Shown piece after piece: positions 1 to 64,000 of a stretch of 64,000 nt of DNA. The first letter of the stretch is position 1, and every line of letters begins with the position of its first letter. The notes beneath the pieces are model-generated. The model worked only from the letters and a program-made list of their open reading frames with translations. It ran no database searches and was not told where the DNA came from. The stretch is from Arthrobacter citreus (GTDB lineage Bacteria > Actinomycetota > Actinomycetes > Actinomycetales > Micrococcaceae): the NCBI RefSeq assembly GCF_038405225.1, contig NZ_CP151657.1, positions 2,232,001 to 2,296,000 on the forward strand, read 5' to 3'. The position numbers and the translations under genes were made by a program.

Positions 1-206
1 GCGGTGGCCTCGTTGGTGGTTCCGGCGTCGTCGGCCGCAGCCGCGAGACCATCAACCATCTCCGCCAGCAATGCCGCCCGCATGCCCTGCGGTGCGCCGA
101 TCTGCAGATCCTCGCTGCGCCGCTCGGGCGTGCGTGATGCGAGGGTTCGCACCCGTGCGTAGGACGGGTCTTCGGCCAGTGCGGCGCGCAGTCCGTTCAG
201 ACTCAT
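1..206 (-). CDS. mfd: Transcription-repair coupling factor Mfd, N-terminus (partial)
   Basis: Only the first 68 codons are present; the gene runs off the left edge. The start is an ATG read from 206. The peptide opens MSLNGLRAALAEDP and continues with a DLQIGAPQGMRAALLAEM stretch, which matches my memory of the N-terminus of actinobacterial Mfd, the ATPase that displaces RNA polymerase stalled at DNA lesions and recruits UvrA. The 'API/GAP-x-G-x-R-xx-LLA' segment fits the start of the UvrB-like domain. No catalytic motif is in view, so the call rests on N-terminal resemblance alone; another protein is possible. Confidence 0.55.
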   Translation of the reverse strand, partial: MSLNGLRAALAEDPSYARVRTLASRTPERRSEDLQIGAPQGMRAALLAEMVDGLAAAADDAGTTNEAT

Positions 207-847
207 GGGCAGGGGCTCTCCTTGGCTGTGGCGGCGCAGCCGGGGTGCGGCTGCAACATGGATGAGGCTAAGCAACGCAAATACCCGAAGTTCACTAAGG
301 AACCCCGGGGCTTTTCTTCCAGACTACCCGCTGTGCAGGGGCTGGAAATGCCCCGTCCGCTCCCGGCGGATGCGGCTGACCGGGGGCTGGGGTGGTCCCG
401 GATGTGCCGGCCGGAGTGGCGCCCGATCGGAGGATTACCAACTTGGCTGCTGCTGCCGGTCTGGGATTCTGCTGCCGTTTAGGGATTCTGCTGGCGCTAG
501 GAAGACTTCACCGCCCTGACTGGCCCGGTTTTCCTGCCATTCCGAGCAATCCCTGCCGTTCCGGGCAGTTTCTGCCGGTCCGCAGTGGCAGGAAATGCTC
601 CAAACGGACGGTTCCGCCCAAAACGGAGGGTTCTCCACGCGGACCCCAGATTCAAGCTGGGTTGCTCGACGCGGGCTGGACTTCGGGCCGGACAGGAACA
701 CGGACAGGCCCCCATGCCTGGAGGCAGCAGAAACGCGGACGGCCAAATGCACGGGCCTCCCATGGATTTTCGCCGGACCCCCTGCCACGCTTGAAAGGCA
801 CGGGCACTCACCAAGCTGCAGACCCCACGCCACGTAAGGATCGGCCC
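207..847. other. Non-coding region between mfd-like gene and lipoprotein gene
   Basis: This 640-base gap separates two divergently read genes and should contain both promoters. Open frames across it have no ribosome binding site and no recognisable protein. Its notable content is the set of 19-base-period repeats at 444-641, listed separately. An A/G-rich AAGGAT stretch just before 848 serves as the ribosome binding site of the next gene. Confidence 0.6.
444..641. repeat. Degenerate 19-bp-period repeat block
   Basis: Three separate motif sets recur at exactly 19 bases. GGGATTCTGCTG starts at 463 and 482, with a weaker copy at 444. CTGCC followed by a (G/A)(T/G)TCC-like tail starts at 534, 553 and 572. 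ACGGA(C/G)GGTTC starts at 604 and 623. Two CTGCC copies also pair with GGCAG downstream (564-568 and 587-591), giving small inverted repeats. Seen directly; function unknown. Confidence 0.6.
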
Positions 848-1573
848 ATGGCACGCAAAATTCTTCTGCTGATTTCCGCGCTTACCCTCTCGCTGATGGC
901 CCTGACCGGGTGCAACAACGACAACGAGTCCGGGGGCAACTCGTACTCAGCCGACAATGAAGAATCGAACCCCACCGCCAGCCCGGAGTCCTCCGGCGGG
1001 GACACGGCTGCGGCCTGCGCTTCCGCGTCTCCGGGCAGCGCGGCGCAGGAAAGCTGCGAGGCCCAGGGCGTGCCGGGAGTAACGGAAAACCCGGAGCGGT
1101 GCGGCAGCACCACTCCCAGCCCGATCGCCAGCGGCATCATCCAGGGGACCTTCGGCCCGTGGTGTGAGAACGCCATTGCCAGCAGCTATGACTCCTCGGC
1201 CGTGCCGGATGGAGCGGACACCACCATCACAATCTCCGAAACCGAGGCTGACACCACGCTGGAGATGATCGCGCGCGGCTTCGCGCCCAACACCGAGTTC
1301 AGCGCCAGCTTGCGTCAGCGGCTGTGCGGCGCGTCCCCCGCGGATGCAGGCGAAGAGTACGAAGACACCCGGAGCCAGGAGTCTGATGACCTGGACCTGG
1401 ACTTCACCACCGATGAAACCGGCGGCTCCACTGCCAGCGTCACGGTGCCGTGGGTCCTGCCCGACGACGGCATCGGACGGTCGCTGCTGATCACCCTTGA
1501 CGACGGCGAGACCGCGAGCCCTGACGCGGCCGACGATGACCGCGCCGTGGCCTGCGTCAGTCTGGAGCGCTAG
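848..1573 (+). CDS. Secreted lipoprotein of unknown function
   Basis: A 241-residue protein. The start at 848 is chosen because it gives a basic MARK leader, a hydrophobic run and a lipobox LTGC, and an AAGGATC ribosome binding site lies just upstream. After the lipid-modified Cys comes a long Asn/Ser/Glu/Pro-rich linker up to about residue 60. The C-terminal half contains a short TTITISETEADTTL segment and a DDGIGRSLLITLDDGE segment that look like beta-strands of a small Ig-like or beta-sandwich domain. Several Cys residues are in the mature part and may form disulphides. I do not recognise the family. It probably sits on the outer face of the membrane. Confidence 0.75.
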   Translation: MARKILLLISALTLSLMALTGCNNDNESGGNSYSADNEESNPTASPESSGGDTAAACASASPGSAAQESCEAQGVPGVTENPERCGSTTPSPIASGIIQGTFGPWCENAIASSYDSSAVPDGADTTITISETEADTTLEMIARGFAPNTEFSASLRQRLCGASPADAGEEYEDTRSQESDDLDLDFTTDETGGSTASVTVPWVLPDDGIGRSLLITLDDGETASPDAADDDRAVACVSLER

Positions 1574-1594
1574 CGGCCCCACCGGAGCTGGGGA

Positions 1595-2320
1595 TTACCG
1601 GCTCTCCCGGAAAGAGGCAATCATCGCCTGGATTTGCCGGTGCTCATCCGATGCAACATAGGCCTTCGCTTCCTGCAGCGTCCCGAAGTCCCGGTTGGAA
1701 ATAAAGAGGACCGTCCGCCGGATCGAACCGTTGCTGTCCAGCACTCCAGTGTCCACTTGGACCATCCCGTACATCAGCATGGGAGTCCTGGTGCTCTGCG
1801 GCGGCACCGCGGTTGCGGTGAGGGAGGTAACCATACGGACGTTGTCCGGCCACTCGTATTTGGCCCGTTCCGACGGGTTCTCAGACAGGTCCATGGCTAT
1901 GGTGCGCGCGGCAATGGTTCCGGTTACAGAGAGCGGGTCCGGGCCTGCCCAGTCCCCGAGATAAACCACTGGCTGTTCCGGGCAGCCGTCCTGCATGCAG
2001 GACAGGTCCCAAGTCAGCAGGATGTCCAGCGAAGCCAGATCTTCTCCCTGCGGCCCGGTGACAGTCACCGTCCCGTAGCCGGGCCCCGTGGCGGGGTCCG
2101 TTTCCTCGACAGTCCAGTTGGAGGGGTGGTCAAAGGAATACTCCACGTCCTCCCGTATTCCGGAGAAGGTGGTCAGCGCCGTGGAGGGACTCGACGGCGG
2201 CGAGCTGGTTGGCGTCGAAGTGTCGGGAGCCGAGTCATCGCCCGATCCCGTGCACGAGGAGAGGACCACCGCAAACCCCAGGCCTGCGGCGAGGAAAGCT
2301 GACCGGATTGGACGCTTCAT
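1595..2320 (-). CDS. Lipoprotein of unknown function (possible PsbP/Mog1-like fold)
   Basis: A 241-residue protein with a basic N-terminus (MKRPIRS), a hydrophobic segment and a lipobox LSSC followed by a Thr/Ser/Pro-rich linker. The mature domain begins near residue 55 with an EYSFDHPSNWTVEET pattern. This 'F-x-x-P-x-x-W' start is typical of PsbP/Mog1-like and related small alpha/beta domains found in many actinobacterial lipoproteins. Two Cys lie close together (CMQDGC) and may form a disulphide. It converges with the lipoprotein gene at 848-1573, 21 bases apart. Function cannot be assigned. Confidence 0.7.
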   Translation of the reverse strand: MKRPIRSAFLAAGLGFAVVLSSCTGSGDDSAPDTSTPTSSPPSSPSTALTTFSGIREDVEYSFDHPSNWTVEETDPATGPGYGTVTVTGPQGEDLASLDILLTWDLSCMQDGCPEQPVVYLGDWAGPDPLSVTGTIAARTIAMDLSENPSERAKYEWPDNVRMVTSLTATAVPPQSTRTPMLMYGMVQVDTGVLDSNGSIRRTVLFISNRDFGTLQEAKAYVASDEHRQIQAMIASFRESR

Positions 2321-2372
2321 GAGGGGCCTCCTCTGGGTCGGTGATCCCCCTGTCCGTAAATGGTAGGCCGCC

Positions 2373-2393
2373 CCGGCGCCCGGCCGGCGCCGG
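2373..2393. repeat. Perfect GC-rich inverted repeat in a divergent intergenic region
   Basis: CCGGCGCC (2373-2380) and GGCGCCGG (2386-2393) form a perfect 8-bp inverted repeat with a 5-base centre, between the divergent genes starting at 2320 and 2564. No T-tract follows, so it is not an obvious terminator. It could be an operator or a hairpin in the leader of either gene. Confidence 0.45.
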
Positions 2394-2563
2394 TCCTCCG
2401 CCCCTTACTCAGGTAGCTGCACCGGTTCGCTCCTGCCCTGCCCGGCTCCGCAGGCGTTTCGGAGCTGGGGACCGGTGGACATTAGGATGTTTCTGGGCCG
2501 GTAGGAGCCACGCGCATCTGCGTGCGGACCGCCGGCAAGACTGCATACCTATCTGGAGGACCC

Positions 2564-3067
2564 ATGGCGCTGAACGCCTCGACCACCCTGTCACACGACG
2601 TCCGCACGGTTACCGACACGTTCGCGAACGAGGATTTCCTGCGCTCCGTCAGTGAGCACGTGGGCGGTTCCCTGATTTCGGTGACCGTCGACGGCGACAC
2701 GGCCGGCGCATTTGTCCTCACCGCCGTCCGCACCCTGCCGACCGACCGGCTGCCGGACATCGCCAAGAAGTTTGTCGGCGCCACCCTGACCGTGACGCAG
2801 AAGGAGAACTGGGCGGCACCGGCTGCCGACGGCTCCCGCGAGGCCAGCATTGAGCTCTCCGTGGGCGGCGTTCCGCTGAAGGTCACCGCCACCCAGCGCC
2901 TGGTCGCCGTCGGCGAAGACACCCGTGTGGACGTGGACGGCAAGGTCAGCTCCTCCATCCCCTTCCTGGGCGACAAGATCGCCAAGCAGGCCGAGCCGAT
3001 GATTGGCAAGGCCCTGACCATCCAGGCCAGCCAGGCCGGCAAGTGGATCGAAAGCCGCAAGGCCTGA
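2564..3067 (+). CDS. DUF2505 domain-containing protein
   Basis: A 167-residue protein. The start at 2564 is set by a strong GGAGGA ribosome binding site four bases upstream. The sequence begins with a TTLSHDVRTVTDTFAN helix and a two-strand segment, then the characteristic ENWAAPAADGSREASIEL and VGEDTRVDVDGKV strands, and a final amphipathic helix. This is the pattern of DUF2505, an actinobacterial member of the START/Bet v 1-like fold that may hold a hydrophobic ligand; no function is established. It lies three bases upstream of a small membrane protein gene, so the two are probably co-transcribed. Confidence 0.75.
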   Translation: MALNASTTLSHDVRTVTDTFANEDFLRSVSEHVGGSLISVTVDGDTAGAFVLTAVRTLPTDRLPDIAKKFVGATLTVTQKENWAAPAADGSREASIELSVGGVPLKVTATQRLVAVGEDTRVDVDGKVSSSIPFLGDKIAKQAEPMIGKALTIQASQAGKWIESRKA

Positions 3068-3070
3068 TCC

Positions 3071-3304
3071 GTGGATAACGGCATCGTCCTGCCCACCGCC
3101 CTTGCGGTCATCCTCATCATTGGCGGGCTGTGGTCCCTGATTGTCTGGCCGCCGTACCTGATCGAGGCCTACAAGAGCCCGAAGGCCCGCGATGAAAAGG
3201 GGGCACCAACCCGGTACCTGACGGTCAACCTGATGAAGGTCACCACCTCCATGCTCTTTGGATTGGTCGCCATCATTATCGGTTTCCGGGGGCTGATGGG
3301 TTAA
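3071..3304 (+). CDS. SCO4848-family small membrane protein
   Basis: A 77-residue protein with a GTG start three bases after the previous stop. It has two hydrophobic segments (about residues 5-27 and 53-74) separated by a charged loop, [17 protein letters not shown]. Size, topology and the W-S-L-I-V-W motif near residue 21 fit the SCO4848 family of actinobacterial membrane proteins, which has no known function. Its tight linkage to the DUF2505 gene suggests translational coupling. Confidence 0.65.
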
Positions 3305-3359
3305 ACCCGCCCGGCGGTGCCAGAATGCGGATATCCCGTTTTTCTGTCTGAGGAGTTCC

Positions 3360-4754
3360 ATGGCACCGGATCAGCAGCACCAGCACGACGGCGGCGCGCC
3401 CGTGCCGCCCAAGGCGGCCGGCAGCACGATTCTGGGCCGGGCCAGTTATCCGGAAGTCCTGCGCATCGGCGAAATCCTGCGCAAGGAAACGGTCGGCGGG
3501 ATCCTGCTGCTGATCGCCACGGTGGCGGCGCTGATCTGGGCCAACTCCCCGGCGTCGGACTCCTACTTCACCATCCGCGATTTCGACTTTGGCTACGAAC
3601 CGTGGCATCTGAAGCTCAGTGTCGGCGAGTGGGCCGCTGACGGCCTGCTCGCCGTCTTCTTTTTCCTGGTCGGACTGGAGCTCAAGCGCGAGTTCGTGGC
3701 CGGGGACCTGCGCCAGCTCAGCAAGGCGATCGTGCCCGTGGCCGCGGCGGCGGGCGGCGTCGTCGTTCCAGCGGTGATCTATGCCGTGATCAACGCGGTC
3801 TCCGGATCCGACGGGCTGCGCGGCTGGGCGATTCCCACCGCCACCGACATCGCCTTTGCCCTGGCCGTGCTGGCCGTCATCAGCTCGCATCTGCCCTCGG
3901 CGCTGCGGATTTTCCTGCTGACCCTGGCCGTGGTGGATGACCTGCTGGCCATCACCATCATCGCGTTCTTCTACACCGATGACCTTCACCTGCTGTATCT
4001 GGGCATCATGCTGGTGCCGCTGGCCCTGTTCCTGTATCTGGCGCAGTCCAAGCGCCGGATCTTTGCCACCCATCCCGCGGCCGCCTGGCTGATCCTGCTG
4101 CCGGTCGGGGTGGTGGTGTGGGCGCTTATGCATGCCTCGGGGGTGCATGCGACCGTTGCCGGCGTGCTGCTGGGCTTCTGCATTCCGGTGCTGCGCCGCG
4201 GCCCCGACGGCAAACCCGTGCAGCCGGAACCGGGCAAGCCGGGCCTGGCCGAGATCTTCGAGCACCGGTTCCGGCCAATCTCCGCCGGCTTCGCCGTTCC
4301 GGTGTTTGCATTCTTCTCCGCCGGTGTCGCCATCGGCGGGATCAGCGGTCTGGGCTCCGCGCTGACCGATCCGGTGGCGCTCGGCATCCTAGCCGGGCTG
4401 GTGGCCGGCAAGCCGCTGGGCATTCTGGCCACCACCTGGATCCTCACCGCCGCCACCCGGGCCAGGCTTGATGCCACGGTCAAATGGATCGACCTGTTCG
4501 GCATCGGCATTCTGGCCGGCATCGGCTTCACCGTCTCGCTGCTGGTCAATGACCTCAGCTTCGATCCGGGCACCGAGCACAATGACCACGCCAAGGTGGC
4601 AATCCTGGCGGCGTCGGTGACCGCCGCGCTGCTGGCCTCCATCCTGCTGCGGATCCGCAACCGGATTTACCGCCGCATCGAGGAGGAGGAAACCCGGGAT
4701 GAGGACGCCGACGGGATTCCGGATGTTTATGAGGACGACGACGGCGGGCGGTAG
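3360..4754 (+). CDS. nhaA: Na+/H+ antiporter NhaA
   Basis: A 464-residue membrane protein that expels Na+ (or Li+) in exchange for protons at the cytoplasmic membrane. A GAGGAG ribosome binding site precedes the ATG. Family motifs are intact: [18 protein letters not shown] in the first transmembrane helix, [13 protein letters not shown], the [16 protein letters not shown] segment carrying the first conserved Asp, and the paired Asp in [11 protein letters not shown] that binds the ion in Escherichia coli NhaA. The protein is longer than the 388-residue E. coli form. The extra length is an acidic C-terminal tail after residue 435 ([20 protein letters not shown]) and a short N-terminal extension. 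It appears to be a single-gene unit. Confidence 0.95.
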
Positions 4755-4767
4755 TTCTGCGGATACC

Positions 4768-5727
4768 TCAACACTTCTGGCCCCACGAATAGAACTGGTA
4801 GCCCTGCAGGTACACCGGGTCCCCAGCCAGAGATCCGTTCATGGGCTGAACCCGAACACTATAGGTGGCAAAGTACGGTGCCTCGCCGCTTTCCGGCTGT
4901 GGACGCATGATTCGGAAGGAGGCGCTGGTCCCGGTCGACAGCAGTTCGCCGCCGTAGCTGCGGTCCCCGTTGACCATCGTGACGGAATATCCTGTGGCGC
5001 CACTGGCGCCCGTCCAGCTCATCTTGAGATCTGAATACCCTGCCGCTCCGCCCACCGTCACGGGTGTGGAGCAAACCAGTGGTGCAACACTGCCCACGGG
5101 TGAAGCGCCAGTCGGTTCGCTCCAGTAGCAGTTACTGGTGTTGTAGTGCTCGTACTCGTAGGTGAAATACAGCGGATCACCCGGGACCGCGCCGGCCATG
5201 GGCATGACTCGTACGGTGTATTTCGTGTAGAACAGGGAAGGCCCGGTGCCGGGTTTACCGTTTTGATCTGCTAGCCGGTCAAAACGGAAGTCGGCAGCGG
5301 CCGCCGCCACGGTTTTAGATTGGTCGTACGTAAAGGTGCCGTTCTTTCCTTTCACTGTGACGACATAACTGGTGGCTCCGGCGGCGCCGGTCCAGGAGAA
5401 GCGGATGTCAGCGTAGTTGTTGGGGCGCATCTTTTCGTAGTCCAGCAGCGGCTTACAGGTGTAGCCATTGAGCGTCCCCGGCCTGGACTGGAGCGCAGGC
5501 TGCGCGCCAACCAGTGTGGTGTTGGCCGGCAGATCCGAACGCGTGGTGGCAGTGATGGCAACGGCAGCCGACTGGCTCCAATAGGCATACGCTGCCGTGC
5601 CGCCGATGCCCAGCACCACGGTCAGCGCAAACGCGATGACGGCGGTGCGGAAACCCGGCTGGGCACGAACCCATCCCAGTGCGCCGAGGCGCTGCCCGGG
5701 CTTGGCTCCCGATTCTTGCTTAGTCAT
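4768..5727 (-). CDS. Surface protein with alternate (SipW-type) signal peptide, FN3-like repeats
   Basis: A 319-residue protein. The ATG at 5727 follows an AAAGGG ribosome binding site. A basic cytoplasmic leader of about 30 residues precedes a hydrophobic stretch ending in TAAYAYWSQSA. The Trp right after the hydrophobic core is the same feature seen in the other substrates of this cluster (YAYWSL, YALWNA, LATWNA). The exported part has two similar domains, each with a SWTGA(A/S)GATSY/GYSV(T)V(K/M) strand pattern and Cys pairs, resembling fibronectin-III-like beta-sandwiches. Likely exported through Sec and cleaved by the signal peptidase encoded at 7324-8100. It is a paralogue of the next gene upstream. 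Confidence 0.65.
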   Translation of the reverse strand: MTKQESGAKPGQRLGALGWVRAQPGFRTAVIAFALTVVLGIGGTAAYAYWSQSAAVAITATTRSDLPANTTLVGAQPALQSRPGTLNGYTCKPLLDYEKMRPNNYADIRFSWTGAAGATSYVVTVKGKNGTFTYDQSKTVAAAAADFRFDRLADQNGKPGTGPSLFYTKYTVRVMPMAGAVPGDPLYFTYEYEHYNTSNCYWSEPTGASPVGSVAPLVCSTPVTVGGAAGYSDLKMSWTGASGATGYSVTMVNGDRSYGGELLSTGTSASFRIMRPQPESGEAPYFATYSVRVQPMNGSLAGDPVYLQGYQFYSWGQKC

Positions 5728-5829
5728 GCGACCCTTTCGGGCAGAGTTACGCGGTGAGGTGGCACCCGTCCCTGGCGGGAAGGACAACGAGCGTGCTTCG
5801 TGCGGATGGCCTGTGGACGGTTGACTTGA

Positions 5830-6417
5830 TCAGCAGGTAAACCATGAGATAAGGCTGCTGTTGGAACGCAGGCTGGTGGCGGGGCTGGCCTTGGACGGAG
5901 ATAAAATCTGGGTGCCCACATCTACTACTCCGGGCGCGGCCACTCCTGGAGCCAGGAACCCCGTCGATATTGTCATCGAACCGGTTCTCAGCCCCATCCA
6001 GGAGTTCAATGGTTCGCCGTTCACTCGAAGTGAGGCCGGCTCAAAGAAAGTGGTCTGCGCGGGGAACGCATAGTCAACGGTGTCTCTCGACGTTGAAATC
6101 CGGAGGACGTAGACAGCATCGCCCGGCATTCCAGCCGGAGCCGTCCAGCTGACGCGGGTATAAAAGGACCGGTCGTTGCAGATCGGCGCCGCTACGGACG
6201 GGAGATCTGGACGTTCGGTCGCCACGATGAGGTTCGCGTCAATTCTCAGGCTCCAGTAGGCATAAGCAGCAGACCCTCCGAGACCGAGAACCACCGTCAG
6301 CACGAACGCGATGGTCGCTGAGCGGAAGCCGGGCTGGGCCCGGAGACGAGTGAACCACCCTCCCCCGTTAGAGACAGATTCGCTGTCGGATGCAGCCCCC
6401 AGCTGCTTCTTACTCAT
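5830..6417 (-). CDS. Surface protein with alternate (SipW-type) signal peptide, short paralogue
   Basis: A 195-residue protein whose ATG at 6417 overlaps the upstream gene's stop by eight bases, so it is translationally coupled. The leader (WFTRLRAQPGFRSATIAF) and membrane-spanning region ending SAAYAYWSLRIDAN are nearly superimposable on those of the 319-residue neighbour (WVRAQPGFRTAVIAF, TAAYAYWSQSA), so the two N-termini are clearly paralogous. The exported part has one beta-sandwich-like domain (TRVSWTAPAGMPGDAVYVLRI), and a Cys is the last residue. It is probably a minor subunit or tip component of whatever the cluster builds. Confidence 0.6.
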   Translation of the reverse strand: MSKKQLGAASDSESVSNGGGWFTRLRAQPGFRSATIAFVLTVVLGLGGSAAYAYWSLRIDANLIVATERPDLPSVAAPICNDRSFYTRVSWTAPAGMPGDAVYVLRISTSRDTVDYAFPAQTTFFEPASLRVNGEPLNSWMGLRTGSMTISTGFLAPGVAAPGVVDVGTQILSPSKASPATSLRSNSSLISWFTC

Positions 6418-7324
6418 ACCGGCCTTCCCGGACCCGAAATACAACTGCGGCCGCAAAAAGTACAAACACTGCTATCAGGAGCGTACCTGAAAGCGACCGA
6501 ATGATCGGTTCCACTGTGCTCTGGAAACCAGCCGGAACAATCTCCGCCGGGGGTTGTTGCACGGCCGGGGCAGCAGCCTGCGGTGGACGTGTTTCAACCT
6601 GGCGTTCCGGCAACGCAGCCGGGAAAACAGTGTTGGACAGCGCGGCAGGACCGCCGCCGGATGTTCCGGGCAGGGTCACCAGTTCCTGGCGGGTCCCGTT
6701 CGCTGCGCTCCCGCTGAGGTCTTCCGGAGGTGTTGCCGACCCGGCCGGAGGCTGGACGGGTCCGGACAGCGCGTCACAGGCCTGGCGCGGTGCAGCGTCC
6801 TGGGATTCCAAGAGGAAAACCACATCAAAATCTGCAGAGCGGTTCATCGTGTCATTCGAAGCGTCAGTGGAAAGGTCGACGACGAGGCCCAGTTCGAGTT
6901 CCTCGCCGGCGGCCATGTCCCAGATCTCAGGGACATCGGTGCAGCTTCCCACCCCACCCATAAGGGAGCGAACCGGCAAGTTGGAGGTAAGCCCTGCGGC
7001 CAGGCCGAGCTGCCGATTCAACTCGGGATCCGACCGGACCATAATCGCAGCCGAGGACAGCCGGGCCGGCTCCCCGCTGCCGTTGCGGATCCAGATGGTG
7101 GCGCTGGTTGTTGCGCCGGGAACAAATTGCAGCGCGTCGGTGAAGATGGGTCCCGCTATGGACGGAGCGTACGTTTTCCCGTCGAGGCTGAATTCCAGAT
7201 AGTCATTGGCTGCGAAGGCACCGGGTGCTCCGGCCAGGGAAACGGCTGCAGCAACGGCACCGACGGCGGTGGCGCCGATCAGTCGCCGGCACCATCCCGC
7301 CGTGGATGCGGTAAACCGGTTCAT
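6410..7324 (-). CDS. Secreted, C-terminally membrane-anchored protein of the SipW cluster
   Basis: A 304-residue protein with a conventional Sec signal peptide (AGAPGAFAAN, cleavage likely after AFA), unlike its neighbours. The ectodomain starts with a YLEFSLDGKTYAPSIAGPIF strand region, has two widely spaced Cys, and ends in a Pro/Ala/Gln-rich stalk (about residues 200-265). A single transmembrane helix (TLLIAVFVLFAAAVVF) and a short basic tail follow. Its ATG overlaps the signal peptidase stop by one base. A membrane-tethered ectodomain in a cluster of exported beta-proteins suggests an anchor or assembly partner. Function is inferred from position only. Confidence 0.6.
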   Translation of the reverse strand: MNRFTASTAGWCRRLIGATAVGAVAAAVSLAGAPGAFAANDYLEFSLDGKTYAPSIAGPIFTDALQFVPGATTSATIWIRNGSGEPARLSSAAIMVRSDPELNRQLGLAAGLTSNLPVRSLMGGVGSCTDVPEIWDMAAGEELELGLVVDLSTDASNDTMNRSADFDVVFLLESQDAAPRQACDALSGPVQPPAGSATPPEDLSGSAANGTRQELVTLPGTSGGGPAALSNTVFPAALPERQVETRPPQAAAPAVQQPPAEIVPAGFQSTVEPIIRSLSGTLLIAVFVLFAAAVVFRVREGRYE

Positions 7325-8100
7325 CAGACGGTGGCATGCTTTCGGATCTCGGTGCGGTGTCCGCGGGTTGAGGGGTAGCCGGTGGAGTGGTCGTGGTCGC
7401 AGCCATCGCAGTCCGTCAGGATGGGATCGCCGGATTCGAGGTACTCGAAACCACTCTCAGCAGACGAGCCGAAAGTCGGGAAGATGGAGTCATCGTCGCT
7501 ACCGGCGCCGGGACCCTGTTCGGTAGGGCCTTCCGGGGATGCGTCGTCGTCCTTGCGCTTCTTAGCCAGGGCGCCGCGGACCAGCGTGATCACGCCGTAA
7601 CCCATGAGTGCGACGGCACCCCACTGGGCAATGGCACCGCGGTCGGAGTTGCCCAGGCCGTTGGCGATGAAGCCAACAAACGGCACCGCGTAGAAGAGTT
7701 TGCCCTTCACCTGGATTTCGCGGACGGGCAGTTCGTCTTCAACGCTGTTGTTGTCGCCCTTGGTGGTGAAGATGGTTTCGCCGCTCTGATCCGCGCCCAC
7801 GGAGGTAACGCGGTGGGTAATGACGGCGGGTGAGCCGGATTCGATCTGGTAGGTGATGATGTCGCCGACGGTCAGTTCTTCAAAGGGAACGGGCTTCACC
7901 ACGAGGAAGGTGCCTGGGGCATACTTCGGGGCCATGGAGCTGGTGAGCACGCTGTAGGTCTGGGAGCCGGTAATCATGGGCACAACCACCAGGGCCAGGG
8001 CCGCCATGGCAGTCAGGCACAGCGCGAGGTAACTAAGACCGGTGCCAACGACGCTGAGGACGGTGGTGGGCTTTTCTGCTCTTCTGCGGCCGTGCGACAT
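7324..8100 (-). CDS. sipW: Signal peptidase I, SipW/archaeal type
   Basis: A 258-residue membrane protease. The ATG at 8100 has an AAAGGA ribosome binding site. A hydrophobic N-terminal helix (about residues 16-45) leads into the catalytic segment: nucleophile Ser55 in TSSMAP, His96 in VITHRV in place of the Lys of the bacterial Lep type, and Asp116 in TTKGDNN. This Ser-His(-Asp) arrangement defines the SipW/archaeal/ER class, which in Bacillus processes the biofilm fibre protein TasA. A second transmembrane helix follows (about residues 160-180). The long C-terminal tail is hydrophilic and unusually rich in Asp, Cys and His (DCDGCDHDHS). Neighbouring genes encode four probable substrates. 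Confidence 0.88.
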   Translation of the reverse strand: MSHGRRRAEKPTTVLSVVGTGLSYLALCLTAMAALALVVVPMITGSQTYSVLTSSMAPKYAPGTFLVVKPVPFEELTVGDIITYQIESGSPAVITHRVTSVGADQSGETIFTTKGDNNSVEDELPVREIQVKGKLFYAVPFVGFIANGLGNSDRGAIAQWGAVALMGYGVITLVRGALAKKRKDDDASPEGPTEQGPGAGSDDDSIFPTFGSSAESGFEYLESGDPILTDCDGCDHDHSTGYPSTRGHRTEIRKHATV

Positions 8101-8135
8101 GTTGACTATCCTTTGCTGTGCATCGTTGTTACCGG

Positions 8136-8672
8136 TCATGCCGGCATTTGACTGACGGTGAGCGCGGCGGGAACGGTGGTTGTTCTGCCCAGAATCGATA
8201 CCGGGGTATTTGCCTTCAGTGTTGCCTTGACGCAAATGGTTTTGCTCTGCTCTTTGGCGATGACGCCCAAGTCCGGCATTCCGGCGTATGTGGCTGTCTC
8301 ACAGCTCTGGCCTGCAAGCGGCACCGTGGTCTGAATAGTCAGATATTCGGCGAAACCCTCAGTTGCCAGGCCAGCAGTAACTTTCGGTTTGACGGTCATC
8401 GCGCTGGTGGCATTCACCTTGTTGGTAACCACAAAACTGGTGAACGAGTTGCCGCCGGGCTTGATCTCCGCGAGATTGAGGGCCAGGGGCTGCGCCAGGG
8501 ATTTCATTTCCACGTTGTTCACCAGGATCCTGAAATCCGCGGACTGAACGGTTCCGGCGTTGGACGGAACCACCGCATTCCATAGTGCATAACTCCCCTG
8601 GACCGTCATGAGGCCAAGCACCACGGCCACGATGATCAAACCGGCCGCTTTCAGTGCTCGAAGGCTCTTCAT
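8136..8672 (-). CDS. SipW-dependent-type signal peptide exported protein (TasA/camelysin-like candidate)
   Basis: A 178-residue protein. The N-terminus has a short basic part and the hydrophobic run LIIVAVVLGLMTVQGSYALW, followed by NAVVPSNAGTVQSADF. This 'LW-N-x(4-6)-G-x-(I/V)-x-(S/A)-(A/G)-(D/E)-(F/L)' pattern is the hallmark of substrates of SipW-type peptidases such as TasA and CalY. The mature part is small, Thr/Val-rich and all-beta in appearance, with two Cys (SCETAT, TICVKA) that could pair. It lies 35 bases upstream of the signal peptidase gene on the same strand. I infer a surface or extracellular-fibre subunit. Confidence 0.7.
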   Translation of the reverse strand: MKSLRALKAAGLIIVAVVLGLMTVQGSYALWNAVVPSNAGTVQSADFRILVNNVEMKSLAQPLALNLAEIKPGGNSFTSFVVTNKVNATSAMTVKPKVTAGLATEGFAEYLTIQTTVPLAGQSCETATYAGMPDLGVIAKEQSKTICVKATLKANTPVSILGRTTTVPAALTVSQMPA

Positions 8673-8757
8673 CGGTTTTGTCTCCAGGGGGAACAGGCTG
8701 TGCGCGGAGCATGCGCGCCGCGCACAGCCGGGGGTTAGAACAAGATGGTGCTTGGAA

Positions 8758-9345
8758 CTACGGGGTGGTGACCGGAGCGGGAGCCTGGGTGGCGGTGGTG
8801 GCGGTCGGGACGTTCTGCTCCAGCTTGAAGCCGACGCCGCTCAGGGCCTGTGTCTGCGTCATGGAAGCGGTGGTGTTTGAGCTCATGTTGGTGAAGTCAA
8901 CCACCAGGCGGGCCTTGACGGTCTGGACGCCGGCTGCGAGCTGCAGCGGGGTGGCGGTGACGCCGGAGGTTGCGGGGGTCCAGCTGGTGCCATTGTTGGT
9001 GCTGTATTCCATGGTGATGTTCGCCTCGTTGCCGAAGGCCTTGGCAACCGCATCCGTGGTCTTCAGGTTGGCGGTGATCCGGTCTCCAACCAGGGTGACC
9101 GCGAGGTCCTGCGAGTAGGTCAGCTTCTCGCCGGGAACCATCTTGTAATCTGCAACCCGGATGGCGCCGGCCGTCATGTTGCTGGCCCAGGTTCCGGTGC
9201 CAGCCGTCATCTTCAGCTCACCGGCAGCGATGGTGCCGGCGTTGGCTGCCTGGGTCGCGTTCCAGGTGGCGAGGGTTCCGCCGCCGCCGAGAAGCAGTGC
9301 TACGCCTACGCCGGTTGCCAGTGCGCCTTTAGCCATCTTGTTCAT
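8758..9345 (-). CDS. Alternate-type signal peptide exported protein (RER_14450-like family)
   Basis: A 195-residue protein, first gene of the minus-strand cluster. The leader GALATGVGVALLLGGGGTLATW is followed by NATQAANAGTIAAGELKM, the same cleavage-region pattern as the gene at 8136-8672. Actinobacterial proteins of this kind are described as alternate signal-mediated exported proteins that occur next to a SipW-like peptidase. The mature part is Thr/Ala/Asn-rich, has no Cys, and ends in a Thr/Ala/Pro tail. An AAGGGG ribosome binding site precedes the ATG. By composition and first position it is the best candidate for the major, abundant subunit. Confidence 0.72.
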   Translation of the reverse strand: MNKMAKGALATGVGVALLLGGGGTLATWNATQAANAGTIAAGELKMTAGTGTWASNMTAGAIRVADYKMVPGEKLTYSQDLAVTLVGDRITANLKTTDAVAKAFGNEANITMEYSTNNGTSWTPATSGVTATPLQLAAGVQTVKARLVVDFTNMSSNTTASMTQTQALSGVGFKLEQNVPTATTATQAPAPVTTP

Positions 9346-9370
9346 TGTGTTCCCCTTGTTCGTTTTGCTT

Positions 9371-9381
9371 GAAACCGTTTC
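9371..9381. promoter_or_regulatory. Palindrome upstream of the SipW cluster
   Basis: GAAAC-C-GTTTC is a perfect palindrome with one central base, 26 bases upstream of the first cluster gene. It resembles LacI-type half sites, although those usually have an even-numbered centre. It is a candidate operator; no regulator gene is adjacent. Confidence 0.35.
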
Positions 9382-9539
9382 GGCCTAGGAAGGTTTTCCT
9401 TGCCGCTGGGTATTACTTTGCCGCCCGGTCCTCAAGAAACAACGCGTCCTTCCCACAGGGTTCTTGCAACGTTTGGCCAAAGCTCAAGGGCCACACAAGG
9501 TAACCTCAACATCAGCGCAATCAGCCCGGAATCGACCCG

Positions 9540-9615
9540 AAAACACTCGGATTCGACGCTGAAAGCACCCGCAAAGCAGTCCAAAAGCACGCATAAACAG
9601 CACAAAAACCCGAAA
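9540..9615. promoter_or_regulatory. Helically phased A-tracts (possible bent DNA)
   Basis: Runs of three to five A occur at 9562-9564, 9573-9575, 9583-9586, 9595-9597, 9604-9608 and 9613-9615, spaced about 10-11 bases centre to centre except the last. A-tracts in phase with the helix cause intrinsic curvature. The element lies just upstream of the phosphatase gene at 9641. Confidence 0.4.
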
Positions 9616-9640
9616 CCGGCACGATCTGAAGCCCGAGGAC

Positions 9641-10216
9641 ATGAGCACCAACACCCCGTTCCGCATCCTGACCGTCTGCACCGGCAACATCTGCCGCTCC
9701 CCCATGGCCGAGCGCCTGCTCCAGACCGGCTTCGATCAGATGGCCCCGGGAGAGTTCACGGTGGCGAGCGCCGGCACCGGCGCCCTGGTGGGCTCGGGCA
9801 TCGAACCCCACGTGGCCGGGTTCATCCATGTCTTCGGCGCGGACTCCAGCAACTTTGTCTCCCGCCAGCTCAACGCCAACATCCTCGCCGGCCAGGGTCT
9901 GGTGCTCGCGCTCACCCGGGCGCACCGCAGCAAGATCGTGGAGTTGGCCCCGGGCCTGCTGCGCCGCACCTTCACGCTGCGCGAGTTGGCCCGGCTCCTT
10001 CCGTTGGTGGAGGGACAGCGCGACGTCGGCGCCTCCGAACGCTGGACAGCGGCTGTCGCCAGGGCACTGCGGCTGCGCACCGCAAACCCGGTGGGTCCGG
10101 AAGAGGACGACGTCGTGGACCCCTACCGCCGCAGCGAGGACGTGTACCAGCAGATGGTCCACCAGCTCACGCCGGCCGTGGACACTCTGCTGTCCTGGGA
10201 ACGCAAGCACCGGTGA
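9641..10216 (+). CDS. Low-molecular-weight protein-tyrosine phosphatase
   Basis: A 191-residue cytoplasmic enzyme that removes phosphate from phosphotyrosine. The P-loop CTGNICRS gives nucleophile Cys13 and Arg19 at the usual N-terminal position, and the general-acid Asp160-Pro161 (VVDPYRRS) is present. A GAGGA ribosome binding site precedes the ATG. It is longer than the 150-160 residues typical of the family, with extra sequence in the middle. In actinobacteria such enzymes often act opposite BY-type tyrosine kinases in capsule export. One such kinase is encoded at 34929-36440, but a link is only inference. The stop overlaps the start of the VanZ-like gene. Confidence 0.9.
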   Translation: MSTNTPFRILTVCTGNICRSPMAERLLQTGFDQMAPGEFTVASAGTGALVGSGIEPHVAGFIHVFGADSSNFVSRQLNANILAGQGLVLALTRAHRSKIVELAPGLLRRTFTLRELARLLPLVEGQRDVGASERWTAAVARALRLRTANPVGPEEDDVVDPYRRSEDVYQQMVHQLTPAVDTLLSWERKHR

Positions 10217-10719
10217 CGGAGACCCAGCCCGTGTCTTTTCCTCCGCCGCCCCCGCCGCAGCCCGCCCCGGGTCCGTCCCGGCGGGTGCGGCAGCGCCGAA
10301 CGCTGGCTGCACTTTTTCTCCTCTATATAGGAGTGCTCGCGCTCGTGGTGTTCTGGCCCTCCCCCGTGGACCAGGATTCCGCCGGCACACTCAAGGCTGT
10401 CCTGCGCAGGCTCCACGGCATGGGGGTTCCCGGCTGGGTCAACTACTCCTTTGTGGAGAACTTGGCCAACGTCCTGATGTTTGTGCCCTTTGGGCTGCTC
10501 GCCGCCGCCTGGCTGCCCGAACGGCGCATTTGGCTGGCCGCAGCCGGCGGCATTGTGGCCTCCTGCCTGATTGAGTCCGCGCAGGCACTCCTGCTGCCCA
10601 ACCGCTTCGCCACAATTTACGACGTGACCGCTAACTCCCTCGGCGCCGCCCTGGGCTGCATCGTCGTCTACGCTTGGCACAGCCGCCGCAGAGATTACCT
10701 GTCCACTACCGCCCCGTAG
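10213..10719 (+). CDS. VanZ-like membrane protein
   Basis: A 168-residue protein. The GTG start overlaps the phosphatase stop (GTGA), which indicates translational coupling. A Pro-rich cytoplasmic N-terminus (about 25 residues) is followed by four hydrophobic segments. The family signature is visible as NLANVLMFVPFGLLAA and CLIESAQALLLPNRFATIYDVTANSLGA. VanZ-family proteins are linked to teicoplanin resistance in enterococci, but most members have no known role; some affect envelope permeability. Confidence 0.85.
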   Translation: MTETQPVSFPPPPPPQPAPGPSRRVRQRRTLAALFLLYIGVLALVVFWPSPVDQDSAGTLKAVLRRLHGMGVPGWVNYSFVENLANVLMFVPFGLLAAAWLPERRIWLAAAGGIVASCLIESAQALLLPNRFATIYDVTANSLGAALGCIVVYAWHSRRRDYLSTTAP

Positions 10720-10796
10720 CAGACAGGCTAGGTAGACCGACGAATTCACCATCCTGCCGGTATATCAGCAATCCCGAATCCGGCGCATAATCAGGC

Positions 10797-11483
10797 ATGC
10801 CCAATCTTCCTTGGGAAGCTTTGCTGACGTTGCTCGGGATTCTCGCTGCTTCCCTCCCGCAGTTAACGTCCCATAACAGGCTCACGAAGCGGATTACTTT
10901 TTGGACGGGCCAGGTTGGGTCGTTAGAGCCCGGATATGAGCGGGACGTTGCCGAAGGCCTCCGTCGTGAAGCCACTGGACGTTTACTCGCGCTGGAGGTG
11001 TACCCGGCGTGGAAGCTCCTCGGGCCGCTTTACTTCGGCGTACTGGCTTTACTATTAGCTGTTCTCATCGGTATAGCCATAGGGGAATCTATTGAATCGC
11101 GGCTGGTTATCGGTTTTTGGGCTTTGTCAACAGCCACGGTTATGGGATTTTCAGTTTTTCGCATCTCCCAAGTCGTTCGTTCCCGGCAGCTAGTGACAGC
11201 GCAGTACCTGGGCGGGGAGGTGATTCACCCTGAGGAGCACTTTCTCGATCCGACAACATGGAAACAGAGAACCGGAATGGTGATCGGGCCGGGCGGGCTC
11301 TCCATTGTCCTCATTGATCGAGTGGCATGGATGGTTGATCCGGGCCGGCCGCCGTTAGTCGTCGAGCCCCTGACAGCTTACGGACTGGTCCTCCTCATTG
11401 TGGGCTTTTCCATGTCAGCGTCGCTTTTCACCGCGGGGAAATTGAAACCAGAGTATCCCCGCACGCTTCGCAAAGGCGCGTGA
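10797..11483 (+). CDS. Membrane protein of unknown function
   Basis: A 228-residue protein with an N-terminal hydrophobic segment, a basic/charged stretch (RDVAEGLRREATGRLLALEVYP), two adjacent transmembrane helices (about residues 78-125) and another near the C-terminus (about 195-215). Codon use is less GC-biased than in the neighbours (several TTA/TTG Leu codons), and no ribosome binding site is obvious before the ATG. Both suggest a gene of recent origin or transfer. I do not recognise a family. Confidence 0.6.
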   Translation: MPNLPWEALLTLLGILAASLPQLTSHNRLTKRITFWTGQVGSLEPGYERDVAEGLRREATGRLLALEVYPAWKLLGPLYFGVLALLLAVLIGIAIGESIESRLVIGFWALSTATVMGFSVFRISQVVRSRQLVTAQYLGGEVIHPEEHFLDPTTWKQRTGMVIGPGGLSIVLIDRVAWMVDPGRPPLVVEPLTAYGLVLLIVGFSMSASLFTAGKLKPEYPRTLRKGA

Positions 11484-11540
11484 TGGTAAAGCCCGAGATT
11501 TTGGGCGGAACCCACAAGTCCCGCCGAAATAGCAACAAAT

Positions 11541-11564
11541 GCAGTTCTCAGCGCTCAGAACTGC
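11541..11564. terminator. Inverted repeat, possible terminator or transcript-end hairpin
   Basis: GCAGTTCT and AGAACTGC form a perfect 8-bp stem around an 8-base centre that itself contains AGCGCT. It lies 58 bases after the stop of the membrane protein gene. No run of T follows, so intrinsic termination would be weak. It may belong to the repeat element that begins seven bases later. Confidence 0.4.
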
Positions 11565-11570
11565 ACTTAC

Positions 11571-11609
11571 TGCCACTTCGCGGGTAGGAAGGGGTGCCAC
11601 TTCGCGGGT
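11571..11609. repeat. Two direct copies of TGCCACTTCGCGGGT
   Basis: Identical 15-base copies at 11571-11585 and 11595-11609, spaced 24 bases start to start, with a similar purine-rich segment after each (AGGAAGGGG, GAGGAAAGGGG). Together with the hairpin just upstream they may be part of a dispersed intergenic repeat. Confidence 0.65.
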
Positions 11610-11858
11610 GAGGAAAGGGGCCGACGGCGCAGGGCAGGACTACTTGTAAACCCCCGCCGGGAATCTTGCCCCGATCTTGCGTCTTCGCGGGGGCAGTTCC
11701 TGAGCTAGCACTGGCATTGTTCTAAACATCAAGCAGCCTTACGAAACACCCAGCCCCGCCGCGACGAACAGCGGCCACCCGAGCGGAGGACCCCCCATGG
11801 CTCCGATAGCATCCGCTTTCCTCCGCCCGCATCCTTGGGCGGCAGCCGGAGTTTGTCG

Positions 11859-12221
11859 ATGATGGCCACGGCCGCACACGGCCCGGACCTTATTGCCCGT
11901 GAACAGCTCCTGGATCTGACCGACCAGCTCGGCCCGGCGTCCTGCCGCGAGTTCATCAACAACTACATCACGCTGTGGGAGTCCCGCTACGACCGCCTGT
12001 ACCGGGCGGTGACAGGAGCGGACGACGCCGCCGCCATGGACGTGGTGCTCAGCATCAAGATCTCCAGTGAAATGGCCGGCGCCAAACGCCTCGCCGAGCT
12101 GGCTCACAGCGCCCAGCAGCGTCTGGCGCGCTTCGGCGCCGCTGAGCTGGCGTCCATGCTCGCGCTGTTCGCCGCCTGCGGCCGGGAAACCATGGCCTGC
12201 CTGCTGGCGTCCCTGGATTAA
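11859..12221 (+). CDS. HPt-like protein lacking the phospho-acceptor histidine
   Basis: A 120-residue, mostly helical protein. The ATG at 11859 follows GGAG by six bases. Residues 62-78 (VVLSIKISSEMAGAKRL) align well with the HPt consensus A-H-S-L-K-G-S-S-x-x-x-G-A-x-x-L, but Leu64 occupies the position of the phosphorylated His and Ile68 that of the Gly. The rest, including the repeated LA(E/R)LA helices, suits a four-helix HPt bundle. It sits just upstream of a membrane histidine kinase. A protein that has lost phosphotransfer and acts by binding the kinase is a reasonable inference; the HPt assignment itself is by motif only. Confidence 0.6.
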   Translation: MMATAAHGPDLIAREQLLDLTDQLGPASCREFINNYITLWESRYDRLYRAVTGADDAAAMDVVLSIKISSEMAGAKRLAELAHSAQQRLARFGAAELASMLALFAACGRETMACLLASLD

Positions 12222-12314
12222 CAGCACCGCCGGACCAGCACCGCAAGCGCCGCCGGCACAGCCGGGTACCCTGAGATGAAGGCAGTTCGCTTATCAGGGG
12301 GAGTTCCACCAAAC

Positions 12315-14063
12315 ATGTCACGGCTTGCCACGCGCACCCTCACTATGCTTGGCCTGGACAAGGACTTCCACGACCTGACCCTGTCGCAGCGCGTGCGGAT
12401 CAGCCAGGGCCCCCTGGTCATCACCGTCGGCCTGCTCTGCATCATCTACGCCACCCTGCTGCCGGAAATCATAGCCCGCCCGCAGTTCCAGGCCGGCCTC
12501 GTGCTGCTGGTGCTGATCACCCTTGCCGCCGTCGTCGTGCCCTGGGACCGGCTGTGGTACGCCGCCTACTGGATCCTGCCGGTCCTGGACTTTGCCGCCG
12601 TCGGCCTGCTGTACCACGGCGGTTTTGGCCTTGCCACGGGCATTTACCTGCTGTGCGTTTTTCCGGTCTTCTGGCTGGCCTGGTCCCGTGTATCGGCCCT
12701 CGGCGCGCAGATCCTGAGCTTCGTCTGCCCGCTGATCATCGTCTGGCTGCCGGTGTTCGCCTCTCCTGAACCCGTCACCGGACAGCGCCTTGCCGCACCC
12801 ATCCTCGGCCCGCTCGTGACGCTGGCAGTCGCCATCACAGTGACTGTTATCCGGCAGGACATGGACGCCCGGCAGGCTGCCCTGGCCCACAAGGACCAGC
12901 TGTTGGAAGAGGCCCTGAGCCAGAGCACCGAACGGTCCCAGCTGCTCGACGTCGTCCTGAACGCAATCGACGTCGGCGTCCTGGTGGTCGGTCCCAACGG
13001 TTCCGCCGTGCACAAGAACGAGCGGATGCGGATGCTGGATGAGCGGATCCGGCCCGCCGGCATGAAGCACACCCAGGAAGAGGATCTGCTGTTCTTCGGC
13101 GCGGACCGCACCACCGCCCTCACCGCGGAGGAGCGTCCCATCGGCCGGGCGATGAAGGGCGAGGCTTTCCAGGACGTGTTGATCTGGGCCGGGCGGCCCG
13201 GTGACCTGATCGCACTGTCGTGCTCCGCGCGCATCCAGCGCAATGTCAATGGGTTCAACGGGGCCGTCATCGCGTTCAGCGACGTCACCGACCTGATGGA
13301 TGCACTGCGCGCCCGGGATGACTTTGTTTCCAGCGTCTCACATGAGCTGCGCACTCCCCTGACCTCGATCATCGGGTACCTGGAGCTGGCGCAGGACGAG
13401 GTGGAGGACACCGGTTTGACCGGCACCATTCCGCACGCCGTGGAGGTGGCCCAGCGCAACAGCGAGCGCCTGCTGAGCCTGGTCTCGGATCTGCTGGCGG
13501 CGGCCTCGGGCAGCGTCGCCCTGGATCCCCGCCCGGTCTCCGGGGAGGACCTGATCGGCGCGGGCCTGCGCTCGGCGTTGCCTCGGGCCGCGGCCGGCGG
13601 CGTGCTGCTCACCGCCGAGTTCGCCCCGGACCTGATCGTCCACGGCGATCCGGTGCGGCTGGCGCAGGTACTGGACAACCTGCTCTCCAACGCCATCAAA
13701 TACTCGCCCGACGGCGGCACGGTCACCGTGCGGTCCTGGACCGAGCCCGGCAGCGCCTACCTGCAGGTCCAGGACGCCGGCATGGGCATGAGCGAGGAGG
13801 ACCAGCGGGAACTGTTCACCAAGTTCTTCCGCACCGGCGCCGTCCGCCGGGCCGGAATCCCCGGCGCGGGCCTGGGCCTGGCCATCACCAAGAACATCAT
13901 TGAGGCCCACGGCGGAACCATCTCCCTGGTCAGCGCCCCGGGGAAAGGATCCACCTTTACCGTGTGCATTCCACAGCCGCCGCAGACGCCGTCGGCCACT
14001 GACGCACTGGAACCGTCCGCCGCGGATGTCGAAATCTCCGAAACTGCTTCGTCCCTGGAGTGA
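12315..14063 (+). CDS. Membrane sensor histidine kinase (orphan)
   Basis: A 582-residue protein. The ATG at 12315 is preferred because GGGGGAG lies 11 bases upstream; an in-frame ATG at 12276 is an alternative. Six or so transmembrane segments fill residues 30-200 (WDRLWYAAYWILPVLDFAAV is conserved with the paralogue at 24172). A short coiled coil and a PAS-like domain (about 210-330) follow. The HisKA box is SHELRTPLTSIIGYLE with His343, followed by the N box (LDNLLSNAIKYSPDGG), a G1-like DAGMGM and a G2-like GAGLGLAI. All kinase motifs are intact. No response regulator is adjacent; the degenerate HPt-like gene precedes it. Confidence 0.9.
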   Translation: MSRLATRTLTMLGLDKDFHDLTLSQRVRISQGPLVITVGLLCIIYATLLPEIIARPQFQAGLVLLVLITLAAVVVPWDRLWYAAYWILPVLDFAAVGLLYHGGFGLATGIYLLCVFPVFWLAWSRVSALGAQILSFVCPLIIVWLPVFASPEPVTGQRLAAPILGPLVTLAVAITVTVIRQDMDARQAALAHKDQLLEEALSQSTERSQLLDVVLNAIDVGVLVVGPNGSAVHKNERMRMLDERIRPAGMKHTQEEDLLFFGADRTTALTAEERPIGRAMKGEAFQDVLIWAGRPGDLIALSCSARIQRNVNGFNGAVIAFSDVTDLMDALRARDDFVSSVSHELRTPLTSIIGYLELAQDEVEDTGLTGTIPHAVEVAQRNSERLLSLVSDLLAAASGSVALDPRPVSGEDLIGAGLRSALPRAAAGGVLLTAEFAPDLIVHGDPVRLAQVLDNLLSNAIKYSPDGGTVTVRSWTEPGSAYLQVQDAGMGMSEEDQRELFTKFFRTGAVRRAGIPGAGLGLAITKNIIEAHGGTISLVSAPGKGSTFTVCIPQPPQTPSATDALEPSAADVEISETASSLE

Positions 14064-14123
14064 ACGCAGCCACAATGGCTGTGTCACAGGCAACTGTGCC
14101 GCAGGAATCCAAGGAGAAGCATC

Positions 14124-14531
14124 ATGGCCAAATATCTGTTGCTCAAGCACTACCGCGGCGCCCCGGCGGCCGTGAATGACGCGCCCATGGACCAGTGGAC
14201 GCCGGAGGAAATCTCCGCGCACATGCAGTACATGCAGGACTTCGCAGACCGTCTGACCGAAACGGGCGAGTACGTTGACGGTCAGGCGCTGTCCCCCGAG
14301 GGGACCTTTGTAAGGTACGACGGCGAGGGCCGCCCGCCGGTCACCGACGGCCCGTTCGCGGAGACCAAGGATCTGGTTGCCGGGTGGATGGTGCTCGACG
14401 TCGACAGCTACGACCACGCGATCGAGCTCGCCGGGGAACTGTCCGCGGCTCCGGGGCCGGCCGGCAAGCCGATCCATGAGTGGATCGAGGTCCGGCCCTT
14501 CCTCACCCCGCCGCTGACCGTCACGGAGTGA
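14124..14531 (+). CDS. YciI family (DGPF) protein
   Basis: A 135-residue protein with the DGPF signature (VTDGPFAETKDLVAGWMVLDV), the feature that names this branch of the YciI family (dimeric alpha-beta barrel). It begins MAKYLLLKHYRG. An AAGGAGAAGC ribosome binding site precedes the ATG. It lies seven bases upstream of an ECF sigma factor gene. Pairing of DGPF proteins with ECF42-type sigma factors is widely conserved; the DGPF protein is thought to act in the stress response governed by that sigma factor, although its reaction is not known. Confidence 0.9.
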   Translation: MAKYLLLKHYRGAPAAVNDAPMDQWTPEEISAHMQYMQDFADRLTETGEYVDGQALSPEGTFVRYDGEGRPPVTDGPFAETKDLVAGWMVLDVDSYDHAIELAGELSAAPGPAGKPIHEWIEVRPFLTPPLTVTE

Positions 14532-14538
14532 GGCCGGC

Positions 14539-15708
14539 ATGGCTGGCGCCGGTGCTCCCGGACTGGACGAGGTACTGCTGCGCACGCTGACCCCGCACGT
14601 GATAACCGCCGTCGTCCGCCGCGGAGCCGATTTCGCGGCGGCCGAGGACGCGGTCCAGGAAGCCCTCATCGAAGCTTTGCGCACCTGGCCGCAGCAGCAA
14701 CCGCGCGATCCTAAGGCGTGGCTGGTGACCGTGGCCTGGCGCAGGTTTCTCGACGCCGTGCGCGCCGGAGACTCGCGCCGGCAGCGGGAGTTGCGGGTGC
14801 ACACCGAACCCGCTCCCGGGCCCGTCGGCACGGCCGATGACACCCTGCAGCTGTATTTCCTCTGTGCCCATCCGCTTCTCAGCCCGTCCTCGGCGGTGGC
14901 GCTCACGCTGCGGGCCGTGGGCGGGCTGACCACCCGGCAGATTGCCGCCGCCTATCTGGTGGGTGAAACAACCATGGCGCAGCGGATCAGCCGCGCGAAG
15001 CGCCTGCTCACCGGACAGCGCCTCGATGCGCCCGGAGATGTGGCCACCGTGCTGCGGGTGCTGTATCTGGTGTTCAACGAGGGGTACTCCGGGGACGTGG
15101 ATCTGGCCGCCGAGGCGATCCGGCTCACCCGGCAGCTGGACGCCGGCATCAACCATCCGGAAGTGCAGGGCCTGCTGGCGCTCATGCTGCTCCACCATGC
15201 CCGCCGCGCCGCCCGCACCGGGGCCGCCGGGCAGCTAATACCGCTGGCCGAGCAGGACCGCAGCCGCTGGAACACCGCCCTCATTGCCGAGGGGGTGGGC
15301 ATCCTGCAGCGGGCACTGGCCCGGGACCGGCTCGGCGAGTTCCAGGCGCAGGCGGCCATCGCCGCGCTGCACGCCGATGCCCCGTCCGCCGGTGAGACGG
15401 ACTGGCCGCAGATCGTGGAGTGGTATGACGAGCTGGTGCGCCTCACCGGCAGCCCGGTGGCCCGGCTGAACCGGGCCGTTGCGGTGGGCGAGGCGGACGG
15501 GCCGCGCGCCGGGCTGGCGGCGCTGGCGGCCGTGGATCCCGCACTCCCCCGGCACACCGCCGCGCTGGCTTATCTGACCGAACGCGACGGCGATGCGCCG
15601 GCTGCGGCGGTGCTCTATGCCGAGGCAGCCCGGGCCGCCGCCAATGTGCAGGAGCGGGACCACCTGACACTGCAGGCGGCCCGGCTGAATGCAGCGCTGC
15701 GTGGCTGA
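14539..15708 (+). CDS. ECF42-type RNA polymerase sigma factor with C-terminal extension
   Basis: A 389-residue protein. Sigma region 2 is seen as ADFAAAEDAVQEALIEALRTWP and PKAWLVTVAWRRFLDAVR (residues about 30-75), and region 4 as GGLTTRQIAAAYLVGETTMAQRISRAKR (about 130-160). Beyond residue 190 is a long helical extension with TPR-like spacing (GLLALMLLHHARRAAR, ARLNRAVAVGEADGP, AAAVLYAEAARAA). This extension is typical of the ECF42 group and takes the place of an anti-sigma factor in control. The gene is transcribed with the DGPF gene, whose promoter it probably recognises. Confidence 0.9.
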   Translation: MAGAGAPGLDEVLLRTLTPHVITAVVRRGADFAAAEDAVQEALIEALRTWPQQQPRDPKAWLVTVAWRRFLDAVRAGDSRRQRELRVHTEPAPGPVGTADDTLQLYFLCAHPLLSPSSAVALTLRAVGGLTTRQIAAAYLVGETTMAQRISRAKRLLTGQRLDAPGDVATVLRVLYLVFNEGYSGDVDLAAEAIRLTRQLDAGINHPEVQGLLALMLLHHARRAARTGAAGQLIPLAEQDRSRWNTALIAEGVGILQRALARDRLGEFQAQAAIAALHADAPSAGETDWPQIVEWYDELVRLTGSPVARLNRAVAVGEADGPRAGLAALAAVDPALPRHTAALAYLTERDGDAPAAAVLYAEAARAAANVQERDHLTLQAARLNAALRG

Positions 15709-15753
15709 GGGCTCCCCCGACGCCAGCTATAGGCCCTCGTTCACTGCATGCCC

Positions 15754-16848
15754 CTAGCTGCGGTCCGGCTGAATCCCTCCCTCAATCCAGGGGTAGCCGG
15801 TTGCCAGCGGTGCTCCGTCGTCGTGATGGGAGAGCCATTCCACCGCGGCATCGTGGTAGCGGTCAAAGCCCTTATAGTCCACGAGCTCATGGTCAATCGA
15901 CTTCAGCGCCCGGTGCATGCGCTTTGCCCATTCCGGAGCGTGCTCCACCAGTTCAGCAAGACTCACGAGGTATGTACGAACCGGGAACACAATGGCGTTG
16001 GATCGCGGCAGACGGTGCAGGGGCTGCAGTTCAATGCGCAGGTATACCTTTTCCCCTGCATTTTCAGGCGTGACGATCGTCCGGTCCGGCGCCCAGTCCG
16101 GAAGCGTTTCCACGGAGGTTTCCAGCCGTGGGTGAACGGTAAGGGACCAGTTGACCCGCCGAACAGGATGGCCGGGCTTCATCCGAAGCAGGAATTTGAG
16201 GGCCCTGTCCAGGATCCCCATTTCCTGTAGCTTAGGCACCGGGCCATGGAATTCAAAGAAGCTCATCCCCATGTTGAACTGCAGTGAGTAATCGGCCCTC
16301 TGGGTCGTCATACCGGCGCCGATCACCAGGGTGTTGTCCCTCTCTTCGAGAACGACGAATTCACCCTGAGCCTGCCGCGTCGCGTACTCCATCGGATCCG
16401 TCGGCAGGGTTGCCGGGTCCCCGAAGGTGAACGTGTCATCGATCCCGAGGAGCCTGTTCTCCCAGCGCCACGAGTTCCCGTTCTTGGTGAGGGTGAAGTG
16501 TTCGGGGAAATCCCTGCTGTAGGACTCGAAGATGAGTTCCAGCAGATCCCACTGTGCTTCCAGCATGTGCGGCAGCGCGATGTAATGAACGCCGGGCATC
16601 TCCTGCAGCATCTGGGCACGGTGCGCACATTCCGAGACGTAGTGCTCATCCACATCGAAAGCGCTTCTTAAGGCACCCTCGCCTGCCGGAACGTGGGGTT
16701 CGAGGTTCATGGAATACATGTACTCGTCGTCAGGGAACGGAAAAGGGAGACGGCGAACAGCTTCACGGGAGTTCTGAAACTGGTATTCGCCCTCCGGGGT
16801 GTAAGTTTCATTCGATTTAAATCCGGCTGATGAGGATACCGCTGTCAT
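15754..16848 (-). CDS. Haem-dependent oxidative N-demethylase, alpha (haem) subunit
   Basis: A 364-residue DUF3445/HODM alpha protein, related to the haem subunit of dimethylamine monooxygenase. The ATG at 16848 follows AAGGAG. The N-terminal part (YQFQNSREAVRRLPFPF) and the RRVNWSLTVHPRLET region with the RIELQPLHRLPRSNAIVFPVRTYL segment are family features. The latter is a PAS-derived domain that binds haem in the characterised enzyme. It takes electrons from the reductase encoded immediately upstream (13-base gap) and oxidatively removes a methyl group from an amine as formaldehyde. The actual substrate here is not determined by sequence. Confidence 0.88.
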   Translation of the reverse strand: MTAVSSSAGFKSNETYTPEGEYQFQNSREAVRRLPFPFPDDEYMYSMNLEPHVPAGEGALRSAFDVDEHYVSECAHRAQMLQEMPGVHYIALPHMLEAQWDLLELIFESYSRDFPEHFTLTKNGNSWRWENRLLGIDDTFTFGDPATLPTDPMEYATRQAQGEFVVLEERDNTLVIGAGMTTQRADYSLQFNMGMSFFEFHGPVPKLQEMGILDRALKFLLRMKPGHPVRRVNWSLTVHPRLETSVETLPDWAPDRTIVTPENAGEKVYLRIELQPLHRLPRSNAIVFPVRTYLVSLAELVEHAPEWAKRMHRALKSIDHELVDYKGFDRYHDAAVEWLSHHDDGAPLATGYPWIEGGIQPDRS

Positions 16849-16861
16849 GGTGTAGTTCTCC

Positions 16862-17833
16862 TTAAGCATCGATGACGAGTTTTGTGCACGTGGCCCGTGA
16901 AACGCAGGGCATGATGAGTTTGTTGGAGCAGCGGTCCGTTTCTGAAAGCCAGTCATCCCGATGGTCGATGGTGCCTTCAAGCTCCAGGACCTCGATTTCG
17001 CACTCGCCGCACGCCCCTCCCCGGCAGAGATAGGGAAGCTTATGGCCTGCCGCTTCGGCGGCCTCCAGCAGCGACTGCTCTGGAGACACATTAACCACAG
17101 CCCCGGACTGGGCCAGGGTGACGGAGAAGGGATTACCCACCGACCCCAAGTCATCAAACCTCTCGTAGTGAATGTGTGACTCAGTCCACCCGAGGTTCCG
17201 GGCGGCTCCAATGACATCGTCGACCATCCGGTCAGGGCCGCAAACGTAGGCATGGGTACCTAATGGGCGCCCATCCAGGATCTGCGAGCTATTCAGCCGG
17301 GACCCGTCGCCGTCGCCGTAAAGCGTGACCCGCTCCCCGTAGCGTTCCTTGAGTTCGTTGCCAAGGGCAGCATGTTCGGGACCGCGGACAGCAAGGTGGA
17401 GTTCGAAGGAGGCCCCCTTAACACTGAGTTCTTCCAGCTGCGCGAAGATAGGGGTAACTCCGACGCCGCCGGCAATAAAGAGGTGGTGCCGGGCATGTTT
17501 CGATACGGGAAAAAGGTTCGCGGGGGTCGTGACCAGGAGGACATCACCTTCGCGGACATTCTGATGCATCGTGACGGAGCCGCGCTTACCGTCTTCAACG
17601 CGCCTGACTGCAATCTGATACTGGCTCGTATCATAGGGCGAGCTCATCAGCGAGTACGCGTTGCGCCGGGTCTCTCCGTCAAATTCAATCAGGACTCTGA
17701 CGTGGCTACCTCCGGAGAACGGAGGAAGCCATGATCCGTCCACAGAGGAAAAGGTGAATCGGTTTATTTCCGGTGTGACCGCTTCAATACGGTCGACTTT
17801 CAGCCGCAGTGCTCCGTTCTGGGCCTCACTCAT
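16862..17833 (-). CDS. PDR/VanB-type reductase (FMN and 2Fe-2S), N-demethylase electron donor
   Basis: A 323-residue protein with the three-part layout of phthalate dioxygenase reductases. A flavin-binding barrel contains RRNAYSLMSSP (about residue 56). A nucleotide-binding domain contains FIAGGVGVTPIFAQLEEL and THAYVCGPDRMVDDV. A C-terminal plant-type ferredoxin domain has Cys ligands in CRGGACGECEIEVLE and a distal MPCVSRA. It passes electrons from NAD(P)H through FMN to the iron-sulphur cluster and on to the haem subunit. Its ATG overlaps the stop of the upstream DmmA-like gene by four bases (ATGA). Confidence 0.93.
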   Translation of the reverse strand: MSEAQNGALRLKVDRIEAVTPEINRFTFSSVDGSWLPPFSGGSHVRVLIEFDGETRRNAYSLMSSPYDTSQYQIAVRRVEDGKRGSVTMHQNVREGDVLLVTTPANLFPVSKHARHHLFIAGGVGVTPIFAQLEELSVKGASFELHLAVRGPEHAALGNELKERYGERVTLYGDGDGSRLNSSQILDGRPLGTHAYVCGPDRMVDDVIGAARNLGWTESHIHYERFDDLGSVGNPFSVTLAQSGAVVNVSPEQSLLEAAEAAGHKLPYLCRGGACGECEIEVLELEGTIDHRDDWLSETDRCSNKLIMPCVSRATCTKLVIDA

Positions 17834-18453
17834 GTATCCAACTCCTCATTGTCCGGCAGTTCTCCTGGTACTTCGCCGTCGGCTTTCACGCCCTGGAACG
17901 CCGCGAGCCTTCCGGAGTAGTGGTCACGCACAATCAAATGGCGGTCGCAGCCAGGACACTGGAACACCCGGTGGGTCACGTTCTCCGAGTAATGGCTGCA
18001 GTGCGCGCACCATACCCGCCGCACAAACGAACCCGCGTGCTCACGCAGCACCTCGTCCCGGTTCACGCCGTATGAGGTGGCAACCTGCATCGATGTGCCG
18101 ATGAAGCTCTCCGAGCCGGCGATATACAGCCGGGTTCCCATTTGTGCCGTGGCAAGGAACGCATCCAGCCTGCCAACGGCATCCGCGTTGCTGTGGAACA
18201 CGTAAAGATCGTGCACGGTGAAATTTTGTATGTCAGCCAGGTAGTTCTGGCCGGTGAACGATTCGACTGAATAGAACACGGTCGTAGCGCTCAGCTGGTC
18301 TGGGCTCATCTCGCCAAGCAGGCGCACCAGGGGCCCTCCGCCGCTTCCCTGCGCGGCAGCGACATGGCAGCGGCCGCTGTCCATGGGTGAGAGCTTGTCG
18401 TAAATTGGTCGGCTTTTGATGCCAGTGATTAGCACGAGGTTGTTACCTTTCAT
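17830..18453 (-). CDS. DmmA-like N-demethylase subunit with zinc-ribbon C-terminus
   Basis: A 207-residue protein resembling dimethylamine monooxygenase subunit DmmA. The N-terminal two thirds look like an alpha/beta domain (NNLVLITGIKSRPIYDKL, GTRLYIAGSESFIG) that may be a degenerate flavin/nucleotide fold. The C-terminus has two CxxC pairs, WCAHCSHYSENVTHRVFQ and CPGCDRHLIVRDHYSGRLAA, a zinc ribbon and the most conserved part of the family. The start overlaps the permease stop by 11 bases. Its exact part in catalysis or assembly is not settled in the family. Confidence 0.85.
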   Translation of the reverse strand: MKGNNLVLITGIKSRPIYDKLSPMDSGRCHVAAAQGSGGGPLVRLLGEMSPDQLSATTVFYSVESFTGQNYLADIQNFTVHDLYVFHSNADAVGRLDAFLATAQMGTRLYIAGSESFIGTSMQVATSYGVNRDEVLREHAGSFVRRVWCAHCSHYSENVTHRVFQCPGCDRHLIVRDHYSGRLAAFQGVKADGEVPGELPDNEELDT

Positions 18454-19984
18454 CCTTCGGCGCGGCGACCACGGCTTCAGCGTTGCGCGCGGAACCTACC
18501 GGAATGGCGTCACCGGCCGGAGCGTCGCCCTTGAGATGCGGCTTTTTCCAGGTCATGTAAATCAGGCCAGACACGACCACGGCGACGGCGGAAATCAAGA
18601 CAACGTAGTTGGCGAACCAACCGTCTTCCGGAGTCCGGGGCCAAGCCATGTTGATAATTCCGAGAACTCCCCACACCAGTGCGGCGACATTAACCGGAAT
18701 GCCCCAGGCACCAAGCTGGAAGGCTCCGTTGGGCTTCCAGCCACGGAGGCGAGCACGGAGGGAAGCCAAAACCACCATCTGGAACCCCATGTACATCCCC
18801 ATAGCGGCAAAGGAAATAATCACCGTCAGGGCGTCGCTAGAAACTTTCGACCCGACAACAATCAGGGCTGGCACCAAACCCGCAAGGAGCAGCGCATACG
18901 GAGGTACGTGGCGGCTTTCGCTGAAGACACTCAGGAGCTTGCTGCCCGGAAGCATCCCGTCACGGGCCATCGAATAGGCAAGCCGGGAGGTGGCCGCCTG
19001 AAGGCTCAGCACGCAGGAGAGGAATGAGACTAGGACCACTGCAAGGACCACCTTGAAACCGATGGGGCCGAATGCTGCAAGCAGGACATTCCCCACGGGA
19101 TCTGCGTCAGCCCCTGAAATGACGGCCCCGAAGTCGGGAACAGCAAGGATAAGGGACAGGCATACAAACATGGCCGCAAAGCCACCGATGTAGATGGTCA
19201 TTCTCATGGCTTTGGGGATTGTCCGGCCGGGATTGACTACTTCCTCGGCCACATCTCCGCAGGCTTCAAAACCGTAGTACTGGAAAATTCCGATCAAGCC
19301 TGCTGCTGCAAAGGCTACGAAATAACTGCTGCCTTCCCCGGCGCCAAACGCCTGGAACAAGACGCTGAGGTCATGGTGCCGGGCCGTCATCAGGAGCCAG
19401 GTTCCGACCACCAGTGCTCCGCCAAGTTCTGCTAAAAGACCGAACATGGCAACGGTGTTCAGCACCTTAGTGCCGCCCAGGTTGAGGACTGTCGCTACTG
19501 CGATTACGACGAGACCCGCCACGATGACTGAGTTGGTGGTGCCTTCCATGCCCAGGAAGGTACTCAAGAATGGGCCCGCCCCATAGGCGATGCTGGCGAT
19601 GGTGGTCAGGAGAGCGATGAGATAGACCCAGCCGTTCATCCACCCCCATTTACGGCCCCAAAGCCGCCTGGACCAGGGATAAACGCCGCCCGCAACCGGG
19701 TAGGCAGCTACAACTTCACCGAAAATCACGGCAACAAAGAACTGCCCGAGCCCAACGATGACGAGGGACCAGAACATCGGCGGCCCGGCAATCCCGAGGG
19801 ATGCCGCGAACAAGGAATAGATTGCCACTACCGGCGACAGGTAGGTAAACCCCAACGAGACGTTTCCCCAGAACGTCATCTCCCGCTTGAACTGGCTGTC
19901 GTACGAGTAGCCAAGGCTGGCGAGCTGCTCAGCGTCCTTATCGGCCCCGACCTCCCCCGCAGGTTCCGCGATCTGTCCGCGCAT
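18443..19984 (-). CDS. APC-superfamily amino acid/amine permease
   Basis: A 513-residue transporter with about twelve transmembrane segments. The ATG at 19984 has a GGAAGGAA ribosome binding site. Features of the amino acid/choline group of APC proteins are visible: LGYSYDSQFKREMTFWGNVSLGF at the N-terminus, PVAGGVYPWSRRLWG, FQYYGFEACGDVAEEVVNPGRTIPKAM and SRLAYSMARDGMLPGSKLL. It is the first gene of the demethylase operon, so its likely cargo is the methylated amine or amino acid that the enzyme attacks. That is inferred from position. Confidence 0.9.
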   Translation of the reverse strand: MRGQIAEPAGEVGADKDAEQLASLGYSYDSQFKREMTFWGNVSLGFTYLSPVVAIYSLFAASLGIAGPPMFWSLVIVGLGQFFVAVIFGEVVAAYPVAGGVYPWSRRLWGRKWGWMNGWVYLIALLTTIASIAYGAGPFLSTFLGMEGTTNSVIVAGLVVIAVATVLNLGGTKVLNTVAMFGLLAELGGALVVGTWLLMTARHHDLSVLFQAFGAGEGSSYFVAFAAAGLIGIFQYYGFEACGDVAEEVVNPGRTIPKAMRMTIYIGGFAAMFVCLSLILAVPDFGAVISGADADPVGNVLLAAFGPIGFKVVLAVVLVSFLSCVLSLQAATSRLAYSMARDGMLPGSKLLSVFSESRHVPPYALLLAGLVPALIVVGSKVSSDALTVIISFAAMGMYMGFQMVVLASLRARLRGWKPNGAFQLGAWGIPVNVAALVWGVLGIINMAWPRTPEDGWFANYVVLISAVAVVVSGLIYMTWKKPHLKGDAPAGDAIPVGSARNAEAVVAAPKDER

Positions 19985-20062
19985 AGTGTTCCTTCCAATC
20001 ATCCCCAGTCAGTGTGAGCTGGGCCACGTGAAGTAAAACTATAGTTTCAAAGGTTTAGATTG

Positions 20063-20149
20063 CCAATAGGTAGCTATGCACCGCGACATCTACCGTCCTG
20101 TAAAGCCCGAACCAGCGAACAAAGGATGCATAACCTTTGTTACCAATAG
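20063..20149. promoter_or_regulatory. Divergent control region of the N-demethylase operon: candidate GntR sites
   Basis: Between the permease start (19984) and the GntR gene lies a perfect inverted repeat, AACAAAGG (20118-20125) and CCTTTGTT (20134-20141), with an 8-base centre. CCAATAG occurs at 20063-20069 and again at 20143-20149, exactly 80 bases apart; the first copy is preceded by a CAAAGGTTT stretch. An AT-rich stretch between 20030 and 20070 suits the permease promoter. FadR/GntR regulators typically bind such short palindromes in their own divergent promoters. Confidence 0.55.
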
Positions 20150-20243
20150 ATTTCGTGTCCCCCGCCGGTTACGATGGGCAGGAGGCAGGTCAGGGAGGAA
20201 CACTTCTCAGCAGGGTCGGCGACTCATCGATCTTTCCGGGACT

Positions 20244-21059
20244 GTGCCTGTGGGTTGGACCGGGCCCCCGCTGGTCCCCAAGTTGTACGGAGCCGTTTTG
20301 CCATCTACCACTGCCTTTCAAGCCCAGGTTTACAGGTCGCTGCCTGAGACTGAACGAGCCGAGGCCATCGTCGACCGGATTTCAAAAGCTATAGCTCTTG
20401 GCCTGCTGAAGGTTGGCGAACGGCTTCCTCCGGAGACAGCCCTGTCCGAGATGTTCGGCGTTGCACCATCCACCCTGCGGGAAGCGCTGGCGGACCTCAG
20501 GGACCAGGGAATCGTCACCACCCGCCGGGGACGCAGCGGCGGAACATTTATCGTCAAGCACCCCTTCACCTCAGTTGACGCCATCAACAAATGGTTCCGG
20601 AAAACCTCCATCGCCGAGATCCGCGATGCCGGGGACGAGCATGCCGCCATTGCTGCCGCGGCTGTTCGGCTGGCCTGCGAACGGGCCGAGGCTCATGAGA
20701 TCAGCAGGCTCCTGGAGTTGGCCCGGACTCTCGCGATGGCAGATAAGCCGGAACTGCGCGCCCGTGCTGACAGCAGATTCCACATTGAACTGGCCGTCCT
20801 GGCTCAGTCGCCAAGACTGATGAATGCAGAAATCAGGTTACAGGCGGAAATAGTCCAACCCCTTTGGGCGTCCGTTCCGCTTCCCCGGGATGCGGAAAGA
20901 GTGGCGGCCGAACATGTCGCACTGGCCCACGCTATAGCAAATCACGAACCTGAGAACGCCCAACGGCTAATGCTGGAACATATCCGGCATGACGTCCATC
21001 ATTTGGTCGATGCAAAGTTGTTCCTCGGGTACCCCACGTCGCAGCAGGAGCGCCCATGA
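20244..21059 (+). CDS. FadR-type GntR family transcriptional regulator
   Basis: About 271 residues if the GTG at 20244 is used; the start is uncertain because the frame stays open to 20076 and only weak ribosome binding sites are seen (a TTG near 20298 follows GGAG). The winged-helix domain is clear: AEAIVDRISKAIALGLLKVGERLPPE, then SEMFGVAPSTLREALADLRDQGIVTTRRGR with the usual GGTFIV wing. A helical FCD ligand domain (ADSRFHIELAVLAQSPRL, AEHVALAHAIANHEPENA) follows, carrying the metal-binding D/H positions of that group. It is divergent from the demethylase operon and probably its repressor, responding to an amine-type substrate or product (inference). Confidence 0.85.
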   Translation: MPVGWTGPPLVPKLYGAVLPSTTAFQAQVYRSLPETERAEAIVDRISKAIALGLLKVGERLPPETALSEMFGVAPSTLREALADLRDQGIVTTRRGRSGGTFIVKHPFTSVDAINKWFRKTSIAEIRDAGDEHAAIAAAAVRLACERAEAHEISRLLELARTLAMADKPELRARADSRFHIELAVLAQSPRLMNAEIRLQAEIVQPLWASVPLPRDAERVAAEHVALAHAIANHEPENAQRLMLEHIRHDVHHLVDAKLFLGYPTSQQERP

Positions 21060-21760
21060 CCGCCACCAGTACCCCGGCCCTGAAAGCTGCAAACGAAATT
21101 GCTGCGTGGATGAACGCGCTGGGTCAAGATGTCAACAAACTGGCTGCAGAGACAGCAGCGCTCTGGCTGGATCACCCCACTCCCCTCAGTATCACCGCCA
21201 GAGAAACGGCCGACATCGAAGCCCTGGCCCGGGAGTTTTTGGGCGCCCATAGTTTCGCCGTAGGGGCTGGAGTGATTTTTTCCATGGAAGCCATCAAGAA
21301 TAAGGACGGTGGTCTCGAGTGGTGGACCAAACGCGAACACGCCATTGAGAAACTGGAGTTTGACCTCGAGCCGGGGGGCGAGCGATTTTATGACTACCAG
21401 AACATGCCTTTTTTTGCTTCGGCCGGCCGCACCGGGGAGCCCGCGGCGTGGGGTCCGTATGTCGACTACTTGGGCCTGGACGAGTACATCCTTACCCACT
21501 CGGCCCCCATCCAGCGTCACGGCAAGTTCGCAGGAATAGCTGGCTGTGACATCAGAATCAGGGACATGGAAGATATTTTCATGCCCGCGCTCAGAACGAT
21601 TCCCGGAGACGCAGCGTTGCTCAATTCGAGCGGACGCGTCGTCGTAGGAAATTCAGGCGCATACCTGGTGGGTGAGAGGATCCGATCCGCGCCGAGCGAC
21701 AAGATCCTCATCCCGATTGATGTGCCTCATCTTGAATTTTCACTGCTCTGTGGCAGCTGA
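21056..21760 (+). CDS. Soluble Cache-domain protein coupled to the GntR regulator
   Basis: A 234-residue protein with no signal peptide or transmembrane helix. The core has the ligand-pocket pattern of dCache domains: WWTKREHAIEKLEFDLEP, FYDYQNMPFFASAGRTGEP, WGPYVDYLGLDEYILTHSAPI and FAGIAGCDIRIRDMED. The Trp/Tyr/Asp set is typical of the amine/amino-acid-binding forms. Cache domains are normally extracellular parts of receptors, so a free-standing cytoplasmic one is unusual. The ATG overlaps the regulator's stop (ATGA), so the two proteins are made together and may act together as a sensor for the demethylase substrate. Confidence 0.75.
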   Translation: MTATSTPALKAANEIAAWMNALGQDVNKLAAETAALWLDHPTPLSITARETADIEALAREFLGAHSFAVGAGVIFSMEAIKNKDGGLEWWTKREHAIEKLEFDLEPGGERFYDYQNMPFFASAGRTGEPAAWGPYVDYLGLDEYILTHSAPIQRHGKFAGIAGCDIRIRDMEDIFMPALRTIPGDAALLNSSGRVVVGNSGAYLVGERIRSAPSDKILIPIDVPHLEFSLLCGS

Positions 21761-21874
21761 GCGGCAGCCTCGCGAGGATTCCCGAAGCTAGACTGCACCG
21801 GTTTGGGCTGAGGCCCGTTCTTGGGTATGTGTGGGCCGGCCGGAAAAGCTGCACCCTCCCCGCTGGCGTTATGT

Positions 21875-22591
21875 CTAGCCTTCCGCTGCTAGCTGTACCC
21901 GCTCCTGCACGGTGGCCGGATCGCCCCGCCACGGGGCGCCGTGTCCGGGCAGCACCCACACGGCGTCGATGCCGGAAAGGTGGTCCAGTGACTCCAGGGC
22001 CAGCTCCGGGTCGTCGGTGAACGGGGCCGGCTGCAGGCCGGAGCGTCCGGTCAGCACGTGCCGTGTGGTGAGGGCGTCACCCACAAAGACGGCGTTGGCC
22101 GCCGGGACGTGGACGGCGATGCTGCCCGGCGAGTGTCCCGGCATGCCGATAATCCGCGGTGATCCCGGCAGCGGCAGCACGTCGCCGTCGGACACCTCGG
22201 TGACCTCCCCCAGGTAGGTGGTCCGCCAGCCGCGCTTGCCCATGCTGTACGTCAGGAAGCCGAGCATCGGCCGAAGGCGGGCCGGGCCCATCGAAGTCTT
22301 GGGCTTGTCTCCGCCGCGGGCACGTTCCGCGTCGGCGCTGTGCACATAAACGGGGACGCCGTGTTCGCGCCGCAGCCGCTCCGCGAAGCCGATGTGGTCG
22401 CTGTCCCCGTGGGTGAGCACCAGCCCGCGGATGTCCGCGGTGCTGCGGCCCATGGCGTCGAGTTCGGTCAGGAGTTCCTTCCAGTGGCCGGGCAGCCCGG
22501 CGTCGATGACGGTGATGCCGTCCTCCGTGTCCACCAGATAGGCGGCCACAATGTCATTTCCGATGCGGTGCAGGTGCGGGCCGAGCTTCAT
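21875..22591 (-). CDS. MBL-fold metallo-hydrolase
   Basis: A 238-residue protein with the metallo-beta-lactamase fold. The metal motif is THGDSDHIG (Thr60-Gly68), an HxDxDH variant in which Asp63 replaces the second His. Later ligands appear as MPGHSPGS and FVGDALTT, and the final His in VLPGHGAPW. The HxDxDH form is seen in glyoxalase II-like and lactonase-like hydrolases. The substrate is unknown. It is divergent from a TetR regulator whose candidate operator lies between them, so it is probably under that repressor's control. Confidence 0.88.
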   Translation of the reverse strand: MKLGPHLHRIGNDIVAAYLVDTEDGITVIDAGLPGHWKELLTELDAMGRSTADIRGLVLTHGDSDHIGFAERLRREHGVPVYVHSADAERARGGDKPKTSMGPARLRPMLGFLTYSMGKRGWRTTYLGEVTEVSDGDVLPLPGSPRIIGMPGHSPGSIAVHVPAANAVFVGDALTTRHVLTGRSGLQPAPFTDDPELALESLDHLSGIDAVWVLPGHGAPWRGDPATVQERVQLAAEG

Positions 22592-22638
22592 GGAAGGCTC
22601 CTTCAGGGAACAAATTATGATAGGAATAGCTACGATAG

Positions 22639-22655
22639 TTAGCCATGAAGGCTAA
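22639..22655. promoter_or_regulatory. Candidate TetR operator
   Basis: TTAGCC-ATGAA-GGCTAA is a perfect inverted repeat with 6-bp arms and a 5-base centre, in the gap between the divergent MBL hydrolase and TetR genes. Further TAGC-type half sites flank it (ATAGCTA at 22626-22632, ATAGCC at 22661-22666). Size and position suit a TetR dimer site controlling both genes. Confidence 0.6.
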
Positions 22656-22685
22656 TGTCAATAGCCATGACGAAAGGGGACACCC

Positions 22686-23216
22686 GTGCCGACACCTGAA
22701 CGCACGTCGCTGGCCGAGATTGTAGCTGCGGGATGCTCCATCCTGGAGAGTGAAGGGCTCCCCCGTGTGACCATGCAGGCGGTGGCGCAGCGGGTGGGGG
22801 TGCGGGCGCCGTCGTTGTACAAGCGGGTGAAGGACCGGGACACACTGGTTGAACTCATCGCCACATCCACCGTGGATGACCTGGCGGACCGGCTGGGATC
22901 CGCGGAACCCACACTCGCAGGGATCGCGCGCACGTACCGCGAATTTGCGCAGGACAATCCGGAGGGCTTCCGCCTGATCCTCTTCACCGTTGGCGATCCG
23001 GCAGCCCCGGAGCGGATCAGCGCGCCCCTGCTGCGGGTGACCGGGCAACTAGTAGGAACCGATCAGGCGCTGGACGCCGCACGGCTGGTAACCGCGTGGG
23101 CCACGGGCTTCATCAGCATGGAACTGGCCGGAGCCTTTCGGCTCGACGGCGATTTGGAGCAGGCCTTTAACTACGGGCTGGAGCGGCTCACCGCAGCGCT
23201 GACGCCGGCCAAATGA
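22686..23216 (+). CDS. TetR family transcriptional regulator
   Basis: A 176-residue regulator. The N-terminal helix-turn-helix is LAEIVAAGCSILESEGLPRVTMQAVAQRVGVRAPSLYKRVKDRDTLVEL in outline (residues about 9-57). The C-terminal ligand domain is of the TetR_C_33/WHG-type pattern (ARLVTAWATGFISMELAGAFRLDGD), often annotated for this group. An AAAGGGG ribosome binding site precedes the GTG/ATG start region. Likely represses itself and the divergent MBL hydrolase gene. Confidence 0.88.
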   Translation: MPTPERTSLAEIVAAGCSILESEGLPRVTMQAVAQRVGVRAPSLYKRVKDRDTLVELIATSTVDDLADRLGSAEPTLAGIARTYREFAQDNPEGFRLILFTVGDPAAPERISAPLLRVTGQLVGTDQALDAARLVTAWATGFISMELAGAFRLDGDLEQAFNYGLERLTAALTPAK

Positions 23217-23231
23217 CCGGCAGAGGCCTTC

Positions 23232-24053
23232 CTAGCGCGGCGGAGCAAGCCGGTAGCCGACGCCGCGGACCGTTTCCAGCCAGCGCGGAGACCGAGAATC
23301 GTCACCGAGCTTGCGGCGGACGTTGCCCACGTGGACTTCGACGGTGCGTTCGTCGGCCTCGCTGATGAACCCTCCGGCGTCGTACTCGTCGCCGCGCAGC
23401 CGGCGGACCAGGTCTGTCTTGGTGCGGACCCGGCGTCCGCTTTCCAGCACGGCGTGCAGCAGCTCGAATTCGGTGCGGGTCAGTTCCACCGGCGCGCCGT
23501 CCACCTCGGTGGTCCGGGTGCCGAAGTCCAGGCTCAGGCCGTTGTACAGGAAGTGGCCGGCCTCTTTGACTCCGGCTTCCGTGGGAGCGGCAGCCGCAGG
23601 AGCCGACGTCGCGGGCTGCGAAGAGGCGCCGGCGGCTTCGGGCACTGCGGACTGGGGAGCCGTTGTGGCGGTTTCCTCGCTGGCGCGGGGGCGGCGCAGC
23701 ATCGCGGAGATGCGGGCCCGCAGTTCGCGCGGGCGGAAGGGTTTGGTGATGTAGTCGTCGGCCCCGGCTTCCAGGCCCATGAGGGTGTCGAGTTCCTCTG
23801 CGCGGGCGGTCAGCATCACGATGTAGGCGTCGGAGAACAGGCGCAGCTGGCGGATCACTTCAAAGCCGTCAATGTCCGGCAGGCCAAGGTCCAGCGTGAC
23901 AACCGTGGGGTTGTGCGTCCGGACGGCCTCTACACCCTCAGCCCCGTTGGGACTGGTGAATACCTTGAACCCGGACTGCTGCAATACCGCGTTTAAGAGG
24001 TCGCGGATATCCTTGTCGTCCTCAATGATGACTGCAACGCGCTGTGTATCCAT
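23232..24053 (-). CDS. OmpR-family response regulator
   Basis: A 273-residue regulator with an N-terminal receiver domain: acidic pocket IIEDDKD (Glu11-Asp13), phospho-acceptor Asp55 in VTLDLGLPD, Thr in MLTAR and Lys in ITKPF. A 45-residue Ala/Pro/Thr-rich linker, longer than usual, joins it to the C-terminal winged helix (VELTRTEFELLHAVLESG and the ERTVEVHVGNVRRKLGDD recognition region, ending TVRGVGYRL). It is divergent from the histidine kinase starting at 24172, the most likely partner. It probably binds within the short shared promoter region. Confidence 0.93.
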   Translation of the reverse strand: MDTQRVAVIIEDDKDIRDLLNAVLQQSGFKVFTSPNGAEGVEAVRTHNPTVVTLDLGLPDIDGFEVIRQLRLFSDAYIVMLTARAEELDTLMGLEAGADDYITKPFRPRELRARISAMLRRPRASEETATTAPQSAVPEAAGASSQPATSAPAAAAPTEAGVKEAGHFLYNGLSLDFGTRTTEVDGAPVELTRTEFELLHAVLESGRRVRTKTDLVRRLRGDEYDAGGFISEADERTVEVHVGNVRRKLGDDSRSPRWLETVRGVGYRLAPPR

Positions 24054-24128
24054 AAAAGTTGTGCTTTTCCGTCCTGCGAGACCTTCTGATAACCCGCTCC
24101 CCTACGCAGTGATACTACCTCCTCCCCC

Positions 24129-24134
24129 TATAAT
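24129..24134 (+). promoter_or_regulatory. Consensus -10 box of the histidine kinase promoter
   Basis: A perfect TATAAT at 24129-24134 in otherwise C-rich DNA. No good -35 box is visible 17 bases upstream. Transcription would begin near 24141, giving a leader of about 30 bases to the TTG start at 24172 and leaving almost no leader for the ATG at 24148. Confidence 0.55.
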
Positions 24135-24171
24135 CTCTGCTATAGCTATGAGGATTTCGGGGGTCGCCTTT

Positions 24172-25842
24172 TTGTCCAGTTCCATGCACCGCGTTTTGGT
24201 GCTGTTGGGTATTCGTCACGAATTCCATGAATTATCCCTGCGCCTCCGGGTCGCACTGAGCCAGTTTCCGCTGGTCGTTTCCGTACTTCTGGCCCTTCCG
24301 CTTGTTGCCCTGGTAAATCCTGAAACCTTCCGGGAAGACTCGTTCCAGCTCGGGCTGGTGGTACTGGCCGCGGCTTCTGCCGCGTCAGTCGCGATCCCCT
24401 GGGACCGGCTGTTTATTCCCGCTTATTGGCTGATTCCGCTGCTGGACTTTGCCGCCATTTCCGCCCTTTACACGGGTGGGCGGAACTCAGTGACCGGGTT
24501 GAGCCTGTTGTGCGTCTTTCCGGTGTTCTGGCTCGCCTGGTCGGGTGCCGCGCGCTGGCTCGCCGGGCTGCTGGCCTTCGCCGGGACCTTGCTGGTGGTG
24601 TGGGGGCCGCTTCTCGCAGCCGGACGCACCACGTTGAGCGAACTGGCCAGCCCCATGCTGATTCCCCTGGTGATGGTGGGGATCTTCTGCACGGTTGTTG
24701 TGGTGGAGCGTGACACCACAGCCCAGCACAAGCGGCTTGTTTCCGCGGAGAATGAGCTCCAGGGCAATCTGCAGGCGAGCAGGGTTCATTCCCAGCTGCT
24801 CAACGGTGTGCTTGAGACGGTCGACGTCGGCGTGACCGCCCTGGACGCTACGGGGCGGACCATCCTGATGAACAACAGGCAGCGTATCAATCATGATCTG
24901 GCCGGGCTGGGCGGCGATTCGGATCCCGGCGATGACGCACTCATCTTCGGTCTGGATCAGGTCACGCAGCTGACCCATGCCCAGCGTCCCACCCAGCGGG
25001 CGATGCGCGAGGAATCCTTCTCGGATGTCATCGTTTGGGCAGGTACCGGAAAGCGCCAGCGTGCGCTGGCCGTCTGCGCCCGCGCTTTACGGGACGACGG
25101 CGTCTTCGCCGGCACGGTGCTCGCCTACAGTGACGTGACCGATGTGGTCAACGCCCTGAATGCCAAGGAAGACTTTGTCTCCAGCGTTTCGCACGAGCTG
25201 CGCACTCCCCTGACGTCTATTATCGGCTACCTCGATCTTGCTCTCGACGACGCCGAGGAACGGCATCTGGAAGGCCCGGTCCGCACCGGGCTGCTCGTGG
25301 CCCAACGCAACGCCGAGCGGCTGCTCACTCTGGTGTCCGACCTGCTGACCACGGCCTCCGGGGTGATGTCCCTCAGCAAGTCCGACGAGGATCTAGTCGA
25401 ACTGGTGCGGACCGCCCTGGATTCCGCCGGCCCGAGGGCTGAAGCCGCCGGGGTGCAGCTCGGCAGTGATGTCCCCGCCACGCTGCCGGTCCGGGTGGAT
25501 CCCGGGAGGATCCTGCAGGTGCTGGACAATCTGCTCTCCAACGCCGTCAAGTACTCCCCCGAGGGCGGGATCGTCACCGTGCGAGCTTGGGCAGAGGCCG
25601 ACTCCGTGGTTCTGGAGGTCACGGATAACGGCATGGGGATGAGCCCTGAGGATCAGCGGGAGGTCTTCACCAAGTTTTTCCGCACGGGCCAGGTCAAGAA
25701 GGCTGCCATTCCCGGCGTGGGCCTCGGCTTGGTGATTACCAAGTCCATCGTAGAGGCCCATGACGGAACAATTAGCTTCACATCCGGACTTGGTGCCGGG
25801 ACAACATTTCGAGCGATGCTTCCAAAGTTACCTGCTGCCTAA
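24172..25842 (+). CDS. Membrane sensor histidine kinase, paralogue of the kinase at 12315
   Basis: A 556-residue protein from a TTG start at 24172. I chose it because GGGGG lies eight bases upstream, because its first 14 residues then align without gaps to the paralogue (LLGIRHEFHELSL against MLGLDKDFHDLTL), and because of the promoter position; an ATG at 24148 is the alternative. About six transmembrane segments include the shared PWDRLFIPAYWLIPLLDFAA stretch. A PAS-like domain, the HisKA box SHELRTPLTSIIGYLD (His341), the N box LDNLLSNAVKYSPEGG, DNGMGM and GVGLGLVI follow. All motifs needed for kinase activity are present. It pairs with the divergent response regulator. Confidence 0.92.
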   Translation: MSSSMHRVLVLLGIRHEFHELSLRLRVALSQFPLVVSVLLALPLVALVNPETFREDSFQLGLVVLAAASAASVAIPWDRLFIPAYWLIPLLDFAAISALYTGGRNSVTGLSLLCVFPVFWLAWSGAARWLAGLLAFAGTLLVVWGPLLAAGRTTLSELASPMLIPLVMVGIFCTVVVVERDTTAQHKRLVSAENELQGNLQASRVHSQLLNGVLETVDVGVTALDATGRTILMNNRQRINHDLAGLGGDSDPGDDALIFGLDQVTQLTHAQRPTQRAMREESFSDVIVWAGTGKRQRALAVCARALRDDGVFAGTVLAYSDVTDVVNALNAKEDFVSSVSHELRTPLTSIIGYLDLALDDAEERHLEGPVRTGLLVAQRNAERLLTLVSDLLTTASGVMSLSKSDEDLVELVRTALDSAGPRAEAAGVQLGSDVPATLPVRVDPGRILQVLDNLLSNAVKYSPEGGIVTVRAWAEADSVVLEVTDNGMGMSPEDQREVFTKFFRTGQVKKAAIPGVGLGLVITKSIVEAHDGTISFTSGLGAGTTFRAMLPKLPAA

Positions 25843-25901
25843 CAAGTCTGGCACCGAATACGCCGTAAGAGCGTCTGGGATCCTCATCCTGCTTCTTGGC
25901 A

Positions 25902-26957
25902 TCAGACCCGCCCACACTCGCCCATAGGTCGCGTCTCCTCGCCCCCAGTACGTCCTCTACGTCGGATGGAAAATAACCACCCCGCCCCAATTTGAACGCA
26001 TGCTGTCCGGAACAAAAGACTAATCCCAATTAACATGCCTCCCACAAACACAGGATATATAGACGCTATGAGCGGCGACCTACCACCGGCATAATCACCC
26101 ACTAAACACGCCAAGATGGCTAGCAGAGGTACATGCATGACATAGATCGGGAGAGTATTCCGACCCACATACCCGAAGATCGTCCGGAACCACGAAACTC
26201 GCGACAGAACGGCGACCACATTTATCCCAGCCCATACAGCAACAAATGCAGCGACTGTGCGGATACCAACGAACCTATCCAATCCCAGTAGATAAAGGCC
26301 CACGACCAGGCCATAAGAAACAACCGAGATTCCCGCGGTACGCGGGGTGGCGTCCCGACCTACACGTTGGAATATTCCGGGCATATAGCAGGCTGATATG
26401 AAAAAAACGAGATTCTGAGCCAACCTCGCAGGGACGCCGTCACCTGCAAACGCGTAGGCGCCAACAGAGATCAGACCGGTGACCACAAGAACCAGCCATA
26501 CAGGGAGACGACTGAGCGCTTTAGCGCAAACAAAATATACCGCCAAAGCATAGAGATACCAAAGGCTCGATGACGGGACTAAAACAACCGCCATATAATC
26601 ATGCAGCGAATGTACCGATATGCCATCAATACTTGATCCGAGACTACCATAAAGCGCAATAGCAATTGACATCCAGAGGACGTAGAGGTAGGCAGGCTGA
26701 ACCACTTTTGGTACAACTACATCTCGCCACGGTCTCGCTACAGCTGACGCGGCCAACATACCAGAAACAACAAAAAAGAGGGGAATGCGAAGTGGAGTTA
26801 GAACCAAATGAAAGGCAGACCATATGCGCTCTATCGGCAGCAGGATTTCCCAGTCCAGTTGAAGATAATGCTTGTGATGCACGTGAACCATGACCACCAA
26901 GACCATACAGATCCCTTTAGCTGCATCCGCCCATGCCAGTCGACCAGAGTAAGACAT
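25902..26957 (-). CDS. Acyltransferase-3 family membrane protein (polysaccharide O-acetylation)
   Basis: A 351-residue membrane protein with about ten transmembrane helices. The N-terminus (RLAWADAAKGICMVLVVMVHVHH) has the conserved pattern of acyltransferase-3 proteins, with the catalytic-type His in VMVHVHH. RIPLFFVVSGML and SSLWYLYAL follow the family order. Members acetylate sugars of exported glycans, using acetyl-CoA from the cytoplasm. It opens the first polysaccharide locus and, like the next 9 kb, uses many AT-ending codons compared with the GC-rich genes before 25.8 kb. Confidence 0.85.
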   Translation of the reverse strand: MSYSGRLAWADAAKGICMVLVVMVHVHHKHYLQLDWEILLPIERIWSAFHLVLTPLRIPLFFVVSGMLAASAVARPWRDVVVPKVVQPAYLYVLWMSIAIALYGSLGSSIDGISVHSLHDYMAVVLVPSSSLWYLYALAVYFVCAKALSRLPVWLVLVVTGLISVGAYAFAGDGVPARLAQNLVFFISACYMPGIFQRVGRDATPRTAGISVVSYGLVVGLYLLGLDRFVGIRTVAAFVAVWAGINVVAVLSRVSWFRTIFGYVGRNTLPIYVMHVPLLAILACLVGDYAGGRSPLIASIYPVFVGGMLIGISLLFRTACVQIGAGWLFSIRRRGRTGGEETRPMGECGRV

Positions 26958-27038
26958 ATTTTTCCCAACAAAGAATAACGAGACCCACTCACCTTACATC
27001 AATACAATTGTCCTTCGTCCACCAGCGCGTGAAGGTTT

Positions 27039-27056
27039 TTCATGTTTATGCATGAA
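27039..27056. repeat. Short inverted repeat
   Basis: TTCATG (27039-27044) and CATGAA (27051-27056) with centre TTTATG, lying directly left of the larger 27058-27105 element and in the same divergent region. Confidence 0.4.
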
Positions 27057-27057
27057 C

Positions 27058-27105
27058 AACGCCAGCTCCGAACACTTATTAATGTGCGGACTTCGAGCTG
27101 GCGTT
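27058..27105. repeat. 11-bp perfect inverted repeat in a divergent intergenic region
   Basis: AACGCCAGCTC (27058-27068) and GAGCTGGCGTT (27095-27105) are perfectly complementary. The 26 bases between them can form a second small stem (CCG..CAC with GTG..CGG). It lies between acyltransferase genes that read away from each other, so a terminator for either is unlikely, and no T-run follows on either side. Confidence 0.6.
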
Positions 27106-27214
27106 CTATGGGATCCCACCTTGCACCCCGACCATCGCTCAAAAGGGCTGATGCGGTTCTTCGCTAAAAGCTCTTCGGCACCGACCGCGGTGCATGATGG
27201 ATTAGGCTGGTTGG

Positions 27215-27694
27215 ATGGATATTAAGGAAATACTTAGGAACTCATTTGCGGCATCCCACCTCACTCCCGCCTCAGTCAGGGTGCGACTGCTCAGGCTGCT
27301 GGGATTGGATCTAGGAGCAAAGACCGCAATTGCTTCCGGTGTCACCTTCAAAGGGGGTTCGGTGACTACCGGTGAAGGCTGCTTCATTAACCATGGCGTC
27401 TATGTGGACCGTCGTGAACTTAGGTTGGGAAATAGGGTTTACATAGCCCCCCGCGTTATGTTCGCTACCCGCAACCACGAAATTGGACAAAGACACAAAC
27501 GTGCAGGAGACAACCTAAACCAGCCAATCAGTGTCGGTAGCGGTACTTGGATTGGCGCTAACGCCACGATTCTTGGCGGCGTAAAAATTGCTTCCGGATG
27601 CATTATCGCGGCTGGGGCTGTCGTAACAAAAGATACGAAGGCCGATGGACTCTATGCAGGCGTCCCGGCCGTGCGAATAAAGGATTTGATATAA
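27215..27694 (+). CDS. Hexapeptide-repeat acetyltransferase
   Basis: A 159-residue left-handed beta-helix acetyltransferase related to maltose/galactoside O-acetyltransferases. The hexapeptide periodicity is visible from about residue 40 (GVTFKGGSVTTGEGCFIN) through GSGTWIGANATILGGVKIASGCIIAAGAVVTKD, ending with the usual AGVPAVRI. The His in ATRNHEIG corresponds to the catalytic His of the family. It probably acetylates a sugar of the polysaccharide or a nucleotide-sugar precursor. It is the only plus-strand gene in this part of the locus. Confidence 0.88.
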   Translation: MDIKEILRNSFAASHLTPASVRVRLLRLLGLDLGAKTAIASGVTFKGGSVTTGEGCFINHGVYVDRRELRLGNRVYIAPRVMFATRNHEIGQRHKRAGDNLNQPISVGSGTWIGANATILGGVKIASGCIIAAGAVVTKDTKADGLYAGVPAVRIKDLI

Positions 27695-27961
27695 CGAAAG
27701 AAGCCTACGAAGGGCCACTCGACCCAGTAACAATGTCCTGATGTCAACATTCTGCCAGCCGTGACCGCAATTTCGACAGATGGACCCAAATAATCGATGT
27801 TTTCAGAGCAGCATTTACGGCGAGCTAATCAAAAAATCATAGGGTATATGCCAGGCCCACATGCTTCTAAGGGTAACTTAGAGAACCCAGATGCTGCCCG
27901 ATGATCGTTCTGAGCACGATCACGTCATTCGTAAGCAGTCATCTTGTCCAGAGTGGGCACG
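27695..27961. other. AT-rich intergenic region between convergent genes
   Basis: The acetyltransferase and flippase genes end facing each other across 267 bases. It holds a short inverted repeat, GATCGT (27903-27908) and ACGATC (27916-27921), with a 7-base centre. No strong terminator or gene is seen. Confidence 0.4.
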
Positions 27962-29206
27962 CTACTCAGCTTTAAAAGCCGTACTGGCATTTCTGCTGTC
28001 GACATGCTCAACCATGGAGTTGTCAGTAGTGCGAAGCTTCCCAATGCGTATGGCAAGGACCAAGCTCTTTAGAATATAACTGAGCGCCAAAGCAGCTGCT
28101 GCGCCTGAGATTCCAAACGCAGCCGTTCCGATAAATACACCCGCAAGAGTAATACAGGCGAAGACCAACCCGTTCACGGCAACAAACTTCTGATACCCCT
28201 GTCCTTGCAGCAAGGCACCCAACGACGGAGCCAAGCAGACGGGAGCGATCGAGACTAATGCCCATGCAAATACAGGCGCGGCCACGACAAAATCAGATCC
28301 AAAAAAGAGAACAACAATCTGTTCAGCAAACAATCCACCAAGCAATGCCACTACAATTCCAAGCAGCCCAACGACACACAGTTTTGTCCCTGCCCGTTTG
28401 ACTTCCCTGGCGGAGCTTCGGGAAGCGTGAGGGACTAGGACTGCAGTAGCCGCTCCCCCAATCTGGTTTAGAGGTTTCGTCAGCCGGAAGGCGGCAGAGT
28501 AGTACCCAGTTGCTTGAACCGAAGTCAGGGCAGCTACAATCGTCGTATCAAGGTTCCTCGAGGAGGAGCTAATATTTTCAAGTACAAATGGTGAAAACTC
28601 TTTCCATAGCCCCAGACGCACCTGGGGCTTTTCCATGCCACGTAGACGCACTCTTAGGTCTAAGGCGACATGTGTGACTCCACAAATTGCGCTAACAACA
28701 CATCCGAAAGCGTATGAAAGAACTGCATCATACGTTACATAATATGTGCCAACGAAGGTTGCAAGCATTGATAGGCGACGAACAAGGAGGTTGACGAATA
28801 CTACACTTTTGACCCTATCTGCTACAGAAACGGTAAGGCCAGCCTCCGTAAACTGCTCCGCCGCCAAAGCGATTGGAATAAGTACCAACCATATATTCCA
28901 TCCGCTCAAGATAACTGCTCCTGCAACACCAGTTGTTAGCATTACTGCAGCGGCAGAATTTCCGATAACACTCACGACCAGTCCGCCTGCGACAAGTGCA
29001 TGCAACTCTTTAGCGCGGGAACGCGGGACGTGCACCGCGGCACCCCAATCCGACAACGCATAGAGGACCGCTGCGATACTGGTGATCACAGCTATGAGAC
29101 CGAAGGCTTCAGCACCTGCCCACCTGACAAGAAGCAACAGTGACACTGCCTGGATGAGGGACGAAAGCCCTCGTGAAATAAGAAGGGCTGAAAACTGTTT
29201 CTTCAT
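27962..29206 (-). CDS. Polysaccharide flippase (Wzx-like, MOP superfamily)
   Basis: A 414-residue protein with about twelve transmembrane helices. The N-terminus (SALLISRGLSSLIQAVSLLLLVRWAGAEAFGL) is typical of the polysaccharide transporter branch. ATGYYSAAFRLTKPLNQIGGA in the middle also matches the family. It would move the lipid-linked repeat unit across the membrane for polymerisation. Last gene of the minus-strand half of the locus; 141 bases separate it from the polymerase gene. Confidence 0.88.
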   Translation of the reverse strand: MKKQFSALLISRGLSSLIQAVSLLLLVRWAGAEAFGLIAVITSIAAVLYALSDWGAAVHVPRSRAKELHALVAGGLVVSVIGNSAAAVMLTTGVAGAVILSGWNIWLVLIPIALAAEQFTEAGLTVSVADRVKSVVFVNLLVRRLSMLATFVGTYYVTYDAVLSYAFGCVVSAICGVTHVALDLRVRLRGMEKPQVRLGLWKEFSPFVLENISSSSRNLDTTIVAALTSVQATGYYSAAFRLTKPLNQIGGAATAVLVPHASRSSAREVKRAGTKLCVVGLLGIVVALLGGLFAEQIVVLFFGSDFVVAAPVFAWALVSIAPVCLAPSLGALLQGQGYQKFVAVNGLVFACITLAGVFIGTAAFGISGAAAALALSYILKSLVLAIRIGKLRTTDNSMVEHVDSRNASTAFKAE

Positions 29207-29347
29207 ATGTATCTACTGCACCTTCATGAAGCGAAATGTCTGATGACGAGCGACGAATCTTGGATTTCCAATATGTAGGATCTCTCAACCCATCAAGATC
29301 TTACCCTTTCTGGAGTGTAACGGATCTAGCCAAAGGAGACGGGCTAG

Positions 29348-30724
29348 TCATTGAGTTCCAGTGCTACGAGGCGACTGCAGTTGAGAGCCTTTAGTATCTT
29401 CGACGGCGAAATCTCGCTTTTTTGCCCACGGAAGCAGGATAGTCGATACGACAATGGAATACACAACCAAGAACATTGTGGTCCAAAATGATGACCTACC
29501 CCAAAAAGCCATTAGACCTATAATAACAAGCGGCGGAACCGGACTAAACTTTGCGCCAAAGGTCCCTAGCGCAAAAAAAGCAAGGGTGGCAGCAGCAAAC
29601 ATCCACGGCACAGCACTCTCCCCAGATGCGAAGTCCGCCCAAGGGTTTCCGCCAACCCCAACATTAGTGACACCCAGTTCTTGAAAAACGGTCGAAAAGG
29701 TGGAGACTTCAAAGGGTCTCAGGGCTGCGGGCAGCATCAAAGCCGACTGACCAGCAAACGAAGTGGCTCCGACCGCCTCGGGGTCGATATAGCCGTAATA
29801 TGCTGAAAGGAAAAGGCTGTTGGGCATTATCCATTCGTTCAGCCATACGAGCTTATTTTCACTCCATAACGTAGGAACGACAGTAAAAACCCACACACCG
29901 CAGATTAGGGCGCTAACGATCAAAGCCTTGATCCGACCGGAACGGTGACTGAGAAGCAAAATCGCGACAGCGGCAACCAGGGTCACGCTGAGGTAGTTCC
30001 GCCCACCCGCAAGAAGTGTTGGTAGCCACATCACGATGAAGCCGGACAGGTATCGCTTATGGCCCCCATTTGTGAGAGATCCATATAAAAGGACAACACT
30101 AAGCACTAAGGCAAAAACTACTCCAGCAGGACTGCTCGCGACCCAGAGTTGGGAACTGTACGTGTGCCTGGTTGCCTCCACTAGGGTCGAAAAATTGAAC
30201 CCAACAAATATGACGTCGTGGATTCCTATAACAAGAGCTATGAGCCAGCTGATTGTAAAGACCTTGCCGGCATTCTTTGTCAGTGTATGGCCGTATAGAG
30301 CATTTTGGGTTGCTAAGCGAGCCGCTTTTTGAAATCGCTGTGAAACCCCAGTCACCACTCCCAATGCCGCAGTCAAAAGTAGTGATGATGCCTGAACAAT
30401 TGCGGCATCTGAATAATCTGTATAAGTGGGGCGGGGATAATATGTAATATCCGCGAGGTACCCGAAGAACGAACCAACGGCGTATGGCAACGTCGCTAAC
30501 AGACACATGTTTACAATAATCGAACGCCGTACCAAAAGAGATAGACAAATAAGGCCCACCAGGCTGCTAAGCATGGCCACCCACACGTCATCCTGCGTCA
30601 GTGCCATCAAGGCAACGCCGAGCGCCACCATTCCCCAAACAAACTCCTGGAAAAAATTGCCCTCTTTTCTTGTGTCTGTCAGAGCGCTTGAGCGCCCAGT
30701 CGCCACCGTAAGCATGTTGGTCAC
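29348..30724 (-). CDS. O-antigen/exopolysaccharide polymerase-like membrane protein (Wzy candidate)
   Basis: A 458-residue protein with ten or more transmembrane helices and a large extracytoplasmic loop (about residues 285-360, LNEWIMPNSLFLSAYYGYID to ASGESAVP), the usual architecture of Wzy. Sequence similarity among Wzy proteins is low, so the call rests on topology and gene context (flippase and glycosyltransferases on both sides). The GTG start at 30724 overlaps the upstream stop by four bases; an ATG ten bases further in is possible. Confidence 0.78.
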   Translation of the reverse strand: MTNMLTVATGRSSALTDTRKEGNFFQEFVWGMVALGVALMALTQDDVWVAMLSSLVGLICLSLLVRRSIIVNMCLLATLPYAVGSFFGYLADITYYPRPTYTDYSDAAIVQASSLLLTAALGVVTGVSQRFQKAARLATQNALYGHTLTKNAGKVFTISWLIALVIGIHDVIFVGFNFSTLVEATRHTYSSQLWVASSPAGVVFALVLSVVLLYGSLTNGGHKRYLSGFIVMWLPTLLAGGRNYLSVTLVAAVAILLLSHRSGRIKALIVSALICGVWVFTVVPTLWSENKLVWLNEWIMPNSLFLSAYYGYIDPEAVGATSFAGQSALMLPAALRPFEVSTFSTVFQELGVTNVGVGGNPWADFASGESAVPWMFAAATLAFFALGTFGAKFSPVPPLVIIGLMAFWGRSSFWTTMFLVVYSIVVSTILLPWAKKRDFAVEDTKGSQLQSPRSTGTQ

Positions 30725-31560
30725 CCTAAGAGTCCTTGTACCCTCCCGCTGAGGATTGCCCAGTCGTCCCTAACGGTGCTGCCCCGGCTACGCAATCCAC
30801 GGAGGGTAAGCCTGCCCACACTGCGAATTACTAGCTCCGCCTGACCAAGCAACCCGTAACGCAGCCGGTACACTCTCCCCGTTCCACGAGCATAATCACG
30901 CAACCTTTTTCTGTCGTGCTCTTGCTGCTTTGCACGATCAGTTATTTCAATCATTGAGACGTCCGGCTGATATCTAACTCTGAAGCCTCCCTCTATTGCT
31001 CGAAGAAGCACTTCTGTCCCTTCACCGGACTTCCATTGCGACGCTGCCCCGAGCCCCAAGTCTTCATTGTAGCTACCAATCCGGTCCATCATATGTCGAG
31101 ACAAAAAGTATCCTGCCTCTATTGTGGTTGACCACACGTTTTTCTTGTTTACGTCAATAGGCTCGGTCCCAAACGCTATTCGGGTTTCCTCGCTCGGGTC
31201 TTCTGGCGAGACCCTTCCGCAGATTGCTCCCAAGTCACTGATAAAGTGGGCGGCGGCATTCTCAAAAGCGTTAAGACTATATTCAATATCGTCATCCGGA
31301 AGGGCGACAACATCCCAATCCGACACCAACGAATAAATCCCAGCGTTTCGAGCCTTTGAGAGTCCGATTGATGACGTCACCATGCGTGCACTGGGATAGG
31401 CACTGGCGATGATTAATGCCGCCGTCTCAGGCTGTTTCTGCGCCACAACCACCACCTCTACTGGAGGGAGGGTCTGCTTGGCGAGAGAGAGGAGGAGCCG
31501 TTCAAGTGAAGTAGGACTAGTGAGAGTTGGAATCACTACAGCTATTTTTGGGGCGGCCAT
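30721..31560 (-). CDS. Family 2 glycosyltransferase
   Basis: A 279-residue cytoplasmic enzyme of the GT-A fold. The N-terminus IAVVIPTLTSPTSLERLLLSL and the metal-binding ALPDDDIEYS (DXD-type) are clear, with LSKARNAGI as the ribose/nucleotide loop. A GEGTEVLLRAIEGGFRVRYQPD segment provides the acceptor/base side. It adds one sugar to the lipid-linked repeat unit. Sugar specificity cannot be read from sequence. Confidence 0.9.
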   Translation of the reverse strand: MAAPKIAVVIPTLTSPTSLERLLLSLAKQTLPPVEVVVVAQKQPETAALIIASAYPSARMVTSSIGLSKARNAGIYSLVSDWDVVALPDDDIEYSLNAFENAAAHFISDLGAICGRVSPEDPSEETRIAFGTEPIDVNKKNVWSTTIEAGYFLSRHMMDRIGSYNEDLGLGAASQWKSGEGTEVLLRAIEGGFRVRYQPDVSMIEITDRAKQQEHDRKRLRDYARGTGRVYRLRYGLLGQAELVIRSVGRLTLRGLRSRGSTVRDDWAILSGRVQGLLG

Positions 31561-31584
31561 CTATTCACATACTCGCATTCGTAT

Positions 31585-32655
31585 TCATCTTTTACGGTTA
31601 CTTGATACATCTGTAGTATTCTTCAACGCATCAATTATTCCCCTGCGACTTCCATACCTATCTGCAGTCGTACCTCTTATCAATTCTGAGTAGCTTCGGC
31701 GGGCATCTGGGTCATTGAGCAAGGCCTGTGCTTGTTGCAAAACTGCTACAGAATCAAAGCTGCGTGAGTTATGAACGAAATCGGCTAAGCCGAGGTCCGC
31801 GAAGGCACCGAAGCCCTTACGTTCATAGGCAAGGTGAATAACGAAGTGGCCCGCTCGCAATGCCATTAGGGCTCCGTGTAACCGCATGGCAATTACCACG
31901 CGGGGAGATTGGTTAGCGTCAGCAAACTCCGAACTAGTCAGTATCCGGACCGGGTTCAGATCGTTCATCGCCCCTTGGTCATCATTGCCGGAAGTGCTGC
32001 TCTGGACATATCCATCGAAAAATTTCACTAACTCGGCGAGCTCGATTACCGGTGCCGGCAATTTTCCCCTAACTTCACGGACAGACAACACGGGTGTAGG
32101 GTTTGGGGTTTTCTGCCAGTCTGGTCCGGTTACTGTCAATGCCGCCACATCAGGGACGCGGACGATGCCGACGCCATGAAGCTCCGCCAGACTTTTGTCA
32201 TCACGCAACATGACGGTTTCCAACCGATGTAGTGCCTTATTTGCGATTGCCCTGGTTCCGTACCTGAGCGGACCGATGCTTTGGGGAAGGTACACAACAG
32301 ACTTGCCCCGGAAAGCGGCGGCAACGAGCTGTGGGCCATGGATTAAGGCTGTCTTTATAAGTTCCAAGGGATAGCCTGCACGCAGATAACCCCCGCCTAC
32401 GCCTACAACTAGGTCAAAGTTCATGATGTCCCGAAGAGTGCGGAGGTAGTCGGAATCGTATCCTCTTCGCCGAAAACCACTGTCGACAACCTTCAAACCT
32501 GTCAAATGATCGAAAGATTTTGGATGCGAAGCACACATTGTAATAGCTGCATCCTGCCCCAACGACTCACGGATAAGTTCAAGCGCCTCTTCCACCAGAA
32601 GCCCATCACCTCGGTTCTTGGCGCTATAGGCGTGGAGAATCAGTACTTTAGACAT
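31585..32655 (-). CDS. Polysaccharide pyruvyl transferase family protein
   Basis: A 356-residue protein of the WcaK/CsaB pyruvyl transferase family. Visible features are the N-terminal KVLILHAYSAKNRGDGLLVEEAL, the GGGYLRAGYPLELIK loop, VVYLPQSIGP and the C-terminal VIAMRLHGALMALRAG. These enzymes transfer a pyruvate ketal from phosphoenolpyruvate to a sugar, adding negative charge to the polymer. The start overlaps the upstream glycosyltransferase gene by eight bases. Confidence 0.88.
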   Translation of the reverse strand: MSKVLILHAYSAKNRGDGLLVEEALELIRESLGQDAAITMCASHPKSFDHLTGLKVVDSGFRRRGYDSDYLRTLRDIMNFDLVVGVGGGYLRAGYPLELIKTALIHGPQLVAAAFRGKSVVYLPQSIGPLRYGTRAIANKALHRLETVMLRDDKSLAELHGVGIVRVPDVAALTVTGPDWQKTPNPTPVLSVREVRGKLPAPVIELAELVKFFDGYVQSSTSGNDDQGAMNDLNPVRILTSSEFADANQSPRVVIAMRLHGALMALRAGHFVIHLAYERKGFGAFADLGLADFVHNSRSFDSVAVLQQAQALLNDPDARRSYSELIRGTTADRYGSRRGIIDALKNTTDVSSNRKR

Positions 32656-33679
32656 GCGTCAGCCCTTCATATACTGCAACATGGGCTGCAACGCTTCGTG
32701 CCCAAGAGAAATCGTCAGCCCATCGTTTGCCGTTTCTCAGGCAGTCCTCTCTCAGACGGGAATCCGATAACGCGAGTTCGATGGACTCGGCGAGACCATC
32801 GGCGTCCAGACCCGGCAGTAACAAGGACGGACCGGCAACATCGCGAAGAGAACCTCGGTCAGAGGACGCCACCACAGCCCCTGCAGCCAGAGCTTCGAGG
32901 ACTGGAAAACCGAAACCCTCGTAAAGACTGGGAAAGATAAAAAGCGCGCAATTTTGCATCAATGCCACACGCTGCTGGTCGGTTACGAAACCCAGATAGA
33001 TTACATTGTCTGAGGATTCGATAAGCTCCATCGTCTCACGGTGGTTCCATGCTGGTTTTCCAGCAATGACCAAAGGCACTCCAGTCGATCGTAGCCTCGG
33101 ATCATTGAATGCCCGGATAAGATTGACCAAGTTCTTTCGCGGCTCTATGTTACCAACGTAGAGCGCATAAGCAGCTGGTAACTTTGGGAAAAGATCAAAA
33201 TCAATTTCCTGTTTTTTACTAAACATTGGAACGTCGATTCCGTGAGGAATCACAGACAAGGCTTGACGGTCGATATCAAATACTGCAGATATATCATCAG
33301 CGCTTGATTCCGAAACCGTAATGATTCGATCAACTGACCGAACCGCTCTCTTGACTCGCCCCCGCCAAATTGCCTCTTGCCGTGCGTTGCGTGCGGTTGT
33401 GATCCATCGGCTCGCTACGCCGTGCAGTGTCAGCACAGAAGGCCGTGAGCACGATACTAACGGGCCCGTGTCCGCAACATAATGAAGGACTTCGCCCTTA
33501 GTCCCGCGTTTTATAGCCTGAAAGTTCTCACTCACCATGGTCATAAGAGGGTGCGAGTGGGCAGGCATTCGTCCTACTTCAATACCGGCGTCGTTCAGCC
33601 CCGCTGCAAGAGACCGAGCATACGTCGTGTTCCCGCCCACATGTTTGTCCAAAATCCTGGCCGGCATCATTACACGCAA
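32648..33679 (-). CDS. Family 4 glycosyltransferase
   Basis: A 343-residue GT-B enzyme. It begins RVMMPARILDKHVGGNTTYARSLAAG, has the YVGNIEPRKNL nucleotide-phosphate loop (about residue 188) and an intact E-x7-E motif in SLYEGFGFPVLEALAAG. It closely resembles mannosyl/galactosyltransferases of exopolysaccharide loci. Its start overlaps the upstream gene by 10 bases, so three glycosyl/pyruvyl transferase genes form one coupled unit. Confidence 0.92.
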   Translation of the reverse strand: MRVMMPARILDKHVGGNTTYARSLAAGLNDAGIEVGRMPAHSHPLMTMVSENFQAIKRGTKGEVLHYVADTGPLVSCSRPSVLTLHGVASRWITTARNARQEAIWRGRVKRAVRSVDRIITVSESSADDISAVFDIDRQALSVIPHGIDVPMFSKKQEIDFDLFPKLPAAYALYVGNIEPRKNLVNLIRAFNDPRLRSTGVPLVIAGKPAWNHRETMELIESSDNVIYLGFVTDQQRVALMQNCALFIFPSLYEGFGFPVLEALAAGAVVASSDRGSLRDVAGPSLLLPGLDADGLAESIELALSDSRLREDCLRNGKRWADDFSWARSVAAHVAVYEGLTHV

Positions 33680-34716
33680 TCGAGCATCTCTTTTCTTTTT
33701 CGTGACGCGATCTCATACGCCCGATAGAGGCTAGCGCGCTGCGCTTCAGGAGTCATCATGGTCAACAGTTCATTATTGCTAGTCAAAAAATCGTTCCGCA
33801 CGTCTGGGTCTCGCAGGTACGCGACGATTTTATTCGCAGCATCTTCAACGTTCGCCGCAGTTCTTACTGGGAACCCTCTGAAACTGGGGAGATCTCTCGC
33901 TAATACTGGCAACCCGGCTGCGGCGGCATCCAATACGCTCAGCGGGAAGCCCTCGTATGAAGCGCTATGAAAATACAGCGAGGCGTGAGAAAGCCTTTCA
34001 ACAAGCTCAATGTCGTTCAACCAGCCCGTAACTTCCACTCCCCGGTCGTTCAGACTCTTGTGGTACTGAGTTTCGCCGTCACCTATCCAAGTAAACTTTG
34101 TGGCAATACCCTTCTCTTTGAGCGATTCATATACTGATGCGAAGAAAAGCGGATCCTTTTGACGAGCCAAGCGCCCTACCATCACGATCTCAGGAACGAT
34201 CAGATCAGCCCTATTGATTGCCTTGGAATTCGTCGGAATGGATGGCACGTTTGGCAACCATACGATCTGCTCGCGAGAGATTACATTTTCAGCCAACTGG
34301 CGCTCGTGGGGAGACAAAGCGATTACCGCAGCAGTATTCTTACCCATTGCGATTTCAGCTTTCCGGTAAACCCATTTTAGAAGTCGGCCTCGATGCGGAT
34401 CATCAAAAACGAAACAGTGGGGTTCGTAGACAACAGGTGTCTTTACAGTCCCGACTCGGGCATAAGCTCCGGCCCAACTCGAGTGAGCATGGATGAGGTC
34501 TGCCTCGAAATCCTCTGCTACAGCCTTAACCTGGGCTGATCTTCCAATGAATCCCTTGGCCAGTGGGATGGTGCCGGAATATTCCAGGGCGGAGTCCCCC
34601 AGGTGCTCTCCGTCTGCGAGAAGAAAGTGCTCAAGTTCCGGCGTTAGACGAACCATCGTCTCAATGGCCCTTCGGACCCCGCCTTCGTAGCACTCTGTAA
34701 CATGAAGGATCCGCAT
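33670..34716 (-). CDS. Family 4 glycosyltransferase with E-x7-D variant
   Basis: A 348-residue GT-B enzyme, first gene of the minus-strand half. Features are MRILHVTECYEGGVRRAIETM (acceptor loop), DLIHAHSSWAGAYAR, MVGRLARQKDP in the C-terminal domain, and SASYEGFPLSVLDAAAAG. In the last motif Asp replaces the second Glu of the usual E-x7-E, a change tolerated in some active enzymes. It adds a sugar to the lipid-linked intermediate. Divergent from the tyrosine-kinase gene at 34929. Confidence 0.9.
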   Translation of the reverse strand: MRILHVTECYEGGVRRAIETMVRLTPELEHFLLADGEHLGDSALEYSGTIPLAKGFIGRSAQVKAVAEDFEADLIHAHSSWAGAYARVGTVKTPVVYEPHCFVFDDPHRGRLLKWVYRKAEIAMGKNTAAVIALSPHERQLAENVISREQIVWLPNVPSIPTNSKAINRADLIVPEIVMVGRLARQKDPLFFASVYESLKEKGIATKFTWIGDGETQYHKSLNDRGVEVTGWLNDIELVERLSHASLYFHSASYEGFPLSVLDAAAAGLPVLARDLPSFRGFPVRTAANVEDAANKIVAYLRDPDVRNDFLTSNNELLTMMTPEAQRASLYRAYEIASRKRKEMLDCV

Positions 34717-34928
34717 TTATCTCCTGTGATTTTTCAGCTGAAAGCCTCACGGCTATAGCGAGTCTGCGACGTCCCTGAGAAAAAGCTGATTCGCTACCGA
34801 TGAGTCTGAGGATTTTCCAGTCTATTCCACTCAGTAGCCGCATGACGTGATCTTCATGCATCAGCATCCTCTCGATGTCGTTATGCCGTATAGAGGATAC
34901 GGACTATTCTAAGGTCCGGGAGAGGCAA

Positions 34929-36440
34929 GTGTCTGACCCTGTAATCGAACTGGAAGGCCTTGCGTTGGAGTTAATCGATTATCTACGGATTGCGCGTCGT
35001 AACTGGATGTGGCTAGTATCCCTCCCACTGCTTGGCCTGCTTGCGGCCGCCCTCCTGGTGTTGACCGTTACCCCGAGCTACGCTTCCACGACGCAGCTTT
35101 TTGTCGCGACGCAAAGTTCGGGTTCAGTCTCAGAACTTCAAGTGGCCAATACCTTTAGCCAGGACCGGGTCCAATCATATGTGCAGACGGTTAAGACCCC
35201 AGCGGTCCTCCAACCTGTAATAGACGATCTTGGTCTAGAAGAGTCGTCCGCTCAGCTCGCAAGCCGCATTACGACGAGTGCGGAACGAGGCACTGTCCTT
35301 ATCAGGATATCTGCATCGGACTCGTCTCCCGTTCGGGCCGCTGCAATTGCTCAGGCGACCGCCCAGAATCTCATTAAAACTGTCACGGAACTGGAAACTC
35401 CTAGCGGAGAATTAACCTCTCCGGTCAAGATGACTGTTGTGACTCCTGCTGTTGCACCCTCATCACCGAGTTCTCCGGCATCGAAGCAGTATCTACTTAT
35501 TGGCCTCTTGGCCGGACTAGCCGCAGCCGTGGCCGTAGCTGCCGCCCGCAGTATTTTCGACACAAAGATTCGAGGCGCAGGAGAGGTCGCCCGCGTTTCG
35601 AGCGCACCTATCCTTGGTGGAATAGCATTCGATGACGATGCAACCAAGAAACCTCTTTTGACCCAAGCAGGGCATCAATCCCCTCGTGCTGAGTCGTTTC
35701 TCCAGATCAGAACGAACATGCGCTTCGCGAATATCGATGACGCTTCCAGTACGACTCTTGTAACTTCATCAATGCCGGGCGAAGGAAAGAGTACAACCGC
35801 CACCAATCTTGCAATCGCGCTGGCTGAGGCAGGGCAACGGGTTGTACTCGTTGACGCCGACCTTCGTAGGCCAACAGTCGCCAAGTACCTTGGCCTCGAA
35901 GGCAATGCTGGCCTCACAACAGCCTTGGTGGGGTCCGCTCGGGTGGACGACCTCCTTCAACCATGGGGCCAAAATGAGCTCTATGTCCTTACGTCGGGCG
36001 AAATCCCTCCCAACCCGAGTGAACTTCTCGGCTCGGATGCGATGTCTCAACTACTAGATCAACTTTCAGCATCATTTGATGCTGTAATTCTCGATGCCCC
36101 TCCGCTTATTCCGGTAACCGATGCAGCCGTCATGGCGCAAAAAGTAGGCAGCGTTGTATTGGTTGTTGGTGCTGGCCGAATCCGCACCCAGGATTTGGCG
36201 AAGTCCCTTGGCGCCCTCGAACTAGTGAATGCGAAGGTTAAAGGCATCATTCTGAATATGCTGCCGACTAAGGGGCCGGACGCATATGCCTACAGTTACT
36301 ACTCATACGAGTCTCACCCCGAGACAAACAAGCTTAAAAAGTACCGCCGAAAAAATGTTAGTGGAAGTCACCTAAAAGCTTCGGGACGTGCGGGTAATCT
36401 CTCACCGAATTCGAAGACACCCTTCGCTAGCGCACGTTGA
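34929..36440 (+). CDS. Wzz/BY-kinase: polysaccharide co-polymerase with tyrosine autokinase domain
   Basis: A 503-residue protein from a GTG at 34929 (GGGAG six bases upstream); an ATG at 34875 is the alternative. The N-terminal part is Wzz-like: transmembrane helices at about 28-50 and 197-217 flank a periplasmic-side coiled region. The C-terminal BY-kinase domain has Walker A SSMPGEGKSTTATNLA (residues 281-296), Walker A' VLVDADLRRP and Walker B VILDAPPL. A Tyr cluster (YAYSYYSYES, residues 453-462) is the autophosphorylation tail. It sets chain length and export by cycles of phosphorylation; the phosphatase at 9641 could act on it (inference). Confidence 0.93.
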   Translation: MSDPVIELEGLALELIDYLRIARRNWMWLVSLPLLGLLAAALLVLTVTPSYASTTQLFVATQSSGSVSELQVANTFSQDRVQSYVQTVKTPAVLQPVIDDLGLEESSAQLASRITTSAERGTVLIRISASDSSPVRAAAIAQATAQNLIKTVTELETPSGELTSPVKMTVVTPAVAPSSPSSPASKQYLLIGLLAGLAAAVAVAAARSIFDTKIRGAGEVARVSSAPILGGIAFDDDATKKPLLTQAGHQSPRAESFLQIRTNMRFANIDDASSTTLVTSSMPGEGKSTTATNLAIALAEAGQRVVLVDADLRRPTVAKYLGLEGNAGLTTALVGSARVDDLLQPWGQNELYVLTSGEIPPNPSELLGSDAMSQLLDQLSASFDAVILDAPPLIPVTDAAVMAQKVGSVVLVVGAGRIRTQDLAKSLGALELVNAKVKGIILNMLPTKGPDAYAYSYYSYESHPETNKLKKYRRKNVSGSHLKASGRAGNLSPNSKTPFASAR

Positions 36441-36478
36441 TAATTGGATGACAACCCGGAACTCATGGGGGACCAGCT

Positions 36479-37915
36479 GTGAACGGTGATTGGCGTAGGG
36501 ATTACAGGCGCATCCTGTCCCTGACGGATGCCGCGGCCGTCCTCTGGGCAATGTCCGGCGCTCTAATCCTCCGATTTGGTACGGTTACTGGTCGCGAGTG
36601 GGTCGTTGCCGGTGGCGAACCGTACATTTTGGTCACCATCGTTCTCTCTGCTGTTTGGTGGTGCATGCTTGGGTTATGGGGGAGCAGGGAAACCACAGTC
36701 CTCGGTCACGGACCGGAAGAATACAAGCGACTGTTTAGCGCCTCGTTCTGGCTTTTCGGACTCGTAGCAGTTGTTTCGTATGTGTTTCAGTTGGACACGG
36801 CCCGAGGCTACGTGGCGCTTGCCCTGCCAGCCGGGGTTATCTCCCTACTCGTAGCCCGGATGCTGGTCCGTAGCTATTTGCGAAGCCAGCGACGAGTCGG
36901 CGCAAGCAGTTCCACGGTTATGATCATTGGCGGCGTCCATGGGGTGGCACATCTTGCCCAAGCCCTCCGCAGCCAGCCTATGGCCGGGTACCTCCCCATA
37001 GGCGCATATTTACCTGGGGCCTTGGAAAGCGCCACAGTGGGGCCGCCGTCTCTGGGTCTCCCTGTGCTCGGACACGATCCGTCTGTCGCATCGATAGTAG
37101 CGGCAGTGCGGATCGCTCAGCCAGACGCAGTAGCGCTTTCCACCGGTGTTCCCTTACCTCCGCGCGTCGTGCGGGAACTCGGTTGGGCTTTGGCTGATAT
37201 GCAGGTCAAAATGATCATGGCTCCTGCGCTGACTGACGTCGCCGGCCCACGGATTCGCACGCAGCCAGTGGCAGGACTTCCTCTTATCCATGTCTCTACC
37301 CCAAACTTGGGCAGCGGACAGCGGCTGCTAAAACGGGTTTTCGACTTAGCTGGGGCGTTAACGCTTCTAACACTGCTCTCCCCCGTTCTAGTGATTGTCG
37401 CCGTCATCGTCCGCTTGGATTCTCCCGGGCCAGTTTTCTTCAAGCAGAGACGCGTCGGGGCTCGCGGCCAGTATTTTCACATGTACAAGTTTCGATCCAT
37501 GGTCCTCGATGCAGAGTCGCGTCTGGAAGCGCTGCGAGCCCAGAACGAGGGCAATGAAGTCTTGTTCAAGCTGAAGGCGGATCCTAGGATCACCAGAGCG
37601 GGCCGCTTCCTCCGACGCTATAGTCTTGACGAATTGCCGCAGCTCTTCAACGTTGTCAACGGTTCCATGAGTCTTGTAGGGCCTCGCCCCCCATTGCCTT
37701 CTGAAGTGGAGCTCTACCAGAGCCATGTTCACCGCCGCCTCATGGTGCGCCCGGGGCTTACCGGCCTTTGGCAAGTCAGCGGGCGGTCTCTACTCTCTTG
37801 GGATGACACCGTTCGTCTGGATCTCTATTACGTGGAGAACTGGTCAATCGCCGGAGACATAGCAATCCTGCTCAAGACGTTCCGAGCCGTTCTGGCCCGT
37901 GATGGCGCGTTCTAG
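36479..37915 (+). CDS. Initiating sugar-phosphate transferase (WbaP-like), locus 1
   Basis: A 478-residue polyisoprenyl-phosphate hexose-1-phosphate transferase that starts repeat-unit synthesis by loading the first sugar onto undecaprenyl phosphate. The GTG start follows GGGGGA by seven bases. Four or five N-terminal membrane segments and a Rossmann-like CoA-binding-type domain (TVMIIGGVHGVAHLAQALRS) precede the catalytic domain from about residue 285: KRVFDLAGALTLL, DSPGPVFFKQRRVGARGQ, MYKFRSMVLDAE, RRYSLDELPQLFNVV and VGPRPPLPSEV. All are intact. It is paralogous to the enzyme at 58402. Confidence 0.94.
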   Translation: MNGDWRRDYRRILSLTDAAAVLWAMSGALILRFGTVTGREWVVAGGEPYILVTIVLSAVWWCMLGLWGSRETTVLGHGPEEYKRLFSASFWLFGLVAVVSYVFQLDTARGYVALALPAGVISLLVARMLVRSYLRSQRRVGASSSTVMIIGGVHGVAHLAQALRSQPMAGYLPIGAYLPGALESATVGPPSLGLPVLGHDPSVASIVAAVRIAQPDAVALSTGVPLPPRVVRELGWALADMQVKMIMAPALTDVAGPRIRTQPVAGLPLIHVSTPNLGSGQRLLKRVFDLAGALTLLTLLSPVLVIVAVIVRLDSPGPVFFKQRRVGARGQYFHMYKFRSMVLDAESRLEALRAQNEGNEVLFKLKADPRITRAGRFLRRYSLDELPQLFNVVNGSMSLVGPRPPLPSEVELYQSHVHRRLMVRPGLTGLWQVSGRSLLSWDDTVRLDLYYVENWSIAGDIAILLKTFRAVLARDGAF

Positions 37916-37954
37916 CGCTCATTCCACTCTTCCTAAGTGCACAAAGGCTGAACT

Positions 37955-39841
37955 ATGACCGATATCGAGTACAGTGACTCGTCTCATAAAGAATCGTTGC
38001 CAAATACACGCAGTCCAAAGCAACGGAACCAGTCACAACCGAGGCGCAAAATTCTTCTCAGACTCGGTGTCGCATCGAGCGTGCTCGTCCTGGTGGTCGG
38101 CGTATGCGGATTGCTCCTAGCAAATCAGGTTTCGGCCGTACGGAGCAATCTAGAACAAGTGGTGGGGAGTGTTTCACAGCTACGCGCCCAACTTGACAGC
38201 GGAAACCAGGAAGAGGCGCTGGAAACTTTCGAATCGATGTCTAGACAGGCATCCGCAGCGAGGACGGACGCGACTGGTCCCCTTTGGAAGGTCGCTTCTA
38301 TTCTTCCTTTTGTGGGTTCGAACTTACGTGCAGTTACGGAAGTGGCTGTCTCAGCCGATGATGTGGTGGCCGGAGCCGTGGGGCCGCTGCTAAAAGAGTT
38401 TGATTCCTTAGATTGGGAGTCGCTCTCACCTTCTGGCGGTCATATTGATGTCACTCAGCTGCAAGAAGCAGCCCCAAGCCTCGTAACGGCGCGAAACACA
38501 GTCAAGCTTTCCCACGAGCGTCTAGTCTCCATCGATCTTTCTACCCTGATGCCACAAGTTGCTGACCCGATTCGTTCCGCTACTGAGCAACTTAGAGAAG
38601 CAAGTGATGTCCTAGGGACCGCCGCTTCTGGCGCTCAGCTCTTGCCCTCCATGCTTGGCGCGGAGGATCCTCGGACCTACCTGGTTCTCGTGCAGAATAG
38701 TGCAGAGACCAGGGCCACTGGAGGCATTCCCGGCGCCTTGGCCGTCCTAAAAACAAATGGTGGACAAATTATTTTAGGAGAGCAAAGTAGCGCAAGTGCT
38801 CTTGGAGCTTTCAAACCCTCCATCGATGTGGACCCAGAGCAGACGGCGCTTTACACCGGTCGCCTTGGAACCCAAATGCAGAACGTTAATCTAACACCGG
38901 ACTTCCCCACGGCTGCTTCTACAGCGAAGCGAATGTGGGAAGGACGTCATGAGAAACAGGTTGTAGATGGGGTAATCGCCCTTGATCCTGTGGTGCTTAG
39001 TTACCTTCTAAAAGCCACCGGACCGGTGGTTCTGACGGACCCCCAGATTCTCCACCTCATCGCGGGAACTTCCCTTCCATCATCACTGACCCATGACAAC
39101 GTTGTCTCCACACTCCTCTCCGATGTCTACAGCGAAATCGAGGATCCGGCCGCACAGGATGCGTACTTCTCGGCGGTAGCAGGTCAAGTTTTCGCCGCCT
39201 TTACCGAAGGCAAGGCCGACAGCTCCGAACTGATAAAAGCTCTAACCTCAAGCGCCGAGGAGCACCGTCTCTATCTGTGGTCCAGCCGCCCGGACGAACA
39301 GTCGATTATTGCGACTACGGCCCTGGCAGGCTCCGTCGTGGGTACGGCCGCGGGAGGAGCATCCTTTGGCGTCTATCTCAACGACGGTACCGGCGCGAAA
39401 ATGGACTATTATGCCTCACGCACCGCGCAACTCCTACAGACGTGTCAAGCGGACGGATACAGCAGCTACACCGTACGAATGACAGTGACCAACAATGCGC
39501 CGAGCGACGCTGCAACGATACTTCCTGCCTATGTCACCGGCCGCGGAGTGTACGGTGTGGAGCCCGGTTATATTCGGACCAATTATGTTTTTTACGGTCC
39601 AGTACAAGCATTTGCAGAGACTGCGAGTGTGAACGGACAATCTGTACCGATTGGGGCGGGTAAACATGGCCAGAGACCGGTAGGTACGGTGCCCCTAGAA
39701 TTGGCACCAGGAGAAACGGCGGAGTTGGATGTGGTGTTTTCCCAAGTCGTTCAGGATTCCGTACCCAAGCTCCAAGTGACACCGGGTCTCGAATCGACTG
39801 ACAAAGTTGTCCTCCCTGCGAAGATGGCCAACTGCCGTTGA
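37955..39841 (+). CDS. DUF4012 domain-containing membrane-anchored protein
   Basis: A 628-residue protein with one N-terminal transmembrane helix (about residues 34-58) and a large extracytoplasmic region. The pattern ILPFVGSNLRAVTEVAVSADDV, LVLVQNSAETRATGGIPGALAVL and VVDGVIALDPVVLSYLLKATGPV is characteristic of DUF4012, a family found beside exopolysaccharide genes in actinobacteria. Its function is unknown; some members are thought to help attach or process cell-surface glycans. It lies 39 bases after the sugar transferase and shares its strand, so it is probably in the same operon. Confidence 0.9.
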   Translation: MTDIEYSDSSHKESLPNTRSPKQRNQSQPRRKILLRLGVASSVLVLVVGVCGLLLANQVSAVRSNLEQVVGSVSQLRAQLDSGNQEEALETFESMSRQASAARTDATGPLWKVASILPFVGSNLRAVTEVAVSADDVVAGAVGPLLKEFDSLDWESLSPSGGHIDVTQLQEAAPSLVTARNTVKLSHERLVSIDLSTLMPQVADPIRSATEQLREASDVLGTAASGAQLLPSMLGAEDPRTYLVLVQNSAETRATGGIPGALAVLKTNGGQIILGEQSSASALGAFKPSIDVDPEQTALYTGRLGTQMQNVNLTPDFPTAASTAKRMWEGRHEKQVVDGVIALDPVVLSYLLKATGPVVLTDPQILHLIAGTSLPSSLTHDNVVSTLLSDVYSEIEDPAAQDAYFSAVAGQVFAAFTEGKADSSELIKALTSSAEEHRLYLWSSRPDEQSIIATTALAGSVVGTAAGGASFGVYLNDGTGAKMDYYASRTAQLLQTCQADGYSSYTVRMTVTNNAPSDAATILPAYVTGRGVYGVEPGYIRTNYVFYGPVQAFAETASVNGQSVPIGAGKHGQRPVGTVPLELAPGETAELDVVFSQVVQDSVPKLQVTPGLESTDKVVLPAKMANCR

Positions 39842-39912
39842 GTTTGTTAACAGCAAATTACATACCACAGCCCGCTTGGAACTCCCCCAGAGACCTGTTA
39901 CCGTAAAGAGCG

Positions 39913-39938
39913 TTTCCACTGGATAGAAGTAGTGGAAA
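39913..39938 (+). repeat. Perfect hairpin in the leader of the LAXTG protein gene
   Basis: TTTCCACT (39913-39920) and AGTGGAAA (39931-39938) pair perfectly around a 10-base loop, about 140 bases before the ATG at 40075. A GC-rich stretch follows. No T-run, so not a terminator; it may belong to a structured leader. I could not match it to a known riboswitch. Confidence 0.45.
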
Positions 39939-40074
39939 AGCCGCATCCGGTGCTGGGGAGGGTCCCGGAAGAGCTATAGATTTCGAAGTTCCAAATGGAT
40001 TCCATGGGTCTTCAGCGGGCACCTGGTGAATCCAAACCAAGACAGTCTTTTATCAATTGCATGGGGAGTCTCAT

Positions 40075-40659
40075 ATGAAAAAAACCGCATCCGCACTCGT
40101 TTTGGCCGGGTCGCTGGCCTTCTTCGGCGCCGGCGCAGCAAACGCCGTCGACAACTACCCGGCACCCACTCCCGGCGGTGTCAGCGACGCTACGGTTGCT
40201 CCCGGTGCTACCGTGGCGTTCAGCGGGTCCGGTTTCACTCCTGGCGAGGCCATTAGCGTCACAGTTGATTACTCCAATACCCCGGTTGTAGTTCCGGGTA
40301 GCGGCCTCAACGGTGTGATTGTCTTGGCGGAGGTAGTGAACAGCTTTACTACGAATGCTGACGCCAGCGGTAACTTCACCACTAATGTGGCGCTGGGCGA
40401 GGCAGGCACCTACACGCTGACAGCCACAGGCTTGGAGTCCGGAAAAGTTGTTACAGCCGCAGTATCGGTCGATCCTGCCTTCGCTGGCGACGGCAGCGGC
40501 TCCGGCAATGGGTCAGACAACGGCGGCTCTGAAGCCGACGACAACAATTTGGCAGACACGGGTGCCGACTCCGCAATGCTGCTCTGGGGAGCTGCGGGAG
40601 TCCTAGCCCTCGGCGCCGGCGTTGCATCTGTTGCAGTTGCACGCCGTAAGAATGCCTAA
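40075..40659 (+). CDS. Cell-wall-anchored protein with LAXTG (sortase E-type) signal
   Basis: A 194-residue protein. The ATG at 40075 has GGGGAG eight bases upstream and gives a clean Sec signal peptide (cleavage near ANA-VD). The ectodomain holds one Ig/FN3-like unit (VAPGATVAFSGSGFTPGEAISVTVD, SGNFTTNVALGEAGTYTLTA) and a Gly/Ser/Asp-rich spacer. The C-terminal sorting signal is LADTG (residues 159-163), a hydrophobic helix and the basic tail ARRKNA. LAXTG signals are typical substrates of class E sortases in high-GC actinobacteria. A strong terminator follows, and a 232-base leader suggests its own promoter. Confidence 0.85.
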   Translation: MKKTASALVLAGSLAFFGAGAANAVDNYPAPTPGGVSDATVAPGATVAFSGSGFTPGEAISVTVDYSNTPVVVPGSGLNGVIVLAEVVNSFTTNADASGNFTTNVALGEAGTYTLTATGLESGKVVTAAVSVDPAFAGDGSGSGNGSDNGGSEADDNNLADTGADSAMLLWGAAGVLALGAGVASVAVARRKNA

Positions 40660-40694
40660 CGGGTATTCCTTCAACTAGCTAAAAAGATTTTTCT

Positions 40695-40745
40695 GGCAGG
40701 AGGGATGGGGCCTTCGGGTTCCGTCCCTCCTGCCTTCTTTTCTGT
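40695..40745 (+). terminator. Strong intrinsic terminator
   Basis: GGCAGGAGGGA (40695-40705) and TCCCTCCTGCC (40724-40734) form a perfect 11-bp stem, extendable by three more pairs including a wobble, with a CTTCGG-containing loop. It is followed by TTCTTTT. It lies 36 bases after the stop of the LAXTG gene and marks the end of polysaccharide locus 1. Confidence 0.9.
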
Positions 40746-40853
40746 CTGTATTTCCTAATCCATCGACGACCGGGGCGGCCGACACAACTGAACTCGTAAT
40801 CACGTCAACCATGGCAATGACCCGGATAGGAGCATTGCGCTAACTTCGCGTGA

Positions 40854-41189
40854 ATGTGGAAGCGCCAACCGTTTGCTATTATCATGAAGCTCGTCCACTC
40901 CTTGGGTGATGCGGTCTCGTTTTACCATCAATTCCTGGGGGAATTCTTGTTCTCAGCATCAGTCTTGGCAGTGCCTTACGGTGTATTTGCCAGCACAGGC
41001 ATGATCATTTGGGCGACCATTGGTCTGGTGGGCCTGATCGGCGGCATAGTGACCGTCCGGGTGGCCCGCCGCCATAACCAGCCCGCAAAACCGGCCGCCA
41101 CCAAGGCACCGCTGGACACCGCAGTGCAGCCCTCCACCCTGGCCGGCTCCACCCCGGTATCAGCCGACGACGTCACACAGGCTGCCTAA
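40854..41189 (+). CDS. Small membrane protein of unknown function
   Basis: Up to 111 residues. The start is uncertain: no ribosome binding site precedes the ATG at 40854, and later in-frame starts exist at 40884 and 41002. A single strong transmembrane region (about residues 38-70, FASTGMIIWATIGLVGLIGG) is followed by a basic stretch (VRVARRHNQ) and an Ala/Thr/Pro-rich tail. I do not recognise it. It converges with the gene ending at 41202. Confidence 0.4.
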   Translation: MWKRQPFAIIMKLVHSLGDAVSFYHQFLGEFLFSASVLAVPYGVFASTGMIIWATIGLVGLIGGIVTVRVARRHNQPAKPAATKAPLDTAVQPSTLAGSTPVSADDVTQAA

Positions 41190-41201
41190 CTCCAAGGCAG
41201 C

Positions 41202-42074
41202 CTAGACCTTAACCTTTGACGCGGGATGGTGGAACCGGATGGCCGCGACCACCTCGGCCGCTTCGTCCTCATCCTCGTCACCGGTTTCCAGATCCTCCAC
41301 CAGCAGCCGCGGCTTGAACTTGGTGGGAGTAAAGCTGAACCGCGCCGCATAGCCGGAACGGGCCCGCACCTTCGCCAGGGCCTCCAGATCAGGCAGGCTC
41401 TCCGTCCAGGCGGTTACCGCCCGCCGGGCTTCCTGCTGCTTCTCCCCGAGCGGCACCGAGGCTGGGTCGGCGTCGTCCTCCGGCTCATCCAGCGCCACGG
41501 AATAGCTGATCTCCGGATCCTCGGCAGTACCACCGATCGTCAGCTCAATCTCGGAAATGGGCCAGTCCCCCAGGTCCGCGGCCAGCATGCCCTCCCACCA
41601 GGTAACCAGACGCCGGGCGGCGGGCACGGCGTCGTCGCGCTCCACGCCGCTCACCGTGAAGCAGCCGTACGAGCCGTCCACCAGCACCGACTCCCCCGGG
41701 AACAGCGCCAGCAGCTCCTCATGCGTGCGCACGAGAAAGTCCAGCACCTCCGGGTCCCGGTTCTTCCCGGTAATCCGCAGCGAGGAATAGCGCGCCTCCG
41801 ATTCAGTTGACTCTGCGATGCGCAGCTCCAAATCATCGGTGCGGCCCAGCGCGTTGATCGCTTCCCTGAGACGGGACACCACAAGGGGCAGCTCCCGGCG
41901 GGTGCCGGGCAGCGTCACCGTATATGTCGTGAAGCCAACGCTCCAGGAGTCCGCGGTGATCTGCGCCTCGCGGGGCAAGGCGAACGTCAGTTCGGCGGTC
42001 AGAGCAGTTACCGCAGCTTCCGCGCTGGCCTTTTCCGCTCGTTTGGCCGGCGAAAAAACATCGAAGAGTCCCAT
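41202..42074 (-). CDS. Conserved hypothetical protein, paralogue of 43221-44129
   Basis: A 290-residue soluble, acidic protein of unknown function. It begins MGLFDVFSPAKRAEKASAEAAV, then shows an alternating alpha/beta pattern with segments shared with the paralogue: FTTYTVTLPGTRRELP, GESVLVDGSYGCFTV, TWWEGMLAADLGDWPIS and AEDPEISYSVALDEP. The C-terminal part (YAARFSFTPTKFKPRLLVEDLE) ends with EEAAEVVAAIRFHHPAS. It starts immediately after the stop of the membrane protein gene (TAAATG), so the two are coupled. No catalytic motif is seen. Confidence 0.7.
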   Translation of the reverse strand: MGLFDVFSPAKRAEKASAEAAVTALTAELTFALPREAQITADSWSVGFTTYTVTLPGTRRELPLVVSRLREAINALGRTDDLELRIAESTESEARYSSLRITGKNRDPEVLDFLVRTHEELLALFPGESVLVDGSYGCFTVSGVERDDAVPAARRLVTWWEGMLAADLGDWPISEIELTIGGTAEDPEISYSVALDEPEDDADPASVPLGEKQQEARRAVTAWTESLPDLEALAKVRARSGYAARFSFTPTKFKPRLLVEDLETGDEDEDEAAEVVAAIRFHHPASKVKV

Positions 42075-43151
42075 TTAGATCAGTCCGTTCAGTGGTCCGG
42101 TCAGAAGCACCCGTGCCAGGACCAGGAGGGCGAAGCCGCCCACCGTCCAGAGCAGGGCGGGAGTAATGGTGCGGCGTTTCAGCGATTGGCTGCCCGGGGG
42201 CAGCGTCTGCGCGGCACCGCTGGCGAACCGCTGCGCTGACCCCGGGCCGTTGGCCAGTCCCACCAGGTCGGCACCGGGCCCGAAGATGAGCCGCGAGAGG
42301 CGTTCCCAGGTGTCTTCACTGCTCAAATCCAGTTCTCCGCGGGCGAAGAAGACGATGGAATTGTCCACGGTTTCGACGTCGAACCCGGGAGCCTCCGCCA
42401 GCAGCCGGCGCAGCACCTCCGGAGTGAAGACGGCTCGGGCCGCCGTCTCATGCCCTTCCGGCGCGTACAAGGTGAAGTCACGGTTCAGGTCCTCCGGCAG
42501 GGGAACCTCCTGCGACTTCGCCAGGCTCACCGGCACGCTGGAGCCGAACCAGGGATCACCGTTTTTGGCATCGAGCAGCATCCGGGGCATCCGGCGGTCC
42601 GCGGTGAGAGCGGCGTAGGTCCAGGTGGTGATCGACGGGCGGTCGTTCCGGTTCCGGGGCAGCGGCCCGGTCCGGTAGGAGAAATGGGCCACTTCAAAGG
42701 GAATGGGCTGCGCGGGTCCGTTCCGGAACCGCTTCCAGGACTGCGGGTGGTGACCCTCGCCAAAGATGGTGGCATCAATTTTGGGAAGCTTGGGGTCCGC
42801 CTTGTAGGACAGTCCGTTCCGCTGCACAAACCGCTTCAGCTTTGCTGCGGCAATCCGCGGATCCTCCACCCGGCCCTGGACGAGGAACCCGACGGCGGCG
42901 GCGAGAACTCCGGCCAGGAAGATTCCCGATCCCACGTTGAGCGCGGAGACGTCCAGGTTAAAGGAATCCACTGCCGCTGCGGCGATGCCCATGGAGCAGA
43001 CCAGCCAGACGGCCAGGCAGGCGGCGGCGAACCCGGCCAGGGCCAGTCTGGACCCCGTCATGATCCCGGCGATGCCGGTGGCTTTCTGGGCGGTGATCTC
43101 CTCCGCGGGCACTGGCTCGCGGAAGACGGAGGTATCAAGGTGGCTGGTCAT
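42075..43151 (-). CDS. Membrane protein between two paralogous soluble proteins
   Basis: A 358-residue protein with two hydrophobic segments near the N-terminus (about residues 35-60 and 73-92), a cytoplasmic-type globular region (about 100-320) and a C-terminal transmembrane helix (LLWTVGGFALLVLARVLL). The globular region has KLKRFVQRNGLSYKADPKLPKID followed by a region rich in aromatic residues (FEVAHFSYRTGP, TTWTYAALTADRRMPRMLLD). This pattern occurs in unassigned actinobacterial membrane proteins; I know of no function. Possibly a membrane platform for the paralogous neighbours. Confidence 0.65.
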   Translation of the reverse strand: MTSHLDTSVFREPVPAEEITAQKATGIAGIMTGSRLALAGFAAACLAVWLVCSMGIAAAAVDSFNLDVSALNVGSGIFLAGVLAAAVGFLVQGRVEDPRIAAAKLKRFVQRNGLSYKADPKLPKIDATIFGEGHHPQSWKRFRNGPAQPIPFEVAHFSYRTGPLPRNRNDRPSITTWTYAALTADRRMPRMLLDAKNGDPWFGSSVPVSLAKSQEVPLPEDLNRDFTLYAPEGHETAARAVFTPEVLRRLLAEAPGFDVETVDNSIVFFARGELDLSSEDTWERLSRLIFGPGADLVGLANGPGSAQRFASGAAQTLPPGSQSLKRRTITPALLWTVGGFALLVLARVLLTGPLNGLI

Positions 43152-43220
43152 CCCGCAAGCGTACGGGGCTTCCGGGGAAGTGCCGGCGGCAACACGGGCA
43201 GGCGGCCGGCGGCTTCCGCT

Positions 43221-44129
43221 TTAGGAGGTGCGGAGTCCCGACGCCGGATTGCGGGCCCTGATCGCCGCCACCATCCGGACCGCTTCCTCCTGGTTCCAGA
43301 CGCCGGTGTCCCGTTCCAGGACGGCCAGCCGGGGCGCGGGCGCAGGCAGCCGGAACTCGAACTCCAGGGCGTAACCGGGGCGCACTGAAAGTGCGGTCGC
43401 GGCGTCCAAATCTGCAAGGCCGCCCGTCCACGCCGCAACAGCCAAACGAATCCGCTCCCGCATTCCGGCCGCCGGCAACGGCACCGCGGGCCCTTCCAGC
43501 TCCATACCATCCTCATCAAGTGACCCCGGTAAATCCACGGTGTAGCTGATCTCCGGGTCGTCATGCCCGCCGCCGATCTCCAGCGAGAGTCCGGTCAGCG
43601 GCCAGCGCTCGAGCTCGGCAACCAACAGATCCTCCCACCAGGAGATCAGTGCCTGTGCCGTGGGCACAGCTTCCCCGCGGGTCACTGCCATGACGGTGAA
43701 ACGTCCGCTCACTCCGTCAATCAGGAGGGACTCCCCCGGAATATGTGTTGCCAGTGCATCATGTGTCTGTACGAGGAAATGCACCCAGGACCGCTCCCGG
43801 TTTTCCCCGGCAAGCAGCAGCCGGGAGTACACGGCACCAGGTGCCTCCGCTTCCGCGATCTGCAGGTTCAGCCGGTCACCGCTGCGCAGGGCATCGATCG
43901 ACGCCGCCAGCCGGCCGGCCAGGGCGGGAAACTCACTCCGGTTCCCGCGGACCTGCACCGTGTAGCTGTTGAACACGCCGTAGTCGGCGTACCGGCGGCC
44001 GGCCCAGCTCTCCACCGACACCTGTGCACCCGGCAGGGCCGCGCTTACGTTCGCCACCCACGCCTCGGCGTCGGCCGCGGCCGTGCTCTTGGCTGCTTTC
44101 TTGGTCTGGAGGAAGCTCAGGAGACCCAT
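43221..44129 (-). CDS. Conserved hypothetical protein, paralogue of 41202-42074
   Basis: A 302-residue soluble protein. The ATG at 44129 is chosen because the protein then begins MGLLSFLQTKKAAKS, matching the start of its paralogue. Shared positions run through the whole length: SVESWAGRRYADYGVFNSYTV, GESLLIDGVSGRFTVMAV, SWWEDLLVAELERWPLTG, DDPEISYTVDLP and the final VRMVAAIRARNPAS. The two copies flank the membrane protein gene, so the set looks like a duplicated unit. No enzyme motif is visible. Confidence 0.68.
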   Translation of the reverse strand: MGLLSFLQTKKAAKSTAAADAEAWVANVSAALPGAQVSVESWAGRRYADYGVFNSYTVQVRGNRSEFPALAGRLAASIDALRSGDRLNLQIAEAEAPGAVYSRLLLAGENRERSWVHFLVQTHDALATHIPGESLLIDGVSGRFTVMAVTRGEAVPTAQALISWWEDLLVAELERWPLTGLSLEIGGGHDDPEISYTVDLPGSLDEDGMELEGPAVPLPAAGMRERIRLAVAAWTGGLADLDAATALSVRPGYALEFEFRLPAPAPRLAVLERDTGVWNQEEAVRMVAAIRARNPASGLRTS

Positions 44130-44240
44130 CAGATCAGTGCCGCAGTGCGTGGTTTTTCCATCCCGCCAGCCTACGGGCCGCGCCACCGCGGCTTTCGGAG
44201 ACACGGCGGTGCGCCCTGCACTGGCAGGTTTAGCTCATGG

Positions 44241-44378
44241 TCAGCGGGCAAAAGCCGCTGCCACCACCACTGCCGTCATAACGGCCAGCAGGGCCAATCC
44301 GGTGAGAGTCATCCAGTCGCGGCGGCTCCGGCGGTAGCGCTTCCGGCGCCATTCCCTCGTGGGGGCAGGTGTGTCCAT
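44241..44378 (-). CDS. 45-residue basic single-pass membrane peptide
   Basis: A short frame beginning with an ATG at 44378. The first 21 residues are strongly basic and Trp/Arg-rich (REWRRKRYRRSRRDW), followed by one hydrophobic helix (TGLALLAVMTAVVVAAAFA) and a terminal Arg. The charge pattern predicts the N-terminus in the cytoplasm. No clear ribosome binding site; a 7-bp inverted repeat overlaps the start codon. It lies 111 bases upstream of the 43221-44129 gene on the same strand and may belong with it. Confidence 0.5.
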   Translation of the reverse strand: MDTPAPTREWRRKRYRRSRRDWMTLTGLALLAVMTAVVVAAAFAR

Positions 44379-44394
44379 ACGCTCGAACGTATGG
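44375..44394. promoter_or_regulatory. Inverted repeat over the start of the small membrane peptide
   Basis: CCATACG (44375-44381) and CGTATGG (44388-44394) with centre CTCGAA. It covers the ATG of the 45-residue frame, so a protein or hairpin here would affect its translation or transcription. Confidence 0.4.
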
Positions 44395-44499
44395 TCACGT
44401 CAGCATCGGGTGGAACGGTGGCGAATACTCGTTTTGCGCCCCGGTATTACGTGTCCGGCGGCACTATTGGGGCCTGTCACGGCCCGAACCGCCTCAGCG

Positions 44500-44985
44500 T
44501 TAGTTGGCCGCCAGCAGTGCTTCCTCCAGTGCGACCCAAGCGAGCATCGCACACTTGACCCGGGCCGGATAGCGGGAAACGCCGGAGAACGCGGCGGCGT
44601 CGCCGAGCACCTCTTCATCCGCCTCCACCGTGCCGCGGGAGCGCATCACCTCGCGGAAGTTATCCACCAGCGCCATGATTTCGTCCCGGGGCAGCCCGGC
44701 GGCCAGATCGGTCAGGACCGAGGCCGACGCCATCGAAATCGAACACCCCTGCCCCTCCCAGCTGATGCCCTCCACGGAGGCACCGCCGTCGGCTCCCGCG
44801 GCAGAATCCCCCGCGGAAGCGGCCAGCACGGCCCGCAGCGTGATCTCATCACCACAGGTGGGGTTCAGTTGATGGCTCTCCCCCGACTTCGCTCCGGCCG
44901 GAACCTCCGCCAGCCCGGCGCCGTGCCGGGCCTTGGCATGATCCAGGATGATCTGCTGGTACAGCTGCTGCAGCTCGGCGCTCAT
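44500..44985 (-). CDS. sufU: Iron-sulphur cluster assembly protein SufU
   Basis: A 161-residue protein of the SufU/IscU-like family. It begins LQQLYQQIILDHAKARHGAG and carries the three conserved Cys: NPTCGDEI, GQGCSIS and VKCAMLAW. In Gram-positive bacteria SufU is a zinc protein that accepts sulphur from SufS and passes it to the SufBCD scaffold. Its start directly follows the sufS stop (TAAATG). The sufBCD genes are not in this window. Confidence 0.93.
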   Translation of the reverse strand: MSAELQQLYQQIILDHAKARHGAGLAEVPAGAKSGESHQLNPTCGDEITLRAVLAASAGDSAAGADGGASVEGISWEGQGCSISMASASVLTDLAAGLPRDEIMALVDNFREVMRSRGTVEADEEVLGDAAAFSGVSRYPARVKCAMLAWVALEEALLAAN

Positions 44986-46302
44986 TTACTTCACTCCAAA
45001 AAACGGACGCACGCCGGCCACCGCGTTCAGGAACGCGTCGACGTCGTCGGTGGTGTTGTACAGGTAGGTGCTGGCGCGGGTGGTGGAAACCAGGCCCAGC
45101 CGGCGGTGCAGCGGCTGCGCGCAGTGGTGACCCACGCGCACCGCGATGCCCTGGTCATCCAGGAACTGGCCGACGTCGTGCGAGTGGACGCCGTCGACGT
45201 CAAACGCCGCCAGCCCGATCCGCTCCACGCCCGCGCGGGGACCGAGCACTCGGATGCCCTCAATCGCTTCCAGGCCCGAGACCAGCCGCTGGCCGAGGGT
45301 GGCCTCCCACGCGTGGATCCGGTCCATACCGGTTTCCTGCAGGTAATCCACCGCGGTGCCCAGCGCCATGGCCTGCGAGATGCGCTGGGTTCCGGCCTCG
45401 AAACGCTGCGGCGCCGGCAGGTACTCGGCCTTTTCCATGGTCACTGTGGTGATCATCGAGCCGCCGGTCAGGAACGGCGGCATCGCGTTGAGCAGCTCGG
45501 CCTTGCCGTACAGCACGCCAATGCCGGTGGGGCCGAGCATCTTGTGGCCGGAGAACGCGGCGAAATCCACGTCCAGTGCCTTGAGGTCCACGGGCAGGTG
45601 CGGCACCGACTGGCAGGCATCGAGCACGACGAGCGCGCCCGCGTTGTGCGCGAGGCTCACCAGGGTTTCCACCGGGTTGATGGTGCCCAGCACGTTGGAC
45701 GCGTGCGTGAACGCCACGATTTTGGTGCGCCCGGTGATCAGCCGCTCGGCCTCCTCCAGCCGCAGCGCGCCGTCGTCGTCCACTGGAATGAACCGCAGCG
45801 TAGCCCCGGTCCGCGCCGCCAGCTCCTGCCAGGGAATCAGGTTGGCGTGGTGCTCCGTTTCGGTGACGAGGATTTCGTCGCCCTCGCCCAGCGCGAAGCG
45901 GCGGGCCGCCTCTCCCCCGCGGCCGGCCGAGGCATTGGAGAAGGAGTAGGCCACCAGGTTGATGGCCTCGGTGGCGTTGGAGGTCCAGACAATCTCATGG
46001 GGCCGGGCGTTCACGAACCGGGCCACCTTGGCCCGGGCGTCCTCGTACACATCGGTGGCGGCCACCGCCAGGGTGTGCGCGCCGCGGTGTACGGCGGAGT
46101 TACGCTGTTCGTAGAACTCCTGCTCGGCCTCGATCACGCTGAGCGGGTTCTGCGAGGTGGCGCCGGAGTCCAGGTAGACGAGCGGATGGCCGTTGACCTG
46201 CTGGTGAAGGATCGGGAAGTCATTGCGGATGCGCAGGACCTCGGCGTTGTCCATCAGCTCCACTGCGGGCTTGAGGGTATCGGGGGTGGAAACCACAGGC
46301 AC
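44986..46302 (-). CDS. sufS: Cysteine desulfurase SufS
   Basis: A 438-residue PLP-dependent enzyme that removes sulphur from cysteine for iron-sulphur cluster building. Group II features are present: YLDSGATSQNPLSV, HRGAHTLA, ETEHHANLIPWQEL (the His that stacks on PLP), the Lys Schiff-base motif SGHKMLGPTGIGVLYGK, and the catalytic Cys in VRVGHHCAQPLHRRLG. It is coupled to sufU downstream. A TAATC-containing AT-rich stretch upstream (46330-46375) probably holds the promoter. Confidence 0.95.
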   Translation of the reverse strand: MPVVSTPDTLKPAVELMDNAEVLRIRNDFPILHQQVNGHPLVYLDSGATSQNPLSVIEAEQEFYEQRNSAVHRGAHTLAVAATDVYEDARAKVARFVNARPHEIVWTSNATEAINLVAYSFSNASAGRGGEAARRFALGEGDEILVTETEHHANLIPWQELAARTGATLRFIPVDDDGALRLEEAERLITGRTKIVAFTHASNVLGTINPVETLVSLAHNAGALVVLDACQSVPHLPVDLKALDVDFAAFSGHKMLGPTGIGVLYGKAELLNAMPPFLTGGSMITTVTMEKAEYLPAPQRFEAGTQRISQAMALGTAVDYLQETGMDRIHAWEATLGQRLVSGLEAIEGIRVLGPRAGVERIGLAAFDVDGVHSHDVGQFLDDQGIAVRVGHHCAQPLHRRLGLVSTTRASTYLYNTTDDVDAFLNAVAGVRPFFGVK

Positions 46303-46659
46303 GGGAAAACTCCTTGGCTGGCCGTCGGTGTGCGCGGGTAATCTGCATTACGCCACATAAGTCTGTGCTAATCATCCCACTGTGTGGCCGCGAGCGCACC
46401 TGAGTCCGGCCTTAGTTGGCGGACGACGGCGGCGGGCTGGCACTTCCCGGGCGGGTTCCCGGCGGTAGGCGGGCTACTGGAAAAGTACTCGCGACCACTC
46501 CCCGGCGCCATGCCGCGGATGCCTGTGACTACTGGTGTTTACCTGGAACACCCCACTCACTTTTTTCCCAGTTCCCTCTTGACGTGCAAAAACACCCTTT
46601 TAGCCTGTCCGCTGCCTCCCTATGGTCAGGGCATTGGTCTCAAAGATGTCGAGGAACTC
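46303..46659. other. Non-coding divergent region between sufS and a membrane-anchored protein gene
   Basis: 357 bases. The left part (46330-46375) is AT-rich relative to the surroundings and should drive sufS. The right part holds a plausible plus-strand promoter (listed). No gene is supported in the GC-rich middle. Confidence 0.5.
46579..46606 (+). promoter_or_regulatory. Candidate sigma-70-type promoter
   Basis: TTGACG (46579-46584), a 16-base spacer and TAGCCT (46601-46606), about 54 bases upstream of the ATG at 46660. The -35 box is close to consensus, the -10 only moderate. Confidence 0.4.
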
Positions 46660-47433
46660 ATGTCCCAGCCACCAGACAGTAACTCCAGTCCGACCCGAAA
46701 AGTCCGACGATTCCGCCGCACCGCCTTGCTTCTGGCTGCCGCGGGCATATTGGCCGTCGCAGCCGTGAGCTATGCAGGACAGGCCGGAGACACGCCCGCA
46801 TCCGCGAAGTCAGACCGGGAACAGGCCGGCGTTAAGCCCGGCAGCAACAATGATGGGGGTTCAGAATCCACGCTCCCCTCCCCGCCGTCCACCTCCGTGC
46901 CGTCTGCGCCGTCTGCGCCGTCTGCGCCTCAGGCCAGCTCGCCCGCCCCATCGCAGAGTCCGGCGTCATCGCGCACCGAGCGTTGGGCCGCCGAGGCAGC
47001 GGAGCTTCCGCCACCGGCACGGGACACCGTGCTGAGCTTCATCGATACCGCGGCGTCCATGACAGTGGAAGTCCCGCCGGCGGAGGCGGACCGCGCAGCA
47101 ACTCCCGACTTCTCCGCAATAGCCACAGGATCCGCGCTGGGAGAGCTGGCCGCCCAGTTTGAGGAATTCCAGGACAACAACTGGACCCTCAAGGGAACTC
47201 CCGAGCTGGAGGTGAAAGGCATCGAGAACGTGGAGGCCGGGGGCGTGGCGCTCCGGCGCGTTTCCATTTGTGTTGACTCCAGTGCCGTGGAGCTGAAGGA
47301 CCAGGACGGTCAGATCCTGGTTGCCGCGGCTGCCCCGGGCACCCGCACCGCCTTGAATTTTTATGACCTCCAGGAGCAGAACGGCACGTGGCTCGTCGTT
47401 TCCCACAGCTTTCCCGATGACCCCGCCTGTTGA
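46660..47433 (+). CDS. Membrane-anchored secreted protein of unknown function
   Basis: A 257-residue protein. The ATG at 46660 follows GAGGA by four bases. A basic cytoplasmic start (RKVRRFRR), one hydrophobic helix (TALLLAAAGILAVAAVSYA) and a low-complexity Ser/Pro/Ala stalk (about residues 50-105) precede a globular part. That part (about 150-257) has the pattern of an NTF2-like or lipoprotein beta domain (ALRRVSICVDSSAVELKDQDGQ, TALNFYDLQEQNGTWLVVSHSF), with a Cys pair at CVD and the C-terminal PAC. Many actinobacterial cell-surface proteins end this way. Confidence 0.65.
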   Translation: MSQPPDSNSSPTRKVRRFRRTALLLAAAGILAVAAVSYAGQAGDTPASAKSDREQAGVKPGSNNDGGSESTLPSPPSTSVPSAPSAPSAPQASSPAPSQSPASSRTERWAAEAAELPPPARDTVLSFIDTAASMTVEVPPAEADRAATPDFSAIATGSALGELAAQFEEFQDNNWTLKGTPELEVKGIENVEAGGVALRRVSICVDSSAVELKDQDGQILVAAAAPGTRTALNFYDLQEQNGTWLVVSHSFPDDPAC

Positions 47434-47500
47434 GTTCGCACCTTCACTTCACCTCCCGCACTGAATCCCCGCACCGGCCCACTATCGGCGAAGGAAAACC

Positions 47501-50344
47501 ATGAATCAGCAGCACCGCAACAGGCACCGGCGCCTCCGGCTGGGCGCGGCCCTTACCGCTCTGATGGTCGCTGCGGGCATCGGAACCGCGCTGCCGGGCA
47601 ACACGGCTGAACCGGCACCGGCGACCAACGGGTCCTCCGCTGCAGCGGCTGCAGCGTCCTGTTGGGAGATCAAACAGACAAACCCCTCCCTGGCGTCGGG
47701 CGTGTACTGGCTCCTGACACCGTCCATGGCGGCGCCGGAACAGTTTTATTGCGACCAGGTCACCGACGGCGGAGGCTGGGTCCTGATCGGGCGCGGGCGC
47801 GAAGGGTGGAAGGAGCTCTACGAGGGGCGGGGCACCACAGCGCAGGTGCGCGGAACGGTCACTGGAACCGCTGCTTTTGCGCCCAGGCAGCTTTCGGCCA
47901 CCGTGATCGATGGCCTGCTCAACGGTCAGGCCCCGGACAAACTGGATGATGGCATCCGCCTGCGCCGGGCGTTGGACACATCCGGGAGCACCTGGCAGGA
48001 AACCCGCTACAAAACGGCTAACCAGCCCCGGTGGTCCTGGGCCATTGGCTCGGCGACCCCTGTCACCTCCGGCAGCTTCGACTCCACAACCTTCTCCGGC
48101 GGAAAAACCTCAAGCTTCGGTACAGACCAGCGCTATCAGCGGGTGGTAACCACCGAGGCCGAAGCGCAGGGCTGGACACAGGGCTTCGCCTACGGCAGCC
48201 AGGCCCGGGGTGAAAACACCGCCACGAGCTACATCTGGTCCAGCACTGCCACGGCAGGCAACCCCCGCCCCTTCACCCAGATGTACCTTCGGCCCAAGAT
48301 CACCCAGGCCACTGCGGGGTTCAGCGCACTGCCCGCAGCAGGTGCTCCCGGCTTCACCCAGCAGGCCCGTCCGGAAACCGGCGCGCTGGCCACTTCCTGG
48401 GGCGTTACCGGGCTGGCCAGCGGCACCGGTGAGCTCAATACGGAGGTCCAAGCCTTCGCCCAAATCGGCAGCGTGGTGTACGTGGCCGGAAACTTTCAGT
48501 ACGTCCAGCAGGACAAAGCCGGAACCGGCCGGGTGGAGCAGCCGTATCTGGCTGGTTTCGACGTCGCTTCCGGGCAGTGGATTTCCACCTTCCGACCGAA
48601 ACTGAACGGGCAGGTGAAGGCCCTGGCCGTCTTGCCAAACGGCACCCTGGCCATCGGCGGAACTTTCACCACCCTCAACGGTGCAGCAACCGGCTCTGTC
48701 GCCGTCATCAACCCCGGTACCGGCGCCGCCGTCCCAGGCTGGCGCGTAGGCGTGGAAAACCGGGTGACCGGCGGGGCAGTGCAGATCCGCACGCTGGCGG
48801 TAAAAGACGGCTGGTTGTACGTGGGCGGAGCTTTCACGCATCTGACGGGTGGTACGGGCACCTCGCCGGTGTACGCCCGTTCCGCGGCACGAGTGGCCGT
48901 CGCGGACGGAAAACCGGACAGTACGTGGAACCCCGCTTTCAACGGGACAGTCGTGGACGTGGATCCCGGGGCCAACGGCAAGCAGCTCTACGCAGCCGGT
49001 TACTTCACAACGTCGAATGCCTCAAATACCAACCGCGCCGCCGCCGTGAGCACTGGTGCCGGAGCTACCGCGGCCCCATGGGACTTCGTACTCAGTTCCA
49101 CAGAGCGTGGCGGATATCAGCAGGGCATCGAAGAAGTCGGCGGTCAAGTCTGGGTAGGAGGTTCCCAGCACTCCCTCTTCAGGTTCGACGCCGCAACGCT
49201 GACCCGCCAATCAACGAACATCACCCTGCAGGGCGGCGATTTCCAGGACGTCACCGATGCCAACGGGATTGTCTACGGATCCTGCCACTGCGGTCACTGG
49301 AACTACAGCGGGGCATCCACCTGGCCCAGCGTCGGAACGGACTTCGAAATCGCTGACAAGATCAATCTCATCGGCGCGTGGGATGCCGGCACCGGAAAAT
49401 ACATTCCCTCCTTCAACCCTGTTCTGAAAGGACGCGCCGGGTACGGGGTCTGGGCGGCTTTCGTCGACAGCCGCGGAGTCCTGTGGGCCGGAGGCGATTT
49501 GGTGTCCTCCAGTACTTCCGCTGGCGCCAGCCAATGGTCAGGCGGATACGCCCGCTTCGCCCCCGTCGATGCCGCCGCCCCGGCCACCCCTGCAGGATTC
49601 ACCGTCTCCAGTTCTGCAGGAGCCGACAACATCTCATGGTCGGCTTCCGCTGGGTCCCCCGCTTCCTACCATGTCCTCCGCAACGACCGGGTGGTCGCCA
49701 CCACCACCGCAACCAGCATGTCGCTGCCGGCCATGGGTGGGGCCCGGTACGCTGTCCGCGCGGCCGATGCCGCCGGAAACTACTCAGCGACGACGGCGGT
49801 GAAGGCGGGCGGCAGTGCCCCGCAGGCCCCCGATCAGCAGATCATCACCGCAGATGCTGCCTGGCGGTACCGCTTCAGCACCGAGGCGCCGCCCACGGGC
49901 TGGACGGGCGTGGGCTTCGCCGATTCGTCGTGGAGCAGCGGCGCCGCACCCCTGGGCTGGGGCAGCACGGGCCTCGGCACGCAGCTGGCGGCTGAGGGCA
50001 CCAAGCCGCTTTCCAGCCATTACCGGAAAACCTTTGAGCTGGCGGATGCTTCCCGCGTGGCCTCGGTGACTCTGACAACCCGGGCGGACGACGGGGTGGT
50101 GGTCTATGTCAATGGAAAGGAAGTGGCCAGGGCCAATATGCCCACGGGCGCCATCACCCACAACTCCTATGCCACCGCCGCGCCCAGCACCGCGGCTGCC
50201 CTGGCCGCACCGGTGGTGGTCACGGTGCCTGGCTCATCTTTTGTCACCGGAACCAATGTGATCAGCGCCGAGGTGCACTCAAATTACCGCGGCACGCCTT
50301 CTTCCAGCTTCGCCCTCACGGCGTCCGTGAGCGTGAAGAAATGA
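47501..50344 (+). CDS. Large secreted protein: fibrinogen-like domain, beta-propeller-like repeats, FN3 and C-terminal beta-sandwich
   Basis: A 947-residue protein with a Sec signal peptide (basic start RHRRLRL, cleavage near residue 36). Residues about 53-265 form a fibrinogen-C-like domain (CWEIKQTNPSLASGVYWL, FYCDQVTDGGGWVLIGRG). Residues about 300-690 contain repeated FAQIGSVVYVAGNF / LPNGTLAIGGTFTTLNG / VKDGWLYVGGAFTHLTG blades of a delta-60-type beta-propeller. An FN3 domain (about 695-770, PAGFTVSSSAGADNISWSAS) and a C-terminal lectin-like beta-sandwich (about 785-945) follow. There is no anchor. It heads a polysaccharide operon, so it may bind the polymer or another surface glycan (inference). 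Confidence 0.8.
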   Translation: MNQQHRNRHRRLRLGAALTALMVAAGIGTALPGNTAEPAPATNGSSAAAAAASCWEIKQTNPSLASGVYWLLTPSMAAPEQFYCDQVTDGGGWVLIGRGREGWKELYEGRGTTAQVRGTVTGTAAFAPRQLSATVIDGLLNGQAPDKLDDGIRLRRALDTSGSTWQETRYKTANQPRWSWAIGSATPVTSGSFDSTTFSGGKTSSFGTDQRYQRVVTTEAEAQGWTQGFAYGSQARGENTATSYIWSSTATAGNPRPFTQMYLRPKITQATAGFSALPAAGAPGFTQQARPETGALATSWGVTGLASGTGELNTEVQAFAQIGSVVYVAGNFQYVQQDKAGTGRVEQPYLAGFDVASGQWISTFRPKLNGQVKALAVLPNGTLAIGGTFTTLNGAATGSVAVINPGTGAAVPGWRVGVENRVTGGAVQIRTLAVKDGWLYVGGAFTHLTGGTGTSPVYARSAARVAVADGKPDSTWNPAFNGTVVDVDPGANGKQLYAAGYFTTSNASNTNRAAAVSTGAGATAAPWDFVLSSTERGGYQQGIEEVGGQVWVGGSQHSLFRFDAATLTRQSTNITLQGGDFQDVTDANGIVYGSCHCGHWNYSGASTWPSVGTDFEIADKINLIGAWDAGTGKYIPSFNPVLKGRAGYGVWAAFVDSRGVLWAGGDLVSSSTSAGASQWSGGYARFAPVDAAAPATPAGFTVSSSAGADNISWSASAGSPASYHVLRNDRVVATTTATSMSLPAMGGARYAVRAADAAGNYSATTAVKAGGSAPQAPDQQIITADAAWRYRFSTEAPPTGWTGVGFADSSWSSGAAPLGWGSTGLGTQLAAEGTKPLSSHYRKTFELADASRVASVTLTTRADDGVVVYVNGKEVARANMPTGAITHNSYATAAPSTAAALAAPVVVTVPGSSFVTGTNVISAEVHSNYRGTPSSSFALTASVSVKK

Positions 50345-50363
50345 TGCCGGGAGGTTCGGAATC

Positions 50364-51158
50364 ATGGTTCAGCTGAACGGGGCGGGCACCGCCGTCCGGC
50401 GTCCAGCGGAGCCCCTGACGTTCCGTGGTTGCCTTGCCCTGCTCAACCACGCACAAAAGCCCGGAGCCGGTGTACCCGCCTACACCCGGTGGGTGAACCG
50501 CCGGCTCGCTCGCTTTGCGGCGGCTGCCGCCGTCGTCCTGCGGCTGTCTCCCAATACAGTCACCGCCGCCAGCGCCGTCCTTTCCCTTTCCGGGCTGTTG
50601 ATACTGCTCCTCTTTCCTCCAAGCCTTCTGTCGGGCCTGGGTGCGGCGGGACTGCTTGCTGCCGGGTATGTGCTGGATTCGGCGGACGGGCAGGTGGCCA
50701 GGGTGACTGGCCGCGGCGGCCCGTCCGGCGAATGGCTGGACCACGTGGTGGATGCCGTGCGCACTCCCGCAATCCATTTGGCGGTCCTGGCCGGTCTGGT
50801 TTCCTACACCAGCCTGCCGCCATGGGTGTTGCTGCTTCCCGGCCTGTATTGCCTGCTGTCCTGCGGCCAGTTCATGAGCCAGATCCTTGCCGAACAGTTA
50901 GTGCGCCAGCGCCGGGATTCGCCGGAGGCCCGGCGGGACGTAGGACCAACCGTGTCCGGACCGGGGCCCCTGCGGTCCTTCCTGCTGCTGCCCACGGACG
51001 CGGGGTCGCTCTGCTGGGTCTTCCTGCTGTGGGGAATGCCTCCGGTGTTCTACGCGGCCTACGGAGGCCTGTTTTTGCTCAATCTCGTCGCCAGCGCTGC
51101 CTCCATGCGGCGTAAATACCGCGCCTTGGTCTCGATCAGTAAGGAAGCTCCGCTGTGA
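50364..51158 (+). CDS. CDP-alcohol phosphotransferase family membrane enzyme
   Basis: A 264-residue integral membrane enzyme with about six transmembrane helices. The full signature D-x2-D-G-x2-A-R-x8-G-x3-D-x3-D is present: Asp105, Asp108, Gly109, Ala112, Arg113, Gly122, Asp126 and Asp130. These residues bind two metal ions and a CDP-linked alcohol, and move a phospho-alcohol to an acceptor. In a polysaccharide locus that also encodes a TagD-like cytidylyltransferase, a role in attaching a phospho-polyol such as glycerol phosphate is attractive. Phospholipid synthesis is the alternative. The stop overlaps the next start. Confidence 0.88.
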   Translation: MVQLNGAGTAVRRPAEPLTFRGCLALLNHAQKPGAGVPAYTRWVNRRLARFAAAAAVVLRLSPNTVTAASAVLSLSGLLILLLFPPSLLSGLGAAGLLAAGYVLDSADGQVARVTGRGGPSGEWLDHVVDAVRTPAIHLAVLAGLVSYTSLPPWVLLLPGLYCLLSCGQFMSQILAEQLVRQRRDSPEARRDVGPTVSGPGPLRSFLLLPTDAGSLCWVFLLWGMPPVFYAAYGGLFLLNLVASAASMRRKYRALVSISKEAPL

Positions 51159-52102
51159 ACATTCCCGGTCTCGCCCGCCCCGCCCCCTCAACCCTGGATA
51201 CCGTCAGCGTTGTCGTCGCCACTGTGGACCGGCCCGGGCTTCTGCGCCAGGCGATACGTGCCGCACTGGCGCAGGAGTACCCCGGACCGGTGGAGGTCCT
51301 CGTGGTGTTTGACCGGGTGCGGGCCCAATCCCTGACAGACATTGCTGTTCCGCCGCTGCGGTCCCTGATTACGTTGGAAAACACCAGGACGCCTGGCCTG
51401 GCCGGCGCCCGGAACACCGGGATACTGGCCGCCAGCGGCTCCTACGTGGCGTTCTGCGACGACGACGACGAGTGGCATCCGCGGAAGCTCTCCCTCCAGC
51501 TCGCCGCATGGAAGAAAGATCCTGCCGCCGCAGCTGTGGCAGCCGGGGTCAGCATCTCCGCCGAAGGCCAAATCACCACCCGAATACCCCCTCCCACGGT
51601 CACGTTTAGGCAGTTCCTGCGGTCCCGGGTGTCGGAGATCCATCCCTCGTCGCTCCTGTTCCGCCGGGAGGACCTAACCGGCAGATACGGGCTTGTCGAC
51701 GAGGACCTTCCGGCCTCCTACGGGGAGGACTACGACCTGCTGCTGCGGTCCGCCCGGTTCGGGCACATCCGGTCGGTCCAGACAGCTCTGGTTTCCGTGC
51801 GCTGGGGCAGACACTCGATGTTCGCCGGGCACTGGGAAATGCTGGCCGCTGGCCTGACATACCTGCTGCAGAAATTTCCGGAGTTCGCTTCCAGCAGCTC
51901 AGGCACCGCCCGAATTGCCGGACAAGTCGCCTTCGCACACGCTGCCCTGGGGCGGCGCCGGGAAGCCTGGCGTTGGGCGCGCAGCTCACTGCGGCGCGAC
52001 CCTGCACAGTTGAGGGCCTATGCGGCCATGCTGGTGGGGACGGGAGCCGTGTCAGCGGAAGCGCTGCTCGCACTCACCCAAAAGTGGGGACGGGGACTGT
52101 GA
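51155..52102 (+). CDS. Family 2 glycosyltransferase
   Basis: A 315-residue GT-A enzyme with a GTG start overlapping the previous stop (GTGA). The N-terminus VSVVVATVDRPGLLRQAIRAAL, the nucleotide loop TPGLAGARNTGI, and the metal site VAFCDDDDEW are intact. SYGEDYDLLLRSARFG is the usual catalytic base region. The C-terminal 90 residues are helical and TPR-like (AHAALGRRREAWRWARSSLRRDP), an extension not found in basic family members. Coupled to the polymerase gene downstream. Confidence 0.9.
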   Translation: MNIPGLARPAPSTLDTVSVVVATVDRPGLLRQAIRAALAQEYPGPVEVLVVFDRVRAQSLTDIAVPPLRSLITLENTRTPGLAGARNTGILAASGSYVAFCDDDDEWHPRKLSLQLAAWKKDPAAAAVAAGVSISAEGQITTRIPPPTVTFRQFLRSRVSEIHPSSLLFRREDLTGRYGLVDEDLPASYGEDYDLLLRSARFGHIRSVQTALVSVRWGRHSMFAGHWEMLAAGLTYLLQKFPEFASSSSGTARIAGQVAFAHAALGRRREAWRWARSSLRRDPAQLRAYAAMLVGTGAVSAEALLALTQKWGRGL

Positions 52103-53394
52103 GGGGAAGGGCCGCCGTGCTCTCCCGTCAGGCGTCGGAGCCAGGCACGGAGGCCGGCCTTTCACCCGTCGCCCGGCAGCTGCCGGCTTGGCCCCTGATG
52201 GTTCTGCTGTTCGGCTTCCCCTTCTGGTGGGCAGCCGGCGCAAGCCCTTTCGCTCCCATCCTGCTTGCCGGGGTGATGGCCGCACTGATGGCGGTCCGCG
52301 GCGGCATTGTCCTGGTGCCGGGAATCCTTCCGTGGTTCGCCTTCCTGGCGTGGGTTGCCGCTGCGGCAGTTAGCCTGGATTCCGCAACCTCGCTCCTGGC
52401 CTACGGACAGCGTGCCGGCAATTTGCTGGCTGTCGGAGTGTTCATGCTCTACGTCATTAATGCTGCGTCCAATTTGCCCGCGCGGAGGATATTAGCGGGA
52501 CTGCTGGCCCTGTGGGTGACCATCACGGTGCTGGGAATTGCGGCAATCCATTTCCCTGATTTCCGCCTAAATACCCCGGTGGGAATGCTCCTGCCGAATT
52601 TCCTGACCCAGAACTCGCTGGTTTACGACCTTGTCTTTCCGCCTCTGGCCGAGGTCCAGCAGCCGTGGGGGTCCCCCGAACCGTTCAACCGCCCGTCCGC
52701 GCCTTTTCCGTACGCCAACAGCTGGGGCGTCATGTTCGTTGTCCTCACCCCGGTGGTTTTCGCTGCCGTCTGCCTGGCCCGTCGTCGAGCAGCCAAGGCG
52801 GCCCTGCTTCTGGGCGCCGTTCTCTCGCTGTGGCCTGCCCTGGAGACCAGCAACCGGGGGATGTTTGTGGGGCTTCTGGCTGCTGTCGCCTATGTCCTTA
52901 TCCGGTTGTTCTTTCAGGGACGGATGGGGACCGTCACCGCCGTTGCTGTTGTGCTGGTATTCGCCGCCGCGGTACTGGTTCGGTCCGGTGCCGTCCAGGA
53001 AATCCTGGATCGACAGCTCTACAGCGACAGCACGGGAGGACGGCTCAACCTGTACCGCCAAACGTGGCAGGCCACTCTCCAGCACCCGCTGCTCGGCCAT
53101 GCCACCCCGCGAATGGAAGAGACGATCGGTGTATCGCTGGGGACGCAGGGATACCTGTGGATGCTCATGTTCTCCTACGGTTTGGTGGGGCTGGGGCTGT
53201 TCCTTTGGTTTTTGATCAGCGCTGTTGCCAGGACCTGGCAGGTGACTTCCATGGCCGGTCTGTGGCTTCACAGCGTGCCGGTTGCGGCTTTGGCCATCAT
53301 CCCGTTCTACGGATTTGATGTCATGCAACTGACCGTGGTCCTGTTGGTGGTGGCCTTGCTGCTGCGCCAGCGCTATCTCCCGGTTCCCGGATGA
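52099..53394 (+). CDS. O-antigen ligase/polymerase-like membrane protein, locus 2
   Basis: A 431-residue protein from a GTG at 52099 overlapping the preceding stop. It has ten or more transmembrane helices and a large loop (about residues 155-215, NFLTQNSLVYDLVFPPLAEVQQPWG). A Wzy_C/O-antigen-ligase pattern is visible in ETSNRGMFVGLLAAV, GGRLNLYRQTWQATLQHPLLGHATPRME and GTQGYLWMLMFSYGLVG. It probably polymerises or transfers the second polymer. Coupled to the flippase downstream (ATGA overlap). Confidence 0.85.
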   Translation: MRGRAAVLSRQASEPGTEAGLSPVARQLPAWPLMVLLFGFPFWWAAGASPFAPILLAGVMAALMAVRGGIVLVPGILPWFAFLAWVAAAAVSLDSATSLLAYGQRAGNLLAVGVFMLYVINAASNLPARRILAGLLALWVTITVLGIAAIHFPDFRLNTPVGMLLPNFLTQNSLVYDLVFPPLAEVQQPWGSPEPFNRPSAPFPYANSWGVMFVVLTPVVFAAVCLARRRAAKAALLLGAVLSLWPALETSNRGMFVGLLAAVAYVLIRLFFQGRMGTVTAVAVVLVFAAAVLVRSGAVQEILDRQLYSDSTGGRLNLYRQTWQATLQHPLLGHATPRMEETIGVSLGTQGYLWMLMFSYGLVGLGLFLWFLISAVARTWQVTSMAGLWLHSVPVAALAIIPFYGFDVMQLTVVLLVVALLLRQRYLPVPG

Positions 53395-54956
53395 GCGTTC
53401 CAGTACAGGCCGGGCTGAGTCCAGCTGGGACACACGGCACACTCGCCAGGACCGGAACGCTGTCCTTCCTGCTGGTGATGGCTGGTTCCGTGCTGGCGTT
53501 CGGCACAACGCTCATGGTCGGAAATCTGCTGGGCGCGGACGGGACGGGAACGTTCTTTCAAATCACTGCCTGTTTCGCCATTCTCACCACCGTCTGCACG
53601 CTGGGCGCGGACACCGGATTGGTCCGGTTCCTGTCAGCCAGCCGCGCCCGGGGCCGGTGGGATGACGGCCCGGCTCTGCTGAGAGCGGCTCTGATCCCCG
53701 TCATCGTGGTGTCAGTGTGCGTCGGGGTGGCGCTGTGGATCATCGCTCCGGATTTGTCGGAGCGGTGGCTTCCGGGGTCCGACGCCGCAGCCGGTATCCG
53801 CGTCGCCGCTCCGTTTGTCCTGTTCAGCACCGTTCTCGCAGTGCTCTTCGGTGCCCTGCGGGGCAGCCGGCGCGTGGTTCGGTTTGCTGTCCTGCAGAAT
53901 CTGGTGCTCCCCGTGCTGCGGCTTGGAGCCTTGGGCGCGGCAGTCCTTGCCGGGGCAGCGGTGCACCTGCTGGCGGCGGCCTGGGTGCTGCCGCTGCTGA
54001 TAGTGGTTGTGCTGGCGTCGCTGTCTCTGCGCCAAAGCCTGGTCCCCCAGCGGGCCTCAGCCAAGACCGAGGCGCTGAACGGAACCGGGACAGGATCCCC
54101 TGCTGGGCCGGATTCTCCCCCATCACGCCGGTCATTCTGGTCTTTTTCCAGTGCTCGAGGCGTTAGCGCCGGGATAGAGGTCCTGTTGGAATGGGTCGGA
54201 GTCCTTGCAGTTGCGATACTGCTTGGACCAGCAGCGGCCGGCGTCTTTGGTGTCATCAATCGCTGTATACGTCTGGGTACGATGCTCGACCACACTGCAC
54301 GGATTGTTTCCGGTCCATCCCTCAGCGAAAGCCTCGCCGTGGGCGACACAGGCGCTGCAGGCAAGCTGTTCAACTCGATAACCCGGCTGCTAATTCTGGG
54401 GGCCTGGCCGCTGTATCTGGTGTTTATCCTCTTCGGGGAGCCCGTGCTGCGCTTCTTCGGCCCCGATTTCGAGAATGGTGCGCCGGTATTTGCGGTTAGC
54501 GCAGCAGCCATGCTGATAGTTGTTACCGCTGGTGGGGTCCAAAGTGTCCTTCTCATGTCAGGACGCAGCCGCTGGCAGTTGCTGAACAAGGCCGCAGCGC
54601 TGGTTACTGCGGTGGGACTGAATATCCTGCTGCTTCCGGTCCTTGGACTTACGGGCGCTGCCGTTGCCTGGGCGGCCGCCGCCCTGGTGGACGTGGGCCT
54701 GGCCACGTTCCAGGTTCGGAAGTTCCTGGGTATTGGAACCAGGATGCGCGAAATCTGCCTCCCGGCTTCACTTGCGCTTGCTGTCTTCGGCATCGGTGGC
54801 CTCATCGTGCGTCAGACGGCAGGATCCACCTTTACTGCCCTGCTCATCATGCTGATAGGCGGCGGTGCAGTCTATGCGGGGCTTCTGGTGCTGCTGCGGC
54901 AACCGCTGGGGCTGAGTGCCCTACTGACGAAGCCACGCGTGCCGCGCGCGCCGTAA
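53391..54956 (+). CDS. Polysaccharide flippase (MOP superfamily), locus 2
   Basis: A 521-residue protein with about fourteen transmembrane helices. The start (LSFLLVMAGSVLAFGTTLMVGNLLGADGTGTFF) and the segment ILLGPAAAGVFGVINRCIRLGTMLDHTARIV are typical of polysaccharide transporters; it is longer than the locus 1 flippase. Its last 36 bases overlap, on the opposite strand, the end of the PssE-like gene. It would carry the lipid-linked repeat to the outer face. Confidence 0.87.
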   Translation: MSVPVQAGLSPAGTHGTLARTGTLSFLLVMAGSVLAFGTTLMVGNLLGADGTGTFFQITACFAILTTVCTLGADTGLVRFLSASRARGRWDDGPALLRAALIPVIVVSVCVGVALWIIAPDLSERWLPGSDAAAGIRVAAPFVLFSTVLAVLFGALRGSRRVVRFAVLQNLVLPVLRLGALGAAVLAGAAVHLLAAAWVLPLLIVVVLASLSLRQSLVPQRASAKTEALNGTGTGSPAGPDSPPSRRSFWSFSSARGVSAGIEVLLEWVGVLAVAILLGPAAAGVFGVINRCIRLGTMLDHTARIVSGPSLSESLAVGDTGAAGKLFNSITRLLILGAWPLYLVFILFGEPVLRFFGPDFENGAPVFAVSAAAMLIVVTAGGVQSVLLMSGRSRWQLLNKAAALVTAVGLNILLLPVLGLTGAAVAWAAAALVDVGLATFQVRKFLGIGTRMREICLPASLALAVFGIGGLIVRQTAGSTFTALLIMLIGGGAVYAGLLVLLRQPLGLSALLTKPRVPRAP

Positions 54957-55481
54957 CATCATGCCCTGCCGCCGAGCTGACCCCAGCTCCGCGAAGACAT
55001 GCTCCAGCCGTGCCGTTGCCGCCGCGCCGCCCGGCTGCCGGGGCGCCGTTCGGCTTCCCGCCGGATCCTGCAGCACTGCGGTTCCCGCCTCAATCAACTG
55101 CTCCAGGCTGGTAGCCATGACAGCTTCCCCCTGCCGGTGCATAACCCGGGTAAAGGCAAGCTGATGAGCGTCCACCACTTCACCGAGTTCAGGACGCCGC
55201 GGCACGGCCACGGGAATGTGCCCGGTTTCCCTGGCATCCAGAATGGATCCGGGACCGCCCTGGACGACCACGAGGTCCGCCTGCCGATACAGGTTCAGCA
55301 GATCCTGCCGGGGCATGCGGTCAATACCCTGCGCCACCCGCGGGATCCGGCTGGCGCCGTGCTGGACAATGCAGGACGGCGGCGACTCAAGGGAGTCAAG
55401 CCAGTCGTCGATCCAATCGACTAGCCGATCGAAGCGGTGGAAGTCAGTGCCGAGAGAAACGATGATTTTCGTGTTTGTCAT
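54921..55481 (-). CDS. PssE/Alg13-like glycosyltransferase subunit
   Basis: A 186-residue protein. The ATG at 55481 gives an N-terminus TKIIVSLGTDFHRFDRLVDWID, the GT28 C-terminal-domain pattern, with VVVQGGPGSILDARETGHIPVAVPRRPELGEVVDAHQ as the UDP-sugar-binding loop in outline. Proteins of this type supply the catalytic, nucleotide-binding half of a two-subunit transferase; the other half is the PssD-like protein encoded directly upstream (2-base gap). Together they add the second sugar to the lipid carrier. Confidence 0.87.
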   Translation of the reverse strand: MTNTKIIVSLGTDFHRFDRLVDWIDDWLDSLESPPSCIVQHGASRIPRVAQGIDRMPRQDLLNLYRQADLVVVQGGPGSILDARETGHIPVAVPRRPELGEVVDAHQLAFTRVMHRQGEAVMATSLEQLIEAGTAVLQDPAGSRTAPRQPGGAAATARLEHVFAELGSARRQGMMLRRARHAWLRQ

Positions 55482-55483
55482 AG

Positions 55484-55933
55484 TCACAGCAGTGGTCCAA
55501 TGTTTATGGCTTCGGGGTAAAACTCCCGCTGCTCTTCCCACTGGATACAGAAGGCATCCGCCAGTGGATAACAGATGCGTCCGCTCAATGTCGGCATGGT
55601 GATCCGATCAAAGCACTCGATATAGACAGTGCGGATTCCCAGCAGCCGGGCCGTGATAAAAAACGGAACGCTGACACCGGCCCCGGCCGAAACCAACACA
55701 TCAGGACGAAACCGCCTCAGGGTGGGCCAGGACAGGAACAGGTTCCGAACCGCGTTCCGCGCGTTGCGGGTGGTGGGGAAAAAACACCAGGTGACATCCT
55801 CTCCGGCCAGTGCTGTTTCCACCTCCGGCTGCCGAAACGTAACCCACTCCCTCGCGTGATCCTTCCACCAGGGCTGCAACGGAAGAAGTTGAGCGAGATG
55901 TCCCCCGCCCGACGACACGAACATAATCCTCAT
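55484..55933 (-). CDS. PssD/Alg14-like glycosyltransferase subunit
   Basis: A 149-residue protein. It begins MRIMFVSSGGGHLAQLLPL, the SGGH acceptor-side loop of Alg14/PssD, and continues with RFRPDVLVSAGAGVSVPFFI and TVYIECFDRITMPTLSGRICYP. It lacks a nucleotide-binding domain of its own and should recruit the PssE-like partner to the membrane. The start overlaps the Wzz stop by one base. Confidence 0.9.
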   Translation of the reverse strand: MRIMFVSSGGGHLAQLLPLQPWWKDHAREWVTFRQPEVETALAGEDVTWCFFPTTRNARNAVRNLFLSWPTLRRFRPDVLVSAGAGVSVPFFITARLLGIRTVYIECFDRITMPTLSGRICYPLADAFCIQWEEQREFYPEAINIGPLL

Positions 55934-56724
55934 CAGGAAATTCCTCCGCCGGCTGTCCGCGCTGGTGACCTCGTGGAGGAAGAAGAGCCGTCCCTCCTGA
56001 GACGGCGGTTGCGTTCACGTCCTAGCGCAAGCCCACAACCGGCCAACAGACCAAATGCCAGGGTTCCGGTCACGATGACAGGAGTGCCGGGGGACGCTGG
56101 TTCACCCGGAACGGTGGCGCGCGAAATGACGCGTCCGGGGACCTCACCGACCAATCTGAGCGATGTCAGTTGCTCCTGGAGGGAAGATAAAGCCGCCATG
56201 TCACCCGCGGAGATTGTTGCCTCCGACGTCAATTCCTCAATCTTCTGCTCCAGCACGGCAATCTGGCCTTTGGCAACATCTTCAGCACCTTGAGTCCGGA
56301 ACGACAGGTAGGCCTCTGCCAGGGCGTTGGCTCGGGCGGCAGTTTTTTTCGCGTCAGCATCCCTCACAGTCACCTTCAAGACCTGGGAGCCCGACGGCGC
56401 CGCCACCGAGGTATCACCCATCAGGTCCTCGGCTGCGGAGTCCCCCACCGATTCCGCGGCGATGGACGCAACTTCCCGTGAGGCCATCACCTCGCGCTCC
56501 GTGGCCATGTTGACCTGCTGCTGGGACGAGGAAAACGGTGATGTGGTCAGCGGCGCAACAGTCAAAGCCGCGCTTGCGGAGTAGGTGGCAGGTACCGCCG
56601 CTCCAAGGCCGGCCCCAAGGGCCCCACATACCAGGCTCGTCCCCAGGACAAGCTTCCAGCGGCGGGCAATGATGGTTATAAAGTCGCCTATCTCGACAAC
56701 AGGATCCTGTTCTTTGGTGATCAT
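55933..56724 (-). CDS. Wzz-like chain-length determinant without kinase domain
   Basis: A 263-residue protein with the PCP layout: an N-terminal DFITIIARRWKLVLGTSLVCGALGAGL transmembrane helix (about residues 22-44), an outward coiled-coil region with QDVLKVTVRDADAKKTAARANALAEAYL-type sequence, and a second helix (about 213-233). A short basic, Ser-rich C-terminal tail replaces the tyrosine kinase seen in the locus 1 protein, so the polymer length here must be set without an attached kinase. It is the first gene of a minus-strand Wzz-PssD-PssE operon. Confidence 0.85.
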   Translation of the reverse strand: MITKEQDPVVEIGDFITIIARRWKLVLGTSLVCGALGAGLGAAVPATYSASAALTVAPLTTSPFSSSQQQVNMATEREVMASREVASIAAESVGDSAAEDLMGDTSVAAPSGSQVLKVTVRDADAKKTAARANALAEAYLSFRTQGAEDVAKGQIAVLEQKIEELTSEATISAGDMAALSSLQEQLTSLRLVGEVPGRVISRATVPGEPASPGTPVIVTGTLAFGLLAGCGLALGRERNRRLRRDGSSSSTRSPARTAGGGIS

Positions 56725-56917
56725 TCATATCTCCCCAGCTAAACAATGGCGCATCATTGAAAATGATCCTAAAGTTAGCCACGCCAACCCACACGCGTAA
56801 ATATGGAAATAGTGCGAACCACATGCTTGCCTTTTTCACCATAAACACTTGGTTCACCTTGGGTTTACTTGAGTAGGACTCTCCATATAAGGAATAGGAG
56901 GATAAAATGGAGGCAAT

Positions 56918-57883
56918 ATGATGAATTCATCCCATCGATCCCACTCCGGGTTGCGCCGTTTTCCCGCATTGATGCTTCCTGCGGTCCTGGTGCTGGGGTT
57001 GGCTGCTTGCCAGGGATCCGCCCCTCCGCCTGCGGACCCGGAGCACAGCGCTGCTCCGGTCTCCACGACGCCGGCCACCCCCGGCTCCTCATCGGCGGAC
57101 GAGTCTGACAGCGATGTGCTTCCCGGGTGGGGCGCTCCTGTTTTTCGCGACGAATTCGATGGGGGATTAAGGCAGTGGACAGTGCGTGACCATGCCACCC
57201 ACGGCTCCCTCAGCTACGACCGTGCCATCCTGAGCCGGCGGCAGGTCACCGTGGGCAACGGCCTGCTTACCATTACCGGCCGGAGGGCGCCGGATTCCGA
57301 TGTGGAGGGAGAGCGCCACTTCGTCACCGGATACGTCGACAGCGCCGACTCCTTTTCCCAAAAATACGGCCGCTGGGAAATCCGGGCGAAACTACCGCTG
57401 CCGCCCGGAACGTCCCAGGGCATTTGGCCCGCTTTCTGGCTTCGTCCGGACGATTCACGTGCTCCCGGAGAAATCGACATCATGGAAGCCTATGGGACAG
57501 CGGACTCCGCCCCCTTCGGGATGTTCACTGCCGACAAGACTCAAGCATCACTTCACTTCGACCAGTCAGGTGACAACAAAACCACCGGGTGGACACCCTC
57601 CGTCGAAGAGCTGCACAGTGAGTTCCATGTTTGGGCGGTGGAATGGACCCCCGCAGGCATGGAATGGTCAATGGACGGGCGGCCCTACATGAGCGTGGAC
57701 CGGACCGACCACCCGGGCTACGTTGGCGCCTTCGAAACCGGGGTGCCCTTCCACATGCGCCTGAACCTGCAGTACGGCTCTGAATATTGGGGTTTCCCGG
57801 ACCCGGTTAATCCGGATATCACGGCAGATGAAGCAGAGTTCCTCATTGATTACGTGCGAGTTTGGCGCTACGACGAGGGATGA
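56918..57883 (+). CDS. Secreted GH16-family glycoside hydrolase (lipoprotein)
   Basis: A 321-residue lipoprotein (lipobox LAAC, Cys31) with a short Pro/Ser linker and a GH16 domain. The catalytic signature E-I-D-I-M-E places nucleophile Glu185, Asp187 and acid/base Glu190. GRWEIRAKLPLPPGTSQGIWPAFWL and VWAVEWTPAGMEWSMDGRPY are conserved in the family. GH16 enzymes cut beta-1,3/1,4-glucans, galactans and similar polymers. Placed inside a polysaccharide locus, it may trim or release the exported polymer. GGAGG lies five bases before the ATG at 56918 (a second ATG follows directly). Its end overlaps the TagD-like gene by 41 bases. Confidence 0.92.
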   Translation: MMNSSHRSHSGLRRFPALMLPAVLVLGLAACQGSAPPPADPEHSAAPVSTTPATPGSSSADESDSDVLPGWGAPVFRDEFDGGLRQWTVRDHATHGSLSYDRAILSRRQVTVGNGLLTITGRRAPDSDVEGERHFVTGYVDSADSFSQKYGRWEIRAKLPLPPGTSQGIWPAFWLRPDDSRAPGEIDIMEAYGTADSAPFGMFTADKTQASLHFDQSGDNKTTGWTPSVEELHSEFHVWAVEWTPAGMEWSMDGRPYMSVDRTDHPGYVGAFETGVPFHMRLNLQYGSEYWGFPDPVNPDITADEAEFLIDYVRVWRYDEG

Positions 57884-58346
57884 TGGCCTCCGGAGCCGAG
57901 AGTGGGGCCGCACGCTCCTGCTCCCCGGTACTTAGAGCCGCAAGGGCCCTGCGCAGGATAGTGCTTGAGGTATGGACCGTGTACGGGAAGTAGACCACCT
58001 TAACGCCCACTGTGCTGAACTGCTGCTCCAGTAAGGCGCCCTTAGTTGTACCCTTCCAGTCATCACCCTTGAAAAAGATGTGGAACCCGACCTCCCGCCA
58101 CGCTTCCAGTCGATCTGTCGACGTTTCGCTGATCACGCTGTCCACCAGTGAAATATGCCGCAGGATTTCCATGCGCTCCTGCAGGGGCACTGCGGGAAGC
58201 CTGCCCTTGGTCGCCAGGCAGATTTCATCGGATACCACTCCTGCCACGAGGACATCGCAATGTGCTCTGGCCTGGCGGAGGATGTTCAGGTGACCAACGT
58301 GAAAAAGATCGTAGGCACCCGCGGCATAGCCAATACGGACATCCAT
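57843..58346 (-). CDS. TagD-like nucleotidyltransferase (probable glycerol-3-phosphate cytidylyltransferase)
   Basis: A 167-residue enzyme. The ATG at 58346 follows GGGAGGGGC. The nucleotide-binding motif GAYDLFHVGHLNILRQA carries the HxGH (His16, His19) of cytidylyltransferases. The second signature appears as HTSSTILRRAL, similar to the TSST-type in TagD and related enzymes. It would activate a polyol phosphate with CTP. It sits 55 bases downstream of the sugar transferase and in the same locus as the CDP-alcohol phosphotransferase, which could use its product (inference). Confidence 0.82.
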   Translation of the reverse strand: MDVRIGYAAGAYDLFHVGHLNILRQARAHCDVLVAGVVSDEICLATKGRLPAVPLQERMEILRHISLVDSVISETSTDRLEAWREVGFHIFFKGDDWKGTTKGALLEQQFSTVGVKVVYFPYTVHTSSTILRRALAALSTGEQERAAPLSAPEAIIPRRSAKLARNQ

Positions 58347-58401
58347 TGCCCCTCCCTTCGAATATCTCATGCTGTGGACTGGTGTTTTTGTCGGGAGGAG
58401 C

Positions 58402-59949
58402 TCAGTACGCCCCCACTGGCCGGCGGAGCATCTGCACCGTTCGCCAGAGAATGTGAAGGTCGCCGGTAAGCGACCAGTTTTCGACGTAGTAGAGATCCAG
58501 GCGGACGCCGTCCTTCCAATTGAGTTCGGAGCGCCCGTTGATCTGCCACATGCCCGTCAGGCCGGGCTTGATGTAGAGCCTGCGGTGCACCCGGTTGCCG
58601 TACTGCGCCACTTCGCAGGGCAGCGGCGGCCGGGGGCCAACCAGCGACATGTGGCCCAGGAACACATTCCAGAACTGCGGCAGCTCATCCAGGGAGTACC
58701 TGCGCATCCAGCGGCCAACAGAGGTGACCCGCGGATCGTTCCTGAGCTTGAACAGCAGCCCGGAGCCTTCATTGCCCTCAAGGAGTCCGGCCAGATCGGT
58801 TTCGGCGGACTCCACCATGGACCGGAACTTGTACATCACAAACGTTTCTCCCCCACGGCCCACCCGTTCCTGGGCGAAGATGGCCGGACCAGGGCTGTCT
58901 CGCCGGATCAGCACGGCGAGAGTGAGGAAGAGCGGGGCCAGCACAATCAGGGCAGCGGCAGAGAGCACCAGGTCCAATCCCCGTTTCAGGACATGCTTGA
59001 GACCGGTGTACTGCGGAAGCTCCACATGCATCAGGGGAAGTCCCTCGACCGGCCGGGAATGGATCCGCGGCCCGGCGACATTGGTCAGGCCGGTGGTGAG
59101 AATCAGCTGGGTGGCCGTTTCCTCCAGCTGCCAGCCCAGTTCCTGCACGTAGCCGCTGCCGCCCTTCATGGGCCCGGCCACGATCACCGCGTCCGCGCGC
59201 AGCCGGCGCACGGCGTCCACCACTGTGCTGCGGTCCGCTACGACGGGAATCGGTTTGCCGTTGATCCCCAACTCGGCGGGGCCGGGGCTGTTGAGCGCGG
59301 CACCGATCACCTGATATCCGGCGCCGTCCCTGCGCTGGATCTGGCTGGCCACGTAGCGCACATCCCTGGCCCTGCCCAGAATGATCACCCGTGACTGGTA
59401 GCGGCCTTTGGCGCGCTGGGCTGCGAGCCACCGGCGCAGCAGGAACCTGCAGGCGAGGAGGCCCCCGAGCCCCAGGGGGAACACCAGGGCAAAAAAGCCC
59501 CGGGAGATGTCCAGCTGGAAAACCAGGCAGAACATCGCGATCAGCCCCATCACGGTCACCGTGGCAGTAATGACCCGTTTGTATTCGTCCGCGCCGGTGC
59601 CGGCAATCCGCACGTCACGGGACCTGTGGACACTCAGCGACGTCAGCCAGGCACCCCAGATACAGCCCGACACAACGAGGTACGGGATATGCCCTCCGCC
59701 AGCCGGCATGTATTCGGCAGCTGTGCCGAAGCGGACCAGATGGGCAACAACGACGGCGGCTGTCAGGACTCCGACGTCGAACGCGAGCAGGATGCGCCGG
59801 TAGCGGTTTGCAGAGCGGCGGCTGTCATTGGAGGCGGGCCGCGCGGCCGGCCGGAAAATCTTGAAATTCGGAAACTGAATCGGTGCTTGTACCGGCATCG
59901 CAGGCCGTAGGAGATCCAAGCGGAACCCGGCATCTTTTACTTCGGTCAT
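58402..59949 (-). CDS. Initiating sugar-phosphate transferase (WbaP-like), locus 2
   Basis: A 515-residue membrane enzyme. The ATG at 59949 follows GAGGGGG. Four or five transmembrane segments, a Rossmann-like domain (YQSRVIILGRARDVRYVASQIQRRD) and a catalytic domain from about residue 325 are present: KRGLDLVLSAAALIVLAP, SPGPAIFAQERVGRGGE, MYKFRSMVESAE, RRYSLDELPQFWNVFLGH and VGPRPPLPCEV. All key motifs are intact. It is clearly paralogous to the locus 1 enzyme at 36479 and starts synthesis of the second polymer. Confidence 0.94.
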   Translation of the reverse strand: MTEVKDAGFRLDLLRPAMPVQAPIQFPNFKIFRPAARPASNDSRRSANRYRRILLAFDVGVLTAAVVVAHLVRFGTAAEYMPAGGGHIPYLVVSGCIWGAWLTSLSVHRSRDVRIAGTGADEYKRVITATVTVMGLIAMFCLVFQLDISRGFFALVFPLGLGGLLACRFLLRRWLAAQRAKGRYQSRVIILGRARDVRYVASQIQRRDGAGYQVIGAALNSPGPAELGINGKPIPVVADRSTVVDAVRRLRADAVIVAGPMKGGSGYVQELGWQLEETATQLILTTGLTNVAGPRIHSRPVEGLPLMHVELPQYTGLKHVLKRGLDLVLSAAALIVLAPLFLTLAVLIRRDSPGPAIFAQERVGRGGETFVMYKFRSMVESAETDLAGLLEGNEGSGLLFKLRNDPRVTSVGRWMRRYSLDELPQFWNVFLGHMSLVGPRPPLPCEVAQYGNRVHRRLYIKPGLTGMWQINGRSELNWKDGVRLDLYYVENWSLTGDLHILWRTVQMLRRPVGAY

Positions 59950-60411
59950 CAGAGCCCCCTCAAAGCTCAGAGTCTTCCGAAGGGGCCGACGACGGCTGGG
60001 GGGAAGCCTTGGTCTCAAGAGGCTTCGACGCCGTCGACCCCGCTCGGGGGACCGGCGCCAATGGCGCCGGAAGATTATTCGCGGGAACAGGCTATTGAAA
60101 TATGTGGAAAATCAACTCCGGAAAACCGGAGAAAATCCACATGGCTGACAATTATTGGCCGCCTGAATTCCTCGCAAAACAATCAACACACCAAAGACTA
60201 GAAGTGGCTATTAGCGCCTGCACGAGTAATGCTTACCCGAATCCCCCGATCGATTTCCCCCTTTGCGGGAGATATACCTGCACCTACTTGGTTTGGAGAA
60301 TGGCGGCGACTATTGATAGTGGAATGCGGAAGGTGGAAGTCCCCGGGATAGGGCTTATTGATGGCCCCGCAGGGAGTGGGCATGGCGAGCAGCGCAGGAG
60401 GATTCGGACTG
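59950..60411. other. Non-coding region with nested palindrome
   Basis: 462 bases between the sugar transferase start and the stop of the large LuxR-type gene. The nested palindrome at 60103-60141 is listed separately. GGCGCC-AAT-GGCGCC, a small inverted repeat, lies near 60055. The stretch 60140-60350 is AT-rich for this genome and probably carries the sugar transferase promoter. Open frames here have no supported protein. Confidence 0.5.
60103..60141. repeat. Nested palindrome
   Basis: Outer arms TGTGGA (60103-60108) and TCCACA (60136-60141), inner arms CTCCGG (60116-60121) and CCGGAG (60126-60131) around AAAA. Both stems share the same centre within a few bases. It lies 154 bases upstream of the sugar transferase start and could be an operator for the nearby LuxR-type regulators or a structured RNA. 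Confidence 0.6.
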
Positions 60412-63192
60412 CTAGTCCAGCGCCACCGAACTGGCTCCGGGTTCCAGCGCCAGGTATGCGGCTTCGAGGTCCGCGCGGCGGCTGATGCCCAGCTTCACGT
60501 AGATCCGATAAACGTGCCCCTCGACCGTCCGCTGAGACAGCGTGAAGTGAGCGGCCACGTCCTTGGTGCTGGCACCGGCAAGCAGCAGGTCCACAATCTC
60601 GTGCTCACGGCGGGTCAGCCGCACCAGATGCAGCGACGGGCTGAGGTAGGAGACAGTGACGCCCGCAAGTTCACCGCGGCGCCGGCGCAGCTGCTGGATG
60701 AGGGCCCGCTGCCGGCGCAGGTTGCCGTGTGCACCGTAAAAACGGATGGCGTGGCCGATGCTTTCCACGGCAATAAGGTACTTCCGGTGCCGGACCGCCT
60801 CGTCCGCCGCAGCCACCATGCGATCCGGGCTGCCGGACGCCACAGCGGCCGCATAGGCGTGAAGCGCCTGCGCCTCCCCGCCTTCGAAGGCGGCGCTTAC
60901 CTCCAGCAGCCGGTGGGCCTGCCGAAGATCGCCGACCGCGAGACACAATTCGAGGATGTCCTTCTCGGCAGCCAAATACCCTTCAGTGCGGGCCTGTTCA
61001 GCCACCTCCGCCAGCCTTTCCGGCAACCTCTCCGGAATGCCGGACTCGGATTCGGAGGACGCCATGGCGGCAGCTGCATAGGCCTGCCCCACCAGCCACA
61101 AGGGCCGCGGGCCGGTGTACCCGACACTGCGCAGTTCCTTTGCATACCTTGCGGTCTGGGCATGGTCCCCGACCACCGTGGACGCGTAACCGGCCAGCCC
61201 CAGGGCGTAGGGCAGCAGCATTTCCGGATCCGAGACCCTGAGTGCTTCCACGGCCGGGTGCAGGCGCTGCAGTCCTTCCCGCAGCCTGCCCTGATGGATT
61301 TCCACCGCTCCCTCGAAGACCCCCATGGTGCCGCCATAAACAATCAGGTACTGCGCGGGAGAATCAAGCTTGGCTTCCAGAAGCCGCTCCAGTTCAGCGA
61401 AACGCCCGCCGTGAAGCAGCGCCTGCGCATGCCTCACCAGTGCCATGCCGCAGTGTGCGTGCAGCCGCCCGCCGAGATGCCCGATCAGCTGCAGAGCCTG
61501 ATTCGAGTGTTCCAGGGCAGAGCTGATCTGCCCGTTGGAGACCATGATCTCCGCAAGCAGACTGTGGAACACCGCGCTCCACCGGGGATCGGAGCCGCCG
61601 GGCACCGCCATCGGATGCTCTGCCGCTGAACTGAGCCGGGCGAGTGCCGCGGAGTAGTCCCCTTCCACCATCAAAGCCATGCTGCACAGCAGTTCGGCGA
61701 ACCTGGTGACGCCGGACGCCGGTTCACCGGTGCCGCCGGTGCGGGATGACAGCTCGCCCGACGCGGCACGCCAGGCATCGGCGAGCTCTTCGAGTTCCTG
61801 TCCGGGCAGGCCCGAACGAAGATGAAGGCGGGCCAGTGCCAGCACTGCCCGGTTGAGGGTTTCGTCGTCGCCCGCCGGGCTTGGCTGCCCCGATTCAAGG
61901 ATTCCTTCCAGCAGCACGCGCGCATGCGCCAGATCTCCGGTGCAGACGGTGGCCGTGGCGGTTTCCACCCGTGCCGCCAGCAGGTGGGACGTGCCCCGCA
62001 CCGCGGCTCCAAAACGGAGCGCCAACGTTGACCTGGCGGCGTCGTTTGCCCGTCGTGCCGCTGTGAGCAGCAACTCGTCCGGGATGGTGTCGCCGCAGTC
62101 GAGGCCCCATTCGATCCGCCGCAGCCATGCCTCTTCTTCACCGGGGACTGCGGGCTCGCTGATCTCCGCACTGTCCAGGACGGCAAGCACCCGAGAGCGG
62201 ATGGCGGCGCTGCGGACCGTGGGCACCAGGGACCGGATGGCCTCGGCGTGAAGCGGCTGGGACAGGCACAGCAGCTCGCCCATTCCCGGGCCGGGCTGCA
62301 AAAGTCCGTCCGCCATCAAAGAGTGGACGGGAGCGGGTCCGCAGACACTGACCAGGACGGAGCGGGGCAGCAGGTTCGCGAGGGCCACCGTTTCCAGCAC
62401 CCCGCGTTCCTCCGGTGAACGGCCGGCCAGCTGCCCTTTGACCAGGTCCACCACGGATGAGTCCAGTCCGTCAGGCTCGCCCCGCAGGAACCATGCCCCG
62501 TTGCCTTCGGCCAGTATGCCCAACCTGCGCGACTGGGCCAGCAGGGCTTTGAGGTACAGCGGGTTGCCGCCGGATGCAGTGGCGAGCAGCGCTGAGGTTG
62601 CCCGTAGAACGGGTCCGCCGAGGACACCCTCGCATACTTCATGGACAGCGCCCGCCGACAGTGCGCCAAGGTCGATACGGGCCAGCAGCCCGTCCCGGGC
62701 CAGTGACAGCAGCTCATGGATGTGCCGCGCGCGGGGACGCGTGAGCACCAGCAACCGCAGCTCTCCGGACATTGCGAGCTGGGTCAGCACATGGCAGCTG
62801 GATTCATCGAGGCACTGGGCATCGTCGATGACCAGCAGCGGCTGCGGACTGCCCTCCTCGCTGATCCGGCGGAAGTGCCGACGGATCGTGCGGAGCACCG
62901 CCAGAGGCGACTCCATGTCTTCGGCTCCGGCCGATCCAAGATAGGGCGACAGCACTCCATACGGCATGCGGGACAACACGGGGCTTCCATGGATGAAGGA
63001 TGCGCTGACGATGCCGTCCAAACGCTCCAGGACGTGGTCGGCGAGCGCGGATTTACCCATACCTCCAGCGCCCACAATCACGGCTCCCCGCAGCCCCGGC
63101 TCAAGCAGCCTCGAGGTAATCTCCTGTACTTCCTTGTCCCGGCCCAGCAGCAGGGCGGATGTACTGCGCCCGCTCGACAGGAGCCCGCTCAT
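60412..63192 (-). CDS. Large ATPase/LuxR-type transcriptional regulator (LAL/MalT-like)
   Basis: A 926-residue regulator. The N-terminal ATPase has Walker A GAGGMGKS (residues 41-48) and Walker B LLVIDDAQCLDE (about 120). A long helical TPR-like region fills residues 350-830. The C-terminal LuxR helix-turn-helix is LVRLTRREHEIVDLLLAGASTKDVAAHFTLSQRTVEGHVYRIYVKLGISRRADL in outline (about 860-915). Regulators of this size act as ATP-dependent switches for secondary metabolism or catabolism. The ATG overlaps the upstream stop by four bases. Adjacent to the second polysaccharide locus, it may control it (inference). Confidence 0.92.
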   Translation of the reverse strand: MSGLLSSGRSTSALLLGRDKEVQEITSRLLEPGLRGAVIVGAGGMGKSALADHVLERLDGIVSASFIHGSPVLSRMPYGVLSPYLGSAGAEDMESPLAVLRTIRRHFRRISEEGSPQPLLVIDDAQCLDESSCHVLTQLAMSGELRLLVLTRPRARHIHELLSLARDGLLARIDLGALSAGAVHEVCEGVLGGPVLRATSALLATASGGNPLYLKALLAQSRRLGILAEGNGAWFLRGEPDGLDSSVVDLVKGQLAGRSPEERGVLETVALANLLPRSVLVSVCGPAPVHSLMADGLLQPGPGMGELLCLSQPLHAEAIRSLVPTVRSAAIRSRVLAVLDSAEISEPAVPGEEEAWLRRIEWGLDCGDTIPDELLLTAARRANDAARSTLALRFGAAVRGTSHLLAARVETATATVCTGDLAHARVLLEGILESGQPSPAGDDETLNRAVLALARLHLRSGLPGQELEELADAWRAASGELSSRTGGTGEPASGVTRFAELLCSMALMVEGDYSAALARLSSAAEHPMAVPGGSDPRWSAVFHSLLAEIMVSNGQISSALEHSNQALQLIGHLGGRLHAHCGMALVRHAQALLHGGRFAELERLLEAKLDSPAQYLIVYGGTMGVFEGAVEIHQGRLREGLQRLHPAVEALRVSDPEMLLPYALGLAGYASTVVGDHAQTARYAKELRSVGYTGPRPLWLVGQAYAAAAMASSESESGIPERLPERLAEVAEQARTEGYLAAEKDILELCLAVGDLRQAHRLLEVSAAFEGGEAQALHAYAAAVASGSPDRMVAAADEAVRHRKYLIAVESIGHAIRFYGAHGNLRRQRALIQQLRRRRGELAGVTVSYLSPSLHLVRLTRREHEIVDLLLAGASTKDVAAHFTLSQRTVEGHVYRIYVKLGISRRADLEAAYLALEPGASSVALD

Positions 63193-64000
63193 TTGCGAGC
63201 GCCTGACTTGTCGGCGATGATCTTGGCGAGTTCACGCCTGCTGCCCACATGGAGCTTGGAATAGACCTGGTACAGGTGCCCCTCAACAGTGCGGACCGAA
63301 ATGTTCAAGTCGGCGGCAATGGCTTTATTGCTGGTTCCCGCCGCGGCCATCCTGGCAATTGACCGTTCCCGGAAGGTCAGCGCGCTGAGGTACTCGTCGG
63401 CGGAATCAGAACCCTCCACTGTTCCTGTGGTCACGGTCCCCCGTCTGCTGCGGTGAATGAACCGTACAGTGGCCCGGTCCCCTGCCCCGGAGGCAACTGC
63501 AAGCGCCCGTTCGGAAGCTTCCCGTGCGAAGAGCAAATGGCCGGCTGCCTCGCCCATTTCCGCCGCCTGGATCAGCAGCTGCGCATCGTAGCTGCCCGCA
63601 CCCTTGGCATAGGTCTCGCACATTCTGGCAAAGGCACCCTGCTGGAGAGCGGCCACCGTCAGGATGCGGTCCAGGTTCTCCAAATCCCCCAGCCGCACGG
63701 CATGCAGCAGGGACAGGAGCTCGTAGGAGTAGGCTCCCCTCCTGTGGTCGTGGGCTGCCAAGTCAATGAAGCGCCGGGCGGACTGCGGTGATCCCAGGGC
63801 GCCGCCGGCCAGGGCCGCGAAGTGCCGTGCGCTGCGCCGCAACGTCCAGGGGCCTCCATCCGAAGCCTTGCCGCTGAGCTGCAGGTACTGGTCAGCGCCC
63901 GTGCTGTCCTTCTGCAGCGCCAGGCAGTAGGCCGCGGCCGCTGCGGCAAGCGGAATCATGGATTCCGGCCCGCTGATCCGAAGCTGGGCCACGGCGGGGA
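63189..64000 (-). CDS. LuxR-type regulator, C-terminal part (partial)
   Basis: The visible 270 residues are the C-terminal part of a larger protein; the frame stays open to the right edge. They comprise helical TPR-like repeats (SARHFAALAGGALGSPQSARRF, LLIQAAEMGEAAGHLLFAREASERAL) and a LuxR helix-turn-helix (LTFRERSIARMAAAGTSNKAIAADLNISVRTVEGHLYQVYSKLHVGSRREL in outline). Similar in architecture to the next gene, with which it shares a four-base overlap (ATGA), so the two are a tandem, co-translated pair. A missing N-terminal ATPase is expected outside the window. Confidence 0.88.
   Translation of the reverse strand, partial: PAVAQLRISGPESMIPLAAAAAAYCLALQKDSTGADQYLQLSGKASDGGPWTLRRSARHFAALAGGALGSPQSARRFIDLAAHDHRRGAYSYELLSLLHAVRLGDLENLDRILTVAALQQGAFARMCETYAKGAGSYDAQLLIQAAEMGEAAGHLLFAREASERALAVASGAGDRATVRFIHRSRRGTVTTGTVEGSDSADEYLSALTFRERSIARMAAAGTSNKAIAADLNISVRTVEGHLYQVYSKLHVGSRRELAKIIADKSGARK

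Follow-up and report, generated by a model that had tools for sequence, protein, structure and literature searches.

The closest described counterpart of the locus reported here is the Bacillus subtilis tapA-sipW-tasA operon, in which a SipW-type signal peptidase likewise lies beside its likely substrates. The accessible text of PMC10151520 gives residue 28 as the start of mature TasA, which places Phe29 at position 2, and lists F29, P62 and Q232 as proline-box residues; according to the same text, TapA, whose Ig fold is complete, donates its N-terminus to TasA, and archaeal bundling pili are termed TasA-like. In Bacillus cereus, TasA and CalY form co-polymers with the chaperone-like protein CapP, described in the accessible part of PMC13082335 as having QKKV/AEE repeats and a DUF4047 domain that is modelled there as helical; that part makes no mention of a membrane-tethered TasA-like protein.

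The Arthrobacter citreus locus lies within a window of 64,000 nucleotides (contig NZ_CP151657.1, positions 2,232,001 to 2,296,000) and encodes a SipW-type peptidase together with five further proteins, named A, B, T, Y1 and Y2 (Table 1). It is very probably a SipW-type locus that exports TasA-like proteins, and most likely encodes a TasA-like relative of the Bacillus fibre, one that has a dedicated signal peptidase, an outer subunit that can be exchanged and a base tethered to the membrane. Like TasA of B. subtilis, A has an aromatic residue at mature position 2 (given the predicted cleavage), a Pro-Gly and a Gln in the last strand, and Y resembles the minor protein of that operon in combining a donor-like N-terminus with an Ig/FN3-type domain of its own. 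In contrast to B. subtilis, the Arthrobacter locus has two TasA-like subunits, a variable-domain Y in place of TapA, a membrane-tethered T that carries an ordinary Sec leader and is apparently kin to B, the order A-B-SipW-T-Y and a hairpin after A, and its proteins miss the SipW and TasA equivalog cut-offs. The B. cereus system (PMC13082335, accessible part) likewise pairs two TasA-like subunits with an accessory protein for assembly, whereas Y and T are unlike CapP, and T has no counterpart mentioned there.

Organization and distribution of the locus

As originally predicted, all six genes are on one strand with overlaps of up to eight bases: SipW and T share one base, and T and Y1 share eight. 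Beyond that prediction, it is new that the locus belongs to the core of the genus, that A falls in a known NCBI family, that T looks like B, that A, B and Y vary strongly in their mature parts, and that the hairpin after A is conserved.

Table 1. Features of the A-B-SipW-T-Y locus, in window coordinates.
Feature	Position	Strand	Basis
Six genes of the cluster	9345-4768	(-)	Open reading frames
Conserved block ahead of A, non-coding; candidate promoter/regulatory region	9398..9520 (approximate)	(-)	Consensus from 27 sequences of the genus
A, predicted major TasA/CalY-like filament subunit, SipW-type leader	8758..9345	(-)	TIGR04089, TIGR04088, Foldseek
Hairpin between A and B, 12-bp stem, without T-run	8696..8729	(-)	Folding z, conservation
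B, second TasA-like subunit, SipW-type leader, two invariant Cys	8136..8672	(-)	hhalign to A, TIGR04088 relatives
SipW-type (Ser-His, ER-type) signal peptidase	7324..8100	(-)	TIGR02228, invariant Ser55/His96/GDNN
T, predicted base: Sec signal peptide, beta-sandwich, flexible linker and membrane helix at the C-terminus	6410..7324	(-)	AF2, profile match to B
Y1, SipW-type-like leader, conserved strand, one variable domain (probably beta)	5830..6417	(-)	Conservation
Y2, Y1-type leader and strand, then two FN3-like repeats	4768..5727	(-)	hhalign, fn3 relatives

Loci were counted after identical SipW cores had been dropped (92 of 113 kept). Within the genus, B, SipW, T and Y are present in all 28 distinct loci and A in 27, the contig ending in the remaining case. 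Among 52 further loci, A-B-SipW-Y recurs in 50 and T in only 12, values that are not population frequencies given that these loci were picked by SipW similarity and many are also named Arthrobacter; with 12 order- and family-level loci added, the counts become 55/64 and 18/64. A crude scan found no substitute for T in 43 of the 44 T-less loci. In an even draw across the phylum, TIGR04089 was matched in 5 of 246 genomes, two of them over the cut-off, one being this genome itself.

A is a member of the NCBI family TIGR04089 (exp_by_SipW_III), and the peptidase belongs to TIGR02228; these families name single proteins, and the A-B-SipW-T-Y locus, the filament and the base lie outside them. No description of such a system was found in the open-access literature, as judged by titles and the starts of abstracts and mostly without subscription papers.

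The signal peptidase and the leaders

The peptidase scores 83.3 bits against TIGR02228 (cut-off 51.85), and its Ser55, His96 and GDNN are invariant in all 14 aligned sequences (the window SipW and 13 selected relatives), denoting a Ser-His rather than a Ser-Lys active site. Against the Bacillus SipW equivalog NF046067 it reaches 71.7 bits, below the cut-off of 190. It is the single SipW match in its own genome at E <= 0.001, and its C-terminal tail is genus-specific. Its true start is probably an inner ATG, as are probably those of Y1 and Y2.

The leaders of A (GTLATWNA), B (GSYALWNA), Y1 (AAYAYWSL) and Y2 (AAYAYWSQ) share the pattern (A/S/T)-x-A-x-W, and those of Y1 and Y2 are paralogous, as had been proposed. 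The Trp is invariant in the family alignments of A (43/43), B (38/38), Y1 (25/25) and Y2 (18/18), which, with the TIGR02228 score, bears out the original picture of a Ser-His peptidase amid four proteins with Trp-motif leaders. The Ala two residues before it is found in at least 90% of the 25 Y1 sequences. Of the 107 other genes called in these loci, 14 also have an A-x-W directly behind a hydrophobic segment at the N-terminus, and 10 of the 12 listed resemble orthologues of two membrane proteins; the A-x-W leaders of the cluster exceed chance. The motif was originally taken to end the leader; by analogy with TasA, cleavage after the Ala two before the Trp would instead put the Trp at mature position 2. 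Of the four, only A passes known SipW-substrate models; B falls short, and the Y1 and Y2 of the window match none. Cleavage of all four leaders by the peptidase of the locus is a prediction.

Among five close relatives, median per cent identities of leader and mature part are 89/42 for A, 87/32 for B and 75/18 for Y (Y1 and Y2 mixed), with 87 for SipW and 69 for the T ectodomain. Variable mature parts behind conserved leaders are expected for exposed subunits, and suggest strong selection on an exposed fibre, exerted for example by phages or through kin recognition; mature A apparently varies through exchange between species.

The probable TasA-like proteins A and B

A scores 118.4 bits against TIGR04089 (cut-off 60) and 23.4 against TIGR04088 (cut-off 19), and its mature form is predicted to start at about residue 27. 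All 43 members of its family alignment (window A and 42 of 73 relatives) match TIGR04089 and 39 the SipW-substrate leader model; five match the B. subtilis TasA model (best E 6.9e-7), and 11 match Pfam PF12389 at E <= 0.05 (best 1.1e-4). Window A is below the cut-offs of PF12389 (11.5 vs 22.5 bits) and of the TasA equivalog NF046066 (12.4 vs 450 bits). Searched with PF12389, its own genome gave no matches; TIGR04088 found A and B, plus a single place at chance level (E 2.2).

W28, P71, G72 and Q177 of A are invariant in 43/43, and TasA F29, P62 and Q232 correspond to W28, P71 and Q177, matched by position without a joint alignment and with F200 left out; Q177 sits in the last strand of the structure model. 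The first Foldseek match of this model is the TasA fibre 8aur, a weak one (E 3.2e-3, TM 0.28/0.25). In VIA, 8aur is not among the best 50, the best being the cannula protein CanA (Z 7.0), and most matches are generic beta-sandwiches. Residues 6-36 have pLDDT below 50, as for a strand without its partner. A TasA-like fold for A is weakly supported. A PDB sequence search with the A, B, T and Y2 profiles gave no credible relatives; a designed trefoil knot aligned with A (E 2e-4) was judged spurious, consisting of low-scoring repeated pieces.

The likeness of B to A is given by hhalign, at 95% for the full-length profiles and 0.1% to 20% without the leaders. Window B scores 14.7 bits against TIGR04088, under the cut-off of 19, and 15 of 38 family members match that model at E <= 0.01. 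Across the B alignment (37 of 73 relatives and window B), W31 and Q175 are present in 38/38, and C124 and C147 are invariant. The claim of two TasA/CalY-like substrates is supported for A and, by kinship, for B.

These proteins might be separate surface or secreted products (adhesins, enzymes or a surface coat) that have a dedicated signal peptidase in common and build no fibre. Such a reading accords with the structural matches of A and of T, most of which are generic beta-sandwiches, and with polymerisation being deduced rather than observed; however, TasA interface residues have invariant counterparts in A, relatives of A match TasA models, Y keeps an N-terminal strand, and T and B are kin, so that it appears quite improbable. 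Formation of a fibre by the locus is considered likely.

The predicted tether T and the variable proteins Y1 and Y2

As first proposed, T has an ordinary Sec leader (AFA/AN) and a C-terminal helix, and is likely the anchor of the system. Its AF2 model has blocks of pLDDT 81-96 over residues 41-190, and its profile matches that of B at 84%, compared with 0.5% for the reversed profile and at most 18% for block shuffles (0/40 reach 84%). A comparison of the A and T profiles gave no match; this, with the 0.1% to 20% between A and B without leaders, links T to TasA through B only. Despite its likeness to B, T is without a SipW-type leader and without the N-terminal strand. P69-G70 is present in 30/30 (window T and all 29 relatives).

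The fourth Foldseek match of the T model is the Pyrobaculum bundling pilus 7ueg (E 1.6e-3), and 8aur is not among the best 50 of Foldseek or VIA. The other matches are mostly generic sandwiches (MSP domains, FimH/FmlH, hexosaminidases; best Z 9.9); the predicted fold is weakly supported. The matches extend up to a low-confidence strand of the linker, 214-222, that might in the model already fill the groove. Three family members (L163, L172, L188) end in LAxTG, a helix and a basic tail, and the T of L137 has an L[AP]xTG-type signal within its linker; judged by these motifs, the T of some relatives is probably held by a sortase signal. Window T has no L[AP]xTG within its last 70 residues.

In Y1, A51 and W55 are invariant (25/25; window and 24 of 47 relatives), and in Y2, A48 and W50 (18/18; window and 17 of 25 relatives). 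A conservation profile of 75 of 86 Y proteins, for which the A-x-W anchor was required (Trp and Ala invariance coming from the separate Y1 and Y2 alignments), shows conservation through 12 to 14 residues past the Trp, with a consensus of about W-(S/Q)-Q-S-(A/T)-T-A-T-(M/I)-T-V-T-(A/T), and variability beyond. The two repeats of Y2 match each other at 99.85% (hhalign). The FN3-like assignment made originally to both proteins stands for Y2 through its relatives (Pfam fn3 in 7/18) and weakly for Y1 (2/25), neither window protein itself matching fn3. TIGR04088 is matched at E <= 0.05 by three of 25 Y1 family members, window Y1 not among them, and the TapA model is not among the NCBIfam matches of Y1 or Y2 (model search only).

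On the SipW+T tree, a quick tree with a long branch (L099), Y type changes seven times (shuffled mean 7.8); 36% of 300 shuffles are as low, and hence Y type carries no signal of descent. Alignment A6 is without L118, whose SipW core is that of L104. Judged from the sequences, Y appears as a constant leader and strand with an exchanged outer domain.

Proposed assembly

Stripped of their leaders by SipW, A, B and Y would each expose a free strand at the N-terminus, with an aromatic residue in second place. With a strand and an open beta-sandwich, A, together with B, would polymerise by donor-strand exchange. Y, having the strand and a presumably complete FN3-like domain, would give a strand and take none, and may cap or start the fibre, displaying its swappable outer domain; T, a membrane-held sandwich without an N-terminal strand, would only accept a strand and form the base. 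Strand exchange and fibre assembly would follow from these features, and the proposal as a whole, a TasA-like donor-strand filament in which Y ends the fibre as a pure donor and T, as a pure acceptor, forms its base at the membrane, is regarded as reasonably probable. Its polarity, with Y at the end and T at the base, is put forward tentatively.

Alternatively, the product could be a Bacillus-like secreted matrix fibre without ordered ends, in which A co-polymerises with B, a scarce Y serves as a TapA- or CapP-like chaperone or nucleator and T is an accessory outside the fibre. The donated N-terminus and complete Ig fold of TapA, the B. cereus co-polymers and the lack of T from 40 of the 52 further loci agree with this. 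Yet T is present in every genus locus, overlaps SipW and Y1 in the window and has a domain kin to B, while the frequent exchange of the Y outer domain (seven changes) suggests outward display over chaperoning; an unordered fibre seems unlikely.

In the preferred reading, that of a donor-strand filament with a T base, the layout could amount to a simple actinobacterial pilus. A fully polar pilus, in which an exchangeable tip only donates, two variable TasA-like proteins build the shaft and a B-like base fixed in the membrane or wall only accepts, is somewhat doubtful; if real, it would bring a chaperone-usher-like architecture to Gram-positive bacteria without usher or sortase polymerisation. 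The proposal, if true, would extend the TasA-type fibre to Arthrobacter and relatives, provide such fibres with a definite base and an end that can be swapped, and point to a role for an NCBI-named family of exported proteins. The bundling pili (AbpA, 7ueg) that match T in structure and the Pyrodictium cannulae (CanA) that match A are also secreted beta-sandwich filaments. Both are archaeal, and neither is known to have a variable end subunit like Y or a base like T.

Non-coding elements

Between positions 4500 and 10000, Rfam gave zero matches at gathering scores. The block upstream of A has no sigma-70-type match; CTCAAGR, found twice upstream of A, was rejected as a motif, its frequency in the window being no higher than chance. 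The hairpin has a folding z of -5.23 and occurs at one place in the whole genome. Stems of at least 11 pairs were seen in 25 of the 28 loci of the genus, compared with 2.1% among 870 control pieces, and two-sided changes affect five of the 12 pairs (0/500 shuffles), the count of further pair types being not above shuffles (380/500 reach the same). The GC3 of A, on average 0.833 over 28 genus genes, is the highest within the cluster and, together with the conserved hairpin, fits A as the major subunit; we propose that, through the hairpin, more is made of A than of the products of the genes downstream.

Organization and spread of the locus

The cluster comprises six genes on the minus strand in the order A and B (the TasA/CalY-like proteins), SipW (the Ser-His signal peptidase), T (the protein with a C-terminal helix), and Y1 and Y2 (together Y, with SipW-type-like leaders), bounded by genes for a Na+/H+ antiporter and a low-molecular-weight phosphatase. 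The original prediction of a SipW-type peptidase among Trp-motif proteins with a tethered partner was borne out. The A-B-SipW-T-Y order was found again across the genus, the closest named relatives being Arthrobacter (A. gandavensis, A. luteolus, A. citreus, A. koreensis, and others); among the loci listed, the antiporter is kept and the phosphatase is found only in some. A search of 119 related genomes placed SipW, T, and the Y leader each in 29 of 29 genus genomes, including its own. Of the 28 distinct genus loci, all 28 hold B, SipW, T, and Y, and 27 hold A, the one without it lying where a contig stops. A further set of 52 distinct loci was picked for similarity to SipW; 50 of them retain A, B, SipW, and Y, and T is present in 12. 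On these counts, the locus belongs to the core of the Arthrobacter group. The protein A family is rare phylum-wide (5/246 genomes in an even draw). Additional A-like genes were observed 3' of Y in two Arthrobacter genomes, one in the first and two in the second (see table).

Coordinates of sequence features in the window and in related SipW loci (L-numbers)
Feature	Locus	Position	Strand	Remark
Conserved block, about 120 bases	window	9398-9520	minus	upstream of A; 27 genus sequences
Mature A DNA	window	about 8749-9204
Hairpin, 12 pairs	window	8696-8729	minus	between A and B; z -5.2; without T-run
SipW C-terminal tail	window	7324-7548		acidic; after second helix
Paired signal peptidase genes	L124	7461-8600		convergent
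A-like gene	L156	11224-11793		3' of Y
Two A-like genes	L157	11467-12621		3' of Y

A and B as candidate filament subunits

Each leader closes with (A/S/T)-x-A, and x-W comes directly after it. TasA is mature from residue 28, making Phe29 its mature position 2; where subunits meet, this residue shares a proline box with P62, F200, and Q232 (PMC10151520). With the predicted cut placed as in TasA, the Trp of these leaders would be the second mature residue. In protein A, W28, P71, G72, and Q177 are invariant (43/43), their equivalence with TasA residues being assigned by sequence position and the predicted strands of A rather than by joint alignment; in protein B, W31 and Q175 are invariant (38/38) and 28 of 38 sequences have the Pro. 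By analogy, these invariant interface-type residues are read as the strongest evidence for a TasA-like polymerization of A and B, and the earlier guess of a TasA-like export cluster holds for the most part.

The A model has a mean pLDDT of 74 and a disordered N-terminus. Its first Foldseek match is the TasA fibre, with a weak score; by VIA-align, the cannula protein CanA ranks top (Z 7.0), several pilins are also present, and TasA is not among the best 50 matches. The profile match between A and B falls from 95% with leaders to at most 20% without them, and hence their kinship comes largely from the N-terminal part. By profile comparison, T is probably kin to B (84%; 0 of 40 shuffles), and direct kinship of T with A was not found by this means.

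Predicted ends of a putative filament

No description of an actinobacterial SipW filament locus was found in the open-access literature, going by titles and the starts of abstracts. New here is the anatomy proposed for a possible capped filament, in which T would be a strand acceptor only, forming the base, and Y a strand donor only, forming an exchangeable end.

T looks like a base because, of the five exported proteins, only T carries an ordinary Sec leader, its predicted cut and first strand nearly adjoin, leaving almost no N-terminal stretch, and it terminates in a membrane helix. In three loci (L163, L172, and L188), the C-terminus of T consists of LAxTG, a helix, and basic residues, the layout of class E sortase substrates; three LAxTG-type NCBIfam models match members of the T family. 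The T domain is well predicted (pLDDT blocks 81 to 96, residues 41 to 190) and resembles beta-sandwiches of an archaeal bundling pilus, of FimA, and of many unrelated proteins. The base role is weakened, however, by the many related loci without T, in which no visible substitute was found, and by a linker strand of T itself (214-222, low confidence) that may occupy the groove of the modelled domain.

Conservation of Y extends from the leader to 12 to 14 residues past the Trp, where Thr alternates with hydrophobic residues, and then ends; the outer part is a single variable domain in Y1 and a pair of FN3-like repeats in Y2. Given this conserved leader and strand and varying outer domain, Y is pictured as giving a strand and bearing a replaceable head. 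Y1 and Y2 occur together in the window and L111, Y1 alone in 19 loci, and Y2 alone in 7; on the SipW+T tree, Y type changes at least seven times, the same frequency as with shuffled labels.

Variation of exposed parts

Also new is how strongly the exposed parts vary. Among five close relatives, median leader identities are 89 (A), 87 (B), and 75% (Y), and those of the mature parts 42, 32, and 18% (Y1 and Y2 mixed), with SipW at 87% and the T ectodomain at 69%. Genus-wide, leader/mature identities are 86/36 (A), 77/33 (B), and 72/21 (Y), with SipW at 73. Mature A DNA does not align with that of L091, L094, or L093 between flanks that both align (about 78 to 83%), yet the window shares its mature A with L111 (protein 92%; Arthrobacter sp. 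APC 3897, L111/L137), which suggests that A alleles were exchanged between species across conserved flanks.

Proposed control of A expression

The block upstream of A is strongly conserved, contains no sigma-70-type match, and is a candidate for tight regulation. Between A and B, a stem of at least 11 pairs is present in 25 of 28 genus loci vs 2.1% of 870 control pieces, and the hairpin has a single place in its own genome. Two-sided changes occur at 5 of its 12 pairs, reached by 0 of 500 shuffles that take no account of relatedness; the pair-type count showed no excess over shuffles. Mean GC3 is highest in A (0.833), followed by SipW (0.796) and by B, T, and Y (0.72 to 0.74). Taking hairpin and GC3 together, we propose that the hairpin sets an excess of A, which it would maintain by partial termination or by stabilizing the A transcript.

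The signal peptidase

SipW passes the cut-off of TIGR02228 and does not reach that of the Bacillus SipW equivalog; Ser55 and His96 are invariant (14/14 sequences), and its own genome holds no second SipW match at E <= 0.001. Close to the end of its tail lies a C-x-x-C, shared by 23 of the 29 proteins from the genus and replaced by C-x-C in the remaining six; outside the genus, 0 of 64 carry it. The tail possibly serves metal or redox sensing. Two signal peptidase genes lie close together in five loci (L124, L126, L127, L129, and L130), where they may serve separate substrate sets.
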